Assembly: GCA_016841325.1 (NCBI GenBank)
Contig: JAENZJ010000002.1
Coordinates: 62,001 to 126,000, forward strand
Length of the DNA: 64,000 nucleotides
Source: Thermincola carboxydiphila
GTDB taxonomy: Bacteria > Bacillota > Thermincolia > Thermincolales > UBA2595
Direction: 5' to 3'
The notes beneath the pieces were generated by a model that was not told where the DNA came from, made no database searches, and was given only the letters and a program-made list of their open reading frames with translations. Numbering within the stretch: the first letter of the stretch is position 1; every line of letters begins with the position of its first letter. Both the position numbers and the translations under genes were made by a program. Below, piece by piece: positions 1 to 64,000 of the stretch.

Positions 1-861
1 GGATTTACGGAATACTGCAGGTGTCAGGATGTTCCGGAAATCATCAGACTGACCCGGCCATACATGTGCAGCGGAGAAATTGCCGAATATCAGCTGGCTC
101 TCAGAAAAGCGGGCCTTTATTCAGGTGAAATAGACGGTGAATATGACCGGGAAACTGCTATTGCTGTAAAAAAATATCAGGCCCAAAACGGCCTCAGGTG
201 TGACGGGGAGATAGGTAATCAAACCCGCCAGGCTTTGGCCCATCAATTTGAGGCTGCAGGTGCAAATACTGCAGAAAGGGCGGCGCCACAGGGTACTGTT
301 GAACTGGTTATCAATGTGGAGAGGCAGACCCTTACTGTTTATGATGACAAGAAAAAATTCAAGGTCTATCATGTTGCCGTTGGTAAAAAAGAAACACCGA
401 CACCTATCGGTGTGTGGAAAATAAAGCGCAAGGCCAAAAACTGGGGTACCGGTTTTGGTTCCAGGTGGATGGGTCTGAATGTACCCTGGGGGATATATGG
501 TATTCACGGGACCAACAAGCCCTGGTCAATTGGGACACGTGCCAGTCACGGGTGTATCAGGATGATAAACCGGGATGTTGAAGAACTTTATGAATGGGTA
601 AAGCCCGGTACTGTTGTCAGAATAGAGGGCAGGCTCTATCCGGCATTGTATGAACACCGCGACAAGGTTCACCGGGGACACAAAGGAAGTGTCGTCATGG
701 AAGTACAGAAGGGCCTTATCAGGGAAGGTTATCTCAAGGGACCTGTTGACGGCATATTTGGCGGCGGCACGGAAGCCGCCCTGAAGGAACTGCAAAAAGA
801 ACGGGGTTTTGAGGTGACAGGTCAGGTTGATGTGGATATATGGGGAGTTCTTGGGTTATAA
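1..861 (+). CDS. L,D-transpeptidase (YkuD family) with two peptidoglycan-binding domains, 5' partial
   Basis: This enzyme cross-links peptidoglycan stem peptides (3-3 links) outside the membrane. The frame is open back to base 1, and the PG_binding_1-like domain already starts before the first ATG (base 64; LTRPYM at about 49-66), so the true start lies upstream of the window. After that N-terminal binding domain comes a YkuD catalytic domain (about bases 297-645). It carries GIYGIHGT and then SHGCIRM, the His...SHGCxR signature with the catalytic Cys. A second peptidoglycan-binding repeat occupies the C-terminus (about 685-858). The domain calls rest on motifs. Substrate and any sporulation role are unknown. 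A terminator follows. Confidence 0.88.
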   Translation, partial: GFTEYCRCQDVPEIIRLTRPYMCSGEIAEYQLALRKAGLYSGEIDGEYDRETAIAVKKYQAQNGLRCDGEIGNQTRQALAHQFEAAGANTAERAAPQGTVELVINVERQTLTVYDDKKKFKVYHVAVGKKETPTPIGVWKIKRKAKNWGTGFGSRWMGLNVPWGIYGIHGTNKPWSIGTRASHGCIRMINRDVEELYEWVKPGTVVRIEGRLYPALYEHRDKVHRGHKGSVVMEVQKGLIREGYLKGPVDGIFGGGTEAALKELQKERGFEVTGQVDVDIWGVLGL

Positions 862-868
862 GAGTAAA

Positions 869-899
869 AAGGGCCATTGACAGGCCCTTGTTTGTTTTA
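869..899 (+). terminator. Rho-independent terminator after the L,D-transpeptidase gene
   Basis: AAGGGCC (869-875) pairs with GGCCCTT (883-889) across a 7-nt loop, followed by GTTTGTTTT. It lies 7 bases after the stop codon. Confidence 0.8.
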
Positions 900-931
900 A
901 CTCTGTTGATCAGGAGGGGATAAGGGATTAT

Positions 932-938
932 TGTCGAA
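932..938. promoter_or_regulatory. Possible Spo0A box upstream of the polysaccharide deacetylase
   Basis: TGTCGAA matches the core of the 0A box (TGNCGAA) and sits 53 bases before the deacetylase ATG. A 7-mer of this kind occurs by chance, so this is only a candidate. Confidence 0.3.
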
Positions 939-990
939 TAGAAAGATATTGATTCAATAAAACAATTCTCAAAAGCGGGGTAACCGGTTT

Positions 991-1683
991 ATGACAAGAT
1001 ACGGGATAAGAAATGCAGTACCTTTCCTTACTGCTGCCCTGGCAGTATCTTATTTTTGCCTTAATCTTGTTTACTATTTTATTCCTCCTGTTATTTACCG
1101 CGGAATCACCGATGAAAAGATAGTTGCTTTGACTTTTGACGACGGTCCGGACCCCCGTTATTCACCTGAGATTGTCAGGATACTCGATGATTACCAGGTA
1201 AAGGCCACATTTTTTGTGGTGGGGGAACAGGTGGAGAAATACCCTGAACTGCTTCAAATGGAATCTGATGCCGGTCACGAAATAGCAAACCATTCTTATA
1301 CTCACCGCAACATGGATACCCTGGACCGGATCTCGGTAAGGGATGAAATAACAAGAACCAATGGAATAATATACAGGTATACCGGGCAGGATGTAAAGTG
1401 GTTTCGCCCGCCCCGCCGTAAATATGACCTTAAGGTAAAACAGGAAACAAAATACCAGGGGATGGACACGGTATTATGGACTTCAGTTGCAGAGACCAAG
1501 AGGACAAATGACTCTGAGGAGATGGCATTAAGGGTAGCACAACAAGTCAGGCCGGGAGGAATAGTCCTGCTCCATGACAGCCGCCTGGACAGGACCCTAA
1601 CAGTTGAAGCCCTGCCCAGGATTATAGAAATCCTGCAGAAACAAGGCTACAGGTTTGTAACCCTGTCTGAAATGCTGGAATAA
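991..1683 (+). CDS. Polysaccharide deacetylase (NodB/PdaA family), membrane-anchored
   Basis: This is a metal-dependent deacetylase of N-acetylated cell-wall sugars (CE4 family), probably acting outside the membrane. An N-terminal hydrophobic helix (about residues 8-30) would anchor it. The NodB motifs are visible in order: TFDDGPDP (motif 1, metal and base Asp residues), HSYTHRNMD (motif 2, metal His residues), RPPRRKYD (motif 3 region) and LLHDS (motif 5). Length (230 aa) fits the spore-forming Firmicutes PdaA/PdaB-like group. It lies between a peptidoglycan transpeptidase and an AlkP-like membrane protein, which supports a cell-wall role. The ribosome binding site is weak. The substrate (muramic-lactam or cortex versus other glycans) cannot be told from sequence. 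Confidence 0.88.
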   Translation: MTRYGIRNAVPFLTAALAVSYFCLNLVYYFIPPVIYRGITDEKIVALTFDDGPDPRYSPEIVRILDDYQVKATFFVVGEQVEKYPELLQMESDAGHEIANHSYTHRNMDTLDRISVRDEITRTNGIIYRYTGQDVKWFRPPRRKYDLKVKQETKYQGMDTVLWTSVAETKRTNDSEEMALRVAQQVRPGGIVLLHDSRLDRTLTVEALPRIIEILQKQGYRFVTLSEMLE

Positions 1684-1733
1684 AGAATGTGGTTTCCGGA
1701 GGGTCTGAACCCGGCCGGTTAAGGAGAGGTATC

Positions 1734-4046
1734 ATGTTAGCCAAGGTGCGGTTTTTCACAGAAATAATAAAGGTACGGATTTTGGCATTAATAATAATTG
1801 GAGGGGTTTTTTTGGCCTGTCCGGGTCTGTCCGGGCCTGCTGCTGCTTCTCCGCAGGGAGCTTCCGGCAATGGCGGCGGCAGGGTAATTATGGTGGTAAT
1901 TGACCGCATAACCTGGGAGGATTTAATCAAAGCAGATGTTCCGGTAATGAAAAGACTGGCTTTAACCGGTACAGTCGGATTAATGACAACCAACCCTGCA
2001 GCCGGAGGAGTCAGGGAGCCTGTCAACACCTATGCTGTCATTGGAGCAGGGACAAAGATCCTTGGCGGCTCTTCGGGTGACTTGGGGTTTAACCTGGCTG
2101 AACCTGTGGAGAATGATACAGCCGGACATGCTTATTACAGGCGTACCGGGGTCCGGGCCGGTAAAGGTCAGGTGGTCCACCTTGGGATTGCCGTAATGGA
2201 AAAAGCTAATCAGGGGCAGAGATATAACTTTAGTATTGGTACTATTGGAACAGTCTTGCACAATAACGGGAAGAAAACTGCGGTACTGGGAAACGCGGAC
2301 CTGCCTGACACCAGGGACCCCCGAAAGGGCAGGCGCCGCCAGGTAGTGAGTATTTCTATGGATGCTAACGGCATAACGGACCTGGGCGATGTTTCGGCTA
2401 GGACATACAGGCCGGACCCCGGGAGTCCGGCAGGGATTCGGACAAATTTCACATACATTTTAAATGCATTTGACCATCTTGCCGGCAGTGCTGATTTTAT
2501 AGTTATAGAAACCGGTGATACCTCACGGATTGATGATAAGGCATTGATATTAGATGATGAAATAATGCAGCAACACAGGCGGGGGGCCTTAGAAAGGGCA
2601 GATGGTTTCCTGGGCCGGCTTATTGAGGGAATTGACCTGTCGAAAGACCTCCTGATGATTGTAGTGCCGGGACCACCGGGGGAAGCCATCAGTGCGGGAA
2701 ACCTGGTGACTCCCTTTATAATGGCCGGTAAGGGTGTTGCCCAGGGACCGGCATGGTCAGGTACGGTCAAAAGGCCGGGGCTGATTGCCAATGTCGATAT
2801 AGCCTCTACTGTAATAGGATTCTTTGGCCTTAAGGGAAAGGCCGGAAGTGCCGGGGGAGAGGAAGTACTTTTAGCTGGTCAGGATATTAACAGCCTGAAA
2901 AGCAGCGGGTGGAGGTCCGGCCAGGGTGATGTCCTTGACGCAGTAAGCCGGCTTAATGAAGACCTGGTGTTTACTGCCAGGGCCCGGAAACCACTGGTCA
3001 GGGGATATCTGAATACAGAGCTAGTGGTCATAATTACTTGTTCACTGGCTGTCGGGCTGCGGATTCCACTGGCCAGGCGGTTAGTACCACTGCTGGTGGC
3101 CCTGACAGTGGTTCCCGCAGTTTTATTATGGGTAAATTTACTGCCTCGTCCCGGGATGCTGCTGCTGATAGCTGAAGTTGTGGCCCTCACAGCAGCTGTC
3201 ACATACATTGTGATTAAGCTGTTTCCCCCGGGTTCACTGGCTCCTTTTGCCGTCACAACAGGGCTGACTGCCCTGATGATTACTGCGGACCTGTTTGCCG
3301 GTGCTCCCCTGGGGAAGACTTCTCCCATGAGTTATGATGCTATGGCGGGGGCCAGATTCTATGGGATTGGTAACGAGTACATGGGTGTCCTGATAGGTGC
3401 AGCCCTAGTGTTCAGCGGGCTGTTTCTGGATGCCGTAAGACAGTCATATTACAAGTGGGTTAAGGTTTTTATAGCATTCTTTTACTTTGCGGTGATCTTC
3501 GCTATAGCAGCGCCTGTTCTGGGAACAAATGCAGGTGGGACTATTGCTGCTGTCGCAGGCCTGAGTACTGCCGGGATGGTCGTTTTTGGAGCCGGTATCA
3601 ATAAAAAAACTGTCCTGGCAGTTTCGGCAGCGATTATTCTCAGTATAACCGGCTTTGCTGTTCATGATATGACCAGGGCAGTAGAAGTACAGACCCATAT
3701 CGGAAGGACTATTGGCCTGATAAACGATAACGGTTTTGCGGAGCTGAGTAACATTATCACCAGAAAATTGGCCGTAAATCTCAGGCTTTTAAAAACTACT
3801 GCCTGGAGCTGGTTTTTCTTTAGCAGTATTTTGGCTATACTTGTGTTAAGGAAAAAACTGCCGGGTGAATTTGCACTACTCTGCAGGCAGCATCCTTGGT
3901 TTACTAAAATACTTACTCCGGTATTAATTGCCAGTTTTTTTGCCCTGGTGTTTAATGATTCCGGCATTGTGGCTGCAGCTACAATGATAATTTTTGCAGT
4001 AGCGCCATTTCTGGCCGGTCTGGCCCTGGCAGTCTCTCGGAAATGA
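1734..4046 (+). CDS. Secreted/membrane AlkP-superfamily-like protein with C-terminal multi-pass membrane domain
   Basis: I do not recognise a named family. The start at 1734 is chosen because AAGGAGAGG lies just upstream (1721-1729); an in-frame codon at 1689 has no such site. A signal-like hydrophobic segment (residues about 14-32) is followed by an extracellular half. That half opens with VIMVVIDRITWEDL and later has VTPFIMAGKGVAQG and ANVDIASTVIGFFGL. These resemble the alkaline-phosphatase/phosphopentomutase superfamily core (metal Asp near the N-terminus, 'TPFI..GKG', 'DIA.TV'). Several usual metal ligands are not obvious, so it may be degenerate. The second half (about residues 430-770) has around nine hydrophobic segments. 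The last codons (AAA TGA) fall inside a dispersed repeat that continues downstream. Confidence 0.6.
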   Translation: MLAKVRFFTEIIKVRILALIIIGGVFLACPGLSGPAAASPQGASGNGGGRVIMVVIDRITWEDLIKADVPVMKRLALTGTVGLMTTNPAAGGVREPVNTYAVIGAGTKILGGSSGDLGFNLAEPVENDTAGHAYYRRTGVRAGKGQVVHLGIAVMEKANQGQRYNFSIGTIGTVLHNNGKKTAVLGNADLPDTRDPRKGRRRQVVSISMDANGITDLGDVSARTYRPDPGSPAGIRTNFTYILNAFDHLAGSADFIVIETGDTSRIDDKALILDDEIMQQHRRGALERADGFLGRLIEGIDLSKDLLMIVVPGPPGEAISAGNLVTPFIMAGKGVAQGPAWSGTVKRPGLIANVDIASTVIGFFGLKGKAGSAGGEEVLLAGQDINSLKSSGWRSGQGDVLDAVSRLNEDLVFTARARKPLVRGYLNTELVVIITCSLAVGLRIPLARRLVPLLVALTVVPAVLLWVNLLPRPGMLLLIAEVVALTAAVTYIVIKLFPPGSLAPFAVTTGLTALMITADLFAGAPLGKTSPMSYDAMAGARFYGIGNEYMGVLIGAALVFSGLFLDAVRQSYYKWVKVFIAFFYFAVIFAIAAPVLGTNAGGTIAAVAGLSTAGMVVFGAGINKKTVLAVSAAIILSITGFAVHDMTRAVEVQTHIGRTIGLINDNGFAELSNIITRKLAVNLRLLKTTAWSWFFFSSILAILVLRKKLPGEFALLCRQHPWFTKILTPVLIASFFALVFNDSGIVAAATMIIFAVAPFLAGLALAVSRK

Positions 4047-4185
4047 CCGTGGGCGCAAATGGTGAGCCATTGGACCAATTTTCCGCACTGCCCCAGTCAT
4101 TTCCGGAGCCTGCCGTGAAGGCAAAAACAAAAATTCCAAGGCGCAAAGCCTTGAACATAAAGGGAATTCAAATTCTTAGAGATTT
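4039..4185 (+). repeat. Dispersed structured repeat, copy A
   Basis: The whole gap between the AlkP-like gene and the phosphodiesterase gene resembles the gap before ahcY (52093-52450). Left blocks 4039-4090 and 52093-52143 share GGAAATGA, CGTGGGC, ATGGTGAGC and ATTTTC..CACTG. Right blocks from 4101 and 52366 share GAAGCCTGC/GGAGCCTGC, AAAACAAAAA, TCCAAGG, GCAAAGCC and TGAACATAA. Within copy A, 4039-4047 pairs with 4096-4104 to form a stem. The repeat supplies the stop codon of the upstream gene. Confidence 0.75.
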
Positions 4186-4203
4186 TCATAGGAGGGGGAT
4201 ACG

Positions 4204-4752
4204 ATGAAAATTGGCATACTCAGTGATACCCACGGGTCGGCTGCTGCCTGGGAACTGGTATTAAAGGTCATAGGGAAGTGTGACTTGTTGATCCATGCAG
4301 GTGATTTACTTTATCACGGGCCGCGAAATCAGCTTCCTGAGGGATATGACCCCCAGAGGCTGGCCGGACTTATCAACGAGTCAGGGGTACCGGTACTGAT
4401 TTCCCGCGGGAACTGTGATGCTGAAATTGACGGACTGCTGATTAACTATCCGGTACAGGCGCCTTACGTGTTGGCATATATAAACGGTAAATCAGTACTG
4501 GTAACTCACGGTCAGGACCTGGGCGAAAAAGGGATAGCGGGTTTGGCAGAAACCTTCAGGGCAGATATTTTTATAAGCGGTCACACCCATGTACCACTGC
4601 TGGAAAAGGATACTTCCGGCATATACCTGAACCCCGGAAGCTGTGCACTGCCAAAAAGCGATGCCGGGCCAACTGCAGCGGTCTGGCAGGATGATGAAAT
4701 ATTATTGATTGCTCTTGAGAGTGGTAATACTATCAAAAAAACAGTGATATGA
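4204..4752 (+). CDS. YfcE/MJ0936-type phosphodiesterase (metallophosphoesterase)
   Basis: A small calcineurin-like phosphoesterase with a two-metal active site, of the family tested in vitro on phosphodiester substrates such as bis-pNPP; the natural substrate is usually unknown. The motifs are all present: SDTHG near the N-terminus, HAGDLLYHG, SRGNCD, THGQ and SGHTHVP. The 182-residue length is normal for the YfcE group. The start follows GGAGGGGG. The gene lies 25 bases before hslO and is probably co-transcribed with it. No signal peptide is seen, so it should be cytoplasmic. Confidence 0.9.
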   Translation: MKIGILSDTHGSAAAWELVLKVIGKCDLLIHAGDLLYHGPRNQLPEGYDPQRLAGLINESGVPVLISRGNCDAEIDGLLINYPVQAPYVLAYINGKSVLVTHGQDLGEKGIAGLAETFRADIFISGHTHVPLLEKDTSGIYLNPGSCALPKSDAGPTAAVWQDDEILLIALESGNTIKKTVI

Positions 4753-4777
4753 AATTCTTTAAAGCAGGAGGATTTTA

Positions 4778-5656
4778 ATGAGTGATTATCTTGTGGTAGG
4801 AACTGACAAAAAGGATTATTTCAGGGCTTATGCTGCTGTAACCACAGGAATTGCTGAGGAAGCAAGGAGGAGGCACGGCACTTCACCTACAGCATCTGCG
4901 GCGCTGGGGCGGGCGCTGACGGCGGGTGTGCTCATGTCTGCCAATCTCAAGGGAGACGACCTCCTGACAATAAGGATAATCGGTGACGGCCCCATCGGAG
5001 TACTGGTGGTTACTTCAGATTCTGCCGGGAATGTCAGGGGTTATGCTCAAAATCCCAAGGCAGACCTGCCGTCCCGGGACGGAAAGCTGGATGTAGGCAG
5101 GCTGGTCGGGGAAAACGGTGAGTTATATGTAACTAAAAACATGGGCCTGAAAGACCCCTATACAGGCAGTGTCCCAATTGTATCAGGAGAGATAGGTGAA
5201 GATATTGCATACTACTATGCCAAGTCAGAGCAAACACCTTCTGCAGTGGCGCTGGGAGTGCTGGTAGATACAGATACAACCGTCAGAGCTGCTGGAGGTT
5301 ACCTTGTCCAGGCCTTTCCAGGAGCCGGGGCAGATGAACTGGCTGCTCTTGAGGAACGGGCCCTGTCTTTACCCAGCATCAGTTCCCTTATTAATGAAGG
5401 GGCCGCCCCTGAAGACATTTTAAAGATGCTCCTGGGAGAACAGGATTTTGTGGAGCTGGACAGGAGGCCTGTCGGTTTCCTGTGCCGGTGTTCCAGGGAA
5501 AAAATTGAACAGGTACTTATTGGTATGGGAGAAAAAGAAATACGGGAAATCATTCAAAGCCGGAAAAGGGCCGAAATACGGTGCCATTTTTGTAATGAGA
5601 CGTACTATTTTGAAAAACATGAGATGGAGAAACTTCTTGAAGAGGCAAAAAGCTAA
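4778..5656 (+). CDS. hslO: Redox-regulated chaperone Hsp33
   Basis: Hsp33 is a cytoplasmic holdase that is switched on by oxidation. The N-terminal folding domain is followed by the C-terminal redox switch: a CxC (FLCRCSRE) and a CxxC (CHFCNE) that bind one zinc in the reduced state. Length (292 aa) is standard. AGCAGGAGG precedes the ATG. The gene is downstream of the phosphodiesterase gene and ends before two hairpins that separate it from the oppositely oriented rpmB. Confidence 0.96.
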   Translation: MSDYLVVGTDKKDYFRAYAAVTTGIAEEARRRHGTSPTASAALGRALTAGVLMSANLKGDDLLTIRIIGDGPIGVLVVTSDSAGNVRGYAQNPKADLPSRDGKLDVGRLVGENGELYVTKNMGLKDPYTGSVPIVSGEIGEDIAYYYAKSEQTPSAVALGVLVDTDTTVRAAGGYLVQAFPGAGADELAALEERALSLPSISSLINEGAAPEDILKMLLGEQDFVELDRRPVGFLCRCSREKIEQVLIGMGEKEIREIIQSRKRAEIRCHFCNETYYFEKHEMEKLLEEAKS

Positions 5657-5662
5657 AAAAAT

Positions 5663-5690
5663 GAAGTACTTCCCCAAAAGGAAGTACTTC
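5663..5690 (-). terminator. Perfect 11-bp hairpin between hslO and rpmB
   Basis: Bases 5663-5673 pair exactly with 5680-5690 across a 6-nt loop. On the plus strand no T-run follows. On the minus strand the hairpin is followed by ATTTTTTAGC, so it looks like a second terminator for rpmB transcription. It may still stabilise the hslO mRNA end. Confidence 0.55.
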
Positions 5691-5693
5691 TGC

Positions 5694-5723
5694 AAAAAAC
5701 TAAAAGCCACTTGTGAGTGGCTT
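5694..5723 (-). terminator. Terminator for rpmB
   Basis: AAGCCACT (5704-5711) pairs with AGTGGCTT (5716-5723) over a 4-nt loop. Read on the minus strand it is followed by TTAGTTTTTTGC, a normal T-tract. Confidence 0.7.
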
Positions 5724-5792
5724 ACAGCTTAGAACCAATTTGTCCTTTTATATATTCTATATTACCGTGTACAACAATACTTCAGTGGATAG

Positions 5793-5981
5793 CTATACTG
5801 CCCTGGTAACTTTTCCGGAACGGAGGCACCTTGTACATACGTTTATCCTGGTAGGAGTCCCGTTAACCAGGGCGCGCACTCTTTGAATGTTTGGTGACCA
5901 TGTTCTTTTGGTACGGATATGGGAGTGACTGAGCTTGATTCCGGTTTTTACTCCTTTACCGCAGATTTCACATTTAGCCAC
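5793..5981 (-). CDS. rpmB: 50S ribosomal protein L28
   Basis: A 62-residue protein of the large ribosomal subunit. It has the L28 pattern: a zinc-ribbon-type N-terminus (CEICGKG), the basic centre (SHSHIRTKRTWSPNIQ) and a C-terminal CTRC pair, so this is the four-Cys (zinc-binding) form. It starts with GTG after GGAGGTG. It is monocistronic and has its own promoter and tandem downstream hairpins. Its place next to the Asp23-like and FakA genes matches Bacillus. Confidence 0.97.
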   Translation of the reverse strand: MAKCEICGKGVKTGIKLSHSHIRTKRTWSPNIQRVRALVNGTPTRINVCTRCLRSGKVTRAV

Positions 5982-6017
5982 GGAGATCCACCTCCTTCAT
6001 GAATTCATAGCTTTTCT

Positions 6018-6046
6018 ATTGTAACAAATAAATGGATTTTATGCAA
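6018..6046 (-). promoter_or_regulatory. Sigma-A-type promoter for rpmB
   Basis: On the minus strand TTGCAT (6046-6041), a 17-base spacer and TACAAT (6023-6018) form a near-consensus promoter about 40 bases before the GTG start. Confidence 0.65.
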
Positions 6047-6185
6047 GTGCAGAGAAATTATTAATTCCTAAATAATTAGTAAAGAAGGATTTACACCGGG
6101 TTTTATAGAAAATGTAAATAAAAGATAACTGAATAAATAAATATAATATATAGGGAATGAATGTGTTTAAAAAGGAGGGCAAGGT

Positions 6186-6383
6186 ATGTTTAGAAAGGAA
6201 ATGTCTATACTTGAGGCCCTGCAAGCTCACCCCAAGGCGAAAGAAATTTTCAGACAGCACGGCATGGCCTGTTTAAGCTGTATGGGCGCTGTGCAGGAAT
6301 CTATTGAGGCCGGCGCCAACATGCATGGTATTGATATTGATGTCCTGCTGAAGGACCTGAATTCACTGGCAGACAAGTCTTAA
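6186..6383 (+). CDS. DUF1858-type small redox-disulfide protein
   Basis: A 65-residue protein with the DUF1858 layout: an N-terminal 'IL..HP.A..IF..HGM.C..C' stretch. Here it is ILEALQAHP followed by HGMACLSC, with a CxxC pair at about residues 32-35. The family is named for its link to hybrid-cluster proteins and a predicted redox disulfide; no reaction is established. AAAGGAGGG precedes the ATG. It is followed by its own terminator and lies between rpmB and the Asp23-like gene. Confidence 0.8.
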   Translation: MFRKEMSILEALQAHPKAKEIFRQHGMACLSCMGAVQESIEAGANMHGIDIDVLLKDLNSLADKS

Positions 6384-6416
6384 GTCTGCTGCGTGGGTTT
6401 TTTGGCAGACAAATAA

Positions 6417-6442
6417 AGATGAGGGGGGACCTCATCTTTTTT
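6417..6442 (+). terminator. Terminator after the DUF1858 gene
   Basis: AGATGAGG (6417-6424) pairs with CCTCATCT (6430-6437) over a 5-nt loop and is followed by TTTTT. Confidence 0.85.
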
Positions 6443-6474
6443 CGCTAAAAACTGCCTGAAGGGAGTTGGTTATT

Positions 6475-6825
6475 TTGAGTAATCACAGTGATATAGGAGC
6501 AGTTAATATATCCGAAGAAGTTATTGCAACCATTGCGGGTGTCACCGCAGTAGAGTGCTACGGACTGGTTGGCATGGCATCCAGGAAACTAAAGGACGGA
6601 ATCTACCAGATACTTGGAAAAGAGGATATCAAAAAAGGGGTAGAGGTTTCCATTGACGGCCGTGAGGTGACCCTCAACCTTTATATAGTTGTGGGTTATG
6701 GTGTAAATATTGCCGAAGTTGCCAAAAATGTTATTGAACGTGTTAAATACAGTGTGGAAAATCAAACAGGACTGGTTGTCAAGAAAATTAATATCAATGT
6801 TCAGGGTGTTAGACTGAATACTTGA
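6475..6825 (+). CDS. Asp23/Gls24 family protein (YloU-like)
   Basis: A small protein of the Asp23/Gls24 (DUF322) family, linked to envelope stress in Firmicutes and found directly before fakA in many genomes. The family core is clear: ISEEVIATIAGVTAVECYGLVGM at the N-terminus, then GREVTLNLYIVVGYGVNI and a C-terminal VKKININVQGV. I place the start at the TTG at 6475 because GAAGGGAG lies about 10 bases upstream; an earlier TTG at 6466 is too close to it. It is probably co-transcribed with the FakA gene 26 bases downstream. Confidence 0.9.
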   Translation: MSNHSDIGAVNISEEVIATIAGVTAVECYGLVGMASRKLKDGIYQILGKEDIKKGVEVSIDGREVTLNLYIVVGYGVNIAEVAKNVIERVKYSVENQTGLVVKKININVQGVRLNT

Positions 6826-6851
6826 ATGTCAGCTTCAGGGGAGGTACATAA

Positions 6852-8471
6852 GTGGAAATTGATTGTTTGAATGGCCATCATTTAAAGGCCATGCTGGATT
6901 CAGCATTGCTGTGTCTGGAAGATAAATATAAAACTATTGATTCCCTGAATGTTTTTCCTGTTCCTGACGGTGATACAGGCACCAACATGTACCTGACACT
7001 GGCTGCCGCTGTTGAAGAAGCTGCTAAAGCCGGCAGCAGTCCATCCACTGACGAGGTTGCCGAGGCTGCTGCCAGGGGTGCTTTGATGGGGGCCAGGGGT
7101 AATTCGGGAGTAATACTTTCCCAATTGTTGAGAGGCTTTGCCCTGGGACTAAAGGGAAAAGAAAATGCCACCGGGGAGGAATTTGCACAGGCCCTTGGTG
7201 AAGGAGTGAGAGTTGCCTTCAGAGCTGTTATGAAACCTGTTGAGGGTACTATATTGACTGTGGCCCGGGAAGCAGCGGCTGAGGCGGTCAGGGCTGCCGG
7301 GTATAATGCGCCTGTTGCGGGAATTCTTGACAAAGCCTGTTCTATTGCTGAGGCGACTCTAAACAGGACTCCTGATTTGCTGCCGGCCCTGAAAGAAGCC
7401 GGAGTTGTTGATGCAGGAGGTATGGGGTGGCTGGTCATATTAAGGGGTTTTTACCTGTCTCTTGGCGGAGAATACCCGGTATCTTCCGGAAAACCGGTAC
7501 CTGGTACCGAGCCGGACAAAAAAGACCAGGTCCACCCGGAAGGGAACCTTATTTTTCCTTACTGCACAGAGGTCCTTATCAGGACAAAATCGGCAGATTC
7601 AGATCTGCTCAGTGACCTCCTTGAAAACCTGGGTGACAGCCTGATAGTGGTTGACAGTGATGGCCTGACCAAGGTACACATTCATAGCAATCATCCCGGT
7701 GAAGTCCTTGAGGCATGTCTTAAATTTGGTTCTCTCACCAGGATTGCTGTAACCAACATGAACGAACAGGTAGAAACAGCTTTACAGGATAAACAGACAG
7801 GGCAGGGAGAAAAAAAGACCTTTGGTATCGTTTCTGTTGCATTTGGTGAAGGGATCAAAAGCATTATGGAAAGCCTGGGAGCAGATGTGGTTGTATATGG
7901 GGGGCAGACAATGAACCCCAGCACACAGGAACTGAAGGACGCGGTTGAGCAGGTCAATGCCGATACAGTCTTTATACTGCCAAATAACAGGAACATCATT
8001 ATGACAGCCGGACAGGTGAAACACCTGACAGACAGAAGAATTGAAGTCATACCTACCAAAACAATTCCACAGGGTATTTCTGCTCTCCTGGCGGTTTCTC
8101 CGGAGATGGGTATTGAAGCAAATGCCGGGCAGATGTGTGAAACCCTGCAGAATGTGAAGACAGGTGAAATAACATATGCTGTAAGGGATACAAGCTTTAA
8201 CGGGACGCAAGTGAAAGAGGGAAGTATTATTGGTTTGGCAGAAGATAAAATTGTTATTTCCGGAAAAGACATCCCCGAAACAGTGTCTGCTCTTTTGGAA
8301 ATTATGATAACTGATGATGAAGAGGTTTGTGCCCTGTATTATGGGGATCAGGTGACCAGGGAGGATGCTGAAAAGGTGCTGGGGATGCTTGAGGAACAGT
8401 TTCCCCGGATTGAATTTGAGCTGCACCGGGGAGGACAGCCACTGTATTATTATATAATATCTGTTGAATAG
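6852..8471 (+). CDS. fakA: Fatty acid kinase FakA (DhaL-domain protein, YloV)
   Basis: FakA phosphorylates a fatty acid carried by FakB, giving acyl-phosphate for the PlsX/PlsY phospholipid route. The N-terminal DhaL-like kinase domain has the metal/nucleotide motif NVFPVPDGDTGTNMY (about residues 34-48) and GARGNSGVILSQLLRG. The rest matches the FakA middle and C-terminal domains. The length of 539 aa is usual. It starts with GTG after GGGGAGG. A DegV/FakB gene follows 44 bases later, and plsX is about 22.6 kb downstream, which gives a coherent lipid context. Confidence 0.92.
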   Translation: MEIDCLNGHHLKAMLDSALLCLEDKYKTIDSLNVFPVPDGDTGTNMYLTLAAAVEEAAKAGSSPSTDEVAEAAARGALMGARGNSGVILSQLLRGFALGLKGKENATGEEFAQALGEGVRVAFRAVMKPVEGTILTVAREAAAEAVRAAGYNAPVAGILDKACSIAEATLNRTPDLLPALKEAGVVDAGGMGWLVILRGFYLSLGGEYPVSSGKPVPGTEPDKKDQVHPEGNLIFPYCTEVLIRTKSADSDLLSDLLENLGDSLIVVDSDGLTKVHIHSNHPGEVLEACLKFGSLTRIAVTNMNEQVETALQDKQTGQGEKKTFGIVSVAFGEGIKSIMESLGADVVVYGGQTMNPSTQELKDAVEQVNADTVFILPNNRNIIMTAGQVKHLTDRRIEVIPTKTIPQGISALLAVSPEMGIEANAGQMCETLQNVKTGEITYAVRDTSFNGTQVKEGSIIGLAEDKIVISGKDIPETVSALLEIMITDDEEVCALYYGDQVTREDAEKVLGMLEEQFPRIEFELHRGGQPLYYYIISVE

Positions 8472-8515
8472 GATTCTTTACCTCAGAGCCAATACCTTGA
8501 AAAGAGGGTTTTGAA

Positions 8516-9361
8516 ATGGGTAATATCAGAATCGTCACCGACAGTACTGCCGACCTTCCGCAGGATTTGACGGAAGCGCTTGATATAACGGTAGTGCCTT
8601 TGAAAGTCAGCTTTGGTAAGGATGTCTATCGCGACGGCATTGATATCACTGCAGACCAGTTTATTGCCAGGCTGCGCACGGAAGACAGGCTTCCGGTAAC
8701 TTCCCAGCCATCCCCGGGTGAGTTTGTGGCAATATATGAACAGCTGACAGCCAGGGGTGACAATGTTATATCCATTCATCTTTCATCACATCTCAGCGGT
8801 ACCGTACAATCAGCCATAACAGCCCGGGCAATGGTGGATTCACGCAGTGTGTATGTTGTTGACTCCGGATCTGCCAGTATGGGACTGGGGCTTATTGTCC
8901 TTGCGGCTGCCAGGGCTGCAAGGGAAGGTGCCGGAGTTCGACAGGTCCTGGATATTGTCAGTGAAAAAGTTGATAAGAGTTTCCTTATTTTTATGGTGGA
9001 GACTCTGGAATACCTTGAAAAAGGCGGGCGGATCGGTAAGGCAAATTCCTTTCTGGGGAGCCTTCTGAAAATAAAACCGATCCTGACCCTAAATGACGGA
9101 ATGGTAGTTCCCCTGGAAAAGGTCAGGGGTGAAGGAAGGGCCATGGAACGGATAGCCGAATTAGTCAGGGAAAAGACAGATAAGTCAAAAAAATACAATT
9201 GTTCTCTGGTTTATGGTGACAGTTATGCGAACCTGATGCGGCTCAGGGAAAAGGTGATACCTGGCCTGAACTGTCAGGCTCCGGTAATTGCAAAACTGGG
9301 TCCGGTTATCATGTCACACACAGGACCGGAGATAATCGGAATGGCTGTTTGTCCTGTTTAA
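8516..9361 (+). CDS. DegV family fatty-acid-binding protein (FakB-like)
   Basis: Members of this family bind a fatty acid and present it to FakA. The N-terminus carries the signature IVTDSTADLP, followed by HLSSHLSGT and the C-terminal ...GPVIMSHTGPEIIGM; both the SxLSGT and the xxHxGP motifs are FakB hallmarks. Length is 281 aa. AGAGGGTTTTGAA precedes the ATG. Being directly after fakA, it is the likely partner protein. The lipid specificity cannot be read from the sequence. Confidence 0.92.
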   Translation: MGNIRIVTDSTADLPQDLTEALDITVVPLKVSFGKDVYRDGIDITADQFIARLRTEDRLPVTSQPSPGEFVAIYEQLTARGDNVISIHLSSHLSGTVQSAITARAMVDSRSVYVVDSGSASMGLGLIVLAAARAAREGAGVRQVLDIVSEKVDKSFLIFMVETLEYLEKGGRIGKANSFLGSLLKIKPILTLNDGMVVPLEKVRGEGRAMERIAELVREKTDKSKKYNCSLVYGDSYANLMRLREKVIPGLNCQAPVIAKLGPVIMSHTGPEIIGMAVCPV

Positions 9362-9409
9362 TTCACCCTGCTTCCCCAAACACGTGTTAAAGAAGTTGGT
9401 GCTTGTAAA

Positions 9410-11503
9410 ATGGACAGGCTTTACAAAACGCCGAAGGATAGTGGCAAAATTACAGCCGCCCTGCAGTCTTTGAAGGGAGTTGGCCCAAAAAGAGTCAGAC
9501 TGCTGAACAGGCTTGGGATTTATACCATAGAAGATCTCTTGTATCATTTTCCCAGAAAATATGAAGACCGGAGTCTGCTAAAAGAAATATGCCAGCTCCG
9601 GGAAGGTGAAACAGGAACGATATCCGGCACAGTTACCGGTATCAGGGATATCCGCCCCAGGCGGGGAATGACCATTACCAAGGCTGCTGTCAGTGATGGA
9701 ACTGCAACTGCTTTTGCTGTCTGGTTCAATCAGCCTTTTATAAAAAAACAGGTAAATAAAGGGGCAAGAATTATTATTACCGGCAAGGCAGACCGGAAAT
9801 ATGGCAATATCCAGCTTACTGTTTCCGACTACGAAGTTATTGATGACCAGGAACCGTTACACGGCGCCAGGATTGTGCCTGTTTATCCGGCAACTGAAGG
9901 TCTGCCGCCCAGGGTGCTGCGGTCAGTTATTAAATCTGCTCTTGATGAATTTCTGAATGGCATCAGGGAATTTCTGCCGCCTGAGGTCCTGGACAAATAT
10001 GACCTGATGCCGCTTGACAAGGCCTTATACAGTATCCATTTCCCCAATAACCCGGATGATACCCGAAAAGCAAGGAGAAGACTTGTTTTTGAGGAACTGT
10101 TCGTGTTACAGACCGGTATTTGCATGCTTAAGGTGAGGGAGGGGAAGACAGCAGGAATCTGCCATAAAAAAAATGGTCCCCTGACCGACGGGCTTATGAA
10201 GAGACTGCCTTTCAAGCTGACAGGCGCTCAGAAAAGGGTGCTGGAAGAAATATATCGTGACATGGAAAACAAGACTACTATGAACAGGCTTATCCAGGGT
10301 GATGTGGGGTCAGGAAAGACTGTGTTAGCTGCTGCCGCACTGGCGAAGACTGTTGAAAGCGGCTATCAGGGTGTAATGATGGCACCCACTGAGATCCTTG
10401 CGGCTCAGCACGCCGAAGGCCTAACAGAATTGCTGAGCCCTTTGGGAGTGCAGGTAGCCTTGTTAACAGGCAGCATGGCCAGAAGGGAAAAAGAAGATAT
10501 CCTGCACAGTATCGAAGAAGGCAGAATTGATGTTGTGGTGGGCACCCATGCCCTTATCCAGGAGGAGGTAAGGTTTCAGAAACTGGGACTTGCTGTGACT
10601 GATGAACAGCACCGGTTTGGTGTAAAACAGAGGGCCAGGCTGAGGGACAAGGGTGAGAACCCTGACATCCTGGTAATGACCGCGACACCGATTCCGCGTA
10701 CTCTGGCCCTTACGGTTTACGGTGACCTGGATATTTCAGTTATTGATGAGCTTCCTCCCGGACGCCATGAGATAAAAACCTATTGGGTTTCAGATGCTGA
10801 AAAACAAAGGGTGTATAATTTCATCAGGCAACAGGTCAGCCAGGGAAGGCAGGTATATTATGTGTGCCCCCTGGTAGAGGAGTCGGAGAAAATAGATATC
10901 ACAGCCGCTCTTGAACTGGCAGAACTGCTGCAGTCACAAATTTTTCCCGACCTCCACATTGGTCTGGTGCATGGGAGGCTAAAACAGGATGCCAAGGACC
11001 TGGTCATGAAGGCTTTTAAAAACGGGACAATTGACCTTCTGGTAGCCACCACTGTTATTGAAGTGGGAATTAATGTACCCAATGCTACATTAATGGTTAT
11101 TGAGAATGCCGACCGGTTCGGTCTGGCACAGCTTCACCAGCTGAGGGGCCGTGTCGGCAGAGGACAGTACCGGTCTTACTGTATCCTGGTGGCAAATCCC
11201 GCGACTGATGAGGGCCGGGCACGGATGAAAATCATGTCCCAGACAAATGACGGTTTTTTGATAGCTGAGGAGGACCTGAAACTGAGGGGTCCCGGAGAAT
11301 TTTTCGGCACCAGGCAGTCAGGGCTGCCTGACCTGAAGATTGCCGATATTATCAGGGATATTAAAATCCTCAGGGTTGCCAGAAAGGAAGCTTTGGAGAT
11401 ACTGGACCGGGACCCCAACTTACAGTATCCGGAAAACATCAGGCTTAGGGAAAAGGTAATAGCCCGGTTCCGGGGTGCAGATAATTATTTCAGCACCAGT
11501 TAA
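9410..11503 (+). CDS. recG: ATP-dependent DNA helicase RecG
   Basis: RecG remodels stalled forks and Holliday junctions. The N-terminus has an HhH-like LKGVGPKRVRLLNRLGI and the wedge/OB domain (TGTISGTVTGIRDI). The helicase core follows: Walker A GDVGSGKT, MAPTEILAAQH, Walker B-type DEQHRFG, TATPIPRTL, and motif VI QLRGRVGRGQ. The C-terminal DLKLRGPGEFFGTRQSG is also typical. At 697 aa it is full length. The ribosome binding site is weak. The position after the fakA region matches Bacillus. Confidence 0.97.
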   Translation: MDRLYKTPKDSGKITAALQSLKGVGPKRVRLLNRLGIYTIEDLLYHFPRKYEDRSLLKEICQLREGETGTISGTVTGIRDIRPRRGMTITKAAVSDGTATAFAVWFNQPFIKKQVNKGARIIITGKADRKYGNIQLTVSDYEVIDDQEPLHGARIVPVYPATEGLPPRVLRSVIKSALDEFLNGIREFLPPEVLDKYDLMPLDKALYSIHFPNNPDDTRKARRRLVFEELFVLQTGICMLKVREGKTAGICHKKNGPLTDGLMKRLPFKLTGAQKRVLEEIYRDMENKTTMNRLIQGDVGSGKTVLAAAALAKTVESGYQGVMMAPTEILAAQHAEGLTELLSPLGVQVALLTGSMARREKEDILHSIEEGRIDVVVGTHALIQEEVRFQKLGLAVTDEQHRFGVKQRARLRDKGENPDILVMTATPIPRTLALTVYGDLDISVIDELPPGRHEIKTYWVSDAEKQRVYNFIRQQVSQGRQVYYVCPLVEESEKIDITAALELAELLQSQIFPDLHIGLVHGRLKQDAKDLVMKAFKNGTIDLLVATTVIEVGINVPNATLMVIENADRFGLAQLHQLRGRVGRGQYRSYCILVANPATDEGRARMKIMSQTNDGFLIAEEDLKLRGPGEFFGTRQSGLPDLKIADIIRDIKILRVARKEALEILDRDPNLQYPENIRLREKVIARFRGADNYFSTS

Positions 11504-11532
11504 TTGGGTGTGATGCGAAGGGAGTTTTTGGA

Positions 11533-11862
11533 ATGCCCGAAAAGACTCTTGTTTTTACTCCTGAAGAGGCGGAAAAGGTTAAGAGCAATAAGCTTACAGA
11601 TATATATGAATTTACCAGACCGATGTTTATTGAGGGAGATATCTGCAGTTGTGTTACTGAAACAGATATAATTCCTTTTGCCTATGTTAAAATACTGGCA
11701 ATTCATCGTCACAATTTCTCCCAGATCCTGCACTTTGATGCCATTTCTGCCGGTTACCCCACTCTTGAAAGCTTCAAGGCGGCTCTGGTCAAAAAGACCC
11801 CAAATGAGGTAAATGAGGAAACAAAGGTCTGGCACATAATTTTTGAACCGGTGAGATATTAA
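11533..11862 (+). CDS. Small protein, possible ASCH/PUA-like fold
   Basis: A 109-residue protein I cannot assign firmly. The pattern EFTRPMFIEGDICSCVT, then FAYVKILAIHRHNFSQI, then AGYPTLESFKAAL and a final VWHIIFEPV resembles ASCH-domain proteins (small RNA-binding-like beta barrels). That is a fold guess from pattern only. GAAGGGAG precedes the ATG and the gene sits 29 bases after recG, so it may be the last gene of that transcript. It converges with the hydrogenase gene 26 bases further on. Confidence 0.6.
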   Translation: MPEKTLVFTPEEAEKVKSNKLTDIYEFTRPMFIEGDICSCVTETDIIPFAYVKILAIHRHNFSQILHFDAISAGYPTLESFKAALVKKTPNEVNEETKVWHIIFEPVRY

Positions 11863-11887
11863 AATTCCAAAAATGTTAAGTCTGGCC

Positions 11888-13660
11888 TCAGTCCGTACTC
11901 CTGGCTGACCCCTGTAAATCATACAGGGGTATTTCTGTGTACGGGGTATGCAGCAGCTGCCGGGAACGCCTGCTCAGGGGTTCACCCAGAAATTCCTTGT
12001 AAAGCATTTTAATATATGGGTTTTCATGGGACTTCCTGATTTTTTTCAGCCTATCCTGTTGAAAAAGGGCTTCACCCCGTTTATAACGCTGTTCCATCTG
12101 GCCGTCCCATGTATCCAGTCCCGGATAAACCGGTTGTCCGCCGCCTCCGACACAACCGCCGGGACATGCCATTATTTCTATAAAATCATACTGCAGTTCA
12201 CCTGATTTTACCCTGTCAATAAGCCTGCGGGCCTCACCGGTGGTCCTGGCCACGGCACAACGGATTTGCCGGTCTCCCAGGTCTATCTCTGCTTCCTGGA
12301 CTTTTTCAAATGACATTACTTCCCGTAATGGCACGGTTTCTAAGGGTTTACCGGTCATTTTTTCGTACACCGTCCTCAGGGTTGCTTCCAAAACTCCGCC
12401 TCCTGAACCGAAAATAACCCCGGCTCCTGAGGCATAACCCATGGGGTTGTCATATTCTTCTTCGGGCATGTCAGCAAGATTTATGCCCGCAGTCCGCAGC
12501 ATATGTGCCAGTTCCCGGGTTGTCAGGACCACATCCACGTCCTGCCCGCCGCTCGCTCTGGTACCTTCTTCTCTGACTGCTTCCCATTTTTTGGCCACAC
12601 AGGGCATTACTGAGACACTGAAAATGGATTTGGGGTCAATGCCTGCTTTTTGGGCATAATATGTCTTTACAAGCGCACCAAACAACTGTTGCGGGGATTT
12701 GACACTGGAAAGATGCGGAATCAGTTCAGGATAAAACAACAGGCATAAGCGCAGCCAACCCGGACAGCATGAAGTAAACTGTGGCAGGGGGCCTCCATTT
12801 TGCAGGCGGTGCATCAGTTCATGTCCTTCTTCCATTACAACCACATCAGCGCCAAAGCAATCATCAAAAACCTTGTCAAAGCCCAGCCTTTTTATGGCAG
12901 CAACCATTTTTCCCGTCACCAGGGAACCTATGGGCATACCGAAGGCTTCACCTATGGTTGCCCTTATTGACGGGGCTGTCTGGATGATGACATGTTTATT
13001 GGGGTCATTGAGGGCTTCCCAAACCTTTTCCTGATCTTCCCGCTCATGGATGGCGGCAGTCGGGCATAGGAGCAGACACTGCCCGCAGTATATGCAGGGT
13101 GTCTCTGCCAGACTCTTTTTAAATGCAGGTGAGGCGACTGCATCAAAACCCCTTTCAACTATCTGGTATATACCGATTTCCTGGACATCTTTACAAACCC
13201 TGACACACCGTCGGCAGACGATGCACTTGCTGGGTTCCCTTACCATGGCAGGTGACTGGTCATCTTTTGGCGGTTTTTTTCTTTCACCTTTAACCAGGAG
13301 GTTTGTTATATGGTATCTTTCCGCCAGGGACTGGAGTTCACATGCCTGGTTTCTCACACATGTCAGGCAGTCAAAGGGGTGATTTGACAAATAAAGTTCA
13401 AGGACCATTTTTCTTGCTTTGATAACCCTGGGGGAATGGGTGCTCACATTCATTCCCTGGGCAGCTGGTATGGCACATGAAGGCTGTAGCATCTTTGCCC
13501 CTTCTATTTCTACCAGGCAGACACGGCATGCACCTGTAACATTTAGTTCTTTCAAATAACACAGTGTGGGTATGTAAATACCGGCACTCCTGGCTGCTTC
13601 CAGAATTGTTGTTCCTGGTTTGACACTTATTTCTTTCCCGTCTATGGTTAATGAAACCAC
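11888..13660 (-). CDS. [FeFe] hydrogenase catalytic subunit (HndD/HydA type)
   Basis: This enzyme catalyses reversible H2 oxidation/H+ reduction at an H-cluster. The start is placed at the GTG at 13660 because GGAAAGGAAG lies just upstream; 21 further upstream codons are probably not translated. The N-terminus has a [2Fe-2S] domain (CYL...CRVCLVE), then the His-Cys3 cluster (HPFDCLTCVRNQACELQ) and two ferredoxin clusters (CIVCRRCVRVC, CIYCGQCLLLCP). The H-cluster motifs are TSCCPGW (about residue 295), MPCVAKKWE (about 351) and MACPGGCVGGGGQP (about 496). The C-terminal small-subunit-like tail is present. No electron-bifurcating partner subunits lie next to it, so it may act with ferredoxin or with partners elsewhere. 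Confidence 0.95.
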   Translation of the reverse strand: MVSLTIDGKEISVKPGTTILEAARSAGIYIPTLCYLKELNVTGACRVCLVEIEGAKMLQPSCAIPAAQGMNVSTHSPRVIKARKMVLELYLSNHPFDCLTCVRNQACELQSLAERYHITNLLVKGERKKPPKDDQSPAMVREPSKCIVCRRCVRVCKDVQEIGIYQIVERGFDAVASPAFKKSLAETPCIYCGQCLLLCPTAAIHEREDQEKVWEALNDPNKHVIIQTAPSIRATIGEAFGMPIGSLVTGKMVAAIKRLGFDKVFDDCFGADVVVMEEGHELMHRLQNGGPLPQFTSCCPGWLRLCLLFYPELIPHLSSVKSPQQLFGALVKTYYAQKAGIDPKSIFSVSVMPCVAKKWEAVREEGTRASGGQDVDVVLTTRELAHMLRTAGINLADMPEEEYDNPMGYASGAGVIFGSGGGVLEATLRTVYEKMTGKPLETVPLREVMSFEKVQEAEIDLGDRQIRCAVARTTGEARRLIDRVKSGELQYDFIEIMACPGGCVGGGGQPVYPGLDTWDGQMEQRYKRGEALFQQDRLKKIRKSHENPYIKMLYKEFLGEPLSRRSRQLLHTPYTEIPLYDLQGSARSTD

Positions 13661-13820
13661 TTTACTTTCACTTCCTTTCCGTATTTTAGTATACCCAATA
13701 CGAAAAATCAAATTTATAAACATGTGACAAACAGAAAAATTATTGATGTTAAATAAACCATTAATTACACAGTATGAATAAAGTTATACAGACGATACTA
13801 CTTAATGGGAGGTGACAAAA

Positions 13821-13979
13821 CTGTATAAAAACAATAAATTCAATCAAAACGCAAATATTAACATGAAGAATCGGGAAAAGCTGCAACCCTTGTCCCTGGA
13901 CCAAAACCTTGAGGTAGATGAAGGTTTTACAGACAGGGTATTTGAGGAAAAAGAAATTGAATCAAAAGATGATATTTAA
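13821..13979 (+). CDS. Possible small acidic protein upstream of the SASP genes
   Basis: A short frame not similar to anything I recognise. A strong GGGAGGTGA (13808-13814) lies 8 bases before a CTG at 13821, opening a 52-residue frame. The first ATG in frame is at 13863 and gives 38 residues without a clear ribosome binding site. The product has an Asn/Lys-rich start and an acidic tail (VFEEKEIESKDDI). Translation from CTG would be unusual. The position just before two spore protein genes suggests a sporulation link, which is inference. Confidence 0.4.
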   Translation: MYKNNKFNQNANINMKNREKLQPLSLDQNLEVDEGFTDRVFEEKEIESKDDI

Positions 13980-14086
13980 CTGAGTTAGAAGACTAAAAGA
14001 TGATATCTAATTGTGATTTTATTATAAATTTAATCTCGAATTTAAATTTTCATTATAACTGCAGAATTGCCAGTTAATCATTTCTA

Positions 14087-14116
14087 GTATAGCACTCTTA
14101 ATGAGAGCTTATACTA
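14087..14116 (+). promoter_or_regulatory. Candidate sigma-G/F promoter for the SASP genes
   Basis: GTATA (14087-14091), an 18-base spacer and TATACTA (14110-14116) fit the forespore pattern GHATR-N18-CATNHTA except for the first -10 base. It lies about 30 bases before the first SASP start. Confidence 0.5.
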
Positions 14117-14147
14117 ACACTAGCATCAGAGAGGAGGTGAAAAAAGC

Positions 14148-14366
14148 ATGGGTAGTGGTCAAAAAAGCAACAAACTGGTAGTACCTCAGGCTCAACAGGC
14201 AATGTACCAGTTTAAGTATGAAATGGCCAATGAAGTTGGTGTTTCCAACCAGATTCAGGGTGGCTACTGGGGACACATTTCTTCAAGAGACTGCGGCGCT
14301 GTCGGTGGACAAATGGTTAAGAGAATGATTGAAGCTTATGAACAGTCACTGGCAGGAAAAGCTTAA
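14148..14366 (+). CDS. Alpha/beta-type small acid-soluble spore protein
   Basis: This protein coats and protects DNA in the spore. The 72-residue chain carries the two family signatures: KYEMANEVGV around residues 24-33 (the germination-protease cleavage region) and WGHISSRDCGAVGGQMVKRMIEAYEQSLAG near the C-terminus (given in parts: GHISSRDCGAVGG, then MVKRMIEAYEQ). Starts after GAGGAGGTG. A close paralogue follows at 14418, and gpr lies just beyond in the opposite direction. The Cys in SRDCGAVGG is unusual, because SASPs usually lack Cys. Confidence 0.95.
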   Translation: MGSGQKSNKLVVPQAQQAMYQFKYEMANEVGVSNQIQGGYWGHISSRDCGAVGGQMVKRMIEAYEQSLAGKA

Positions 14367-14417
14367 CCCGTCCCAATCCGATAACAAAACAGGTAAAGAG
14401 AGGAGGGATTCACACTA

Positions 14418-14648
14418 ATGGGTCAAGGCCAAAAGAGAAACAAACTGGTAGTCCCTGAGGCTTCCCAGGCCATGTACAATTTCAAGTACGAAATGGCCAA
14501 TGAGGTTGGTGTTTCCAACCAGATTCAGGGTGGTTACTGGGGCCATATTTCGTCCAGAGATTGCGGCGCTGTCGGTGGTCATATGGTTAAAAGAATGATT
14601 GAAGCCTATGAGCAGTCTCTGGCCGGACAACAAAAACCCCAGTTCTAA
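14418..14648 (+). CDS. Alpha/beta-type small acid-soluble spore protein, second copy
   Basis: A 76-residue tandem paralogue of the SASP gene upstream. Most residues are identical; differences cluster at the first 20 residues and the C-terminal tail, which ends QQKPQF. The KYEMANEVGV cleavage region and the GHISSRDCGAVGG block are both kept, including the unusual Cys. AGAGGAGGG precedes the ATG. Only 51 bases separate the pair, so they are probably co-transcribed from the forespore promoter upstream, with the terminator at 14658. Confidence 0.95.
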   Translation: MGQGQKRNKLVVPEASQAMYNFKYEMANEVGVSNQIQGGYWGHISSRDCGAVGGHMVKRMIEAYEQSLAGQQKPQF

Positions 14649-14657
14649 TATAGATTG

Positions 14658-14690
14658 GGTAAGCAGGTCTTTAGGGCCTGCTTACCTTTT
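14658..14690 (+). terminator. Terminator after the SASP pair
   Basis: GGTAAGCAGG (14658-14667) pairs with CCTGCTTACC (14677-14686), followed by TTTT. It also faces the end of gpr. Confidence 0.85.
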
Positions 14691-14734
14691 AGTCAACTAA
14701 TTTATATTATTAGTTAAGTACTAGTAGTTAAGTG

Positions 14735-15721
14735 CTAGTGAAGATACATGTGAAACTCCTCTGGGTCGACAGATGGATGCAAGGCGATAGATATTCCGCC
14801 TGAGATTATTTTACCTATTGCTTCAATTAAGTCATCTATTTCTTTTGGTGTAACCATCAGGTTTGTCTTGTATGGTCCCAGTACTTCTTTAATTATATTT
14901 TCCAGAATAATGGGGTTAAATGAACCTGCATTTTGTCCAAGAGCAGGGTTATTAGCCAACTGCTGCAGGAATCTGTCCAGGGTACCCTGAGCGATTACTG
15001 CTGCATTAACCACAGTAGGAACTCCGATGGCAATAACCGGAACCCCCATAGTTTCCCTGTTGATTCCCATTCTCTGGTTGCCAATTCCGGAGCCGGGGGC
15101 TATCCCCGTATCTGCTAACTGGATTGAAGTTGCAATTCGCTCAGTGTTTTGAGCTGCCAGGGCATCAATAGCAATAATCAGGTTAGGCTGAGTTTTTTCT
15201 ACGACTCCCCTGATTATTTCGGCGGTTTCTATCCCGGTAATCCCGAGGACCCCCGGTGCCAGAGCACTGACTGAGCGCAGGCCCCCGCTTAAGTCCTGGG
15301 GAGCATATTTTTTCAGGTGTCTGGTGACCAGGGTATAGTTAATTACCCGCGGACCCAGGGCATCTGGTGTTGCATTCCAGTTGCCAAGCCCGACCAGCAG
15401 GACACTGTCATCCGGTCCGATTTTCAGCATTGAACTCAGTTGTTCTGCCAGTACTTCGGCAATTTCGTTGTGGACCTGCTTGTTATTCTGCCTGATTTCC
15501 GGGGCATCAATTGTAATATATGTACCGACAGGCTTACCCATCATAGCTTCTGCAGACTTATCCATAATGCCTATAATGGAAACCTCGGCATTTGGATAAG
15601 TTTTTTTGTCCATCCGGACTCCCGGAATTTCCTGGCCTGTGTCTCCCCTAACTATATCGTGGGCCTCAAGGGCCATATCTATTCCGAGACCCATGCTGGT
15701 GTATAATTCTCTTTTTCCCAC
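14735..15721 (-). CDS. gpr: Germination protease (GPR endopeptidase)
   Basis: Gpr cleaves alpha/beta SASPs during germination, freeing amino acids and DNA. The start is set at the GTG at 15721, with AGGGGGG 6 bases upstream; an ATG at 15754 lacks this. The first residues (about 15-25, LGIDMALEAHDI) match the propeptide junction of GPR zymogens. The core contains VSIIGIMDKSAEAMMGKPVGTY, LLVGLGNWNATPDALGP and the later IAIDALAAQNTERI and GSGIGNQRMGIN motifs of the A25 peptidase family. Length is 328 aa. It lies next to two of its likely substrates and points toward them. Confidence 0.96.
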   Translation of the reverse strand: MGKRELYTSMGLGIDMALEAHDIVRGDTGQEIPGVRMDKKTYPNAEVSIIGIMDKSAEAMMGKPVGTYITIDAPEIRQNNKQVHNEIAEVLAEQLSSMLKIGPDDSVLLVGLGNWNATPDALGPRVINYTLVTRHLKKYAPQDLSGGLRSVSALAPGVLGITGIETAEIIRGVVEKTQPNLIIAIDALAAQNTERIATSIQLADTGIAPGSGIGNQRMGINRETMGVPVIAIGVPTVVNAAVIAQGTLDRFLQQLANNPALGQNAGSFNPIILENIIKEVLGPYKTNLMVTPKEIDDLIEAIGKIISGGISIALHPSVDPEEFHMYLH

Positions 15722-15767
15722 TTTTACCCCCCTAAACACTGTGAATTGTGACAAACTATCATGAGTT

Positions 15768-15796
15768 TAAAATAACCAAAATGGCGAAAATTATGC
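15768..15796 (-). promoter_or_regulatory. Candidate sigma-G/F promoter for gpr
   Basis: On the minus strand GCATA (15796-15792), 17 bases and TATTTTA (15774-15768) resemble the forespore promoter pattern, again with T for the first -10 base. It lies about 50 bases before the gpr start. Confidence 0.35.
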
Positions 15797-15855
15797 AGGT
15801 GAAGATATTGTATATAATGTTTTTTCGTTTTGTGTTATCAAACTTTAACCTACAG

Positions 15856-15895
15856 AAAAAGGGACTAGCTCATCAGTTCAGTTAAGCCAGCCCCT
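15856..15895 (-). terminator. Terminator after the nucleotide-sugar dehydrogenase gene
   Basis: On the minus strand GGGGCTGGCT and AGCTAGTCCC can pair with two G-U pairs, followed by TTTTT. Confidence 0.6.
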
Positions 15896-15915
15896 TCAGG
15901 GGAATCTTGAATTAA

Positions 15916-17235
15916 TTAAATTGAATCAAATATGAAACCGTGTTCTTCGACTTCAGCCCTGTCATAGAGGTTTTTGGTGTCAATAATTACCGGTGTGCCG
16001 TCCCGGCTCATTAAACTCTTAAATAACCGGTAATTGGAATAGCCTATCCCGTTTTGTTTTGCCAGAACCAGGATGGCATGGGCGTCCCGGACCGCATCAT
16101 CCAGAGAGTTTACCTTAAAACCGTGTTCAGTGGGTACAGCCGGATCAAAGGCAGCCACTTCAATCCCTGACATTTCCAGGAGCTTGATTACTTCCAGAGC
16201 AGGACTCAGCCTGTCATCACTGGAATAGTCTTTCATAGCCAGGCCCAGTACAGCGACTTTGGCATCCTTAGGGGCAACGGGCAGGTTTTTGGTCACCATA
16301 CTAACAACAAATGCAGGTACATCCTCATTTATTTTACGGGCTGTTCTCAGAAGTTTTAAAGGCACACCCAGTTCATCAGCCTTTGGCGTAAGGTAGTGCA
16401 GGGCATTTGGGATGCAGTATCCACCCACACCGGGGCCTGGTATGAGAAGTTTGACTCTTTTATGGGTGTTTGCCAGTTTTATGACTTCAAAAATGTCGAT
16501 ACCAATTGCCTCACAAAAACGGGCAAACTCATTGACCATAGCGATATTTACGTCACGGGAGATATTTTCCATAACCTTGGCAGATTCCACTGCTTCAATT
16601 GAACTTGCCAGGTGAAGTTCAGCCTTGGTAACTATGCTCATAAGCTGGCGTGCCTTTTCACGGCTGGCTTCATTTAACCCGCTGACAAGGGTTGGCATGT
16701 TTTCAAACTCATCAAAGGCCTTTCCTTCAGCTATGCGCTCAGAGGAATATGCCAGGTAAAAATCTTCTCCGGCCCTAACGCCTGATTCCTCCAGAATCGG
16801 TTTTACAAAATTACGGGTCATTCCGGGGACAAGAGTACTTCTGACAAGCACCAGGTCACCCTTTTTAAGACCTGAGGCAATTGTCCGGGAACATGACTCA
16901 ACATGACTGAAATCATGTTGGTTGTTGACCACCGGAATGCCGACAGTCATAATGAAGTAATTGCAGTTTGCCAGAGCTTCCCCGGAATCTGTGGTAGCCC
17001 TGAATCTGCCTGACCTCAGTTCATCTTCAAGAATTTTCTGGATGGGAGTATCATGGTACTTTTCCAGGTGGTGGGTAATCCCATTATTTAATTGTCCTAC
17101 CAGATGAGAGTCAACATCCACTCCGGTAACACTGCAGCCACGCATTGCATAGCTGAGGGCAAGAGGCAGACCTACAAAACCAAGGCCAAATATGGCCACT
17201 TTTACCCCTGAGGGGTCAAGGTGCCTGTTTGACAC
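15916..17235 (-). CDS. Nucleotide-sugar dehydrogenase (UDP-glucose/UDP-ManNAc dehydrogenase family)
   Basis: It oxidises a UDP-sugar to the uronic acid in two NAD-dependent steps for surface polysaccharide synthesis. The NAD fold begins with GLGFVGLPLALS. The central domain has ERIAEGKAF, and the catalytic Cys sits in GPGVGGYCIPNALHYL; the usual residues after CIP (VDPYYL) are changed. The C-terminal UDP-binding domain has LGLAMKDYSSDDRLSPALEVIKLL. Length is 439 aa. It starts with GTG after AAAGGAGG and overlaps by one base the stop of the glycosyltransferase gene (TAGTG). ManNAc- and glucose-type substrates cannot be told apart here. Confidence 0.88.
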   Translation of the reverse strand: MSNRHLDPSGVKVAIFGLGFVGLPLALSYAMRGCSVTGVDVDSHLVGQLNNGITHHLEKYHDTPIQKILEDELRSGRFRATTDSGEALANCNYFIMTVGIPVVNNQHDFSHVESCSRTIASGLKKGDLVLVRSTLVPGMTRNFVKPILEESGVRAGEDFYLAYSSERIAEGKAFDEFENMPTLVSGLNEASREKARQLMSIVTKAELHLASSIEAVESAKVMENISRDVNIAMVNEFARFCEAIGIDIFEVIKLANTHKRVKLLIPGPGVGGYCIPNALHYLTPKADELGVPLKLLRTARKINEDVPAFVVSMVTKNLPVAPKDAKVAVLGLAMKDYSSDDRLSPALEVIKLLEMSGIEVAAFDPAVPTEHGFKVNSLDDAVRDAHAILVLAKQNGIGYSNYRLFKSLMSRDGTPVIIDTKNLYDRAEVEEHGFIFDSI

Positions 17236-18410
17236 TATAATTTCCTCCTTTGTTTTTCCATTATTTTGTCTGTCATAAATTCAACCCGGCTTTCCCATGA
17301 ATTTTCCCGGGCCCTTTCCAGCCGTTTCCGGAGTTTCTCAGGAGTTTCGTGAGAAAGGGCACGTTCAATTCCACTGATAAATTCATCAGAATTGCCGGCA
17401 ATTTCAACAACATCGGCAAAATCGGATACACCTGGCATATCTATAGAGACGATCGGCTTTCCTGAGGCAAGGTATTCATAAAACTTCAGCGGGCTTACCT
17501 TATCAGTCAGTTCATTAATCTTAAAAGGGTTAATACAGACATCAAACCCTTTTATATAACCCGGGAGGTCAGAGACATCTTTGCGGCCCAGAAAGTGTAC
17601 ATTGGGCATGGCTTTCAGTGCCGAAACATCAATTCCGGGACCAACCGGGCCAATCATGGCAAATGACCATTCCGGATGAGATGCGGCTGCCTCTCTGATC
17701 AGGCCAAGGTCAATCCAGTCCTGAATAACCCCGACAAAACCGACCACAGGACGGGGGAGTGCAGCTATTTCAACGGGAATAGGTGTATCCGGGTCCTGGG
17801 CCTTCATGAAATGTCCCACATTTGCTGCATTGGGAAGAAAATATATTGTTTCAGCAAAGCCTTTTTTGGCTTCATACAAACCCCTGGCAGTAACGAACAC
17901 AATATCACACCGGGCCATCAGGTCTTTTTCCATTTCAGTCATAACTGCCTTATTGATAATTCCGCTATATTCAGAGTGTTCATCAACACAGTCATATATC
18001 AGCATTTCATAATCTTCCAGGCGGTTGAGCAGGTCAGCCGAGTTTGGCATATATGTCCAGATTATCGGCCTGCGAAGATTAAGAGATCTGATGGCTTTTT
18101 TCAGGAAAAGGGAGATCCACCACTGATTTACCCGGTTAATAAGACGGCATTTATTACCAAAGGGCAGGACCACCGGGGGAGAATACAGGAATATATTGTT
18201 ATTTAGCCTGCGTATTCCCTGAAACCACATCCGCCACTTTTTCCACATACCGGGATCCTTAAAGGGGGAAAGCAGCGTAATGGGAGGTTCCACATAGAGA
18301 ATTATGTTGGTATCCGGCAGACGGGACATTACCTGCTGTTTCCGGGTCCAGATAGGATCCCAGTCAACTGAGGATATGCAGATAACATGATTATTGTTAA
18401 AACCGGACAT
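17235..18410 (-). CDS. Glycosyltransferase (GT-B, TuaH-like)
   Basis: A cytoplasmic GT-B glycosyltransferase that probably adds a sugar to a surface polysaccharide. The start is set at the ATG at 18410, because TGGAGG lies just before it; the ATG at 18428 has none. The N-terminus has ISSVDWDPIWTRKQQ, like TuaH and related enzymes. The C-terminal half shows the GT4-type nucleotide-sugar region (VGFVGVIQDWIDLGLI, FLGRKDVSDLPGYIKGFDVCINPF, KFYEYLASGKPIVS). It forms a two-gene operon with the sugar dehydrogenase downstream, as tuaH and tuaD do in the teichuronic acid cluster of Bacillus; no other polymer genes are nearby. Confidence 0.85.
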   Translation of the reverse strand: MSGFNNNHVICISSVDWDPIWTRKQQVMSRLPDTNIILYVEPPITLLSPFKDPGMWKKWRMWFQGIRRLNNNIFLYSPPVVLPFGNKCRLINRVNQWWISLFLKKAIRSLNLRRPIIWTYMPNSADLLNRLEDYEMLIYDCVDEHSEYSGIINKAVMTEMEKDLMARCDIVFVTARGLYEAKKGFAETIYFLPNAANVGHFMKAQDPDTPIPVEIAALPRPVVGFVGVIQDWIDLGLIREAAASHPEWSFAMIGPVGPGIDVSALKAMPNVHFLGRKDVSDLPGYIKGFDVCINPFKINELTDKVSPLKFYEYLASGKPIVSIDMPGVSDFADVVEIAGNSDEFISGIERALSHETPEKLRKRLERARENSWESRVEFMTDKIMEKQRRKL

Positions 18411-18608
18411 TTCAGGCCTCCATGACAAAGTTTCTGTTTAATTTTCATCCCTGATTCTATCTTTTCTATCATATTACAACTGAAATAAAAAGTAAAGAAT
18501 ACCTCGTGTCAATTAAACATTAAATTGCACTTTTTGTCACAATGGCAGGTTTTTTCAGGTATCGGTATTGACAGGTGTTTGATATAATAAAAAGAGAGGT
18601 GTATGAAC

Positions 18609-19076
18609 ATGTATTTTATCAGCCCATCCAAAGGAAAAGTAAATACTGGCGAGATGTGTGAAGATATCGGTCAGTTTGTCAAAAAAAATCCTAAAGACAG
18701 GTATCGCCTCATTATAGGGACTGACTCCCAGCCCGGGAAGGAGACGTGCTTTGTAACAGCTGTCATAGTCCACCGGGAAGGGAAGGGGGCCAGGTTTTAT
18801 TACCGGCGTACTTATGATAAAACGCCTTTTACACTGAGGCACCGTATTTTTGAGGAAGCAACCCGCAGCCTGGAAATGGCGGGTAAGATTATTGGATACC
18901 TGTCAAACATACACCCTGAGCTGACAATTGAAATTCATGTTGACATCGGAGAAAAAGGCAGAACCAGGGAATTAATCCAGCAGGTTGTACAGATGATTAA
19001 CATGAGTGGTTTTGCAGCAAAGGTAAAACCCTATTCTTATGGAGCTACCAAAGTGGCAGATAAGTTTACAAAATAG
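18609..19076 (+). CDS. YkuK-family protein (DUF458, RNase H-like)
   Basis: A 155-residue protein of the YkuK/DUF458 family, predicted to have an RNase H-like fold; no activity is established. The pattern fits: FISPSKG at the start, DRYRLIIGTDSQ with an acidic residue after the first strand, then GARFYYRRTYDKTPF, and IEIHVDIGEKGRT near the end. The start is put at 18609 because GAGAGG lies 8 bases before it; an ATG at 18603 is too close. It is divergent from the glycosyltransferase gene and is closed by a hairpin. Confidence 0.82.
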   Translation: MYFISPSKGKVNTGEMCEDIGQFVKKNPKDRYRLIIGTDSQPGKETCFVTAVIVHREGKGARFYYRRTYDKTPFTLRHRIFEEATRSLEMAGKIIGYLSNIHPELTIEIHVDIGEKGRTRELIQQVVQMINMSGFAAKVKPYSYGATKVADKFTK

Positions 19077-19095
19077 CTTTTAAAAGGATCTAAAA

Positions 19096-19146
19096 AGGGG
19101 ACCGTCTTATAAGTAAATTACTTATGGGCATGGTCCCTAACTTTTT
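19096..19146. terminator. Bidirectional hairpin between the YkuK and dehalogenase-like genes
   Basis: GGGACCGTCTTATAAG-type left arm (from about 19096) pairs imperfectly with CTTATGGGCATGGTCCC (about 19121-19137), followed by CTTTTTG on the plus strand and by CTTTTTA on the minus strand. It resembles the hairpin at 42579-42632. Confidence 0.6.
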
Positions 19147-19191
19147 GTCAAAAAATTAACAGTAAAGCATTTTAATGTGCACTTTTAAAAC

Positions 19192-20142
19192 CTACCGGGT
19201 GTTATACGGGCAGTACTTCATACAAAGGGCACAGGCCAGGTTGTTGTTGGGGTCTGAAGCCCAGTATTTTATGCAGGCATCGGCATTAAGCTGCCATTTA
19301 CTGACACCCCTGACAACGGTCTTTTCACCGTCGGGAATGGCATCTGCGGGACAGAGCTGGGAACAGAGGGCACAGTAGTTGCAAAAGTCCTGTATATGAT
19401 TGTTTACAGGCTGGTCAATTTCCATAGGAAGGTCTGTGGTGACCACACCTGTCCTGAACCGGGGTCCATAAACAGGGGAGATAACGTAACCGTTGCGGCC
19501 CAGTTCTCCCAGGCCGGCAGCCACAGCCAGCGGCACATGCAGCACTTCTTCCTGCCTGAAATGATGGGCCAGGGCCGGATAGCCCAGTTCCCGAATAAAC
19601 TCTGCAAGCATCACTGCAATTTTGGCTGCCTCCGCATACGCCCTTCCGGTTTCGGCATCAGACTCATAGCTATTGGATTTTTCGATGCGGTCATAATCCA
19701 TTACATAACCTATCACAATAGCATATTTATGATTATTTACTATCTCCTCGCCAAAGGTGCCGTCCTCCAGGTCGGTGTTCCGGCCGCGGTGAGAATATAC
19801 GTAGGCCTGGTCCAGCAGAGTGATTCCCGCCATGGAAGCCCCAAAGAACCTGGCTGCTGCCTTAATTTTCTCACTGGCATCACGGGGGGTACCCAACTCC
19901 GCCTTTTCCGGCTTAACGGGACCGTTAACTGCACGGCGGAGGTGCCAGACAATGCTGTTCTCCTTTCTGGTATAAGCATACAGCATGCGCCAGAAGGGGT
20001 CGGGAGATTCACTCATCCAGCGGTTTTTGACATCTTCACCCAGAAGTCCCATACCCAGCCTGGTAAAGGCGACATTGCGCTGGTCAAAACGTTTCTGATG
20101 ACCGACTATTTCAGTACTGCCTAAAAACTTCTTTTCTTTCAT
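19192..20142 (-). CDS. Reductive-dehalogenase-like corrinoid/iron-sulfur protein, short form
   Basis: This resembles the catalytic part of reductive dehalogenases (RdhA). The body shows the RdhA-type region with YAIVIGYVMDYDRI and GELGRNGYVISPVYGPRFR, then the two cluster motifs CNYCALCSQLCP and C...CALCMKYCP. WQLNADACIKYW between them is also RdhA-like. It lacks the twin-arginine signal of exported dehalogenases, ends soon after the last cluster, and has no membrane-anchor (rdhB) neighbour. At 316 aa it is far shorter than usual (about 450-500). It may be a cytoplasmic relative or a related B12-dependent reductase. AAAGGAGCATCTGAT precedes the ATG. Confidence 0.7.
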   Translation of the reverse strand: MKEKKFLGSTEIVGHQKRFDQRNVAFTRLGMGLLGEDVKNRWMSESPDPFWRMLYAYTRKENSIVWHLRRAVNGPVKPEKAELGTPRDASEKIKAAARFFGASMAGITLLDQAYVYSHRGRNTDLEDGTFGEEIVNNHKYAIVIGYVMDYDRIEKSNSYESDAETGRAYAEAAKIAVMLAEFIRELGYPALAHHFRQEEVLHVPLAVAAGLGELGRNGYVISPVYGPRFRTGVVTTDLPMEIDQPVNNHIQDFCNYCALCSQLCPADAIPDGEKTVVRGVSKWQLNADACIKYWASDPNNNLACALCMKYCPYNTR

Positions 20143-20325
20143 ATCAGATGCTCCTTTTAAAATTAAACATTTTAAGTATGTTTTCGAATTAAGTCAAAAA
20201 TTCTAGTTTTATCACAGGAATCCTTCCTGGAGCGGAAATTTTGGTAATACAAAAAAATGTGTGAAAATGGTAATATGTATTAGAACGGCCCGGTCAGCGA
20301 ATCATGTATAAGGAGTGAATAGGTC

Positions 20326-21069
20326 ATGAGATATACTATGGGTGTTTATATTGAAGCCAATTCGGTGAAGGTAGGGATGTTTGATTTCAGGGGCCATTAT
20401 CTGCACTTTTGGCAGGAAGTCCTGGACAACCATGACCCCGGTTATGTTGTGACAAGGTTGTCTGCGGGTGTCAGGCACCTGGTTAAATACCGCGGTTCAA
20501 ATTATGAAAATGTCGCCGGGATAGGTATTACCATTAACGGGCGGGTAGATTTCCCAAACGGCGTGGTCGTGGCTGCTCCGGCAGTCAGCTGGCAGAATGT
20601 GCCGGTTGCTGCAATGGCAGAGCGGGCTTTGGAAAAACCGGTTTTTGTGGACAACCTCTACAGTGTGATTGCATTGGCGGAAATGAAACACGGTGCCGGA
20701 TGGGGCCATAAAGATACAGTTACGGTGTATTTCGGGAAACCTTCGGAGGTACGGATTATCCGGAATGGCAGGCTGCTCCGGGAAGGCCCCGAATTCCTGG
20801 CATGTGGCTGCGGGGATTGCGGGAGTGTAAAAGACTGGGACAGGACACTGTTCCCGGAACTACGCAGGCTTACCGGGGAAATGAATCCGGGTGTGATTGT
20901 GTTTCATGGCCTCGGGGGACCGGAAAATGAGGAGTACTGGAGAAGGGTCAACCTGTCATGGCACAGGCATGCAGGCAAGAACATGCCTGACATCCTGCCT
21001 GCAGAAACTGGTGATGAGGAAGCTCCGCTTGCCGGCGCGGCTGTCCTGGTTTCATCAGAATTAAAATAA
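20326..21069 (+). CDS. Degenerate ROK-family-like protein
   Basis: The chain resembles the sugar-kinase/regulator family ROK: GIGITINGRVDFPNG then VSWQNVP, then KPVFVDNLYSVIALAEMKHGAGWG, in the expected order. The usual catalytic Asp site (ND at the start of 'NDaNaaAlaE') reads DN here, and the zinc motif CxCGxxGC is altered to CGCGDCG. It has no N-terminal helix-turn-helix and is short (247 aa; full ROK proteins are about 300). It therefore probably lacks kinase activity and may be a ligand-binding or regulatory remnant; this is inference. It starts after AAGGAGTGAATAGGTC and precedes the pst genes. Confidence 0.65.
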   Translation: MRYTMGVYIEANSVKVGMFDFRGHYLHFWQEVLDNHDPGYVVTRLSAGVRHLVKYRGSNYENVAGIGITINGRVDFPNGVVVAAPAVSWQNVPVAAMAERALEKPVFVDNLYSVIALAEMKHGAGWGHKDTVTVYFGKPSEVRIIRNGRLLREGPEFLACGCGDCGSVKDWDRTLFPELRRLTGEMNPGVIVFHGLGGPENEEYWRRVNLSWHRHAGKNMPDILPAETGDEEAPLAGAAVLVSSELK

Positions 21070-21073
21070 AAAA

Positions 21074-21122
21074 TTTACAGGGCTTAACATAATCTTAACA
21101 TGGTATCAATTGCATCTTTACA
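21074..21122 (+). promoter_or_regulatory. Pho-box-like direct repeats before pstS
   Basis: Hexamers TTTACA (21074), TTAACA (21084), TTAACA (21095), TCAATT (21106) and TTTACA (21117) recur at 10-11-base intervals. This matches the PhoP-box design of TT(A/T/C)ACA repeats with 5-base gaps. It overlaps the -35 region of the promoter and suggests phosphate-starvation control. Confidence 0.75.
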
Positions 21123-21137
21123 TTAATCATCTATAAT
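21111..21137 (+). promoter_or_regulatory. Promoter for pstS
   Basis: TATAAT (21132-21137) has TTGCAT 16 bases upstream (about 21110-21115), within the Pho-box array, which would put the -35 under direct PhoP contact. Confidence 0.6.
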
Positions 21138-21202
21138 CACAATTGTGGGTAGTCAGACAACCACAAACAAAACTGTGGAATAAAGGGAGGAGATTAACAA
21201 AG

Positions 21203-22048
21203 ATGCTGACTTTTAAAAAGTCAAAACTGGCGGTACTGCTGGTACTGGTACTGGCAGCAGCGGTTGCTGCAGGGTGCGGCGGTCCGGAAGAAAAGAATGG
21301 TGAAAATGCATCAGGTGTCAGTGGAACGGTCAAAGTTGCCGGTTCCACATCGGTACAGCCTCTTTCAGAGGAACTGGTAGCTGCTTTTGAAGAACAGTAT
21401 TCTGATGTGACAGTCAACGTACAGGGTGGCGGGTCAAGCGCCGGAGTCGAAGCGGCAAATTCAGGCACAGCTAATCTCGGTGCTTCTTCCCGGGAACTGA
21501 ACGGCGAGGAAAAAGAATATGGCCTGACAGAGACAGTTATTGCCAGGGACGGTATCGCTGTAGTTGTAAACACAGAAAACAATGTGACTGATCTTACCCT
21601 GGAACAGGTTAAAAAGATATTTACCGGTGAAATTAAAAACTGGAATGAAGTTGGCGGAGAAAACAAGCCGATTACGGTAATTGTGCGGGAGGCCGGTTCC
21701 GGTACCAGAGGCGCCTTTGAGGAAATAGTACTGGGCGGTGATGCCAAATTTGATGCCAATGCCATAATCCAGAACTCTACCGGTGCCATAAAAAAAGGTG
21801 TCATCAGTGATCCCAATGCTGTTGGGTTTATTTCCCTGGGTTCAGTTGACAGTGCTGTTAAGGCAGTAAAAGTTGACGGAGTTGAAGCTTCGGCTGAGAC
21901 AGTAATTAACGGTTCATATAAGATTTCCAGGCCTTTCCTCTATCTGACCAAGGGGGAACCTGATGCGGCCACCAAAGTATTTATTGACTTTGTACTTAGT
22001 GAAGAAGGCCAGCAGATCGTTGCCGAAGAATTTATCCCTGTGAAATAA
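21203..22048 (+). CDS. pstS: Phosphate ABC transporter substrate-binding lipoprotein
   Basis: PstS captures phosphate outside the cell and hands it to PstCA. The start is set at the ATG at 21203 (GGGAGG upstream). A signal sequence with the lipobox (AAGC, Cys at residue 25) is followed by the phosphate-binding protein fold: VAGSTSVQPLSEELV near the N-terminus, GGGSSAGVEAA, and REAGSGTRGAFEE with the conserved phosphate-contacting SGTR. Length is 281 aa. A Pho-box-like promoter lies upstream, and pstC and pstA follow. The next gene after them is rsmD, not pstB. Confidence 0.97.
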   Translation: MLTFKKSKLAVLLVLVLAAAVAAGCGGPEEKNGENASGVSGTVKVAGSTSVQPLSEELVAAFEEQYSDVTVNVQGGGSSAGVEAANSGTANLGASSRELNGEEKEYGLTETVIARDGIAVVVNTENNVTDLTLEQVKKIFTGEIKNWNEVGGENKPITVIVREAGSGTRGAFEEIVLGGDAKFDANAIIQNSTGAIKKGVISDPNAVGFISLGSVDSAVKAVKVDGVEASAETVINGSYKISRPFLYLTKGEPDAATKVFIDFVLSEEGQQIVAEEFIPVK

Positions 22049-22094
22049 AGGGGCGGACTTTGTCCGCCTTAATCCTGTTTGGAGTTGATGTATA

Positions 22095-22988
22095 TTGGAT
22101 TACAAGGCAAAGGAAAAAGTCTATGAAAAAATCCTTTTAATCAGTGCATTCATATCCGTAATAACAGTAGTTTTAATCGGGGGTTTCATTTTTACGGAAG
22201 GTTTACCCATAATTAAAAAAGTTGGTTTGATTGATTTTCTTCTGGGGAAAGAATGGTATCCCACCAAAGACGTTTTCGGGATTCTGCCCATGATCGTGGG
22301 CACCTTTGCGGTTACCTTCGGGGCTCTGATCCTGGGTGTGCCCCTTGGGGTGGCTACAGCAATTTTTCTGGCAGAATTTGCTCCTCCCCGGGTAAGTAAA
22401 TTTGTCAGGCCCGCTGTGGAACTTCTGGCCGGTATTCCTTCAGTTGTATACGGCCTCTTTGGCATGGTTATAGTCAATGAGTTATTGATGCATATTGAAA
22501 GGACTTATCTGGCTAACATCCTAAGGCCTGAATACCAAAGAGGGTACAGTGTGCTGTCAGCTTCCATTATTCTTGCCATCATGATTTTGCCCACGGTGAT
22601 TAATATATCGGAAGATGCCATCCGTTCCGTCCCCCATGAATACAAGGAAGCCTCACTTGCTCTGGGGGCAACGGACTGGCAGACAATTTACAAAGTCATT
22701 ATTCCGGCTGCCAGTTCAGGTATCATTGCCGCTGTCGTCCTGGGAATGGGGCGCGCTCTTGGGGAGACGATGGCAGTCATTATGGTTGCGGGCAATACAG
22801 TTGCCATTCCTGATTCGATTTTTGCACCTGTCCGTACCCTTACAGGAAATATTGCCATTGAAATGGGATATGCCGCCGGTGACCACGTCAAGGCATTGTT
22901 TGCCACCGGAATAGTGTTATTTGTTATTATCATGGTCTTAAATACAGTGGCCAGTTTTCTTGGCAAAAGGGGGGCCGGCCAGTCATGA
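22095..22988 (+). CDS. pstC: Phosphate ABC transporter permease PstC
   Basis: One of the two membrane permease subunits for phosphate uptake. About six hydrophobic segments are present (the first at residues about 12-32), with the cytoplasmic EAA loop typical for these permeases (EASLALGATDWQTIYKVIIPAA). Start is TTG at 22095, after TTTGGAGTT. Length is 297 aa. The gene ends in an ATGA overlap with pstA (4 bases), so the two are translationally coupled. Confidence 0.96.
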   Translation: MDYKAKEKVYEKILLISAFISVITVVLIGGFIFTEGLPIIKKVGLIDFLLGKEWYPTKDVFGILPMIVGTFAVTFGALILGVPLGVATAIFLAEFAPPRVSKFVRPAVELLAGIPSVVYGLFGMVIVNELLMHIERTYLANILRPEYQRGYSVLSASIILAIMILPTVINISEDAIRSVPHEYKEASLALGATDWQTIYKVIIPAASSGIIAAVVLGMGRALGETMAVIMVAGNTVAIPDSIFAPVRTLTGNIAIEMGYAAGDHVKALFATGIVLFVIIMVLNTVASFLGKRGAGQS

Positions 22989-23836
22989 TATCAGTTAAAA
23001 CCAGCCAGAAAATCGCCAAGACAGCCCTGTGGATTGCCGGTTTTTCCACTGTAGCCATATTGATACTCGTTATTGGCTATGTTCTCTTTGAAGGTTTACA
23101 TGTCCTTAGCTGGGATTTCCTGACTGAAAACCCCAGGAAGATGGGGTCAAAGGGTGGGATTTTCCCGACAATTGTGGCTACGATATATTTTACGGCCTTA
23201 ACCCTGTTGATAGCTACCCCAATCGGTGTCGGGGCAGCAATTTTCCTTACCGAGTACACCAGGGATGGTAAGGTCACCAGGCTGATCAGGTTCGGTACCG
23301 AAGCCCTTGCGGGTATACCGTCAATTGTGTTTGGCCTGTTTGGTTTTGCCTTTTTTGTGATCCTGCTGGAACCTGTTACTCACGGATGGTCCCTTATATC
23401 AGGGGCCCTTACGGGAGCGACCATGATTCTGCCCACATTGGTAAGGACTTCCGAAGAAGCATTGAAAACCGTACCGGTATCATACCGGGAAGGCAGCCTG
23501 GCCCTGGGGGCTACCAAGTGGCAGACTATCCAAAAGGTCGTCCTGCCCAGCGCCTTACCGGGAATAATCACCGGTGTTATCCTCTCCATAGGCCGTGTCA
23601 TTGGCGAGACCGCTGCCCTGATGTTAACCCTTGGCGGCTCCCTGAGACTGCCTGAAAGCGTATTTGACCCGGCTAGGACAATGTCAATGCACCTCTACCT
23701 GGTTGCCATGGAAGTTGGCACCAAGGAAGCCACTGAGAAGGCTTTCGGTACTGCAACAGTTCTTATCATCACAATTTTTATAATTAATTCAGTGGCAAAT
23801 CAGATATTGAAAAGATTTATTGCCAAATCCTCCTGA
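22985..23836 (+). CDS. pstA: Phosphate ABC transporter permease PstA
   Basis: The second permease subunit. It is a six-helix membrane protein with the EAA loop EGSLALGATKWQTIQKVVLPSALPG near residues 160-185 (read as EGSLALGATKWQTIQ then KVVLP). Length is 283 aa. It starts within the pstC stop (ATGA). No pstB ATPase or phoU follows; rsmD begins 86 bases later. The ATPase must be encoded elsewhere if the transporter is functional. Confidence 0.96.
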   Translation: MISVKTSQKIAKTALWIAGFSTVAILILVIGYVLFEGLHVLSWDFLTENPRKMGSKGGIFPTIVATIYFTALTLLIATPIGVGAAIFLTEYTRDGKVTRLIRFGTEALAGIPSIVFGLFGFAFFVILLEPVTHGWSLISGALTGATMILPTLVRTSEEALKTVPVSYREGSLALGATKWQTIQKVVLPSALPGIITGVILSIGRVIGETAALMLTLGGSLRLPESVFDPARTMSMHLYLVAMEVGTKEATEKAFGTATVLIITIFIINSVANQILKRFIAKSS

Positions 23837-23922
23837 TAGTGACATAATAAAATCGATTTTCAGGTGGAATTGTGTTATAATTTGGATATGCCAAAATTCA
23901 GCCAGAGAGGTGACAGGAACAG

Positions 23923-24507
23923 GTGCGGGTAATAACCGGTACTGCCAAGGGGCGCAGGCTAAAATCACTAAAGGGTATGGAAACCCGGCCTACAATGGAC
24001 CGCACAAAAGAATCCCTTTTCAATATAATCAGTGAGAGGATTCCCGGCTGCCGGTTTCTTGACCTTTATGCAGGGACCGGTGCTATTGGCATTGAAGCTG
24101 TCAGCCGCGGAGCTGATAAGGCTGTATTTATCGAAAAAAATCCGCGTGCAGTTAAAATTATCAGGGACAACCTTGAACTGACCGGCTTGTCCGGCAGGGC
24201 AGAAATTTTTTGTACAGATGCAGATAATGCAGTATTGATGCTGACAAGAAAAAAAGAGTTGTTTGATATAATTTATCTGGACCCTCCTTACGGCAGGGAA
24301 CTTATCCGGAAGAGTATAGACCTTATCTGCCGTAATATGATACTTCGGTCCGGAGGGCTGATTATAACCGAGAGCGGCAAGTTGGATCTGCTGCCGGAAA
24401 GGATCTCCTGTTTCCGGATGTTTAGACAGCAAAAGTATGGTGATACGATGCTGTCATTTTTCCGGATGGAATCCGGGGAGTTATCCGACAGGGAGGAGCA
24501 GGGTTAA
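23923..24507 (+). CDS. rsmD: 16S rRNA (guanine966-N2)-methyltransferase RsmD
   Basis: RsmD (YlbH) methylates G966 of 16S rRNA. The chain starts with RVITGTAKGRRL, has the SAM motif LDLYAGTGAIGIEAVSRGA and the catalytic DPPY (YLDPPYGRE). Length is 194 aa. It starts with GTG at 23923 after AGAGAGG. It is followed 17 bases later by coaD, as in the Bacillus ylbH-coaD pair. Confidence 0.94.
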   Translation: MRVITGTAKGRRLKSLKGMETRPTMDRTKESLFNIISERIPGCRFLDLYAGTGAIGIEAVSRGADKAVFIEKNPRAVKIIRDNLELTGLSGRAEIFCTDADNAVLMLTRKKELFDIIYLDPPYGRELIRKSIDLICRNMILRSGGLIITESGKLDLLPERISCFRMFRQQKYGDTMLSFFRMESGELSDREEQG

Positions 24508-24524
24508 CAGAAAGGTGGAAAATC

Positions 24525-25019
24525 ATGAAACTTGCTATTTATCCCGGCAGTTTTGACCCTGTGACAAACGGGCATATCGATATTATTGAGAGGGCAGCTG
24601 CTCTGTTTGATCATGTGATTGTTTCAGTTTCCGTAAATTCGGGCAAGACCCCCCTGTTTACACTTCAGGAGCGGGTAGAACTGCTTACTGAAGCCCTCAA
24701 GTCATATCGCAATGTATCTGTTGACAGCTTTAAGGGGTTAACAGTCAATTATGCTGCTGAGAAAAAAGCCCAGGCTATCATCAGGGGGCTGCGGGCAATT
24801 TCGGATTTTGAAAATGAGTTTCAAATGGCCCTGACAAACAAAAAACTGCAGCCTGATGTTGAGACTGTATTTATGATGTCACAGGCCCAGTGGTCCTTTT
24901 TGAGTTCAAGTGTTGTCAAGGAAGTGGCTTCACTGGGAGGATGTATCCGTGACTTTGTTCCCGACATAGTGGAAAAAGCCTTGCAGGAAAGATTTGCAGA
25001 ATTGTGGCAGGATTGTTAA
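24525..25019 (+). CDS. coaD: Phosphopantetheine adenylyltransferase
   Basis: CoaD adds AMP to phosphopantetheine in the fourth step of coenzyme A synthesis. It has the nucleotidyltransferase start YPGSFDPVTNGHIDII with the T/HxGH motif, IIRGLRAISDFENE, and the C-terminal SSSVVKEVASLGG. At 164 aa it is full length. AAAGGTGG precedes the ATG. Confidence 0.97.
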   Translation: MKLAIYPGSFDPVTNGHIDIIERAAALFDHVIVSVSVNSGKTPLFTLQERVELLTEALKSYRNVSVDSFKGLTVNYAAEKKAQAIIRGLRAISDFENEFQMALTNKKLQPDVETVFMMSQAQWSFLSSSVVKEVASLGGCIRDFVPDIVEKALQERFAELWQDC

Positions 25020-25118
25020 AACTTAAAAAAATCTTATCACCATAAAAAGGGAAATTGCCTGCCCGGGTTGAAATATAATGTAGTTTCAGGTAAAACATTG
25101 TTATTGGGAGGAATGGAC

Positions 25119-25595
25119 ATGGATATCCTGGATGTCTTAAATGAGTTGGAAGAACTGGTCGAAGAGAGTACCAAGGTCCCGTTAGTCGGTAAAATACTGA
25201 TTGACGATGACCTGATTCTTGATATGATTGACCATATTCGTACCGCTCTCCCTGAGGAAATGCGTCTGGCTAAGACAGTGGCTGTGGAACGTGAAAGAAT
25301 AATGGAGGAAGCCAGAAATGAAGCAAAAAGGATTATTGGCGAAGCCCGGGAAGAATTGAGCAGGATGGCTGGTGAGGATGAGTTGGTTAAAAGGGCCAGG
25401 GAACAGGCTTCAGAGGTGATGGAACAGGCTAAAGCCGTTTCCCGGGAAATCAAAATCGGTGCTTACCAGTACGCTGATGAACTTCTGGGCAAGAGTGAAG
25501 ATACAGTCGAAAAAATTCTGAGTCAGATTAGAAATGCCAGGGAAGAACTCCGTACCCCGCCCAAAAGTGAACAGGAGGCTGCCCCGGCAGAATAA
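25119..25595 (+). CDS. Coiled-coil protein resembling ATP synthase subunit b
   Basis: A soluble, highly charged protein with a long predicted coiled coil. The heptad-like stretch from about residue 50 to 115 (AKTVAVERERIMEEARNEAK, then RIIGEAREEL) looks like the b-subunit family, but no membrane helix is visible. Such proteins are often annotated only as 'ATPase' beside coaD. The start at 25119 is chosen because GGGAGG is 7 bases upstream, against 1 base for the ATG at 25113. No function is assigned. It precedes a terminator. Confidence 0.7.
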   Translation: MDILDVLNELEELVEESTKVPLVGKILIDDDLILDMIDHIRTALPEEMRLAKTVAVERERIMEEARNEAKRIIGEAREELSRMAGEDELVKRAREQASEVMEQAKAVSREIKIGAYQYADELLGKSEDTVEKILSQIRNAREELRTPPKSEQEAAPAE

Positions 25596-25614
25596 CGCAT
25601 CCGGGAAAACCATG

Positions 25615-25641
25615 CGCATGTTTTAAAGACATGCGTTTTTT
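25615..25641. terminator. Terminator between the coiled-coil gene and ylbJ
   Basis: CGCATGT (25615-25621) pairs with ACATGCG (25629-25635), followed by TTTTTT. The genes converge, so it may serve both. Confidence 0.8.
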
Positions 25642-25656
25642 CATTCATTGGTCAGC

Positions 25657-26892
25657 CTATATACGCATCCGGATGACTGCAAAGGTATGCAGCAAGTATA
25701 CCAGAAGAGCTGCTGCCAGCCAGCCTGCCAGTGTATACAGGCAGAGCCTGGTGCTAAGGCACAGGCTTAACCACCAGGAAAAGGCAGGCCCTGAAGCAGG
25801 TAAGACTGATGCCGGCTTTGCCAGCCAGGTCAGTACCGGCCTCAAATTAAGCATAAAGGTGCAGATCAGGCCGGCCGTACAACCATGAAAAATCCTGCAG
25901 AGGACAAAGAGTTTCATTTTTAAATCTGTTTCACTGATCATTGCGGCTACCTGTGCCAGGACCGACAGGCCGCTCCAGCCCAGAATGATGCTGGTTGCAG
26001 CAGCTTTATGGGTCAGCGGCGATACTGCTTCTGCAGCCGCTTTGGAACCCAGAGTCATTTCAAAAAAACCTTTGCCGAGGGCGCTGACAGTTGTATCAGA
26101 AAGACCGGTGGGTGCCGTGATAATATCAAGAGCCTGAGTTATCAGTGACATTAACCCGGTAAGTATGGCAATCCGGATGATCACAGAAAAGACAATGACA
26201 AAACCTCCGATAAGGAGGAGTTTGTTTACTGAGGAGGTTATCGCATCTCCAAGGACCTTTCCAAAAGGGAGGCGGTTTACCTCTGCTACTGTGCGCATTT
26301 CCATAAGAGCCCGGCGGAGCATATTATCCTTTCGTTCTATCCTGGGGGTAAATTCGGGGTCGTTTTTCCTGTAGAAACGGAGCAGTAAACCAAGAATAAG
26401 ATTGGCGGCATAATGAGAAAGGGCAATGATAATGCCCAGGCGTGGATTTCCAAACATGCCAACACCGACAGCAACCAGCATGAACAGTGGAGATGCATTG
26501 TTGGTGAAACACATCAGTCTTTCACCTTCATATCTTGTACAGAGCCTTTCCTTTCTCAAACGTGCCGTCAGGGAGGCGCTGATGGGAAATCCAGAACTGA
26601 ATCCCACAGCCATGACAAAGGAACCTGCCCCCGGAAGGTTGAACAAAGGGCGCATAACGGGTTCCAGGAGCACTCCCATGAACTGGACTATACCATAGCT
26701 CATCAGGAGTTCAGAACTGATAAAAAAGGGCAGCAGCGCCGGAAACACTATATTCCACCATGCGCTTACACCGGTTTTTGATGCTTCAAAGACGTCTTTG
26801 GGGTAAATGATCATACATAATATAAAAACCAGCAGAGCGGGAACAATTAACCGGGAAGCATTCGAAGAGATTTTTTTCGGATATCCGGACAT
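25657..26892 (-). CDS. ylbJ: Sporulation integral membrane protein YlbJ
   Basis: YlbJ is needed for cortex formation in Bacillus spores. The chain is strongly hydrophobic with about eight membrane segments and has the family's pattern of NVNLP-type loops (FPALLPFFISSELLMSYG, GFSSGFPISASL, CFTNNASPLF). It is 411 aa with no catalytic motif, and its exact activity is unknown. GGGGGAAT precedes the start. Its place between coaD and ylbM repeats the Bacillus order. Confidence 0.92.
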   Translation of the reverse strand: MSGYPKKISSNASRLIVPALLVFILCMIIYPKDVFEASKTGVSAWWNIVFPALLPFFISSELLMSYGIVQFMGVLLEPVMRPLFNLPGAGSFVMAVGFSSGFPISASLTARLRKERLCTRYEGERLMCFTNNASPLFMLVAVGVGMFGNPRLGIIIALSHYAANLILGLLLRFYRKNDPEFTPRIERKDNMLRRALMEMRTVAEVNRLPFGKVLGDAITSSVNKLLLIGGFVIVFSVIIRIAILTGLMSLITQALDIITAPTGLSDTTVSALGKGFFEMTLGSKAAAEAVSPLTHKAAATSIILGWSGLSVLAQVAAMISETDLKMKLFVLCRIFHGCTAGLICTFMLNLRPVLTWLAKPASVLPASGPAFSWWLSLCLSTRLCLYTLAGWLAAALLVYLLHTFAVIRMRI

Positions 26893-26990
26893 TAGAGGAT
26901 TCCCCCTGATAAACAGCGTTATGCCGGTAAGAATTCAGGCTATAAAATTATATAGGGGGAGACAATGTGGTAGAACGAAAAAATCGGGAT

Positions 26991-28241
26991 TCAGCCGACA
27001 AATGGCATGATTTTACAGTCAATGCCCCGGCGTGCTACGGTTTTACCGGGACACAACAAGGTGTAAATGTCTGTGGCTCTGACGTCAAAAGCAAGCATCT
27101 GAGATAAATTGTCACCCTTGTTAAGGAAGGGTGATGTCCTGGTGATGACAGGTACTGAAGCCTGTTTTTTTATTTTTTTCAGGGACGCGCGGCCTTTGGC
27201 TGAAAGCCCGAGAACTCTGATATAAAGAGGGCCGTTTATATCGAAGGCATGTGCCATGTCACCGGTATAGCCCAGCAGGATATAAGAAAGTATCCTTTGG
27301 ATCCGTGTCCAGGTATAACGCCTTGTCTTGATTCCGTCCAGCAGTTCCCTGACAGAGCCTGCTGCAAGGGACACCTCCAGAATGCGGTTTTCCAGACCCT
27401 CACCAACATCATTTAAAAGTGAAAGGTATTCGGGTGACAGGGTCCTCAGCAGGTAAAACAGAATCCTGTCATAGTTGTCAATATAGACAGGCCCCTGACC
27501 TCCTGCTATCTCCCGTTTGATTACCTCCAGGGAAGCTGAAGGGACAACCGCTGCAATACCCTCTGTCCTGTTGCTGTCATTTATCAGGCGTTCCCTGATA
27601 CTGGTGGCACTGGCAATATTGGCGCCGCCTGTGCCAATTTCCCTGTCATGGTAACCGGCGGCAAACCTCTTTATAGCGACAGGCCTGATGCTGCTGCCGG
27701 TATTTATCAGCGCCCTCAGGTACTCAATGCCAAGGATGTTGTTGGGGCTCTTAAAGATATCTTCAGGTATATCTAATCCCTGACACGCAAGGTAACCGGT
27801 TAGCGCTCCGGCACGGGCTGCAGGATATGGCAGCCCTGTACCAAGCAGATTATTGAGGATTTCTTTAAATTCTGGCGGCTCGTTAGCGAGCACCCGTGCC
27901 GCCGGCCATAACATATCGGTATGGCCGGCCTCACTGCCGAAACAGACATGGGTAACCACACCCATTTTGTCCAGAAGGGAGATGGAACCGTGAGCAAAGG
28001 CACTGGCGCTGCGCACCGAAAAAGCCGCCGGAAGTTCAACCACCAGGTCCACTCCGCCGCGCACTGCCATTTCGGCCCGGGCCCATTTGTTGAAAAGGGC
28101 AGGTTCTCCCCGTTGTAAAAAATGACCACTCATAACAGATACCACCAGATCTGCTGCACATTCCTCCCTGGCCTTACGGACGTGATACAGGTGTCCGTTA
28201 TGAAATGGGTTATGTTCAGTGATGATTCCTACTGTGTTCAT
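26991..28241 (-). CDS. tmcAL: tRNA(Met) cytidine acetate ligase (TmcAL, YlbM)
   Basis: TmcAL makes N4-acetylcytidine at the wobble base of elongator tRNA-Met from acetate and ATP. The start is set at the ATG at 28241 (GGAGGTACCC upstream); the longer in-frame extension begins without a good site. The N-terminus NTVGIITEHNPFHNGHLYH holds the HxGH nucleotidyl motif, and the lower half matches the YlbM family. Length is 416 aa. It lies near ylbJ and ylbN as in Bacillus. Confidence 0.92.
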   Translation of the reverse strand: MNTVGIITEHNPFHNGHLYHVRKAREECAADLVVSVMSGHFLQRGEPALFNKWARAEMAVRGGVDLVVELPAAFSVRSASAFAHGSISLLDKMGVVTHVCFGSEAGHTDMLWPAARVLANEPPEFKEILNNLLGTGLPYPAARAGALTGYLACQGLDIPEDIFKSPNNILGIEYLRALINTGSSIRPVAIKRFAAGYHDREIGTGGANIASATSIRERLINDSNRTEGIAAVVPSASLEVIKREIAGGQGPVYIDNYDRILFYLLRTLSPEYLSLLNDVGEGLENRILEVSLAAGSVRELLDGIKTRRYTWTRIQRILSYILLGYTGDMAHAFDINGPLYIRVLGLSAKGRASLKKIKKQASVPVITRTSPFLNKGDNLSQMLAFDVRATDIYTLLCPGKTVARRGIDCKIMPFVG

Positions 28242-28444
28242 GGGTACCTCCGGATAATTCCCGTCTGTTTCCGGTATGTTACCACCCGGAACCAAACAGT
28301 TAGTTATTAATATTATTTCCATCCAAAGCCAATAAAACCTGCCACGGGATTCTCCTTTACCACTTATTTAACCTAAAAATTTATGATGAAAATTCCCTCT
28401 TTGTGTAATAACTATAATAGTTGTTTTCGGGTAAGGGGGAGACT

Positions 28445-29467
28445 ATGAAGCTGCTTCAAGAGATAAGGGAAAAGGCCAAAAAACATTTAACCAGAATAGT
28501 ACTTCCCGAGTCTGCAGACCCGAGGGTGCGGGAGGCTGCACAGGTTATAGCTGACAGTGGCATAGCGGAGGCTATATTATTAAAAGGCAACAGGCACAAC
28601 TTGCACTGGCCCGTAAAGCCCGGGATCCGGTATGTGGATTTCCCGCACGACAGGAAAGAAGAGCTCAGTGAATTTCTTTATGAGCTAAGAAAGGGTAAGG
28701 GAATGACCCTGCAGGAGGCAAACCGCCTTCTGGAAAACCCTCTCTATTACGGGACCATGATGGTAAAGGCGGGATATGCCGATGGGCTTGTTGCCGGATC
28801 ATTAAGTCCCACGGCAGATGTCCTCAGGCCAGCCCTGCAGATAATTAAGACAGCACCCGGGATATCGGTTGTTTCCGGAGCATTCATAATGATTACAGGT
28901 AACCGGAGCTTTGGGCAGCATGGTGTAATGGTATTTGCTGATTGTGCAGTTAATCCTGAACCAACAGCGGAACAACTGGCTGAAATTGCCTACTCATCTG
29001 CGGTTACTGCTAAATCCCTGGCCGGAATTGAAGAACCCAGGGTGGGGATGCTTTCCTTTTCTACCAAAGGAAGTGCCGAACACCGGATGGTAGCCAAGGT
29101 GCGCCAGGCAACGGCCATCGCCAGGGAACGGTATCCGTTTCTCAGCGTAGACGGGGAACTCCAGGCCGATGCAGCCCTCATTCCTGACGTGGGAGCCAGT
29201 AAGGCCCCTGAGAGTACTGTGGCGGGGCGGGTAAATGTACTTATATTTCCCGACCTCCAGTCAGGAAACATCGGTTATAAACTGGGCCAGCGGCTTGCCG
29301 GTGCGGAAGCGATTGGCCCCATTCTGCAAGGGATGGCCCAGCCTGTAAATGATTTGTCCAGGGGATGCAGTGTTGCAGATATAGTAAATGTAACTGCCAT
29401 TACCGCCGTACAGGTTCATAATATGGAAATTAAGGCAGGGGAAGTCACTTTTTCCTTGACAAAATAA
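28445..29467 (+). CDS. pta: Phosphate acetyltransferase
   Basis: Pta converts acetyl-CoA and phosphate to acetyl phosphate and CoA. The start is set at the ATG at 28445, after AAGGGGGA, rather than 28421. The chain begins [17 protein letters not shown] and contains [18 protein letters not shown], then [13 protein letters not shown] and [15 protein letters not shown], all typical of the PTA_PTB family. Length is 340 aa. No acetate kinase gene is adjacent; the next gene is the DUF177 protein, whose promoter overlaps this gene's end. Confidence 0.93.
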
Positions 29468-29485
29468 ATCCATAATGAGTATAAT
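29456..29485 (+). promoter_or_regulatory. Consensus sigma-A promoter for the DUF177-rpmF transcript
   Basis: TTGACA (29456-29461), an 18-base spacer and TATAAT (29480-29485) form a full-consensus promoter. It overlaps the last codons of pta. Confidence 0.85.
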
Positions 29486-29514
29486 ACTTGTTGTGATACT
29501 ATGAGGTGAATAAT

Positions 29515-30036
29515 ATGTTCATCGATGTGACCAATATCAGGAAGATACCGGGAAAAACCTTTCATTTTGACTTAACTGAGGACCTGAGGCCTTTGGCATT
29601 GGGGAATGACAGTATTGAATTCCTCAACCCGGTCAGGGTTTCCCTGGATGTCAGGAATACCGGGAAGGTAATTGTTTTCAGCGGCAGATTTGACGGTGAC
29701 ACAGAGCTGGTATGCAGCCGGTGTGTGGAACGGTATCCTTGTCACGTGGGCTTTGACTTTAATGAAGAATTCTGTCATGAGTCTGATGTCCAGGGGCTGT
29801 CCGAGGAGGTCAGGGATCCGGAAGAAGTCCACATTTTTCAGGGGAATAAGGTTGATTTTGGCAGTGTGTTAAGAGAAAATCTTTACCTGAATATTCCTAT
29901 GAAATCTGTGTGTGATGAAGGCTGCAAAGGCCTGTGTGCCCATTGTGGTGTCAACCTGAATAACGAAACCTGTCAATGTACAAATGAAGAGATTGACCCC
30001 AGGATGGAAGTCCTGAAAAAGTATTTTAACCGTTGA
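29515..30036 (+). CDS. DUF177 protein (YceD/YlbN), with zinc-binding Cys pairs
   Basis: A protein of the YceD/YlbN family, found before rpmF across bacteria and linked to 23S rRNA handling or precursor processing. The 173-residue chain has CSRC in the middle and C...CAHCGVNLNNETCQC near the C-terminus, so zinc binding is likely. The start is set at the ATG at 29515 (ATGAGGTG upstream). It has a consensus promoter within the end of pta and leads directly into rpmF. Confidence 0.88.
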   Translation: MFIDVTNIRKIPGKTFHFDLTEDLRPLALGNDSIEFLNPVRVSLDVRNTGKVIVFSGRFDGDTELVCSRCVERYPCHVGFDFNEEFCHESDVQGLSEEVRDPEEVHIFQGNKVDFGSVLRENLYLNIPMKSVCDEGCKGLCAHCGVNLNNETCQCTNEEIDPRMEVLKKYFNR

Positions 30037-30057
30037 AACTTAAAGGAGGTGTAGGAA

Positions 30058-30240
30058 ATGGGTGTACCTAAGAGAAGACATTCCAAAACCAGGAAGAACA
30101 TGCGCAGAGCACAGCAGAAAATAAACGCCCCGGGATTCATTTCATGCCCGCAATGCCACGAACCCAAAATGCCTCACCGGGTTTGCCCCGAATGCGGCTA
30201 TTATAAGGATAAAGAGGTTATTGCAACTGCAAATGAATAA
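30058..30240 (+). CDS. rpmF: 50S ribosomal protein L32 (zinc form)
   Basis: The chain MGVPKRRHSKTRKNMRRAQQ is the L32 start, and two CxxC pairs (CPQC and CPEC) give the zinc-binding form. Length is 60 aa. AAAGGAGG precedes the ATG. It is co-transcribed with the DUF177 gene and followed by a terminator. Confidence 0.98.
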   Translation: MGVPKRRHSKTRKNMRRAQQKINAPGFISCPQCHEPKMPHRVCPECGYYKDKEVIATANE

Positions 30241-30283
30241 TTATCAGGTCGGTTGAACACGTTAAACTGATCAGAAATTATGG

Positions 30284-30312
30284 CAGGCTGTCAGAGGACA
30301 GCTTGTTTTTTT
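30284..30312 (+). terminator. Terminator after rpmF
   Basis: A 9-bp stem (30284-30292 with 30297-30305, one G-T pair) over AGAG is followed by seven Ts. Confidence 0.9.
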
Positions 30313-30414
30313 GTTTTTTTCACTGCGGTGACTCAGAAAATGGCTGTGGCAAATATAGAGGATTATAGAATGCCAAGAGGTATTACTGGTGGCGGAATAT
30401 TTTTCCGGAGTATC

Positions 30415-30443
30415 TTGCATTATATAACGAGGTATTATATACT
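30415..30443 (+). promoter_or_regulatory. Promoter of the fapR operon
   Basis: TTGCAT (30415-30420), a 17-base spacer and TATACT (30438-30443) make a good sigma-A promoter just before the FapR box. Confidence 0.7.
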
Positions 30444-30447
30444 ATTG

Positions 30448-30464
30448 TTAAAACCAGGTACTAA
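30448..30464 (+). promoter_or_regulatory. FapR operator
   Basis: TTAAAACCAGGTACTAA resembles the palindromic FapR box TTAGTACCNGGTACTAA (two mismatches in the left arm). It sits at about the transcription start and 42 bases before the fapR start codon, which fits autoregulation. Confidence 0.8.
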
Positions 30465-30505
30465 AACAAGAACACAGCAAAATCAAATTCAGGTGGTGGG
30501 TCAGG

Positions 30506-31099
30506 ATGGGTGGTGCAGCTCTACCGAAACCCGTTAGGCATAAGAAGCTAAGTGCATATATAGCCGGGAACCCGTTCGTGACTGATGAGGAACTGGCCCG
30601 CATGTTTAATGTCAGTGTACAGACCATCAGGCTCGACCGGCTTGAACTGGGAATTCCCGAGCTTCGTGAAAGGACAAAGCAGTATGCTGAAAATTCCTAT
30701 GCTAAAGTCAAATCGTTGGCAGGCAGGGAAATAATCGGGGACCTGCTTGACCTTGACCTGGAAAAATCAGGACTGTCGCTTCTGGAGATAACTGATGACA
30801 TGGTGTTTGAGAAGAACCGGATTGCCAGGGGCCATATCCTGTTTGCTCAGGCGAATTCACTGGCTGTGGCCATTGTGGATGCCGAGGTGGCCCTTACGGG
30901 TGTGGCCAGGGTGTCCTTTGTAAGGCCAATTTCACTGGGTGAAAGAATTGTGGCCAAAGCTATTATCAATAGCAAAAGTGGTAACAAATATAATATTTCG
31001 GTAACATCCAAATCCGATAATGAGGTGGTTTTTAAGGGCAAATTCAGGGTATTTGCCGTTGACCTCGAGGAGGGAGCATTAATTGAAAATCGCGGTTGA
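30506..31099 (+). CDS. fapR: Fatty acid and phospholipid synthesis repressor FapR
   Basis: FapR represses the fatty acid genes until malonyl-CoA binds it. The N-terminal DeoR-like helix-turn-helix (DEELARMFNVSVQTIRLDRLEL, given in parts DEELARMFNV and TIRLDRLEL) is followed by a C-terminal hot-dog ligand domain (residues about 90-190, with ANSLAVAIVDAEVALTGVARV). Length is 197 aa. A FapR box and promoter lie directly upstream, and plsX starts inside its 3' end. This is a whole autoregulated operon. Confidence 0.96.
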   Translation: MGGAALPKPVRHKKLSAYIAGNPFVTDEELARMFNVSVQTIRLDRLELGIPELRERTKQYAENSYAKVKSLAGREIIGDLLDLDLEKSGLSLLEITDDMVFEKNRIARGHILFAQANSLAVAIVDAEVALTGVARVSFVRPISLGERIVAKAIINSKSGNKYNISVTSKSDNEVVFKGKFRVFAVDLEEGALIENRG

Positions 31100-32102
31100 T
31101 GCCATGGGAGGCGATTACGCCCCTGTTGAGACAGTGAAGGGAGCAGTTGAGGCTTCACGGGAGCTTGGATTGGAAATTATCCTGGTCGGGGATGAGACCA
31201 GGATCAAAGAAGAATTATCCCAGCATGATACCGGTAATAATACTGTTTCAGTGATTCACGCACCTGAAGTAATTGAAATGGGGGAAGCGCCCGCCGCAGC
31301 CCTCAGAAAAAAGAAAAATTCATCTGTTGCAGTCGCTGCCAGGCTGGTAAAGGAAGGTGCCGCCGAAGCCATGGTTTCTGCAGGCAATACCGGAGCTGCC
31401 ATGGGTGCAGCCCTGCTGGGCCTGGGCAGGATTAAAGGGATCCACCGGCCGGCTATAGCCAGTGTGCTGCCTACAGTAAAGGGTAGGAGCCTGTTTCTGG
31501 ATGTTGGCGCCAATGCGGAATGTGACCCCCAAAACCTGCTGCAGTTTGCAGTGATGGGAGATATTTACTCAAAAAAGATTCTTGGTGTTCCCGCACCAAG
31601 GATAGGTTTGCTGAACATCGGTGAAGAAGAGACCAAAGGGAATCCCCTTTACATGGAAGCCTATAAACTGCTTAAGGAAAGCGAGCTCAATTTTATAGGC
31701 AATGTGGAAGGCCGTGATATCACCGGGGGCGCTGCTGATGTTATTGTCTGTGACGGGTTTGTGGGAAATGTTGTCCTGAAATTCGGTGAAGGCCTGGCAA
31801 AAGACCTTTTGTCGATGTTAAAAGAAGAGTTCAAAAAAAACGTATTTGTTAAAATCGGCGCTGCCCTGGTATTTTCCCAGGCCAAAGGCCTCCGCAAAAA
31901 AATTGACTATACTGAGAGTGGAGGGGCTCCCCTCCTGGGGGTCAACGGGGTAGCGGTTATCAGCCACGGGAGCTCCCAGGCCAGGGCTATTAAAAATGCT
32001 ATCCGGGTGGCCGGGGAATGTGTTGAAATGAATGTAGTCAATTGCATCAAAGAAAGTATTTTGGAAAATCCGAATGGAGATGATGACAGTGCCAACGGGT
32101 AA
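31083..32102 (+). CDS. plsX: Phosphate acyltransferase PlsX
   Basis: PlsX turns acyl-ACP into acyl-phosphate for phospholipid synthesis. The start KIAVDAMGGDYAP is the family signature, followed by GEAPAAALRKKK and MVSAGNTGAAMGAALLGLG. Length is 339 aa. It starts with TTG at 31083 and overlaps fapR by 17 bases. The fabH start overlaps its 3' end. FakA in this window would feed acyl-phosphate into the same pool. Confidence 0.97.
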   Translation: MKIAVDAMGGDYAPVETVKGAVEASRELGLEIILVGDETRIKEELSQHDTGNNTVSVIHAPEVIEMGEAPAAALRKKKNSSVAVAARLVKEGAAEAMVSAGNTGAAMGAALLGLGRIKGIHRPAIASVLPTVKGRSLFLDVGANAECDPQNLLQFAVMGDIYSKKILGVPAPRIGLLNIGEEETKGNPLYMEAYKLLKESELNFIGNVEGRDITGGAADVIVCDGFVGNVVLKFGEGLAKDLLSMLKEEFKKNVFVKIGAALVFSQAKGLRKKIDYTESGGAPLLGVNGVAVISHGSSQARAIKNAIRVAGECVEMNVVNCIKESILENPNGDDDSANG

Positions 32103-33102
32103 CTTACCGGTAGGGATAGTCAGTACCGGTATCTCCCTTCCGGAGAAGATATTAACCAACAATGAACTGGAAAAAATGGTTGATACCTCTGATGAATGGA
32201 TCAGGACCAGGACTGGTATTGCAGAAAGAAGAATGATTGATGAAACCATGGCAACTTCGGACCTTGCAGTCCGGGCAGGAGAAATGGCACTGGCAAATGC
32301 CGGACTGACACCCGGTGATGTTGATCTGATAATTGTGGCTACAGTTACACCTGATATGTATTTTCCGTCGACTGCCTGTCTGGTTCAGGAAAAGATAGGA
32401 GCGTCAAAGGCTGCGGCTTTTGACATCTCTGCAGGTTGTACCGGTTTTATCTATGCTTTGGCTGTGGGCAGCCAGTTTGTAAAGACCGGTATGTATGAAA
32501 CGGTATTGGTTATAGGTGCTGAGGCCCTTTCCAGGGTAATAGACTGGAGTGACCGGAATACCTGTGTCCTCTTCGGAGATGCTGCCGGTGCGGTTGTGCT
32601 CAGGCCTGTGGAACAGGGAGCAGGCATTCTCGCTGTGGAACTGGGCTCTGACGGCTCAGGCGCTGATTTATTAAAACTGAATGCTGTCGGGTCTCCGGGA
32701 TACCGGCTGTCAGGAAGTGCAGAGGAAAATGACAGGACCGGCATTGCCGATTACCTTCAGATGGCCGGTTCAGAAGTATTTAAATTTGCAGTCCGTATAA
32801 TGGGTGAATGTGCCGCCGGGGTTGTATCCAGGGCAGGGCTTACAGACCGTGATATAAATATCTTTATCCCGCACCAGGCCAATATAAGAATTATCAGGGC
32901 TGCAGCAAAGAGGTTAAAACTACCTGATGAAAAGGTGTATGTCAATGTTGCCAAATATGGTAATACCTCCTCGGCATCCATACCAGTTGCTCTTCATGAG
33001 GCTTTACTGGAAGGCAAAATCAATAAAGGTGACAATATTGTACTGGTAGGTTTTGGAGCAGGCCTGACCTGGGGGGCTGCAGTAGTCAAATGGGCGGTAT
33101 AG
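32074..33102 (+). CDS. fabH: 3-oxoacyl-ACP synthase III
   Basis: FabH condenses acetyl-CoA with malonyl-ACP to start fatty acid chains. The catalytic Cys lies in DISAGCTGFIYAL, the His in PHQAN and the Asn in KYGNTSSASIPVAL. Length is 342 aa from 32074. Starts at 32083 (ATG) or 32089 (GTG) are also possible; GGAG at 32076-32079 best suits the GTG at 32089. It overlaps plsX, so the two are probably coupled. Confidence 0.96.
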   Translation: MEMMTVPTGNLPVGIVSTGISLPEKILTNNELEKMVDTSDEWIRTRTGIAERRMIDETMATSDLAVRAGEMALANAGLTPGDVDLIIVATVTPDMYFPSTACLVQEKIGASKAAAFDISAGCTGFIYALAVGSQFVKTGMYETVLVIGAEALSRVIDWSDRNTCVLFGDAAGAVVLRPVEQGAGILAVELGSDGSGADLLKLNAVGSPGYRLSGSAEENDRTGIADYLQMAGSEVFKFAVRIMGECAAGVVSRAGLTDRDINIFIPHQANIRIIRAAAKRLKLPDEKVYVNVAKYGNTSSASIPVALHEALLEGKINKGDNIVLVGFGAGLTWGAAVVKWAV

Positions 33103-33144
33103 CCGGGGGTGTTTTTGGAATAATCACTGTATAGGAGGAATGAG

Positions 33145-34080
33145 ATGAAAAAAAGTGCGGTGTGTGATTTGCTGGGTATAGAGTATCCTATTATTCAGGG
33201 CGGGATGGCCTGGGTTTCCACGGCTTCGCTGGCAGCGGCTGTATCCGAAGCCGGCGGCCTGGGTATTATCGGGTCAGGCCATAATGACGGAAAATGGGTC
33301 CGGGAGCAGGTGAACAAGGCCCGGGAAATAACCAGCAAGCCTTTTGGTGTCAATGTTATGATGATGTCACCGTTTGTCGAAGAGGTCATGCAGGTAATTC
33401 TGGAAGAAAAAGTACCGGTGATTACAACCGGGGCCGGAAATCCGGCAAAATATATTTCCCAGCTCAAAGAAATAGGCACAAAAGTTATTCCTGTTATTCC
33501 ATCTGTGGCCCTGGCACAGAGACTTGAGAAGGCAGGAGTTGATGCCGTGGTAGCTGAAGGAACAGAGTCAGGCGGGCATATTGGGGAACTGACCACCATG
33601 GCCCTGGTCCCCCAGGTTGTTGATGCCGTTGAAATACCGGTAATTGCCGCCGGTGGCATAGCGGACGGCAGAGGACTGGTAGCAGCCCTGGCCCTGGGGG
33701 CCTCAGGGGTGCAAATCGGGACAAGGTTTATGTGTGCCCGGGAGTGTGAAATTCACGATAATATCAAAAAGATGATTTTAAAGGCCAAGGACCGGGATAC
33801 TGCAGTCAGCGGCCGTGCTACCGGCCATCCGGTGCGGTCCCTGAGGAACAAGCTGACCAAACTCTATGAGGACCTTGAGAGAAACTGCGCACCGGTGGAG
33901 GAGATGGAGAAACTCGGTGTCGGCAAGATTAAGGCGGCAATGATTGATGGTGATACTGAGACGGGTACCGTTGCCTGTGGGCAGATTGCGGGGATGGTAA
34001 AAGAGATTAAAACCGCTGAAGAGATCATAAATGAAATCATCACAGGGGCCCGGTCTGTTCTGACCGCTCTGGAGGTGTAA
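33145..34080 (+). CDS. fabK: FMN-dependent enoyl-ACP reductase FabK
   Basis: FabK reduces trans-2-enoyl-ACP with NAD(P)H in the elongation cycle. The chain opens with LLGIEYPIIQGGMAWVSTASLAAAVSEAGGLG, the 2-nitropropane-dioxygenase/FabK start, and has VVAEGTESGGHIGE and AAGGIADGRG, then GASGVQIGTRF; these are FMN-binding motifs of the family. Length is 311 aa. TAGGAGG precedes the ATG. No FabI or FabL-type gene is seen in the window, so FabK is the likely main reductase. A related protein is encoded further on at 36158. Confidence 0.93.
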   Translation: MKKSAVCDLLGIEYPIIQGGMAWVSTASLAAAVSEAGGLGIIGSGHNDGKWVREQVNKAREITSKPFGVNVMMMSPFVEEVMQVILEEKVPVITTGAGNPAKYISQLKEIGTKVIPVIPSVALAQRLEKAGVDAVVAEGTESGGHIGELTTMALVPQVVDAVEIPVIAAGGIADGRGLVAALALGASGVQIGTRFMCARECEIHDNIKKMILKAKDRDTAVSGRATGHPVRSLRNKLTKLYEDLERNCAPVEEMEKLGVGKIKAAMIDGDTETGTVACGQIAGMVKEIKTAEEIINEIITGARSVLTALEV

Positions 34081-34082
34081 CC

Positions 34083-35015
34083 TTGAAAACTGCTTTTATT
34101 TTCCCTGGACAGGGATCGCAATATGTCGGAATGGGGAAGGAATTATACGATAATTTTCCGGCTGCCAGGCAGGTTTTTGAACAGGCTAATGACATCCTGG
34201 GATTTGACTTGAAGAAACTCTGTTTTGAGGGTCCTGAGGAGGCCCTGAAAATAACCTCCAATACCCAGCCGGCGATTCTCACTGTGAGTGTGGCCTGCCG
34301 GGAGGTGCTGCGGGAACACGGTATCAATCCGGATGCAGTTGCCGGACACAGCCTGGGAGAATATTCTGCCCTGGTGGCTGCAGCAGCGCTGGCATTTTCC
34401 GATGCCGTACAGCTGGTCAGGAAACGGGGGTTGTTTATGCAGGAGTGTTCCTCTGATGCCGGCATGGCAGCGGTGTTGGGGCTGGACACCGATAATGTAC
34501 GTAAAGCCTGCCGGCAGGCGTCATCAAAAGGTGTAGTGGAAATTGCCAATTATAACTGTCCCGGACAGATCGTGATAGCAGGTGAGACCCCGGCTCTCAC
34601 TGAAGCCATGGAGTTATCCAGGGAATATGGGGCCAAAAAGGTCGTTCCCTTACAGGTGAGCGGGCCGTTTCATTCGAGTCTGATGCGGGAGGCGGCTGAA
34701 AGACTGGCAGCTGAGTTGGCAAAGGTCACCTTAAAAGACCCGGCCTGTCCACTGATATCAAATGTAACTGCTGTGGCAGCCGGTTCTGCTGCCGAGGTCA
34801 GGGACCTGCTGGTAAAACAGGTGAACAGCCCTGTTAAATGGGAAGAGTGTATCAGACAAATGGCAGAACTCGGTATAATGGTATTTGTGGAAACCGGACC
34901 GGGTAAGGTACTGTCGGGATTGGGCAAAAAAATTGTCAGGGACAAAACATTTTTAAATGTCGAGGATGTATCGTCATTAGAAAAGACCCTTGATAATTTG
35001 AAGGAGGTTATATAG
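34083..35015 (+). CDS. fabD: Malonyl-CoA:ACP transacylase
   Basis: FabD moves malonyl from CoA to ACP. It begins [15 protein letters not shown] and has the catalytic Ser in [10 protein letters not shown], then [11 protein letters not shown] with the catalytic His. Length is 310 aa. It starts with TTG at 34083, after GGAGGTG. It is adjacent to fabK and one base from fabG. Confidence 0.97.
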
Positions 35016-35016
35016 A

Positions 35017-35760
35017 ATGGTTCTTAGAGATAAAACAGCTCTGGTTACCGGCGCCGGACGGGGCATTGGCCGGGCAATAGCTCTCAGGCTGGCGGAAAGT
35101 GGAGCTGATGTGGCTGTAGTTGACCTTAATCCGGATGCAGTTGCCGAAGTAGCTGCTGAAGTCAGTAAGATGGGCCGGAGGGCCCTGGCGTTAACAGGAA
35201 ATGTTACTGCTGCTACAGAGGTTGACGATTTTGTCAAAAAAACTGCAGATGAATTTGGCAGAATAGATATTTTGGTGAATAATGCCGGTATCACCCGAGA
35301 TACACTGTTAATGCGGATGAAAGAAGAGGACTGGGATGCTGTTCTTAATGTAAACTTAAAAGGCGCATTTCTTTGTACCAAGGCTGTTTCCCGGATAATG
35401 ATGAAACAGAGGTATGGCAGGATAGTCAATATATCTTCAGTCATTGGGTTGATGGGAAATGCCGGGCAGGCCAATTACGGGGCTTCAAAGGCAGGAATTA
35501 TCGGATTTTCCAAATCGGCGGCCAGGGAGCTGGCTTCGCGGGGGATCACAGTAAATGCCATAGCTCCCGGGTTTATTGAGACACAGATGACAGATGTACT
35601 TCCGGAAGAAATGAAAAAACAGCTGGTGCAGCAGATTCCCCTTGGCAGAATTGGGGTTCCTCAGGATGTGGCCGATGCCGTTTTGTTCCTGGCATCTGAT
35701 GCGGCCAGTTATATTACTGGGCAGACCATCGCTGTTGATGGCGGGATGGTAATGCAGTAA
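35017..35760 (+). CDS. fabG: 3-oxoacyl-ACP reductase
   Basis: FabG is the NADPH-dependent ketoacyl-ACP reductase. It has the short-chain dehydrogenase cofactor motif [12 protein letters not shown] and NNAGITRD, and the catalytic residues Ser (NISSVIG), Tyr and Lys (YGASKAG). Length is 247 aa. AAGGAGG precedes the ATG. It follows fabD directly. Confidence 0.97.
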
Positions 35761-35801
35761 TCTGATAATATCAAAATGTTAGCCGGAAGGAGGTGCCGCA
35801 C

Positions 35802-36041
35802 ATGTCAGCCGTTTTTGACAAGGTGAAAAATATCATCGTGGACCAGTTAAGTGTCGAAGATGAAGAGGTAACCATGGAATCCACGTTTGTAGATGACCTG
35901 GGTGCAGACTCATTAGATATAGTTGAACTGGTTATGGCTTTTGAAGAGGAATTTGATATGGAAATTCCTGATGAGGATGCTGAAAAGATCAGGACTGTGG
36001 GAGATGCTGTCAAATACATCGAAGAAAAGGAAAACCAGTAA
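35802..36041 (+). CDS. acpP: Acyl carrier protein
   Basis: ACP carries the growing chain on a phosphopantetheine. The Ser for attachment lies in [11 protein letters not shown]. Start at 35802 (ATG) is preferred over a GTG at 35793 because GGAAGGAGG sits 6-8 bases upstream. The product is 79 aa and strongly acidic. A hairpin follows before the next gene. Confidence 0.96.
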
Positions 36042-36053
36042 GCATGGTTTACC

Positions 36054-36081
36054 GGAGTCCCGTGGATACCTGCGGGACTCC
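36054..36081 (+). other. Intercistronic hairpin after acpP
   Basis: GGAGTCCCG (36054-36062) pairs exactly with CGGGACTCC (36073-36081), with no T-run after it. It may stabilise the abundant acpP message or attenuate the rest of the operon; the role is a guess. Confidence 0.5.
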
Positions 36082-36157
36082 TTACGAATTGTGCCGGCAG
36101 CTGTTTAAGGGGTGCAGTCCTTTATGTCCTTTTGCAGTGAAGAAATGGAGGAGAGAA

Positions 36158-37114
36158 ATGAAATTTCCGGACTTTAAGATCGGAAACTTAATGCCTGAAA
36201 TGCCCATAATTCAGGGTGGCATGGCAGTGCGAATATCAACAGCAGACCTGGCTGCAGCTGTTGCTGAAGAGGGTGGCATTGGCCTGATAGCAGCAACCGG
36301 AATGAGTGTTGAAGAATTAAAGAGAGAGATTGCCAAAGCCAGGGATTTGACAAAGGGGATCATAGGCATAAATATAATGTTTGCTGCCCGGGAATTTGCC
36401 AGCCTAGTTAAGACTGCAATAGATGAAGGTATTGACCTGATTGTATCCGGGGCAGGGTTTTCCAGGGACATGTTTACCTGGGGAAAGGCTTCCGGGGTGC
36501 CGATTGTGCCTATTGTATCGACACCTAAACTGGCCCAGCTTTCGGAAAGACTGGGGGCGGCCGCTGTTGTTGTCGAAGGCAAGGAAGCCGGGGGACATCT
36601 GGGTACTACCGAATCAATGAAGGACCTTGTTCCCAGAGTCAAAGCCGCAGTTAAAATCCCGGTCATTGCAGCAGGCGGGATTATCGACGGAAGCGCAATT
36701 AAAGGGGCATTCCGGCTGGGAGCTGATGCTGTCCAGATGGGGACCCGGTTTGTAGCCAGCAAGGAATGTAATGCCTCAGAGAAGTTTAAGAAACTGTACC
36801 TTAAGGCCCAACCCGAGGATGTTGTCCTTATCCAGAGTCCGGTAGGACTTCCGGGAAGAAGTATTATGAACAACTTTATCAGGCGGCTGTTTGACGGGGA
36901 CGACCTGAAGCCCCAGACATGTGACAACTGTCTCAAAAAATGTTCCCGGACCTTTTGCATTCTGAAGGCCCTGATAAGGTCACAGGAGGGGGATACAGAA
37001 AACGGACTTGTCTTTTCAGGGGAAAGGGTCGGTGAAATAAAGGATATATTATCCGTAAGGGATATTTTCAAGAGACTTCTTTTTGAGATGGAAAAGGCCG
37101 AGAGTGGGGTGTAG
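36158..37114 (+). CDS. Second FabK/nitronate-monooxygenase-family flavoprotein
   Basis: Paralogous in design to FabK: IQGGMAVRISTADLAAAVAEEGGIG at the start, VVEGKEAGGHLGT, AAGGIIDGSA and GADAVQMGTRF. It differs in a C-terminal extension with a Cys-rich patch (CDNCLKKCSRTFC, about residues 254-266) not seen in FabK. The start is set at the ATG at 36158 (GGAGGAGAG upstream) and not at an open frame start at 36044. Length is 318 aa. It could be a second enoyl reductase, or a nitronate monooxygenase-like enzyme. Confidence 0.82.
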   Translation: MKFPDFKIGNLMPEMPIIQGGMAVRISTADLAAAVAEEGGIGLIAATGMSVEELKREIAKARDLTKGIIGINIMFAAREFASLVKTAIDEGIDLIVSGAGFSRDMFTWGKASGVPIVPIVSTPKLAQLSERLGAAAVVVEGKEAGGHLGTTESMKDLVPRVKAAVKIPVIAAGGIIDGSAIKGAFRLGADAVQMGTRFVASKECNASEKFKKLYLKAQPEDVVLIQSPVGLPGRSIMNNFIRRLFDGDDLKPQTCDNCLKKCSRTFCILKALIRSQEGDTENGLVFSGERVGEIKDILSVRDIFKRLLFEMEKAESGV

Positions 37115-37118
37115 CATT

Positions 37119-38357
37119 TTGGACAAAAGAGTTGTAATTACCGGTATCGGGATGGTGACCCCGGTTGGCACCGGTAAGGATAAATTCTGGGATTCACTTA
37201 TAAACGGCAGTAGTGGCATTGTGCCGATATCAAGATTTGATGCCAGTCAGCTGCCTACCAGGATAGCCGGTGAAGTAACCGACTTTGATCCACTGGATTA
37301 TCTTGATAAAAAAGAGGCCCGCAGGATGGACAGGTACACCCATTTTGCTTTTGCGGCCACAAAAATAGCTCTCGATGATGCCGGGATCCAGCCGGAACAA
37401 CTGGAAAAGGAACGTGTTGGCATTCTGCTCGGTTCGGGTGTTGGGGGCATTGAGACAGTGGAGAATCAGGCCCGGGTTCTTTTTGAAAAAGGTCCCGGCA
37501 GGATAAGCCCTTTTTTTGTCCCGATGATGATTGCCAATATTGCAGGCGCTCAGGTAGCCATCAGCTATGGTTTTAAGGGACCCAACTTGACCAGTGTCAG
37601 TGCGTGTGCCTCAAGTTCAAACTCCATCGGTGAAGCATTCCGGCTCATCCAGAGGGGTGAAGTTGATGTCATGGTAACCGGGGGCACAGAGGCCCCGATT
37701 ATTCCCCTGGCAATGGCGGGGTTCTGTTCTATGAAGGCAATGTCTACCAGGAATGATGACCCTGAAAAAGCGAGCCGACCCTTTGACCGGGATCGTGACG
37801 GTTTTGTCATGGGTGAGGGCGCCGGTGTGCTGATTCTGGAGTCCCTTGAACATGCCCTTGCCAGGAAGGCTCCCATCTATGCTGAATTGGCCGGGTATGG
37901 GGTAACTTGTGACGCTTATCACATCACTGCATCAGACCCTGAAGGGGAAGGTGCGGCCAGGGCAATGGAAATCGCTCTCAGGGATGGGGGAATCGATCCG
38001 GCCGAAGTGGACTATATTAATGCACACGGTACATCCACTCCGGTTGGCGATATCAGTGAGACCAAGGCCATAAAAAAACTTTTCCGGGAATGTGCCCGGG
38101 ATGTTGCCATAAGTTCCACCAAGTCCATGACAGGTCACCTGCTTGGCGCTGCGGGGGGTATTGAAACAATAATATGTACCCTTGCCATAGTCAACAATAC
38201 CATACCCCCGACTATTAACTACGACAACCCGGACCCGGAGTGTGACCTGTATTATGTACCCAACAAGGCCATCAGCCGAAATGTCAGTGTGGCCATGTCC
38301 AATTCCTTTGGGTTTGGTGGTCATAATGCTACTGTGGTTGTGAAAAAGTATGAATGA
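37119..38357 (+). CDS. fabF: 3-oxoacyl-ACP synthase II
   Basis: FabF elongates acyl-ACP with malonyl-ACP. The catalytic Cys sits in TSVSACASSSNSIGEAF, the two His in NAHGTSTPVGD and STKSMTGHLLGAAG. The start is set at the TTG at 37119 (GTGGGG upstream), giving DKRVVITGIGMV; the ATG at 37083 lies inside the previous gene. Length is 412 aa. It overlaps rnc by 8 bases. Confidence 0.96.
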   Translation: MDKRVVITGIGMVTPVGTGKDKFWDSLINGSSGIVPISRFDASQLPTRIAGEVTDFDPLDYLDKKEARRMDRYTHFAFAATKIALDDAGIQPEQLEKERVGILLGSGVGGIETVENQARVLFEKGPGRISPFFVPMMIANIAGAQVAISYGFKGPNLTSVSACASSSNSIGEAFRLIQRGEVDVMVTGGTEAPIIPLAMAGFCSMKAMSTRNDDPEKASRPFDRDRDGFVMGEGAGVLILESLEHALARKAPIYAELAGYGVTCDAYHITASDPEGEGAARAMEIALRDGGIDPAEVDYINAHGTSTPVGDISETKAIKKLFRECARDVAISSTKSMTGHLLGAAGGIETIICTLAIVNNTIPPTINYDNPDPECDLYYVPNKAISRNVSVAMSNSFGFGGHNATVVVKKYE

Positions 38358-39081
38358 TTGTCTGGCTAAACTAAAAGAAAAACTGGGAGTTAAATGGGAT
38401 GACAGCGGGCATCTTACCCAGGCCCTTACCCACAGTTCATATGCCCATGAAAACAGAAACACTGAGATGGAGCATAACCAGAGGCTGGAATTCCTGGGAG
38501 ATGCAGTACTGGAACTGGTTATCAGTGATTATATCTACCGGCAGTATCCCCAATATCCGGAGGGGACCCTGACAAAAATCAGGGCAGGCATCGTATGTGA
38601 GCCGTCCCTGGCAGAAGTGGCCGGTTCTCTTAACCTGGGGGAGTATTTGTTCATGGGCAGGGGAGAGGAAAGGAGCGGGGGCAGGGAACGTCCCTCAATC
38701 CTGGCAGATGCCATGGAATCTCTCATCGGAGCTATCTACCTGGACCATGGCATGGAGACGGCTTACCGCTTTGTCCTGGATAAGCTGGGTCCGGTAATTG
38801 AACGGGTTGTCAGAGACGGAGGCATCATCACTGACTATAAGACCCATCTGCAGGAACTTGTGCAGAAATACTGTGACAGCCCACTTTCTTATGACATCAT
38901 GAAGGAACATGGTCCTGACCACTGTAAGACATTTGTGGCCGGAGTAAGTATCATGGGCAGGCTGTGGGGCACCGGGACCGGACGGACCAAAAAAGAGGCA
39001 GAACAGCTGGCAGCAAGAGATGCCCTGGAAAAAATCAACAGCGGTGAATTCGATTTGTCAGGGTTTGGTAATGATGAATAA
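38350..39081 (+). CDS. rnc: Ribonuclease III
   Basis: RNase III cleaves double-stranded RNA, including rRNA precursors. The N-terminus has the catalytic signature NQRLEFLGDAVLELV with its acidic residues, and the second acidic patch DAMESLIGAIYLD. The C-terminal dsRNA-binding domain (from DYKTHLQELVQ) follows. Length is 243 aa. Starts 8 bases inside fabF, so it is likely coupled to the fatty acid operon. Confidence 0.97.
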   Translation: MNDCLAKLKEKLGVKWDDSGHLTQALTHSSYAHENRNTEMEHNQRLEFLGDAVLELVISDYIYRQYPQYPEGTLTKIRAGIVCEPSLAEVAGSLNLGEYLFMGRGEERSGGRERPSILADAMESLIGAIYLDHGMETAYRFVLDKLGPVIERVVRDGGIITDYKTHLQELVQKYCDSPLSYDIMKEHGPDHCKTFVAGVSIMGRLWGTGTGRTKKEAEQLAARDALEKINSGEFDLSGFGNDE

Positions 39082-40147
39082 ATTACACTATATCATACCT
39101 GTATTTGTTCCTGACCTTGGCTGCCCGCACAGGTGTGTCTTCTGCAATCAGAAGAAAATTACCGGAATGGAGAACGTTCCCGACGGCAGCGAAGTAAGGG
39201 GAAAAATAAAATCATACCTGGAAACCATGCCCCGGGGTGACGGAATCGTCAGGGAAGTCGCTTTTTACGGGGGAAGCTTCACTGCAGTGGATAAGGACCT
39301 GCAGAAGGAACTCCTGAAACCGGCATATGAGTTTATGGTCAAAGGTGATATCAACCGCATCAGGGTTTCTACCAGGCCTGATGCCATATCAGAGGAGATC
39401 CTCGTTCTCTTGTCGGGATACGGTGTTGCCACAGTTGAACTTGGAGTCCAGTCCATGGATGATGAAGTTTTATGGCAGGCAGGCAGGGGACATACCAGCA
39501 GGGATGTGCTTCGGGCAGTTGCCCTGATCAGGTCATGGGGTTTAGAACTGGGACTTCAGATGATGGTCGGACTTCCCGGGGCTACTGAGGCAAGGGACAT
39601 CTACACCGCGTCCGAATTGACGGCTCTGGCGCCAGACCTTGTCAGGATCTATCCATGCCTTGTTTTAAAGGGAACCCGGCTTGCCGAACTTTATGCCCAG
39701 GGTAAGTACCAACCCCTGGAACTTGAGGAAGCAGTGCTGCGCTGCAAAAAACTCCTGGTGATGTTTGAAAAGGAAGGAATCAATGTCATCAGAATCGGTC
39801 TTCAGCCGAGTGAACAGATTAACCTCAGGGGAGATGTAATTGCCGGGCCTTATCATCCTGCCTTCAGGGAACTGGTTGAAAGTGCGGCTTCAAGGGACAT
39901 GCTGGAACATCTTCTGCTGGAAGTGGCCGGAATATCGCAGGCCCGGGAAATAGTGGCTGAGGTTCCGGAACAGGACATTTCTGTTATCAGGGGACATTCT
40001 GCAGGTAATGTAAAGTATTTTGCCCGGAAACTGGGCCTTGAACGCCTGATTACCAGGCCTAACAGCACGATGGCCAGGGGTAGTCTCAAAATTGTTGAAA
40101 TTGACGGGCAGGAAGTCAGTTACCTGATGCACCGGACCGAACTTTAG
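39071..40147 (+). CDS. Radical SAM protein, Elp3-like without acetyltransferase domain
   Basis: A radical SAM enzyme with the cluster motif CPHRCVFC near the N-terminus, then AFYGGSFTAVD, STRPDAI and GVQSMDDEVLWQAGRGHT, which resemble the Elp3/coproporphyrinogen-oxidase-like group. Domain order then ends with a Radical_SAM_C-type tail (about residues 210-360). No HAT domain is present. I set the start at 39071 (ATGATG) in place of 39020; it overlaps rnc's end. The substrate is unknown. It is the last gene of the fapR-rnc run and is followed by long hairpins. Confidence 0.82.
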   Translation: MMNKLHYIIPVFVPDLGCPHRCVFCNQKKITGMENVPDGSEVRGKIKSYLETMPRGDGIVREVAFYGGSFTAVDKDLQKELLKPAYEFMVKGDINRIRVSTRPDAISEEILVLLSGYGVATVELGVQSMDDEVLWQAGRGHTSRDVLRAVALIRSWGLELGLQMMVGLPGATEARDIYTASELTALAPDLVRIYPCLVLKGTRLAELYAQGKYQPLELEEAVLRCKKLLVMFEKEGINVIRIGLQPSEQINLRGDVIAGPYHPAFRELVESAASRDMLEHLLLEVAGISQAREIVAEVPEQDISVIRGHSAGNVKYFARKLGLERLITRPNSTMARGSLKIVEIDGQEVSYLMHRTEL

Positions 40148-40288
40148 CTGCAAGGTTTTACCGGTATTAAATCATATTACCTTCGATTTCGGTACCCAAA
40201 TTGGGGTCATGAACCGGGTACAGGGCTTTCGACTGGTGACCGGCTGACAGGGCTTGTCAGCAGTCGGCAGCCCGGTAGTTATTGTCAG

Positions 40289-40341
40289 GGCAGATATATT
40301 CCTCTGCAGGCCGATGTTGCCTGCAGAGGAATATATCTGCC
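40289..40341. repeat. Long perfect hairpin between the radical SAM gene and ctpA
   Basis: Bases 40289-40311 and 40319-40341 are exactly complementary (23 bp, 7-nt loop), followed on the plus strand by TTTAATT. It may terminate the upstream transcript, although the T-tract is weak. A smaller hairpin (GCTGAC/GTCAGC) lies just upstream near 40243-40261. The rest of 40148-40377 shows no gene. Confidence 0.8.
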
Positions 40342-40377
40342 TTTAATTCTGAAAAGTTTCCGGAGAGGGTTTTGCAA

Positions 40378-40417
40378 ATTAATGTCGAACCATGAAAATA
40401 TTGGTCCTGACATTAAT
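40378..40417 (+). promoter_or_regulatory. Inverted repeat just upstream of ctpA
   Basis: ATTAATGTC (40378-40386) and GACATTAAT (40409-40417) are exact inverse complements, with a shorter inner pairing (ACCA/TGGT). It lies 20 bases before the ctpA start codon and just before its ribosome binding site (AGAGGAGG). It could be an operator or an mRNA structure. Confidence 0.55.
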
Positions 40418-40437
40418 GACACCAGAGGAGGATTTCA

Positions 40438-41943
40438 ATGTACAGAAATTATTCCAGGCTGATTATCACATCTGTAATTGTTGTCTCTTTATTCACATTT
40501 CTAAGTGTAGCATGGCCCAATATGGTCCTGGCACAGGAAAGCGGCAGTGCCACATCTTCGGGATACCTGGAAGGAGTTATGGACCTGGTTCAGGAAAACT
40601 ACCGGGATGATGTCTCTGACAGGCAGCTGCTGGAAGGTGCACTTAAGGGGATCTTTGGCGGGCTTGATGAGTATTCTCTCTTCTTTACACCAGACGAAGC
40701 CGCAGATTTTCTTTCTGATATGCAGGGGGAATATTATGGAATAGGAGTTGCCATTACAAAGGCCGGGGAATATGTACTGGTCACCAAAGTGTTTCCCGCA
40801 TCCCCTGCAGAGGCTGCGGGGATTGTCCCCGGAGACCGGATTGTTACTGTAGACGGTGAAAACATTATTGGCGCGTCTACCGATAAAGCTTCTTCATTAA
40901 TCAGGGGTGAGGCCGGAACTCCGGTTGCCCTGGAGATTATCCGAAACGGGCAGCCGGGGATGACAAAGGTAGAAGCAGTCAGGGGGCCTGTCAGGGTTAA
41001 CCCTGTTTCTTACGAAATTAAGAATGGGATAGGTTATATAAAAATCGATGTATTTAATGCAAATACCGGGGAATTTCTAAGGCCTGTTATGGAAGACATG
41101 GAAAAAAAGTATATCAGAAAGATTATACTTGACCTTAGGGGAAACCCCGGTGGAGAAGTTGACGAGGTTGTTACCGCAGGCCGGTACTTTGTCCCCAGGG
41201 GCCTGATTACCAGGCTTGACTTCAAATCTGAAAAAGAGGAAGACAGGGAATATTACTCTGACCTGAAAGAGGTCAGGTATGAGCTCGTAGTACTGGTCAA
41301 CGGGATGAGCGCGAGTGCCAGCGAAATACTGGCAGGGGCAGTTCAGGACACCGGAGCAGGAGTCCTGGTAGGGACCAGGACCTTTGGCAAGTCGCGGGTC
41401 CAGAACGTAATTCCCCTATTGTCACCCGAAGCATTTAAAAAATATAAGCAGAGGCTGGGGGTCGAGATTGTTGACGGTTTCGAGCTCATTTCCCGGTACC
41501 GGGTAACTCCTGCTGATGATGAAATAATCGGGTGGGTCAAATTAACTACCGGAGAGTATTATACGCCGTCCGGCAGAGCCATCGACGGTGTCGGCCTGAC
41601 ACCGGACATAATAGTTGATGACCCTGCTTTGTTAAACGGAATCAGTGTTCACAATGTTTCACAGCTTACACTGAAATTAAAACCTTCTTTATATTCAGAG
41701 GGCATGGATGTGTTTAATGCAGAGAAAATCTTATTGATGCTTGATTATGATATTGATGACCCTGACATGAAGCTTGATGAGAAAACCTTCAGGGCTGTGA
41801 AGGCATTCCAAAAAAATATGGGGCTATATCCGTACGGAGTTCTGGATTTTACCACTCAGAGAGCCTTAAACAGAGAACTGGACCGGCTCATTCAGGGGAC
41901 AGACAAGCAGTATGCCAAAGCGGTCGAGCTGTTGGGCACTTGA
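40438..41943 (+). CDS. Carboxy-terminal processing protease (S41, CtpA-type) with C-terminal peptidoglycan-binding domain
   Basis: An exported serine protease. The N-terminal hydrophobic segment (about residues 8-32, with WPNMVLAQ) is a signal or anchor. Then come a PDZ domain (about 90-170), the S41 core with catalytic Ser (about residue 293 in NGMSASASEI) and Lys (about residue 318 in TFGKSRV), 25 residues apart as in E. coli Prc. The C-terminal ~70 residues (from about residue 430) look like a PG_binding_1 domain, so it probably acts near the wall. In spore formers such enzymes include CtpB, which activates SpoIVFB; that role is only possible here. Length is 501 aa. Confidence 0.9.
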   Translation: MYRNYSRLIITSVIVVSLFTFLSVAWPNMVLAQESGSATSSGYLEGVMDLVQENYRDDVSDRQLLEGALKGIFGGLDEYSLFFTPDEAADFLSDMQGEYYGIGVAITKAGEYVLVTKVFPASPAEAAGIVPGDRIVTVDGENIIGASTDKASSLIRGEAGTPVALEIIRNGQPGMTKVEAVRGPVRVNPVSYEIKNGIGYIKIDVFNANTGEFLRPVMEDMEKKYIRKIILDLRGNPGGEVDEVVTAGRYFVPRGLITRLDFKSEKEEDREYYSDLKEVRYELVVLVNGMSASASEILAGAVQDTGAGVLVGTRTFGKSRVQNVIPLLSPEAFKKYKQRLGVEIVDGFELISRYRVTPADDEIIGWVKLTTGEYYTPSGRAIDGVGLTPDIIVDDPALLNGISVHNVSQLTLKLKPSLYSEGMDVFNAEKILLMLDYDIDDPDMKLDEKTFRAVKAFQKNMGLYPYGVLDFTTQRALNRELDRLIQGTDKQYAKAVELLGT

Positions 41944-41961
41944 GGCAGGTTAACTGCCGGT

Positions 41962-42408
41962 TTATGCAAGGAAAACAGTCATTTCCTCGATCATATTCTC
42001 TGCCCAGGATTTCATAAACCCCATCCTGATTAGTTCATGGCAGTGATAAATACTCTTTTTCAACGATTCCCGGTCCGTTTTATGGCTTTCATAATAAACC
42101 TGGGCCAGGTTGGCATGTATCCAGGCAATGTCCTCATTATCACCTGCAATTGAGAGGGCATGGGTAAGCAGCCGGCGGGCAAAGTCAAGCTTTCTGTCCG
42201 GAATTGCATTGGCTGCTGAAGCCCAGAGTAACTGGGCGCCGTTTTTTACGATAAAACAGCTGTCACACAGTGGACTGCATACTGTCCTGTCGGGAGGACA
42301 GACTAGGTACCTGGAGTATCGTGCCAGGTCCTCCTTGTCGGAAACAGAGAGGGATAAGTAAAATTCCGTCAACCCGAAGGACTTGATTGTCTGCATTAGG
42401 TTTGGCAA
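41962..42408 (-). CDS. Unknown protein with a Cys-rich patch and possible TPR-like helices
   Basis: Not recognised. I set the start at a TTG at 42408, because AAGGAGCAG lies 9 bases upstream; the frame is open to 42477. The N-terminal third holds CPPDRTVCSPLCDSC (about residues 40-54), four Cys in 15 residues, suitable for a metal or cluster. The rest is helical (ARRLLTHALSIAGDNEDIAWIHANLAQVYYESHKTDRESLK-type pattern, partly like TPR repeats). Length is 148 aa. It converges on ctpA's end and lies before a terminator-like repeat. Confidence 0.55.
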   Translation of the reverse strand: MPNLMQTIKSFGLTEFYLSLSVSDKEDLARYSRYLVCPPDRTVCSPLCDSCFIVKNGAQLLWASAANAIPDRKLDFARRLLTHALSIAGDNEDIAWIHANLAQVYYESHKTDRESLKKSIYHCHELIRMGFMKSWAENMIEEMTVFLA

Positions 42409-42578
42409 ATTAATCTGCTCCTTGATTAGGTATTTGCCATTATTATTCCCAATTATATACAAAATATAAGGGACCAAAATATAGAGCTATGCCCCATGTA
42501 CTTATGGAGCTGGCAGGCGGCAAATACTCCTGACTTCATATGTCTTTGGCCGGATTAAATCCACTGGTTTTTTGACCA

Positions 42579-42640
42579 AATATAAAGGACTGTACCTATA
42601 AGATTTTAACTTATGGGACAGTCCCTTATATTTTTTCTTT
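42579..42640. terminator. Bidirectional hairpin of the CTTATGGGACAGTCCC type
   Basis: Bases 42579-42602 and 42610-42632 pair over most of their length (one bulge, one mismatch), followed by TTTTTTCTTTT on the plus strand. The core resembles the hairpin at 19096. The 42478-42753 gap contains no gene that I can see. Confidence 0.6.
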
Positions 42641-42717
42641 TTATGAATTACCAGAATTCAACTATCGAGTTCGGGGGGGCTGCCTTGTTGTCGGGGATGG
42701 CAGCTGAGACTCATAGT

Positions 42718-42756
42718 CGTCAGTGCGGAAAATCGATATAACACCTCGCCATCTTA
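42718..42756 (-). repeat. Dispersed structured repeat, partial copy (right arm)
   Basis: Read on the minus strand, the bases after the cobT stop are GATGGCGAGGTGTTATATCG and then ATTTTCCGCACTGACGAC. These match the arm sequences of the repeat at 52093-52357 and 4060-4090, in the same position (directly after a stop codon). Confidence 0.6.
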
Positions 42757-43794
42757 CATTCCAATATCCTTAAAAGTCCCCACTTCATGAAGCATTTTGA
42801 TTGATGCATCAAGAACCGACATGGCCAGAGCGGCGCCTGTGCCTTCACCCAGTCTCATTTTCATATCCAGCATTGGCCTCAATCCGATGCATTCAAGCAT
42901 AGTCCGGTGGGCCTGCTCTGCGGAACAGTGTGATGGGATCATAAAGTCCACTGATTTGGGAGCCAGCCTGGCGGCAATCAGGGCACCGGCACTGGAGATG
43001 AAACCGTCAACAACCACCGGAATTCTGTTAGCTGCTGCTGCCAGTATGGTTCCGGCTATTCCTCCGATTTCCAGGCCGCCCACTTTTGCCAGGACATCTA
43101 CAGGGTCATTCTTGTCCGGGTTGTTTAATTCAATAGCTCTCCTGATTACCGCAGCTTTATTGGAAAGGGCCTTATCATCAACACCGGTGCCCCGTCCGGT
43201 AACTTCTTCAGGGGTGAAATCTCCCAGGACAGAAAGTATGGCGCTGCTGGGGGTGGTATTTCCTATTCCCATGTCACCGGTACCCAGGACACGGGCTCCT
43301 TTGCTGATTTCATTATTAGCTGTCTCAATTCCGGTTTCGATAGCCTTGACAGCCTCTTCCCGGGACATTGCCGGGCCTTTGAGCATATTATCGGTCCCGA
43401 ATTTTATCTTCCGGTTAATGACACCGGGGTGGTCCACAGGTCCGGCCACACCTATGTCAACAGGGACAATCTCGGCCCCGACGTGTCTGCCAAGTACACA
43501 GATACTGGCAATTCCGTCAGCAAAGGTAGGCATCATGGCGATAGTGACCATTGGCGGAAATGCGCTGACTCCTTCCTGGACCACACCATGGTCTGCCCCC
43601 ATTACGATAATCACTTTTTTCCCTGCTTTGGGCATAGGGTCTCTGTAGATTCCACTTAGCTGGAGGACCATTTCTTCCAGAACTCCCAGGCTCCCGGGAG
43701 GCTTAATCAGATTGTTCAGCCTTTCCTGGGTCTGTTCCATACTGGTGCGGTCCAGGTCCCCAATCTGTTGTACCGTTTTTTCGAGTAAACTCAT
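42754..43794 (-). CDS. cobT: Nicotinate-nucleotide-dimethylbenzimidazole phosphoribosyltransferase
   Basis: CobT activates the lower ligand base for cobalamin assembly. The chain has the CobT layout: LIKPPGSLGVLEEMVLQLSGI at the start, MGADHGVVQEGVSAFP, and GTGDMGIGNTTPSSAILS near residue 180, plus the C-terminal RLGEGTGAALAM. The start is set at the ATG at 43794 (AAAGGAGG upstream). Length is 346 aa. A B12 riboswitch and terminator lie directly upstream. Confidence 0.95.
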   Translation of the reverse strand: MSLLEKTVQQIGDLDRTSMEQTQERLNNLIKPPGSLGVLEEMVLQLSGIYRDPMPKAGKKVIIVMGADHGVVQEGVSAFPPMVTIAMMPTFADGIASICVLGRHVGAEIVPVDIGVAGPVDHPGVINRKIKFGTDNMLKGPAMSREEAVKAIETGIETANNEISKGARVLGTGDMGIGNTTPSSAILSVLGDFTPEEVTGRGTGVDDKALSNKAAVIRRAIELNNPDKNDPVDVLAKVGGLEIGGIAGTILAAAANRIPVVVDGFISSAGALIAARLAPKSVDFMIPSHCSAEQAHRTMLECIGLRPMLDMKMRLGEGTGAALAMSVLDASIKMLHEVGTFKDIGM

Positions 43795-43830
43795 TTTTGT
43801 TTCCTCCTTTATTTGTTTTAAGTCGAAAAA

Positions 43831-43865
43831 TAAAAAGTCCACAGCTTATAAAGCTGTGAACTTTA
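43831..43865 (-). terminator. Riboswitch-linked terminator before cobT
   Basis: On the minus strand AAAGTTCACAGCT (43864-43852) pairs with AGCTGTGGACTTT (43846-43834), followed by TTATTTTT. It lies between the riboswitch and cobT and is a likely expression platform. Confidence 0.75.
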
Positions 43866-43910
43866 CCATCATTCACAAGTATCTGCATTATTCCGCGAAA
43901 TGCAGTAATT

Positions 43911-44083
43911 TGACGGTTATGGCAGGTCTCCTGGCTCGTGGTCATCACATGCGCTTCACCTTCCCCGGAAAAAAACCGAGTGGTTTTATTTGAAGGCATG
44001 CTAACACTTACAGTGGCGGGACCGCTTGGGACTTGCACCCAATTCCCTATTCTCCTCAACAGAGGCACCGATAACCTGTAATG
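43911..44083 (-). ncRNA. Cobalamin riboswitch
   Basis: On the minus strand the leader holds GGTGCCTC, a GGGAA box, GGTGCAAGTCCC, the near-universal GCCACTGTAA (B12 box), AGTGTTAGCATGCC, and a closing GAGCCAGGAGACCTGCC. All are in the cobalamin riboswitch order, and the outer arms (ATCGGTTAT-like ends) can close the helix. It should turn off cobT when adenosylcobalamin is high. Confidence 0.93.
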
Positions 44084-44296
44084 TTTTTTTATATTATTTA
44101 TTATAAAAGAGTTTAACCTATTTTTCAACAAGTAAATTTCCACCTGTACTCACAGACCCTGGCCCAAAGAAATGTTTTTTGGGAAATGGGCAGGAGAAGG
44201 AAAGTACCCTTTTTCTGTTGAAATTATAAAGGAAAGCCTGAATCAATACGGTGCCATTTGCGGCAGGGCATTCAGAAAAAGTAAGGAGGACACCCT

Positions 44297-47200
44297 TTGT
44301 ACCTAAAGAGAATTGAGGTCCAGGGCTTTAAATCCCTGGCTGACAAAATAGAACTCCAGTTTACCCCGGGCATTACTGCAGTTGTGGGGCCAAACGGGAG
44401 TGGGAAAAGCAATATCGCCGATGCTGTCAGGTGGGTGCTGGGTGAACAGAGTGCCAAGACACTCAGGGGAGCCAGGATGGAAGACGTAATTTTTTCCGGC
44501 AGTGACCGGAGGAAGTCAGTCGGAATGGCTGAGGTTTCCCTGACCCTTGATAACAGCACCTCCATATTTCCCCTGGATTATTCTGAAATAACGGTCACCA
44601 GAAGGGTTTACCGTTCCGGTGAAAGCGAATTTCTGATTAACAAATCTCCCTGCAGGCTGAGGGATATCCATGAACTTTTTATGGATACCGGTATCGGCAG
44701 GGAAGGGTATTCCATTATCGGACAGGGTAAGATTGACGAGATCCTGAGTACCCGGTCGGAAGACCGCCGGGCTATTGTTGAGGAGGCTGCCGGTATTGTA
44801 AAATACAAGAGCCGTAAGCAGCAGGCAGTCAAAAAGCTGACTGACACAGAACAGAACCTGGTCCGCATCAGTGACATTATATCAGAACTGGAGACCCAGG
44901 TCGGTCCTCTTGAGGAGCAGTCCCAAAAAGCCAGGGAATACCTTGAATACAGGAATGAGCTTGTCGAACTGGAAATTAATCTGTTAATTAACCAGATTGA
45001 GGACCAGAAACAGAGGCTGGATGAGATCAATACCCAGGATGAGGACCTGAAACAGAAGGTACTTGAACTGGAAACCGGGCTGAGAAACCGCGAATCCGAA
45101 ATTGAGGAGCACAAACTCCTAAACAGTAAGCTTGATGAAGAAATTGCCGTACTACAGAAGGAACTGTACGACACCGGCAGCCTGATAGAAAAAAAAGAGG
45201 CCGAAATAATGGTGGCCCGCCAGAGACTGCAGGATATGGAAAACAGGAAAGAGAGCCTTATAGGTGAAATAGAGGAACTGAAGAGCAGAGAAGAGGCTGA
45301 GCGCACCAGGCATGCCGGCGATTCCCGGTCCCTCAGGGAACTCAGGGACAAGCAGGAGACTACGGAGAAAAAACTGCGGCAGGCTGAGAATAAATTATCA
45401 GAGCTGGAGAAGGAGCTTGAGGCAGAACAGCAGAGAATCGAAGAAAAAAAATCAGATATGATAGATTTATTAAATGAGACTGCCGGAGTGAGCAATGCAA
45501 TCAATTCCGGTGAAATTGAGGTCAAAAACCTGGAGCGCCGGATAAAAGACCTGGAACAGCAGGGAGATACCCTGCAGCACGAATTCAGCCTGATTGCGGA
45601 GGGGGAGAAAGAACTAGAATCTGGACTGGCTGCAGCCAGAGAAGCAATTGCCGGTCTTGAAAATGAAAATGCCGGTTTCAATGAGAGGAAGACCATTCTG
45701 TCAGGTCAGCTGAAAAAACTGGCCGGGGAACTGGAATGCGACCGTGAGCTGTTAGCGCAAAAGTCATCCCGCCTGAAGGCCCTGGAAGACCTGCAGCATG
45801 ATTATGAGGGGTATTTCAGGGGTGTCCGGGAAGTATTGGTAGCAGCCAAAAACGGCAGGGATTGTTCCGGCATTTGCGGTGTGGTTGCCGAGCTTATTAA
45901 AGTACCTGAGAAGTACGAGACTGCTGTTGAGGTTGCCCTAGGCAGTGCTGTCCAGCATATTGTTACCGAAACAGATGATGATGCCAGAAAGGCTATCGAA
46001 TTCCTGAAAAAAAACAGATTTGGCAGGGCTACTTTTCTGCCCCTGAATACCATAAAACCTTATCAGGAGAAGCAAAAGCGGCAAATCTCTTCCGGCAACG
46101 GGGTATTTGGCTGTGCTTCCAGCCTGGTGGAAGCTGATGCCAGGTATTCACATATTGTTGACTATCTATTGGGCCGGGTTATCATTGTTGATGATATAAG
46201 GATGGCAGCAAAGGTTGCCGGGGAAACCGGATACAGTATGAAAATAGTAACTCTTGACGGTGATGTCGTCAATCCGGGGGGCTCAATGACGGGAGGGTCC
46301 TACAAAAAAGGAAGCTCCAATCTCCTGGGACGGAACAGGGAGATTGCCGAAACAAGGGAGCAGCGTGACAACCTGAAGACCGGAGTTGCCCAACTGGAGA
46401 AACAGATTGCTGTTTTGCGGGAAGAATACGATGAGTGTGGATGTCGCATTGTAGAAAACGAAACCCGGCTTCAGGAACTTTGGTTAGAAAAGACATCTCT
46501 GGACAAGGACCTGGAGAATTTAAAAAAAGACAAGGCCAGGGCCGAAAGCATGGATAACCTGGTAAAGGATGAAAAGACCAATCTGGTCAATGAATTAAAC
46601 AATGTCCGGAACAGTCTTGGTGAACTGCAATCGCGTCTTCAGGAACTGCGGGCAAAAGACGGCGCCACCAGAAAAGAAATCGAGGCCATGCAAAAACACC
46701 TGAAGAGCAGGGAGGAACAACGGAGCCAAATTTCCCGGGAGGTAACTGAAATCAAAGTTGAACTGGCCGGACTGCAGCAGGAAGAACTCAACTATGCCCA
46801 GATTATGGACAGGGTCAGAGATGCTATCAGGGATATTGAGGCTCAGATCCGGCGTAAGCAGGAACAGATCAGAGAGTTTGACTCCCTGAAGGGACAGCTG
46901 CAGCAGGAAATTACCGGCCACCTGGAGGCAGTTGAGGAGTTAAGCAGGCGCCGGGGTGAAGGAGAAGAACTGCTCAATGAACGCAAAAACGAGAAGCAGT
47001 CTGTTATGGCCCATATTATGGGAAAAGAGGCTGTTGTCAAAAAACTGGCCCGGGAGGCAGGAGTTGTAAGGGAACAGCTCCATGCTTCTGATGTAAAAAG
47101 GGCCAGGCTGGAGTATGAAATTGAAAACTCCCTGGCCAAACTGGGAGAAGAATTTGAGATTACTTACGAAGAGGCACTGCTCAAAAAAACCGAAATTCAG

Positions 47201-47869
47201 AATAAAAGAGAGGTAACTTCCCGGATAAAAAACATCAGGGAAGCGATTGCGGCCCTGGGAAGTGTCAACCTTGGCGCGATAGAGGAGTATGAAAGGGTCA
47301 GGGAACGGTTCGAATTCCTTACCAAACAGTATGCTGACATGGAACAGGCCAAAGAATCACTGTATAAGGTTATTGCGGAAATGGACCAGATAATGACCGG
47401 AAAATTCGGTACAGCATATCAGGAAATTAACCGGAATTTTGGCCTGGTATTTGCCCGGCTTTTTGGCGGAGGCAGGGCCGAACTGGTGTTAACCGACAGT
47501 GATAATATCCTGGAAACGGGGATCGACATTGTAGCCCAACCGCCCGGGAAGAAACCCCAGCACCTTTCCCTGCTGTCAGGGGGAGAGCGGGCGCTGACAG
47601 CGATATCACTGTTATTTGCTATCCTGAAAACCAAACCCAGCCCGTTTTGTGTGCTTGACGAGATTGAGGCATCCCTCGATGAAGCCAATGTTGACCGGTT
47701 TGCCGCATACCTGAAAGAATTTGCAGCCAATACCCAGTTCATTGTGATTACACACCGCAAGGGCACCATGGAGGCCGCGGACATTATTTATGGCGTGACC
47801 ATGGATGATGCCCGGGTTTCCAAACTGGTTTCCATGAAACTGGGTGATGAAATAGATAAGGTGAGCTGA
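44297..47869 (+). CDS. smc: Chromosome segregation protein SMC
   Basis: SMC compacts and separates the chromosome with ScpA and ScpB. The ATP-binding head has Walker A GPNGSGKSN near residue 32, two long coiled coils (residues about 170-500 and 680-1020), a hinge around residues 515-650 with conserved Gly residues, and the C-terminal signature LSGGERALTA and Walker B FCVLDEIEASLD. Length is 1190 aa. It starts with TTG at 44297 after AAGGAGGA. Confidence 0.97.
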   Translation: MYLKRIEVQGFKSLADKIELQFTPGITAVVGPNGSGKSNIADAVRWVLGEQSAKTLRGARMEDVIFSGSDRRKSVGMAEVSLTLDNSTSIFPLDYSEITVTRRVYRSGESEFLINKSPCRLRDIHELFMDTGIGREGYSIIGQGKIDEILSTRSEDRRAIVEEAAGIVKYKSRKQQAVKKLTDTEQNLVRISDIISELETQVGPLEEQSQKAREYLEYRNELVELEINLLINQIEDQKQRLDEINTQDEDLKQKVLELETGLRNRESEIEEHKLLNSKLDEEIAVLQKELYDTGSLIEKKEAEIMVARQRLQDMENRKESLIGEIEELKSREEAERTRHAGDSRSLRELRDKQETTEKKLRQAENKLSELEKELEAEQQRIEEKKSDMIDLLNETAGVSNAINSGEIEVKNLERRIKDLEQQGDTLQHEFSLIAEGEKELESGLAAAREAIAGLENENAGFNERKTILSGQLKKLAGELECDRELLAQKSSRLKALEDLQHDYEGYFRGVREVLVAAKNGRDCSGICGVVAELIKVPEKYETAVEVALGSAVQHIVTETDDDARKAIEFLKKNRFGRATFLPLNTIKPYQEKQKRQISSGNGVFGCASSLVEADARYSHIVDYLLGRVIIVDDIRMAAKVAGETGYSMKIVTLDGDVVNPGGSMTGGSYKKGSSNLLGRNREIAETREQRDNLKTGVAQLEKQIAVLREEYDECGCRIVENETRLQELWLEKTSLDKDLENLKKDKARAESMDNLVKDEKTNLVNELNNVRNSLGELQSRLQELRAKDGATRKEIEAMQKHLKSREEQRSQISREVTEIKVELAGLQQEELNYAQIMDRVRDAIRDIEAQIRRKQEQIREFDSLKGQLQQEITGHLEAVEELSRRRGEGEELLNERKNEKQSVMAHIMGKEAVVKKLAREAGVVREQLHASDVKRARLEYEIENSLAKLGEEFEITYEEALLKKTEIQNKREVTSRIKNIREAIAALGSVNLGAIEEYERVRERFEFLTKQYADMEQAKESLYKVIAEMDQIMTGKFGTAYQEINRNFGLVFARLFGGGRAELVLTDSDNILETGIDIVAQPPGKKPQHLSLLSGGERALTAISLLFAILKTKPSPFCVLDEIEASLDEANVDRFAAYLKEFAANTQFIVITHRKGTMEAADIIYGVTMDDARVSKLVSMKLGDEIDKVS

Positions 47870-47981
47870 ATCAGGAGTTTTTACGTCAGGTGTAGTTTGC
47901 ATACGAATATTTCCCCCCGGAAATGCTATCAGCAGAGGGATTCTGATCAGCCACAACAAAATAACGGGGGAATAACACAAT

Positions 47982-49121
47982 ATGACAGAGGTTAAAGGTA
48001 TTGCCGGATATATTGTAAACAAGATGGTTAATATCACCAGGGAGATCAGCCAGGGGAGAAATGCAGGATGTTTCGGTTTTGTCAATGACCGGGGTATGGT
48101 AGACCGGATAACACCGGTCGCCGCAGGCGGGATCAGCGGGATACCCATCAGAAAACTCCTGGGACATATTACTGATATGAATGGCAAGAGCGTGATTGAA
48201 GGCCTTGAAGCCATCCCGGATAATGCGGTCTTTATTTCTACCAGGCCCGGTAAAACAGGGCTAATCACAGATGTAACCGCTGCTGATTTCTTCAACATGC
48301 CAGTTATTGCCATCGGGGTAAAGCATGGCCAACTGGCCGGAGTAGGAATCTTATTTCCCACCGGGGAGCACTTTGATATGGCCACTGAGTCGGAAAAAAC
48401 AGACCTCAGGATATTGGCTGCAAGGACTACTGATGAAGAAAAAGAGGTCTTGCGGGAAACAACGGAACTGAGCCTGAAATACCTGGAGATTTCTGCAAAG
48501 CTTGAGGTGGCAGAATTGCCCGAAAAACCGCCTTATTCTCCGGAACATTCCAAAGAGTGGAAACTGCCGCAGCATATAGTAAATTCGATTTCCAGGGAAT
48601 TTGCCGAAAAGCTTGTTGCCAGGTCTGTTGAAGCAGGCCAGGGCAGGGAAGTTGCTGCTATGGGGAACATAAATGAGGATGGGCACATTACACAGGACGG
48701 GGAAATGGTAGTCGGGGGAATAGGATATGTCCCGTCACGCCTGTTAGCTTCCAGTTGTGTTGATATTTCAGGGAAATCACTCCGGGAGATATATGCCGGC
48801 AAGGTGTCCCGGGATGCGGTAATTGTGCATACACACCCCGGAGGGACCGGGGTCATGCATATGGGAGATGCTACTGCCGGGCCAGGCTCATGGGGGCGCC
48901 CCATTGTCGCCATCGGGCATGATTCTGCCGGTAAGGTGCGCGGCGCTACGGTAATAGAAGCTGTCACAGATGTTTACCGGCTTGCTGATGAAGATGAAGA
49001 TCTGGGGCAGAAGTTTTTTGAAGCTGCTACCCCGCAGGAAGAGGCAGAAATCCGCAACCGTAAATTCGGCGTGGCCCAGAAGTATACGAATTTATGCAAA
49101 CCGATTGAGATACGGGTATGA
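47982..49121 (+). CDS. Duplicated JAMM/MPN-like protein between smc and ftsY
   Basis: A 379-residue protein that seems to hold two copies of one domain. The C-terminal half (about residues 225-345) carries HTHPGGTGVMHMGDATAG, which looks like a JAMM metal site (HxHP then an Asp), and ends with PIVAIGH. The N-terminal half (about residues 20-130) aligns to it: GFVNDRG with GNINEDG, and NAVFISTRPGKTG with DAVIVHTHPGGTG. It has lost the two His (STRP). This fits an active domain plus a degenerate copy. I recall similar proteins near smc called peptidase S7; I cannot verify this. Function unknown. The start lies after CGGGGGAAT. Confidence 0.65.
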   Translation: MTEVKGIAGYIVNKMVNITREISQGRNAGCFGFVNDRGMVDRITPVAAGGISGIPIRKLLGHITDMNGKSVIEGLEAIPDNAVFISTRPGKTGLITDVTAADFFNMPVIAIGVKHGQLAGVGILFPTGEHFDMATESEKTDLRILAARTTDEEKEVLRETTELSLKYLEISAKLEVAELPEKPPYSPEHSKEWKLPQHIVNSISREFAEKLVARSVEAGQGREVAAMGNINEDGHITQDGEMVVGGIGYVPSRLLASSCVDISGKSLREIYAGKVSRDAVIVHTHPGGTGVMHMGDATAGPGSWGRPIVAIGHDSAGKVRGATVIEAVTDVYRLADEDEDLGQKFFEAATPQEEAEIRNRKFGVAQKYTNLCKPIEIRV

Positions 49122-49228
49122 TTATGTTACAATATTTGGGTTAGGTGAAAACCTGGCCCGATTTTTGATTATGAAGAGAATATCAGTGAGAGCAAACAGC
49201 AACTATATCGGCAGGGGGAGAAAATCAA

Positions 49229-50140
49229 ATGGGACTGTTCTCAAAGCTTAAAGAAGGCCTCACTAAAACAAGGCAGGGGTTTGTTGCCAAAATTGAAACC
49301 CTTGTCAGTGGTGGTAAAAAAATTGATGAAGAGTTGTATGAAGAAATTGAAGAACTGCTGATTCAGGCAGATGTGGGAGTCAATACTGCCATTGAACTGG
49401 TAGAGGATCTCAGGAAAATTGTTAAGGAACGTAAAGTCGATGATGCGGTAGAGTTAAAAAACATATTAAAAGAACTGATTGCTGATTTAATGGGTGAGGA
49501 ACAGGCAGGTTTAAACCTCAGTGGTAAACCTGCGGTTATTGTGGTGGTGGGAGTTAATGGAGTGGGAAAAACGACTACCATCGGAAAACTGGCCCATAAT
49601 TTCCGGGAACAGGGTCGTAAGGTGCTCCTGGCTGCCGGGGACACATTCCGGGCTGCTGCCATTGACCAGCTACAGATATGGGCCGGCAGGGTCGGGTGTG
49701 ATATCATCAAACACAGTGAAGGCGCTGACACGGCTGCTGTGGTCTATGATGCCATCCAGGCCGCCAAAGCCAGGGATGTGGATATCCTTATCGTTGATAC
49801 GGCAGGAAGGCTGCATACCAAGGCCAACCTGATGGAGGAACTGAAAAAGCTGTTCCGGGTGATATCCCGGGAACTGCCCGACTCTCCTGATGAGGTCCTG
49901 CTTGTCCTGGACGCTACCACAGGGCAGAACGCCATTAGTCAGGCCAAGATTTTTGGAGAGGCATCCGGAGTAACCGGAATTGTCCTCACCAAACTGGATG
50001 GAACAGCCAAAGGCGGGGTAGTAATTGGAATAAAGTCTGAATTAAACATTCCGGTAAAGTATATCGGTGTGGGAGAAAAAGTCGATGACCTCAGGGAATT
50101 TGACCCAAGGGAATTTGTCGAAGCCTTGTTTGATGATTAA
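49229..50140 (+). CDS. ftsY: Signal recognition particle receptor FtsY
   Basis: FtsY is the SRP receptor GTPase at the membrane. An N-terminal helical N domain (residues about 1-85) is followed by the G domain: GVNGVGKTTTIGKLA (G1), DTFRAAAIDQL, DTAGR, and TKLDGTAKGG, then KYIGVGEKVDDL. Length is 303 aa, without the acidic A domain seen in E. coli. GGGGGAG precedes the ATG. Confidence 0.97.
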   Translation: MGLFSKLKEGLTKTRQGFVAKIETLVSGGKKIDEELYEEIEELLIQADVGVNTAIELVEDLRKIVKERKVDDAVELKNILKELIADLMGEEQAGLNLSGKPAVIVVVGVNGVGKTTTIGKLAHNFREQGRKVLLAAGDTFRAAAIDQLQIWAGRVGCDIIKHSEGADTAAVVYDAIQAAKARDVDILIVDTAGRLHTKANLMEELKKLFRVISRELPDSPDEVLLVLDATTGQNAISQAKIFGEASGVTGIVLTKLDGTAKGGVVIGIKSELNIPVKYIGVGEKVDDLREFDPREFVEALFDD

Positions 50141-50186
50141 AATACCGGTATGTTTGTTGATCTGATTACTGACGGGGGTATATGTG

Positions 50187-50987
50187 ATGCTGAAAATTGG
50201 GATTATTGGAGGGACCGGAGTTTATGACCCGGAAATACTTGACGGTGTTTCGGAGGAGAATGTTACTACTGATTACGGTAATGTAAGGGTAATGGTCGGG
50301 GAATACAAAGGGGTTAGTGTGGCTTTTCTTCCCAGACACGGGGCAGGTCATGCCGTTCCGCCGCATAAGGTGAACTACAGGGGGAACATTATTGCCCTTA
50401 AGAAGCTGGGTGTGGAGCGTGTGGTGGCCACCGGTGCAGTGGGTTCCCTCAACCTGGAAATGGTACCGGGTGAGATTGTCCTGGTGGACCAGTTTATTGA
50501 CTTTACAAAAAACAGGGTCCAGACCTTTTATGATACTCCCGGTAACGGAGTAGTACATATTGACATGACTGAACCTTACTGCAGTGACTTGAGAAGAGTG
50601 GTAGCGGCCGCAGCTGAAGCGGTGGATGTTCCGGTAAAGGGGAAAGGTACCTATGTCTGCACAGAGGGGCCGCGGTTTGAGACACCGGCTGAGATAAAAA
50701 TGTACAGTTCCCTTGGGGGGGACCTGGTGGGGATGACCAGTGTCCCGGAAGTTGTACTCGCCAGAGAAGCTGAAATTTGCTACTGCACAGTTGCCATGGT
50801 GACCAATTTTGGCGCCGGGATATCGCCAAATCCCCTGACCCATGCTGAAGTCTTGGAAGCAATGGAAAAAAATAATGCCAACCTGAAAAAACTGATTATG
50901 AAAACAATCGAGACCATGCCCGGTGCAAGAGGCTGCCGGTGCAGGCACTCCCTTGCCGAACTGGGCTCCCTGGGACAGGGAAAATAA
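50187..50987 (+). CDS. mtnP: S-methyl-5'-thioadenosine phosphorylase
   Basis: The enzyme splits methylthioadenosine into adenine and methylthioribose-1-phosphate. It has GIIGGTGVYD, FLPRHGAGH, GAVGSLNLEMVPGEIV and TEGPRFETPAEIKMY, the MTAP/PNP type-II motifs, and ends with a CRCRH tail. The start could be the GTG at 50184 or the ATG at 50187 (GGGGGT upstream). Length is about 266 aa. mtnA follows, so these are consecutive steps. Confidence 0.9.
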   Translation: MLKIGIIGGTGVYDPEILDGVSEENVTTDYGNVRVMVGEYKGVSVAFLPRHGAGHAVPPHKVNYRGNIIALKKLGVERVVATGAVGSLNLEMVPGEIVLVDQFIDFTKNRVQTFYDTPGNGVVHIDMTEPYCSDLRRVVAAAAEAVDVPVKGKGTYVCTEGPRFETPAEIKMYSSLGGDLVGMTSVPEVVLAREAEICYCTVAMVTNFGAGISPNPLTHAEVLEAMEKNNANLKKLIMKTIETMPGARGCRCRHSLAELGSLGQGK

Positions 50988-51056
50988 GCTGATTTATAAA
51001 TAATTAAATCAGATAAGCAAATTCAGGTGAATATTTAATGAAAACGGGTGTAGGCA

Positions 51057-52100
51057 ATGAAGACAATGGAATGGTGTGATGACAGACTTCTGCTGCTTGA
51101 CCAGACCCGGCTTCCCCTTGAGGTAAGCTATATCAGCTGCAGCACTGCTGAAGAAGTAGCTGAGGCCATAAAAACAATGAAGGTAAGGGGTGCGCCTGCC
51201 ATCGGGGCAGCAGCCGCTTACGGTCTGGCACTGGGTGCACTCCGCTCCCAAAGCAGTGACCGGAAAACCTTTTTAAGTGAAATTGAGGCTGCCGCCAGGA
51301 TACTGGGGGCTACCAGACCGACTGCGGTTAACTTGTTTTGGGCCCTGGAACGGATGAAGGGTGTATTCCGGGATGCGGGTGAAGCGGGTGTCCCTGAACT
51401 GAAACAACAGCTTCTGGAAGAGGCCCGCCTGATTCTGCAGGAAGATATTAAAATGAACCAAAGGATGGGTAAGTTTGGCAGTCAGCTTGTGCCTGAGGGT
51501 GCCAGGATTCTTACCCACTGTAATGCCGGGGCCCTGGCCACCGGAGGATATGGTACCGCCCTTGGTGTTATCAGGGCTGCTCACGAATCTGGCAAGGAAA
51601 TACAGGTTTTTGCCGATGAGACCCGGCCCCTGCTACAGGGGGCCAGGCTGACTGCCTGGGAGCTGCAGCAGGACAATATCCCGGTAACCCTGATTACAGA
51701 TAATATGGCCGGTTACCTGATGAAAAAGGGTATGATTGACCTGGCTGTAGTGGGTGCTGACCGGATCACAGCCAATGGGGATGTGGCCAATAAAATTGGC
51801 ACCTATACGGTTGCGGTGCTGTGCCGGGAACACGGGATCCCATTTTATGTTGCCGCCCCTTTTTCGACAATTGATATGAACCTGGAAAAGGGTGATGACA
51901 TAACCATAGAAGAGAGGGAGGGATCTGAGGTGACTACAGTTTTCGGACAGCAAATAGCGCCTCAGGGCATCAGGGTACTTAACCCGGCCTTTGATGTCAC
52001 CCCCAATCACCTGGTTACGGCAATAATTACCGACCGGGGTGTCCTCAGACCGCCATATAAGGATAGTCTCCAAAAAATATTTATAGACTCCGGGAAATGA
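51057..52100 (+). CDS. mtnA: Methylthioribose-1-phosphate isomerase
   Basis: MtnA isomerises methylthioribose-1-phosphate to the ribulose form, step two of methionine salvage. The chain has VRGAPAIGAAAAYGLALG, the catalytic Cys in LTHCNAGALATGGYGTALGV and the catalytic Asp in VGADRITANGDVANKIGTY. Length is 347 aa. The last codons (AAA TGA) lie inside the start of the dispersed repeat copy B. No other downstream salvage genes are seen here. Confidence 0.95.
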   Translation: MKTMEWCDDRLLLLDQTRLPLEVSYISCSTAEEVAEAIKTMKVRGAPAIGAAAAYGLALGALRSQSSDRKTFLSEIEAAARILGATRPTAVNLFWALERMKGVFRDAGEAGVPELKQQLLEEARLILQEDIKMNQRMGKFGSQLVPEGARILTHCNAGALATGGYGTALGVIRAAHESGKEIQVFADETRPLLQGARLTAWELQQDNIPVTLITDNMAGYLMKKGMIDLAVVGADRITANGDVANKIGTYTVAVLCREHGIPFYVAAPFSTIDMNLEKGDDITIEEREGSEVTTVFGQQIAPQGIRVLNPAFDVTPNHLVTAIITDRGVLRPPYKDSLQKIFIDSGK

Positions 52101-52450
52101 ACGTGGGCTATATGGTGAGCTATTATACTGATTTTCAACACTGACGATGGAGAAATCTAACCTTGTTCCTGGCGAAGTCACGGATAAACCGCCAATTCGC
52201 CATCCGTACCCGCAAGGGGCAGGCCGGACCCGTAAGCCGTTAAAGCGGCAACGGCTCCGCACTGGCTCCGGTCCGTGACTTCGCTTAGGGGAACCGCGGT
52301 AATGTTTTCTCACAGCGTCGGTGCAAGGAAAATCTTGTACAACACCTCACCATATGCCACGGCCATCTCCGAAGCCTGCTGTGGAGGAAAAAAACAAAAA
52401 GTCCAAGGTGCAAAGCCGTGAACATAAGGGAAATTCTATTTCCGAGAGAC
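52093..52450 (+). repeat. Dispersed structured repeat, full copy B
   Basis: The left arm (52093-52145) and the right arm (52314-52370) are imperfect inverse complements over about 55 bases. Between them 52165-52181 (CGAAGTCACGGA) and 52269-52283 (TCCGTGACTTCG) make an inner stem. The right flank (52366-52450) matches copy A from 4101. It fills the mtnA-ahcY gap and ends near the ahcY ribosome binding site. No open frame was found in it. Confidence 0.75.
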
Positions 52451-52478
52451 TTAATATTTACATGAGGAGGTTTACATA

Positions 52479-53732
52479 ATGGATTATATTGTAAGAGATA
52501 TTAACCTTGCTCCTTCAGGCAAACTCAAGATTGACTGGGTAAAGGAACACATGCCTGTACTCAACGAGATTCGTGAAGAATTTGAAAAGACCCAGGTATT
52601 TAAAGGGTTAAAAATAGCTGTAAGCATACACCTCGAAGCCAAGACTGCCTACCTTGCCAAAGTGTTAAAGGCCGGAGGTGCCGATGTGGCGATTTCAGGG
52701 AGCAACCCACTCTCCACCCAGGATGATGTGGCTGCTGCCCTGGCTGTAGAAGGTATCAGGGTATATTCATGGTACAATGCCACTGCAGAGGAATACAGGG
52801 AACACCTGATTAAGGTGCTGGAAACCAGGCCTGATATAGTCATTGACGATGGCGGCGACCTGGTAAATCTTCTGCACAATGAATGCAGGGAACTGTCCTC
52901 CCAGGTTATCGGGGGGTGTGAGGAAACTACCACAGGGGTACTCCGCCTGGAGGCTATGGAAAAGGCCGGGATTTTGAAATTCCCGATGATGGCTGTCAAT
53001 GATGCCCTCTGCAAATATCTTTTTGATAACCGGTACGGTACCGGTGAGTCAGTATGGACCGGGATTATGCGGACCACCAACCTGATTGTGGCCGGGAAAA
53101 CGGTAGTTGTTGCCGGGTATGGCTGGTGCGGCAAAGGTATCGCCATGAAGGCCAGGGGATTGGGTGCCAAGGTGATTATAACTGAAATTGATCCTATCAA
53201 AGCCATTGAGGCCCATATGGACGGTTTCACAACTATGAGCATGGATGACGCCGCCGCCCTGGGTGATGTTTTCATTACCGTTACCGGATGTAAGGATGTC
53301 ATCAGGGGGAAACACTATCTAAAAATGAAGCATGGCGCCCTGCTGGCAAATGCCGGACATTTTGATGTTGAAATTAACAAGCCTGAATTAAATGAGGCTG
53401 CCAAAGAAGTGCGCACAGTAAGGCACAACATAGAGGAATTCCTGATGCCTGATGGCCGAAAACTGTATCTCCTGGCAGAAGGAAGGCTGGTTAATCTGGC
53501 TGCAGGAGACGGCCACCCGGCTGAAATAATGGATATGTCATTTGCTCTTCAGGCATTGTCAGCCAAATATATGCTGGAAAACGGCAAGGGTCTGGATAAC
53601 AGGGTGTATAAGGTTGCTGAAGAGATAGATAAGCGGGTTGCTGAAATTAAGCTTAAGTCCCTGGGGACTACCATAGACAGGCTGACCCCGGAACAGGAAC
53701 AGTACCTCTATGGATGGGAGCACGGTGAATAA
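52479..53732 (+). CDS. ahcY: Adenosylhomocysteinase
   Basis: AhcY cleaves S-adenosylhomocysteine to adenosine and homocysteine with bound NAD. The chain has VAISGSNPLSTQDD, NDALCKYLFDNRYGTGES, and the NAD site GYGWCGKGIAMKARGLGA, then GHFDVEI. Length is 417 aa. ATGAGGAGG precedes the ATG. It is followed by a hairpin repeat and then mtaD. It fits an SAM-recycling cluster with mtnP, mtnA and mtaD. Confidence 0.96.
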   Translation: MDYIVRDINLAPSGKLKIDWVKEHMPVLNEIREEFEKTQVFKGLKIAVSIHLEAKTAYLAKVLKAGGADVAISGSNPLSTQDDVAAALAVEGIRVYSWYNATAEEYREHLIKVLETRPDIVIDDGGDLVNLLHNECRELSSQVIGGCEETTTGVLRLEAMEKAGILKFPMMAVNDALCKYLFDNRYGTGESVWTGIMRTTNLIVAGKTVVVAGYGWCGKGIAMKARGLGAKVIITEIDPIKAIEAHMDGFTTMSMDDAAALGDVFITVTGCKDVIRGKHYLKMKHGALLANAGHFDVEINKPELNEAAKEVRTVRHNIEEFLMPDGRKLYLLAEGRLVNLAAGDGHPAEIMDMSFALQALSAKYMLENGKGLDNRVYKVAEEIDKRVAEIKLKSLGTTIDRLTPEQEQYLYGWEHGE

Positions 53733-53748
53733 AGGCAATGAACAATAA

Positions 53749-53795
53749 GCTCCCGGAAATGACCGGTCATTCCGGGAGCCTGCAGTTAATGAACA
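53749..53795 (+). repeat. Dispersed structured repeat, minimal copy C (hairpin)
   Basis: GCTCCCGGAAATGACC (53749-53764) pairs with GGTCATTCCGGGAGC (53765-53779) apart from one bulge, followed by CTGC. The arms GGAAATGACC and GTCATTCCGGGAGCCTGC match the outer stem of copy A, without its interior. Confidence 0.6.
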
Positions 53796-53813
53796 TGTTA
53801 GGAGGGACGCGTT

Positions 53814-55121
53814 ATGAGCAGGCTCAAGATAACAAATGCCGTTATTATCCCAATGACTGAGGAAAACCTGATTATTAACGGTGGAGAAATTCATATTGAA
53901 AACGGTACAATTGTCTTTGCCGGAAGTTCCGGGGAAGCGCCGCAACACTGGGTGGCTGACGAGACTGTTGATGCCGGTGGTATGGTAGCCATGCCTGGTT
54001 TTGTAAACTGTCATACCCATGCCGCAATGACACTGTTAAGGAGTTACGCTGATGACCTACCCCTGATGGAGTGGCTGGAACAGCGGATCTGGCCCCTGGA
54101 GGACCGGCTGACAGGTGAGGACGTATATTGGGGAAGCATGCTTTGTATTCTGGAATTACTCAAGTCAGGGACCACCTGTTTTGCTGATATGTACTTCTTT
54201 ATGGATGATGTTGCCCGTGCCGTGGCCCAAAGCGGTATCAGGGCCAGCCTCTCCAGGGGCATGGTAGGGGTAGCCCCGACCGCGCCAACTGCCCTGGTGG
54301 AGACAGAGCAGTTTATTGAAAAGTGGAACGGGGCGGCAGAGGGCAGGATCACGACAATGGTAGGACCTCATGCCCCATATACATGTCCTCCCGATTACCT
54401 GAAAAAGGTGCTGGCCATTGCAGAGAAACATAAAATCGGCGTACATATCCACCTGGCAGAAACACGGGTAGAGTTTGATGACATCAAAAAGCAATACGGG
54501 ATGACCCCCACAGAGTATTTAAATGACTGTGGAGTGCTGGACTTCAGCGTTTTGGCAGCCCACTGTGTCCACCTTACCGAAAGTGACATCAGAATACTTA
54601 AGGAAAAGAGCACAGGTGTGGCCCACAACCCTGAAAGCAACATGAAACTTGCCAGCGGAATTGCCCCGGTGTCAGAGATGCTGGCCCGCGGGATTAATGT
54701 CGGTATTGGTACTGACGGGGCGGCCAGCAACAACAACCTTGACATGCTGGAAGAAATGCGCTCAGCCGCACTCCTGCAAAAGGTAAGTACGGGAGACCCT
54801 ACCGCAATTCCCTCTTATAAGGCCCTGGAAATGGCCACTGCAAACGGAGGCAGGGTCCTGGGGCTGGAAGTGGGAATGCTGTGCCAGGGTTATAAGGCTG
54901 ATATCATCCTGATTGATTTTGAAAAACCTCACCTCTATCCCAAACATGACCTGATAGCACATACTGTATATGCAGCCCAGTCATCTGATGTGGATACAGT
55001 TATAGTTGATGGCACCATAGTTATGCGGAACAGGAAACTCCTTACCATTGATGAACAGGAAATACTGGAAAATGTCCAGAGGTGTGCCAGGAGGATGGTG
55101 GGGGAGAAAAGTATTTCGTAA
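53814..55121 (+). CDS. mtaD: 5-methylthioadenosine/S-adenosylhomocysteine deaminase
   Basis: An amidohydrolase that deaminates MTA and SAH to the inosyl compounds. It has the zinc HTHAAMTLLR, HIHLAET, the His in AAHCVHL, and the Asp in GTDGAASNNNLDM. Length is 435 aa. TAGGAGGG precedes the ATG. It sits next to ahcY and near mtnP, so MTA and SAH can be handled in two ways here: phosphorolysis/hydrolysis or deamination. Confidence 0.95.
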   Translation: MSRLKITNAVIIPMTEENLIINGGEIHIENGTIVFAGSSGEAPQHWVADETVDAGGMVAMPGFVNCHTHAAMTLLRSYADDLPLMEWLEQRIWPLEDRLTGEDVYWGSMLCILELLKSGTTCFADMYFFMDDVARAVAQSGIRASLSRGMVGVAPTAPTALVETEQFIEKWNGAAEGRITTMVGPHAPYTCPPDYLKKVLAIAEKHKIGVHIHLAETRVEFDDIKKQYGMTPTEYLNDCGVLDFSVLAAHCVHLTESDIRILKEKSTGVAHNPESNMKLASGIAPVSEMLARGINVGIGTDGAASNNNLDMLEEMRSAALLQKVSTGDPTAIPSYKALEMATANGGRVLGLEVGMLCQGYKADIILIDFEKPHLYPKHDLIAHTVYAAQSSDVDTVIVDGTIVMRNRKLLTIDEQEILENVQRCARRMVGEKSIS

Positions 55122-55246
55122 AAAAAATTCATAATTTTTGAAGGAATTTATTCTATTATGAAGAATAGTATGGTAAAATAAATAGTGAAAGTAATCACAA
55201 ACACCAGCGATAACTTTTATCAATAAAAACCGTGGAGGTGAAGAAA

Positions 55247-55468
55247 ATGGTGGGGCGGAGAATGGCGGCTCTTCAAACAGAAAGAAGCCACCTGATTGAC
55301 AGACTGATGAGCCGGAACGGTGCCGAAAGGGCAAAAATCCTGGTAAGGATTATGGACCTGGAAGATGTAATTGAAAAGGCCGCTAAAGACGAAAAGAGCT
55401 CAGTACGTAAAAAAAATACATCACTTAAAAAGAATACGGTACTCAATAAAAATAACACATTTAACTAG
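55247..55468 (+). CDS. Small basic protein of unknown function
   Basis: Not recognised. The start is set at the ATG at 55247 (GGAGGTG 7 bases upstream) and not the GTG at 55232. The 73-residue chain has a charged helical middle (ERSHLIDRLMSRNGAERAKI) and a low-complexity C-terminus with Lys-Lys-Asn-Thr repeats (KKNTSLKKNTVLNKNN). It is a stand-alone gene with its own terminator, between mtaD and ylxM. Confidence 0.6.
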   Translation: MVGRRMAALQTERSHLIDRLMSRNGAERAKILVRIMDLEDVIEKAAKDEKSSVRKKNTSLKKNTVLNKNNTFN

Positions 55469-55479
55469 ACATTTCATTT

Positions 55480-55503
55480 CAGGGGTAAAACCCCTGATTT
55501 TTT
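55480..55503 (+). terminator. Terminator after the small basic protein gene
   Basis: CAGGGGT (55480-55486) pairs with ACCCCTG (55490-55496), followed by ATTTTTT. Confidence 0.9.
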
Positions 55504-55516
55504 ATTGGTAAATACC

Positions 55517-55545
55517 TTGACAAAGGGGACCTGTTCTAATAAAAT
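55517..55545 (+). promoter_or_regulatory. Sigma-A promoter for ylxM-ffh
   Basis: TTGACA (55517-55522), a 17-base spacer and TAAAAT (55540-55545). It lies about 40 bases before the ylxM start. Confidence 0.75.
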
Positions 55546-55585
55546 TCTAATGTAAAGGAAAAAGCCTTTACAGAAGGAGTGGGAC

Positions 55586-55933
55586 ATGGAGAAGAAAATA
55601 CAACGGGTAGCCATGTTGTACGATTTCTACGGTAAGCTCCTGACCCGCAAACAGCAGGAGATTCTTTCCTATTATTATGAACATGACCTGTCACTGGGTG
55701 AGATAGCAGAAGAATTCGGTGTCAGCAGGCAGGCGGTTCATGACATCCTGAAGCGGGGAGAAAAGATCCTGGAAGGCTATGAGGAAAAATTACAGCTGGT
55801 GAATAAATTCACCAGCGAACGTGATAAATTGAACCAGGTGCTGGCTCTTATTGAAGGATTTGAGGAAAACGACCCCCTGAAAGAGCAAATCAGAGAGATA
55901 GTCAACCAAATAGTTCAAATACAGCATGAATAA
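55586..55933 (+). CDS. ylxM: Signal recognition particle-associated DNA-binding-like protein YlxM
   Basis: A 115-residue UPF0122 protein found directly before ffh in Firmicutes. The N-terminal half is a sigma-70-region-4-like helix-turn-helix (LTRKQQEILSYYYEHDLSLGEIAEEFGVSRQAVHDILKR, given in parts: LTRKQQEILSYYY and GEIAEEFGVSRQAVH). The rest is helical. It is likely an SRP accessory protein. AAGGAG precedes the ATG. Confidence 0.92.
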   Translation: MEKKIQRVAMLYDFYGKLLTRKQQEILSYYYEHDLSLGEIAEEFGVSRQAVHDILKRGEKILEGYEEKLQLVNKFTSERDKLNQVLALIEGFEENDPLKEQIREIVNQIVQIQHE

Positions 55934-55966
55934 TCAGGACCCAATATAAATTAAGGAGGTCTTCTG

Positions 55967-57319
55967 ATGATTTTTGAAGGGCTTGCCGAAAAACTTCAAA
56001 ATACCTTTAAGAAGCTAAAGGGCAAGGGCAAACTTAATGAAAAAGATGTTGAAGAGGCAATGCGGGAGGTCAGGGTGGCCCTCCTGGAAGCTGATGTTAA
56101 TTTTAAGGTAGTCAAGGATTTTGTCAAAAAGCTCAAGGAACGGGCTGTTGGCCAGGAAGTTCTGAACAGCCTGACCCCGGGTCAGCATGTTATAAAAATT
56201 GTAAATGATGAGTTAACAGAACTGATGGGCGGTACCCAGAGCAAAATAAATATCTCCCCTAAGCCTCCCACGGTGATTATGCTGGTTGGTCTGCAGGGCG
56301 CAGGAAAAACGACAACAGCGGGTAAGCTGGCCAATATACTGAGAAAACAGGGCAGAAGGCCTCTTTTGGTTGCCGGCGATGTCTATCGTCCGGCGGCTAT
56401 CAAGCAGCTGCAGGTATTAGGTGAACAGCTGGATATCCCGGTTTATACACTGGGGGATAAGACCAATCCTGTTGATATCGCCAAAGGCGCCGTGGAGCAT
56501 GCCCGTTCTTACGGAAATGACCTGGTAATTATAGATACCGCGGGGCGGCTGCATATAAATGAAGAGCTTATGGATGAGCTGAAAAATATCAGGAATTCTG
56601 TACATCCCCACGAAATTCTCTTTGTTATGGATGCTACCACCGGCCAGGATGCGGTGACAGTTGCCAAAACCTTTAATGAAGAGTTAGGCATTGACGGGGT
56701 TATAATGACCAAACTTGATGGTGATACCCGTGGCGGAGCGGCCCTGTCGGTAAAGGCCGTTACCGGCAAGCCTATTAAGTTTGCCGGGATGGGTGAGAAA
56801 CTGGATGCCCTGGAACCTTTTTATCCCGACCGGATGGCCGCCCGGATCCTGGGTATGGGTGATGTCCTCACCCTGATCGAAAAGGCCCAGAATGGTATGG
56901 ATGCTGAAAAGGCCCTGGAACTCCAGAGAAAAATCAAGACACAGGAATATACTTTACAGGATTTTATGGAACAGATGGACCAGGTCAAAAGCATGGGACC
57001 TCTGGATGAGATCATTGGTATGATTCCCGGAATGGGGCAGGCGAAACAGCTGAAAAATCTGAAAGGGGCTGTAGATGAAAAAGAGTTTGTCCATATGAAG
57101 GCAATCATTCAGTCAATGACCCCCAGGGAGCGCAAGGACCCCAGGATTATTAAGGACAGTCGCAAAAAGAGGATTGCCAGAGGCAGCGGGACCAGGGTAA
57201 GTGAGGTTAACCGCCTGCTGAAGCAATTTGAAGAAACAAAGAAAATGATGAAACAGCTTACCGGAATGGAAAAAAACATGAAAAAAGGCGGAGGATTTAA
57301 ACTTCCGTTCTTTAAATAG
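55967..57319 (+). CDS. ffh: Signal recognition particle protein Ffh
   Basis: Ffh binds signal peptides and SRP RNA. The N and G domains carry [44 protein letters not shown] and [14 protein letters not shown]. The M domain (about residues 300-440) is Met-rich and holds the RNA-binding [12 protein letters not shown]. Length is 450 aa. AAGGAGG precedes the ATG. Confidence 0.97.
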
Positions 57320-57374
57320 AGAAAATAGGAATAAAAAAGAAAATTATGGAAGAAACTATCAAGGAGGTGATAAC

Positions 57375-57635
57375 ATGGCAACAAGGATTCGTCTTAAGAG
57401 GCAGGGTGCTAAGAAAAGACCTTTTTACCGTATCGTGGTAGCCGATTCCAGGTCCCCCAGGGACGGACGCTTTATTGAAGAGATCGGCTACTATGACCCG
57501 TGTAAAGAACCTGCAGAAGTTAAGATAAATGACGAGAAGGCAGTTAAATGGTTAAAAAACGGGGCACAACCGTCAGAGACCGTAAGAGCGCTTTTAAATA
57601 AAGCCGGGTTGATTGAAAAAGCCGCCGAGAAGTAG
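57375..57635 (+). CDS. rpsP: 30S ribosomal protein S16
   Basis: The chain begins [41 protein letters not shown], the S16 signature (given in parts: [19 protein letters not shown] and [12 protein letters not shown]). Length is 86 aa. AAGGAGGTG precedes the ATG. It is adjacent to ffh and khpA as in Bacillus. Confidence 0.98.
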
Positions 57636-57656
57636 TACTGAGGGGGTTCCATTTTT

Positions 57657-57884
57657 ATGAAAGAATTAGTTGAGTTTCTTGCCAAATCCCTTGTTGATAA
57701 CCCGGGAGAAGTTACTGTGGATGTGGTTGAAGGTGACAAAACACTGGTTTTGAAGCTGAAGGTGACACCTGATGATATGGGAAAAGTCATCGGAAAACAG
57801 GGAAGAATAGCGAAAGCTATCAGGACTATCGTTAAGGCTGCTGCCAGCAGAAAAGGCAAAAAAATTACCGTTGAAATTGTTTAG
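57657..57884 (+). CDS. khpA: KH-domain RNA-binding protein KhpA
   Basis: A 75-residue protein that is essentially one KH domain with the GKVIGKQGR loop for RNA binding. It pairs with KhpB/EloR in other Firmicutes and is linked to cell-wall control. GAGGGGG precedes the ATG. Found between rpsP and ylqD as usual. Confidence 0.95.
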   Translation: MKELVEFLAKSLVDNPGEVTVDVVEGDKTLVLKLKVTPDDMGKVIGKQGRIAKAIRTIVKAAASRKGKKITVEIV

Positions 57885-57919
57885 CCGGCAGTCAGTGACA
57901 GGGTGATATTTAACTTCAG

Positions 57920-57941
57920 GGGGCTGCCTAAGCCCCTTTTT
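57920..57941 (+). terminator. Terminator after khpA
   Basis: GGGGCT (57920-57925) pairs with AGCCCC (57931-57936), followed by TTTTTG. Confidence 0.75.
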
Positions 57942-57981
57942 GTTCGCTGATAGGAAGTATAAATGTCATCCTATCTGCATA

Positions 57982-58040
57982 AAAAAGGCTAAGCTTCGCC
58001 GAAAGCAGGCCAAAGGCGCTTAGCGAAGCTAAGCCTTTTT
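57982..58040. terminator. Long hairpin between khpA and ylqD
   Basis: Bases 57982-57999 pair with 58023-58040 with one mismatch (18-base arms). On the plus strand TTTTTAATT follows the right arm. It begins with AAAAA, so it could also act on the minus strand. It lies just before the ylqD ribosome binding site. Confidence 0.6.
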
Positions 58041-58061
58041 AATTCGAAAAGAGGTATGCTT

Positions 58062-58493
58062 ATGTCTGACAGCTTGACAATTAAACGACCTGTAATCGTC
58101 AAAGTAAAAGTTACCGAAGGGTTTAAGGCCCGGATGGCTGCTGAAATCCGGGAAAACATCAGGAAACTTGATGCTGAGCTGCAGCAGCTTGAATTTCAGA
58201 TAAAGAGAATGGTAGCCGAACTGGAAAAGAAAAATCCCCAGGGTATTCCTGCTGCCAAACAGCATGTGGAGAATGAAAGGCAGAAAAGAATAAATGCCAA
58301 AAACAAGCTGACAGAACAGTTAAAGAACATCAGTAGAATTGCCATTGGCGCTGAGGTTATTCAGGGGTCACTGGAGTCTTACACCGAAATAAACATAGGC
58401 GATGACTGGGAGGACATAATGGGTGTTGAAGTCGTGGTCTGTGATGACAAGATTATAGATATCAGGAGGAGAAATAATAACTCTGATGGATAA
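58062..58493 (+). CDS. ylqD: YlqD-family protein
   Basis: Belongs to the YlqD family, which sits between khpA and rimM. The chain is 143 aa with an N-terminal IKRPVIVKVKVTEGFKARM, a long charged helix (residues about 24-75) and a beta-rich end (VIQGSLESYTEINIGDDW). No function is established. The start is set at the ATG at 58062 (AAGAGG 8 bases upstream) and not at 58056. It overlaps rimM by 8 bases. Confidence 0.88.
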   Translation: MSDSLTIKRPVIVKVKVTEGFKARMAAEIRENIRKLDAELQQLEFQIKRMVAELEKKNPQGIPAAKQHVENERQKRINAKNKLTEQLKNISRIAIGAEVIQGSLESYTEINIGDDWEDIMGVEVVVCDDKIIDIRRRNNNSDG

Positions 58494-59004
58494 AAGGGAA
58501 ACACTCATCACTGTTGGGGAAATTATCAACAGCCAGGGTATCAGGGGCGAAGTCCGGGTCTGGCCGCTGACCGATTTCCCCGAGAGGTTTGACCGTAATA
58601 ACAATATGTTACTGGATATCAATGGCGAACTTAGGAACCTGACAGTTGAACATTCATGGAAACACAAAAATTTTCTGGTGGTTAAATTCCGGGAGATAAC
58701 TGATATGAATTCCGCCGAGGCTGTAAAAGGGGGCTTGCTCAAGGTATCCAGGGAAAGCCTGAAGGAACTGCCGGGAGACACCTATTATGTATTTGAAATA
58801 CTGGGTATGGAAGTGATTACAGCCGGGGGACTGCTGCTGGGAAAGGTAAAAGATGTTGTCCGCACCGGGAGTAATGATATCTATATCATCAATGGAACAG
58901 AAAAGGATTATATGATACCTGCAATCAGGGATGTTGTTAAAAAAATCGACAGGGAAAACCGGGTAATAACTGTTGAGCCTATGGAGGGGCTCTTAGAACT
59001 GTAA
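58486..59004 (+). CDS. rimM: 16S rRNA processing protein RimM
   Basis: RimM assists 30S maturation. The chain has the N-terminal [15 protein letters not shown] and ends with the PRC-barrel ([27 protein letters not shown], given as [10 protein letters not shown] then MIPAI). Length is 172 aa. It overlaps ylqD and leads into trmD. Confidence 0.95.
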
Positions 59005-59027
59005 GCCATACAGGAAGGTGTAACTTT

Positions 59028-59762
59028 ATGAAAATTGATATCCTGACCCTTTTTCCGGAAATGTTTGCCGGCCCTTTTGACAACAGTATTATCAAAAGAG
59101 CCAAGGAGAAAGGGATGCTGGAAATATGCCTGACCAACATCAGGGATTTTGCCCATGACAAACACAGGATAGTTGATGATTATCCGTTTGGCGGCGGCTC
59201 GGGGATGGTGATGAAACCTGAACCGGTTTTTGAGGCTGTGGAATATGTCAGGGGAAGGGACCGGGGGAACTCTGTCAAAGTTATCCTGCTGTGTCCCCAG
59301 GGCCGGGTGTTTAATCAGGAAACTGCCAAGAGGCTGGCCGGAGAAGAACACCTTGTCCTTATCTGCGGACATTATGAGGGCATAGATGAACGGATCAGGG
59401 AACTGATTGTGGATGAAGAGCTGTCCATAGGTGATTTTGTCCTCACCGGTGGCGAGATTCCGGCTATGGTGGTGGTAGATGCTGTTTCCCGGCTGATCCC
59501 GGGGGTTTTGGGAGATGAAGAGTCATATGTTAATGACTCCTTTTATGACGGGATACTGGAATATCCCCAATATACCCGGCCCAGGGAATTTAAAGGAATG
59601 GAAGTCCCCGAAGTGCTGTTGAGCGGCAATCACGAGAAAATACGACTGTGGCGCAGGAAGATGTCCTTAAAGCGGACAAAGGAACGCAGACCTGACCTGC
59701 TGAAATGGGAGGACCTTTCCCCTGAAGACCGCAAACTTCTGGAACAGGCTAAGGAGGATTAA
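59028..59762 (+). CDS. trmD: tRNA (guanine37-N1)-methyltransferase
   Basis: TrmD methylates G37 of tRNAs, preventing frameshifts. The SPOUT chain has [40 protein letters not shown] and [19 protein letters not shown]. Length is 244 aa. AGGAAGGTG precedes the ATG. Confidence 0.97.
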
Positions 59763-59765
59763 GAG

Positions 59766-60347
59766 TTGGATTCTAAGTGTAAGCAAAATGTTTATATAGG
59801 ATTACTGCACTACCCTGTTTATAATAAGAGGATGGATGTTATCTCAACATCGGTTACTAACCTTGACATTCATGATATCGCCAGGATTTCATGCACATAT
59901 AATGTCAAACGTTATTATGTTATCCATCCCCTGGATACTCAGCGCAATCTTATCCGGGATATCCTGGACTATTGGCAGCAAGGGTATGGCGCCACATATA
60001 ACAGTGACCGCAAGGCAGCCCTGGACAGGGTGGCACTGATTCCGGGACTTGAGGAGACAAAAGAGGCGATTCGCAAAGAGACCGGAGCTGTTCCCACAGT
60101 AGTGACAACCGATGCCAGGATTTACCCCAATACCATAACGTACCGAGACCTTCGCCGACAGTTACGCGACGGCAGTCCTTACCTTATTTTGTTTGGCACA
60201 GGCTGGGGTATTGAAAAAGAGACGATGCTGAAGTGTGATTATATCCTGGAGCCTGTTTACGGCGCCGGAGAATATAACCACCTCAGTGTGCGCAGCGCTG
60301 TTGCTATTATAATGGACAGGCTGCTGGGTGAGGACTGGTGGTCCTGA
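59766..60347 (+). CDS. Predicted SPOUT RNA methyltransferase (PF09936 type)
   Basis: A 193-residue protein of the family often found next to trmD. It starts NVYIGLLHYPVYNKRMDVISTSVTNLDIHDIARI (given in parts: YIGLLHYPVYNK and TSVTNLDIHDIARI) and has a knot-like C-terminus (LILFGTGWGIEKE, NHLSVRSAVAIIMDRLL). Methylation target not known. The start is TTG at 59766 after AGGAGG. It ends before the L19 promoter. Confidence 0.88.
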   Translation: MDSKCKQNVYIGLLHYPVYNKRMDVISTSVTNLDIHDIARISCTYNVKRYYVIHPLDTQRNLIRDILDYWQQGYGATYNSDRKAALDRVALIPGLEETKEAIRKETGAVPTVVTTDARIYPNTITYRDLRRQLRDGSPYLILFGTGWGIEKETMLKCDYILEPVYGAGEYNHLSVRSAVAIIMDRLLGEDWWS

Positions 60348-60357
60348 TAACAACTTC

Positions 60358-60386
60358 TTGCTATTCAGGAATCATTGTGATATAAT
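60358..60386 (+). promoter_or_regulatory. Sigma-A promoter for rplS
   Basis: TTGCTA (60358-60363), a 17-base spacer and TATAAT (60381-60386). Confidence 0.8.
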
Positions 60387-60392
60387 ATCATT

Positions 60393-60491
60393 TGTTAGCC
60401 TAGTAGGAGCATGTCTTGTTCCTTGGCACGAAGGACGGTCCTCTGCCCGGGATGAGGGTTATGAACGTTCAAAGGAAGGAGGGTTACATAG
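60393..60491 (+). ncRNA. Possible L19 leader
   Basis: About 100 bases between the promoter and rplS contain inverted stretches such as GGCACGAAGGACGGTCC. Firmicutes often carry a regulatory leader before rplS, but I cannot match the known consensus by eye. Confidence 0.35.
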
Positions 60492-60836
60492 ATGGACTTT
60501 ATCAAGCTTGTTGAAGAAGAGCAGATGAAACAGGAAATACCCGAATTTAAACCTGGTGATACCGTTAATATCCACGTAAAAGTTGTGGAAGGCGGCCGGG
60601 AAAGGATTCAGCAGTTCCAGGGTGTTGTAATCAGGAGACGCGGCGGAGGAATGCGCGAAACATTTACTGTACGCAGAATATCATATGGTGTGGGAGTTGA
60701 AAGAACTTTTCCGCTTCACTCACCCCGAATTGATAAAATAGAAGTAGTCCGCAAGGGTAAGGTACGCCGGGCCAAGCTGTTTTATCTCAGAAAACTCAGG
60801 GGCAAAGCTGCCAGGATTAAGGAACAGCATAGATAA
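60492..60836 (+). CDS. rplS: 50S ribosomal protein L19
   Basis: The chain has the L19 pattern: [56 protein letters not shown] (given in parts: [13 protein letters not shown] and [20 protein letters not shown]). Length is 114 aa. AAGGAAGGAGGG precedes the ATG. It has its own promoter and a terminator. Confidence 0.98.
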
Positions 60837-60844
60837 GACTAAAG

Positions 60845-60869
60845 AGGGACTGGGTGACAGTCCCTTTTT
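60845..60869 (+). terminator. Terminator after rplS
   Basis: AGGGACT (60845-60851) pairs with AGTCCCT (60859-60865), followed by TTTTG. Confidence 0.9.
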
Positions 60870-60893
60870 GCCTTTAATCAGGGGGGTAACACA

Positions 60894-61493
60894 ATGGAAG
60901 GGCAGAACTCGGGAGAAAACAGAAACTTTTCCGATGTACCGGCAATTGATCAGGTGCCTGAACAGGCAAAAAATGTTCCGCCAAAAAAATATCTATTTGG
61001 AGAAATTATTGAATCTGTAGCCATTGCAGTAATTTTAGCAGTGATTATCAGGGTATTTTTGTTCCAGCCCTTTTTTATTCCTTCAGGGTCAATGGAACCG
61101 ACCCTTACTGAGGGAGACCGCATAATTGTCAGTAAAATTCATTATCGCCTGGGTATTCCCCAACGGGGCGACATTGTTGTTTTCAAATATCCGGTCAACC
61201 CTGATAAAGACTTTATTAAGCGGGTCATCGGGCTTTCGGGAGAGACTTTGGAAATCAGGGACAGCAAACTATATATTAATGGAGAGTTTGTAGAACAGCC
61301 ATTTTTACCACCTGGTTTAAATTACGGCAGCTACGGTCCGGTAAATATTCCCCAGGGGCATTACTTTGTGATGGGTGACAACAGGAATAACAGTGAAGAC
61401 AGCCGGTTCTGGGGAATGCTGCCTGAGGAGAATATTATCGGAAAAACAATGTTAATATACTGGCCCATTGACAGGGTCCGACTGTTGCAATAG
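60894..61493 (+). CDS. lepB: Signal peptidase I
   Basis: It cleaves signal peptides outside the membrane. One N-terminal membrane helix (residues about 38-60) precedes the catalytic Ser in PSGSMEPTL and the Lys in DKDFIKRVIGL; GDNRNNSEDSRFWG is the box E motif. Length is 199 aa. GGGGGG precedes the ATG. It is in the L19-RbgA order typical of this group, not in Bacillus. Confidence 0.95.
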   Translation: MEGQNSGENRNFSDVPAIDQVPEQAKNVPPKKYLFGEIIESVAIAVILAVIIRVFLFQPFFIPSGSMEPTLTEGDRIIVSKIHYRLGIPQRGDIVVFKYPVNPDKDFIKRVIGLSGETLEIRDSKLYINGEFVEQPFLPPGLNYGSYGPVNIPQGHYFVMGDNRNNSEDSRFWGMLPEENIIGKTMLIYWPIDRVRLLQ

Positions 61494-61560
61494 GACACAC
61501 TTAACAGAGTCCAAATGCTGCACCAGGATACACTTTTGGGAACAAAGCAGGTGAACATTA

Positions 61561-62424
61561 ATGGAAGTGGATACGATTCAATGGTTTCCGGGGCACATGG
61601 TCAAGGCCCGGAAAATGGTTCAGGAAAACCTGAAGCTGGTTGATATTGTGGTAGAGCTGCTGGATGCGCGTATTCCGGTAAGCAGCCGCAATCCGGATAT
61701 TGATTCCATTCTGGAAAAAAAGCCGCGGATTGTGGTTTTAAATAAAGCAGACCTGGCTGATGCCTCCCAGACAGAAAGATGGAGCAGGTGGTTCAGTGAG
61801 GAACAGGGGCTGCAGTGCATTTCCCTGGAATCCCAGCAGGGTAAGGGTATTGGCAAACTTGTCGGACTGGCTCAGGAACTGGCAGTTCAGATAAATAGCA
61901 AACTTGCCGCCAAAGGGCGGAAGCCAAGGGCTGTCAGAATGATGATGGTTGGTATACCCAATGTGGGCAAGTCTTCATTAATAAACAAGCTGGCCGGAAA
62001 GGGATATACCAGGACAGGGGACCGGCCGGGGTTAACCCGTGGCAAACAATGGATCAGGGTTGGCCGGGGCCTGGAGCTTCTTGATACCCCGGGTATCCTG
62101 TGGCCTAAGTTTGAAGACCCTGAGGTGGGTTTCCGGCTGGCAGTTACCGGAGCAATTAAGGACGAGATCATAAACATCGAACAGGTAGCATTGAAACTGG
62201 TCAATTATCTTGCTGAAACTACACCTGATGCCCTGAAAAACCGGTATAAACTGGAGGAAATTAATCAGGACCCGTACGAAGTCCTACGTGTAATCGGCGC
62301 TAAAAGAGGATGCCTGGTATCTGGGGGAAATGTTGATACATTTAAGGCTGCAGTGATTGTCCTTAATGAGTTCAGGGCAGGAAAACTGGGGCGGTTTACG
62401 CTGGATACAATCGATTATTTTTAA
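61561..62424 (+). CDS. rbgA: Ribosome biogenesis GTPase YlqF/RbgA
   Basis: RbgA is a circularly permuted GTPase needed for 50S assembly. The G4 motif NKAD comes first, then the G1 GIPNVGKSSL, then DTPG, with the C-terminal ANTAR-like domain. The start IQWFPGHMVKARKM is typical. Length is 287 aa. CAGGTG precedes the ATG. Confidence 0.96.
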   Translation: MEVDTIQWFPGHMVKARKMVQENLKLVDIVVELLDARIPVSSRNPDIDSILEKKPRIVVLNKADLADASQTERWSRWFSEEQGLQCISLESQQGKGIGKLVGLAQELAVQINSKLAAKGRKPRAVRMMMVGIPNVGKSSLINKLAGKGYTRTGDRPGLTRGKQWIRVGRGLELLDTPGILWPKFEDPEVGFRLAVTGAIKDEIINIEQVALKLVNYLAETTPDALKNRYKLEEINQDPYEVLRVIGAKRGCLVSGGNVDTFKAAVIVLNEFRAGKLGRFTLDTIDYF

Positions 62425-62441
62425 ATGGCATAAAAAGCAGA

Positions 62442-62480
62442 AAAGGGAGATGCAGATAATCTGCATCTCCTTTCCTGTTT
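62442..62480 (+). terminator. Terminator after rbgA
   Basis: GGAGATGCAGA (62446-62456) pairs with TCTGCATCTCC (62460-62470), followed by TTTCCTGTTT. Confidence 0.8.
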
Positions 62481-62571
62481 GATGACTTTTTAATCAGAGG
62501 TCAATTGTATCCAAACTGAGATAAATTTAAATAAGGAAATTAAATTTTGGAATAGGGAAGGTTTTTTTCCA

Positions 62572-62600
62572 TTGAAGCAGAAAAAATATTATGTTATCCT
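62572..62600 (+). promoter_or_regulatory. Promoter for rnhB
   Basis: TTGAAG (62572-62577), a 17-base spacer and TATCCT (62595-62600), 22 bases before the rnhB start. Confidence 0.45.
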
Positions 62601-62622
62601 TTAGGTTGAAATCGGAGGCATT

Positions 62623-63423
62623 ATGGATTTCAGTAAGATGAAAGTAAGCCAAATACGGTCATTTCTGGAGGAAAAAGGTGCTGAACTGGATGAGGGTTTG
62701 AGTGCTGCACTTAGTCTTGACCCTAGAGCCGGGGTGCGCAAACTATACCAACGCCTTTGCCGCGAAAGGGCTCTTGCCCAACAGGAAAGGGTCCGCCTGG
62801 GGAACATGATGCTGTATGAACGGGATGCCATGGAAAAAGGATTCCGGTTTGTTGCGGGTGTTGACGAGGCGGGCAGGGGGCCATTGGCCGGGCCTGTTGT
62901 TGCCGCTGCAGCCATTTTACCGGAGGGGAGTTTTTTCCCCGGTTTAAATGACTCCAAAAAACTGTCTCCTGCCAAAAGGGAATATCTTTATAAGGAAATT
63001 ACGGCACAGGCGGTTTCGTGGTCTGTGGGAATTGCCTCAGTTGCCGAGATTGATGCCCTGAATATTCTCCAGGCAAGCCTGAGGGCTATGCAGAGAGCAG
63101 TCACAGGTCTGCATAAAAATCCTGATTATGTTTTGGTTGACGCAGTTAGGATTCCTGGGATCGGGACTCCCCAGCTTCCTATTGTCAAAGGGGATGGCAA
63201 GAGCGTGTCTATTGCTGCGGCATCCATAATTGCGAAGGTAACCCGGGACCGCATGATGGACGAATTGGACTTAAAGTATCCCGGATACGGCTTTGCCGGT
63301 CATAAAGGTTATGGCACACCGCAGCACCTGGAAGCACTAAGGGTTCATGGGATCTGTCCCCTGCACCGGAAAACCTTCACCAGGAATTTTTCGGTTTCAC
63401 AGGCACAGGGCAGGTTATGGTAG
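62623..63423 (+). CDS. rnhB: Ribonuclease HII
   Basis: RNase HII removes RNA from DNA:RNA hybrids. The core has GVDEAGRGPLAGPVVAAA with the catalytic DE pair, DSKKLS and VDAVRIPGI, then AAASIIAKVTRDRMM and the final HKGYGTPQHLEALRVHG. About 70 extra N-terminal residues precede the core, as in Bacillus. Length is 266 aa. GGAGG precedes the ATG. Confidence 0.96.
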   Translation: MDFSKMKVSQIRSFLEEKGAELDEGLSAALSLDPRAGVRKLYQRLCRERALAQQERVRLGNMMLYERDAMEKGFRFVAGVDEAGRGPLAGPVVAAAAILPEGSFFPGLNDSKKLSPAKREYLYKEITAQAVSWSVGIASVAEIDALNILQASLRAMQRAVTGLHKNPDYVLVDAVRIPGIGTPQLPIVKGDGKSVSIAAASIIAKVTRDRMMDELDLKYPGYGFAGHKGYGTPQHLEALRVHGICPLHRKTFTRNFSVSQAQGRLW

Positions 63424-63602
63424 GTTTTTGTCGGTTATTACCGGTTATCCGGTTGTAACATAAAAATACACAAACATACAAAAGATACTGAATTTTTGGC
63501 AATTTTCTGCTGACAAGAAGGGATTTTTACTTTTAATATCGAATATATATTAGTCAAGACTTAAAGATTTATTGCACAAATTATAATCCGGGGGCGAAGC
63601 TG

Positions 63603-64000
63603 TTGAAAAGGATAGCTATCTATAACGCTAAACCGGATATGGTTATTGCAAAAGAAATATACGGCCGCAATGGCCGGCTTCTTTTGAATAAAGGTACTGT
63701 GCTGACTCAAAAATGGATTGACAAGCTGTATATGTATGGGGTACCGACTGTTTATATAGAGCCGGACACTATTCTGCACGAACCTGCCGCAAAGGAACAA
63801 AACTCCGGATCCGGTGGGGGAGTGATGACAGGCCGGTACTGCCGGGAAGACCTTCCCGACATAATTCCTCATACAATCAGGGAAGAGGCTGAACGGGTTG
63901 TCAGGGAGATAATGCAGGATATCAAAACAGGCAGCCTGCTTAAAACTGAGACCGCCCGTGAAGTTGTCGAAAAAATAATAGACCAGTTGATTAAAAACAG
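63603..64000 (+). CDS. HD-GYP-domain protein, N-terminal part only (3' partial)
   Basis: The frame starts at a TTG (63603) after GGGGGCG and runs off the window end. The visible ~132 residues (RIAIYNAKPDMVIAKEIY, then GRLLLNKGTVLTQKWIDKLYMYGVPTVYI in parts) match the N-terminal region commonly preceding HD-GYP phosphodiesterase domains. The HD-GYP part itself is beyond the end, so the call is an inference. Confidence 0.6.
   Translation, partial: MKRIAIYNAKPDMVIAKEIYGRNGRLLLNKGTVLTQKWIDKLYMYGVPTVYIEPDTILHEPAAKEQNSGSGGGVMTGRYCREDLPDIIPHTIREEAERVVREIMQDIKTGSLLKTETAREVVEKIIDQLIKN

Follow-up and report, generated by a model that had tools for sequence, protein, structure and literature searches.

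A predicted fused tandem MPN protein with a variant JAMM-type site, encoded between smc and ftsY in anaerobic Bacillota

The smc-ftsY locus and an internal duplication

The window analysed here is a 64,000-nucleotide stretch of DNA from Thermincola carboxydiphila. An initial annotation of this DNA had proposed a duplicated JAMM/MPN-like protein between smc and ftsY, and an open reading frame of 379 codons indeed lies there, extending exactly from 47982 to 49121 on the forward strand and encoding 379 amino acids. This reading frame, which we refer to as gene X, is separated from smc by 112 bp and from ftsY by 107 bp.

44297 to 47869, forward strand: smc, upstream neighbour of X
47982 to 49121, forward strand: whole gene X, predicted fused tandem MPN protein (35-sequence alignment; AlphaFold2 pLDDT 94.6, pTM 0.90)
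47982 to 48515, forward strand: N-terminal half (residues 1-178), pseudo-enzyme half, predicted MPN fold that lacks the metal ligands
48549 to 49118, forward strand: C-terminal half (residues 190-379), predicted MPN fold whose JAMM metal site is nearly complete (AlphaFold2, VIA-align)
49229 to 50140, forward strand: ftsY (SRP receptor), downstream neighbour and more constant partner of X

Around the X/ftsY junction, we observed a promoter-like site (49105-49133, forward strand) and a terminator-like hairpin with a T tail (49136-49161, forward strand), and ftsY may have its own promoter; since the scan gave no excess of terminators over shuffled sequences, both signals may be due to chance. On the opposite strand, a cobalamin riboswitch (43904-44088, reverse strand; Rfam RF00174, 116 bits) immediately precedes a cobT-like gene (42754-43842, reverse strand) that adjoins smc. 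Downstream of ftsY, the region 50184-55121 (forward strand) carries genes like those for methionine salvage and SAH recycling, presumably resembling mtnP, mtnA, ahcY, and mtaD, and in many Bacillota, X carriers and non-carriers alike, parts of this block are again found beside ftsY.

Comparing residues 1-178 of X with residues 190-379 revealed 28% identity over 178 columns (BLASTP, E 2e-18) in an alignment that spans the full length of both halves. Profile-profile comparison of the halves gave a probability of 99.9 and a score of 196.8, while 100 column-shuffled controls reached at most 25.6. The two halves, previously matched by eye, are homologous, and X is a real internal duplication. Positions conserved to at least 90% in both halves include Q24/Q220, G25/G221, R26/R222, G49/G245, G50/G246, P55/P251, R57/R253, T87/T284, P89/P286, G90/G287, T92/T289, G93/G290, and E138/E339. 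These common residues are the family's own signature, beyond any metal site.

Searches of Pfam, NCBIfam, PHROGs, PADLOC, and PDB sequences with X and 35 homologues returned nothing above chance. None of the 35 family members matched RadC (PF04002) at E ≤ 1, and the same holds for Prok-JAB (PF14464) and JAB (PF01398) at this threshold. Compared with RadC, the X profile scored 25.4, where the highest of 100 shuffles reached 21.7; for Prok-JAB, the score was 18.5 and the highest shuffle 18.4. As sequence evidence, these scores are too weak to prove homology. Matches to usher, DARPin, and alcohol-dehydrogenase entries were dismissed as chance, as was a weak KH_2 match that two members from Halanaerobiales gave with E-values of 8e-4 and 2e-3, short of the curated cut-off, and that spans residues of about 57-103 inside the MPN-like N half. 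In the open-access literature, we found neither a described smc-ftsY intergenic family nor a tandem MPN protein in bacteria, and it is possible that the family was described earlier under another name.

Predicted fold and metal site

In the AlphaFold2 model of full-length X (pTM 0.90), a helical hairpin closes each half; the C half modelled alone reached a pLDDT of 91.3. Comparison of the full model with the PDB returned MPN proteins in 50 of the 50 matches listed, with Foldseek and likewise with VIA-align, and the Foldseek matches include Csn5, PfJAMM1, Rpn11/Rpn8, BRCC36, AMSH, Npl4, and AfJAMM. Foldseek E-values for X lay at about 2e-3 to 4e-3, with a best E of 3.3e-3 and probabilities of up to 0.99 for the X model. 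In VIA-align, the C half aligned to AfJAMM with a Z of 7.5 (rmsd 3.7 over 105 residues, full model). When modelled alone, it matched AMSH (Z 8.8, rmsd 3.7 over 143) and PfJAMM1 (Z 8.8, rmsd 2.9 over 121), and 50 of the 50 matches listed were MPN proteins (Z 7.5-8.8). Foldseek also gave MPN proteins as top matches of the isolated C half, with Rpn8-Rpn11 and BRCC36-KIAA0157 chains first among the matches listed. The N half (model residues 1-189) aligned to the Prp8 JAB domain (Z 6.8, rmsd 4.7 over 152), AMSH (Z 6.6), and PfJAMM1 (Z 6.5, rmsd 2.6 over 117), with VIA Z of 6.3-6.8 overall for these three. MPN domains of Prp8 and eIF3 are among the top structural matches of X; eIF3h, Prp8, and Npl4 all carry such domains.

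Taken one by one, Z-scores of up to 8.8 are graded as middling by the tool; what carries the MPN assignment is that the matches are uniformly of one kind, in combination with the motif described below. On these grounds, the models support membership of the C half in the MPN/JAMM fold superfamily, and an MPN fold of the N half is supported by its Z-scores of 6.3-6.8 and its homology to the C half, in agreement with the proposal that both halves resemble MPN/JAMM structures. The middling Z-scores, the missing sequence-profile connection to JAMM families, and the superposition of AfJAMM itself on cytidine deaminase (PMC300881) would all be expected if the likeness were a general alpha/beta resemblance, for example to a cytidine-deaminase-like fold, and X were an enzyme of another class. 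We consider this very improbable, as the matches listed are nearly exclusively MPN for both halves, E, HxHP, and D sit at JAMM positions and spacing, and the X alignment contains no deaminase motifs (HAE/CAE ... PCxxC).

The putative metal site of the C half comprises the following residues, each invariant in 46/46 distinct homologues:

48648 to 48650, forward strand: E223, putative general acid-base Glu, preceding DSSP strand 224-230
48828 to 48839, forward strand: H283-T284-H285-P286, putative metal-binding HxHP, DSSP strand 279-286
48858 to 48860, forward strand: H293, His at the position of the JAMM catalytic Ser
48867 to 48869, forward strand: D296, putative third metal ligand, DSSP helix 294-304

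These homologues reach down to 47% identity, and the conservation of the His-x-His and Asp that the initial annotation had named as a check is thus complete, as is that of the Glu, while the counterpart positions of the N half vary. HTHP (283-286), D296, E223 (within REVAAMG), and STRP of the N half (86-89) were all located as claimed. In the model, helix 1 is followed by a strand with the Glu directly ahead of it, HxHP closes another strand, and the Asp lies where a helix begins, so that the ligand residues are predicted to occupy the topological places of JAMM ligands. A metal site formed by E223, H283, H285, and D296 would most likely hold zinc.

The JAMM motif has been defined as EXnHS/THX7SXXD, in which His and Asp bind zinc, Glu serves in acid-base catalysis, and the second Ser stabilises the intermediate (PMC300881). 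The C half reads E223 ... H283-T284-H285, seven residues (P286-M292), H293, two residues, and D296, which lies 11 residues after H285. The earlier view that the distance from HTHP to the Asp is not the classic one therefore had to be abandoned: H283-T-H285-X7-H293-X2-D296 fits the published motif, with Ser replaced by His. X lacks the catalytic Ser expected three positions ahead of the Asp and has His293 there in 46/46 homologues, whereas RadC and Prok-JAB proteins from Bacillota carry Ser at the equivalent position. Because this position holds an invariant His, we class X as a variant rather than a canonical JAMM protein. Mutation of the catalytic Ser to Ala abolishes Csn5 activity, and its hydroxyl is located where His231 acts in thermolysin (PMC300881); for the latter reason, H293 may act like thermolysin His231.

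The replacement of the catalytic Ser in every homologue is also what one would expect if X bound metal but were no longer a peptidase. Both halves would then be scaffolds of the kind seen in Prp8 or eIF3f/h, with a conserved site devoted to structure, metal sensing, or RNA or protein binding near the SRP receptor. The Prp8 and eIF3 MPN domains among the top structural matches point in the same direction, as do the many non-ligand residues that the two halves have kept in common (QGR, GG, P-x-R, TxPGxTG). In contrast, E223, both His, and the Asp are kept without exception, although MPN-minus proteins normally lose several ligands, as the N half of X has, and we regard a purely scaffolding role as possible but rather unlikely.

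The corresponding segments of the N half are:

48051 to 48062, forward strand: Q24-G25-R26-N27, counterpart of QGR-E223
48237 to 48260, forward strand: S86-T87-R88-P89-G90-K91-T92-G93, counterpart of HTHPGGTG

The Glu position (27) is occupied by N, S, P, G, A, T, or Q, with E in one distinct homologue. Both His are lost, position 86 being S, T, M, V, I, or F and position 88 R, N, S, K, D, or I; within this counterpart of HTHP, only the middle Thr (T87) is invariant. The Asp is likewise absent at the +11 distance. One half without metal ligands beside an intact C half, as first suspected, is therefore what the alignment contains. In a divergent homologue (L042/L142, genome G027), the N half reads QGREVA, with the Glu kept and the His ligands not. 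Judged from its sequence, this Glu fits descent from an active copy, and the protein is possibly an intermediate in the decay of the N half.

Distribution and gene order

X is a single-copy, all-or-nothing gene present in 32 of the 199 genomes sampled from the phylum, and a larger sample of 398 genomes gave 40 strong matches, with three more at noise level; these homologue counts cover Bacillota genomes. The carriers are a group of anaerobic Bacillota, and the closest relatives among named genomes are Thermincola MAGs. An exact peptide-pattern scan of genome contigs gave matches in Bacillota only, and no relative of X was found in viral contigs, phages, or plasmids. Presence of Spo0A does not separate the carriers (30/32 with X versus 174/199 overall).

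The order smc-X-ftsY is kept from Thermincola to Halanaerobiales and was seen in all loci examined except Carboxydocella, and the synteny suggested for X homologues is thus conserved across a wide range of Bacillota. In Carboxydocella thermautotrophica (L034, 937-5941), tatC, selA, selB, and a lysR-type regulator gene (names read from translations) precede X-ftsY, and smc lies elsewhere. In genomes without X, smc stands directly before ftsY in about 14 of 19 loci. Given this proportion and the Carboxydocella arrangement, we view X as occupying a slot in an old smc-ftsY pair and travelling with ftsY. In one X-less locus (L118, 594-1500, oriented to ftsY), smc and ftsY are separated by about 900 bp that hold no convincing gene, and tblastn found no X remnant in this gap.

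Distance matrices of X and FtsY correlate with an r of 0.75, a value reached by 0 of 2000 permutations, and the slope puts the divergence of X at 1.16 times that of FtsY. What this demonstrates is vertical inheritance under strong constraint rather than an interaction, and the correlation is in part the shared ancestry expected of any vertically inherited gene.

Neighbouring genes, taken by themselves, are a weak guide to function, and the position beside ftsY might be no more than inherited operon order. X would then be a JAMM hydrolase unrelated to SRP, whose substrates might be small molecules or proteins of the sulfur-carrier or ubiquitin-like kind, or which might assist Smc in maintaining the chromosome. 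Other bacterial JAMM proteins do act on sulfur-carrier or ubiquitin-like proteins, and X adjoins smc in nearly all genomes. In Carboxydocella, however, it is ftsY and not smc that X accompanies, and no ubiquitin-like or E1 gene was found among the neighbours of X, a result that counts weakly because only window genes served as queries. We hold such an SRP-independent role to be rather improbable.

Proposed function and comparison with known systems

Our preferred reading, held with moderate confidence, is that X is a fused MPN-minus/MPN-plus metalloprotein and probably an SRP-receptor-linked metal-dependent peptidase, with metal and activity putative. X would be a soluble protein whose single chain forms a pseudo-dimer of MPN domains, in which the predicted JAMM-type site of the C half would hold zinc and activate water for hydrolysis of a peptide or isopeptide bond. 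H293 could take the oxyanion-stabilising role of the usual Ser, in the manner of thermolysin His231. Having arisen by duplication, the N half would since have shed its metal ligands and now most likely act as a scaffold or help to bind substrate, a role comparable to that of Rpn8 beside Rpn11. X may work with the SRP receptor or in co-translational targeting, for example by trimming or clearing protein at the targeting complex; we infer this link from its fixed place beside ftsY, its staying with ftsY where smc lies elsewhere, and a divergence near that of FtsY. Against our preferred reading stand the absent catalytic Ser, the insecure profile link to JAMM families, and the middling structural scores.

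In its most far-reaching form, X would represent an undescribed bacterial metalloprotease family of fused inactive and active MPN domains, with a thermolysin-like His in the JAMM site, dedicated to the SRP receptor or co-translational targeting in much of the anaerobic Bacillota and paralleling the proteasome-lid pairing; we consider it unlikely that this holds in full. Conserved almost like FtsY, X suggests an overlooked step of protein targeting or proteolysis in anaerobic Bacillota, and it makes it possible to ask, in a naturally occurring protein, if the catalytic Ser of JAMM enzymes can be exchanged for His.

Among known systems, Rpn8-Rpn11 of the proteasome lid, as well as CSN6-CSN5 and KIAA0157-BRCC36, share with X the combination of an inactive and an active MPN domain, each followed by helices, and X shows this MPN-minus/MPN-plus combination in the sequences of its ligand-less N half and intact C half. 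While pairs of the Rpn8-Rpn11 type are eukaryotic, consist of two chains, reside in large complexes, and act on ubiquitin-family substrates, X is bacterial, consists of one chain, has no known ubiquitin-like partner, and carries His for the catalytic Ser. According to PMC6043591, the Rpn8-Rpn11 organisation was not known in archaea. The archaeal AfJAMM and PfJAMM1 resemble X in MPN fold, E/HxH/D site, and X7 spacing (VIA Z 7.5-8.8); in contrast to X, they are single-domain proteins with the canonical Ser, and their sequence identity to X is negligible (7-14% of the residues aligned). RadC (PF04002) and Prok-JAB (PF14464) are bacterial JAMM-fold proteins with HxHPx7SxxD that occur in X-bearing genomes. 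X is matched by neither model and differs from both in its fused pseudo-half, the His instead of Ser, and its own conserved motifs QGR, GGxGxxPxR, PGGTG, and WGRP. Thermolysin provides a mechanistic analogy as a Glu/His/His/acid zinc peptidase with a His near the oxyanion, but its different fold and HEXXH motif make this an analogy and not homology. Pairing of active and inactive MPN domains is known from eukaryotic complexes, and what is new in X is the bacterial fused form with a variant motif, outside Pfam and NCBIfam.
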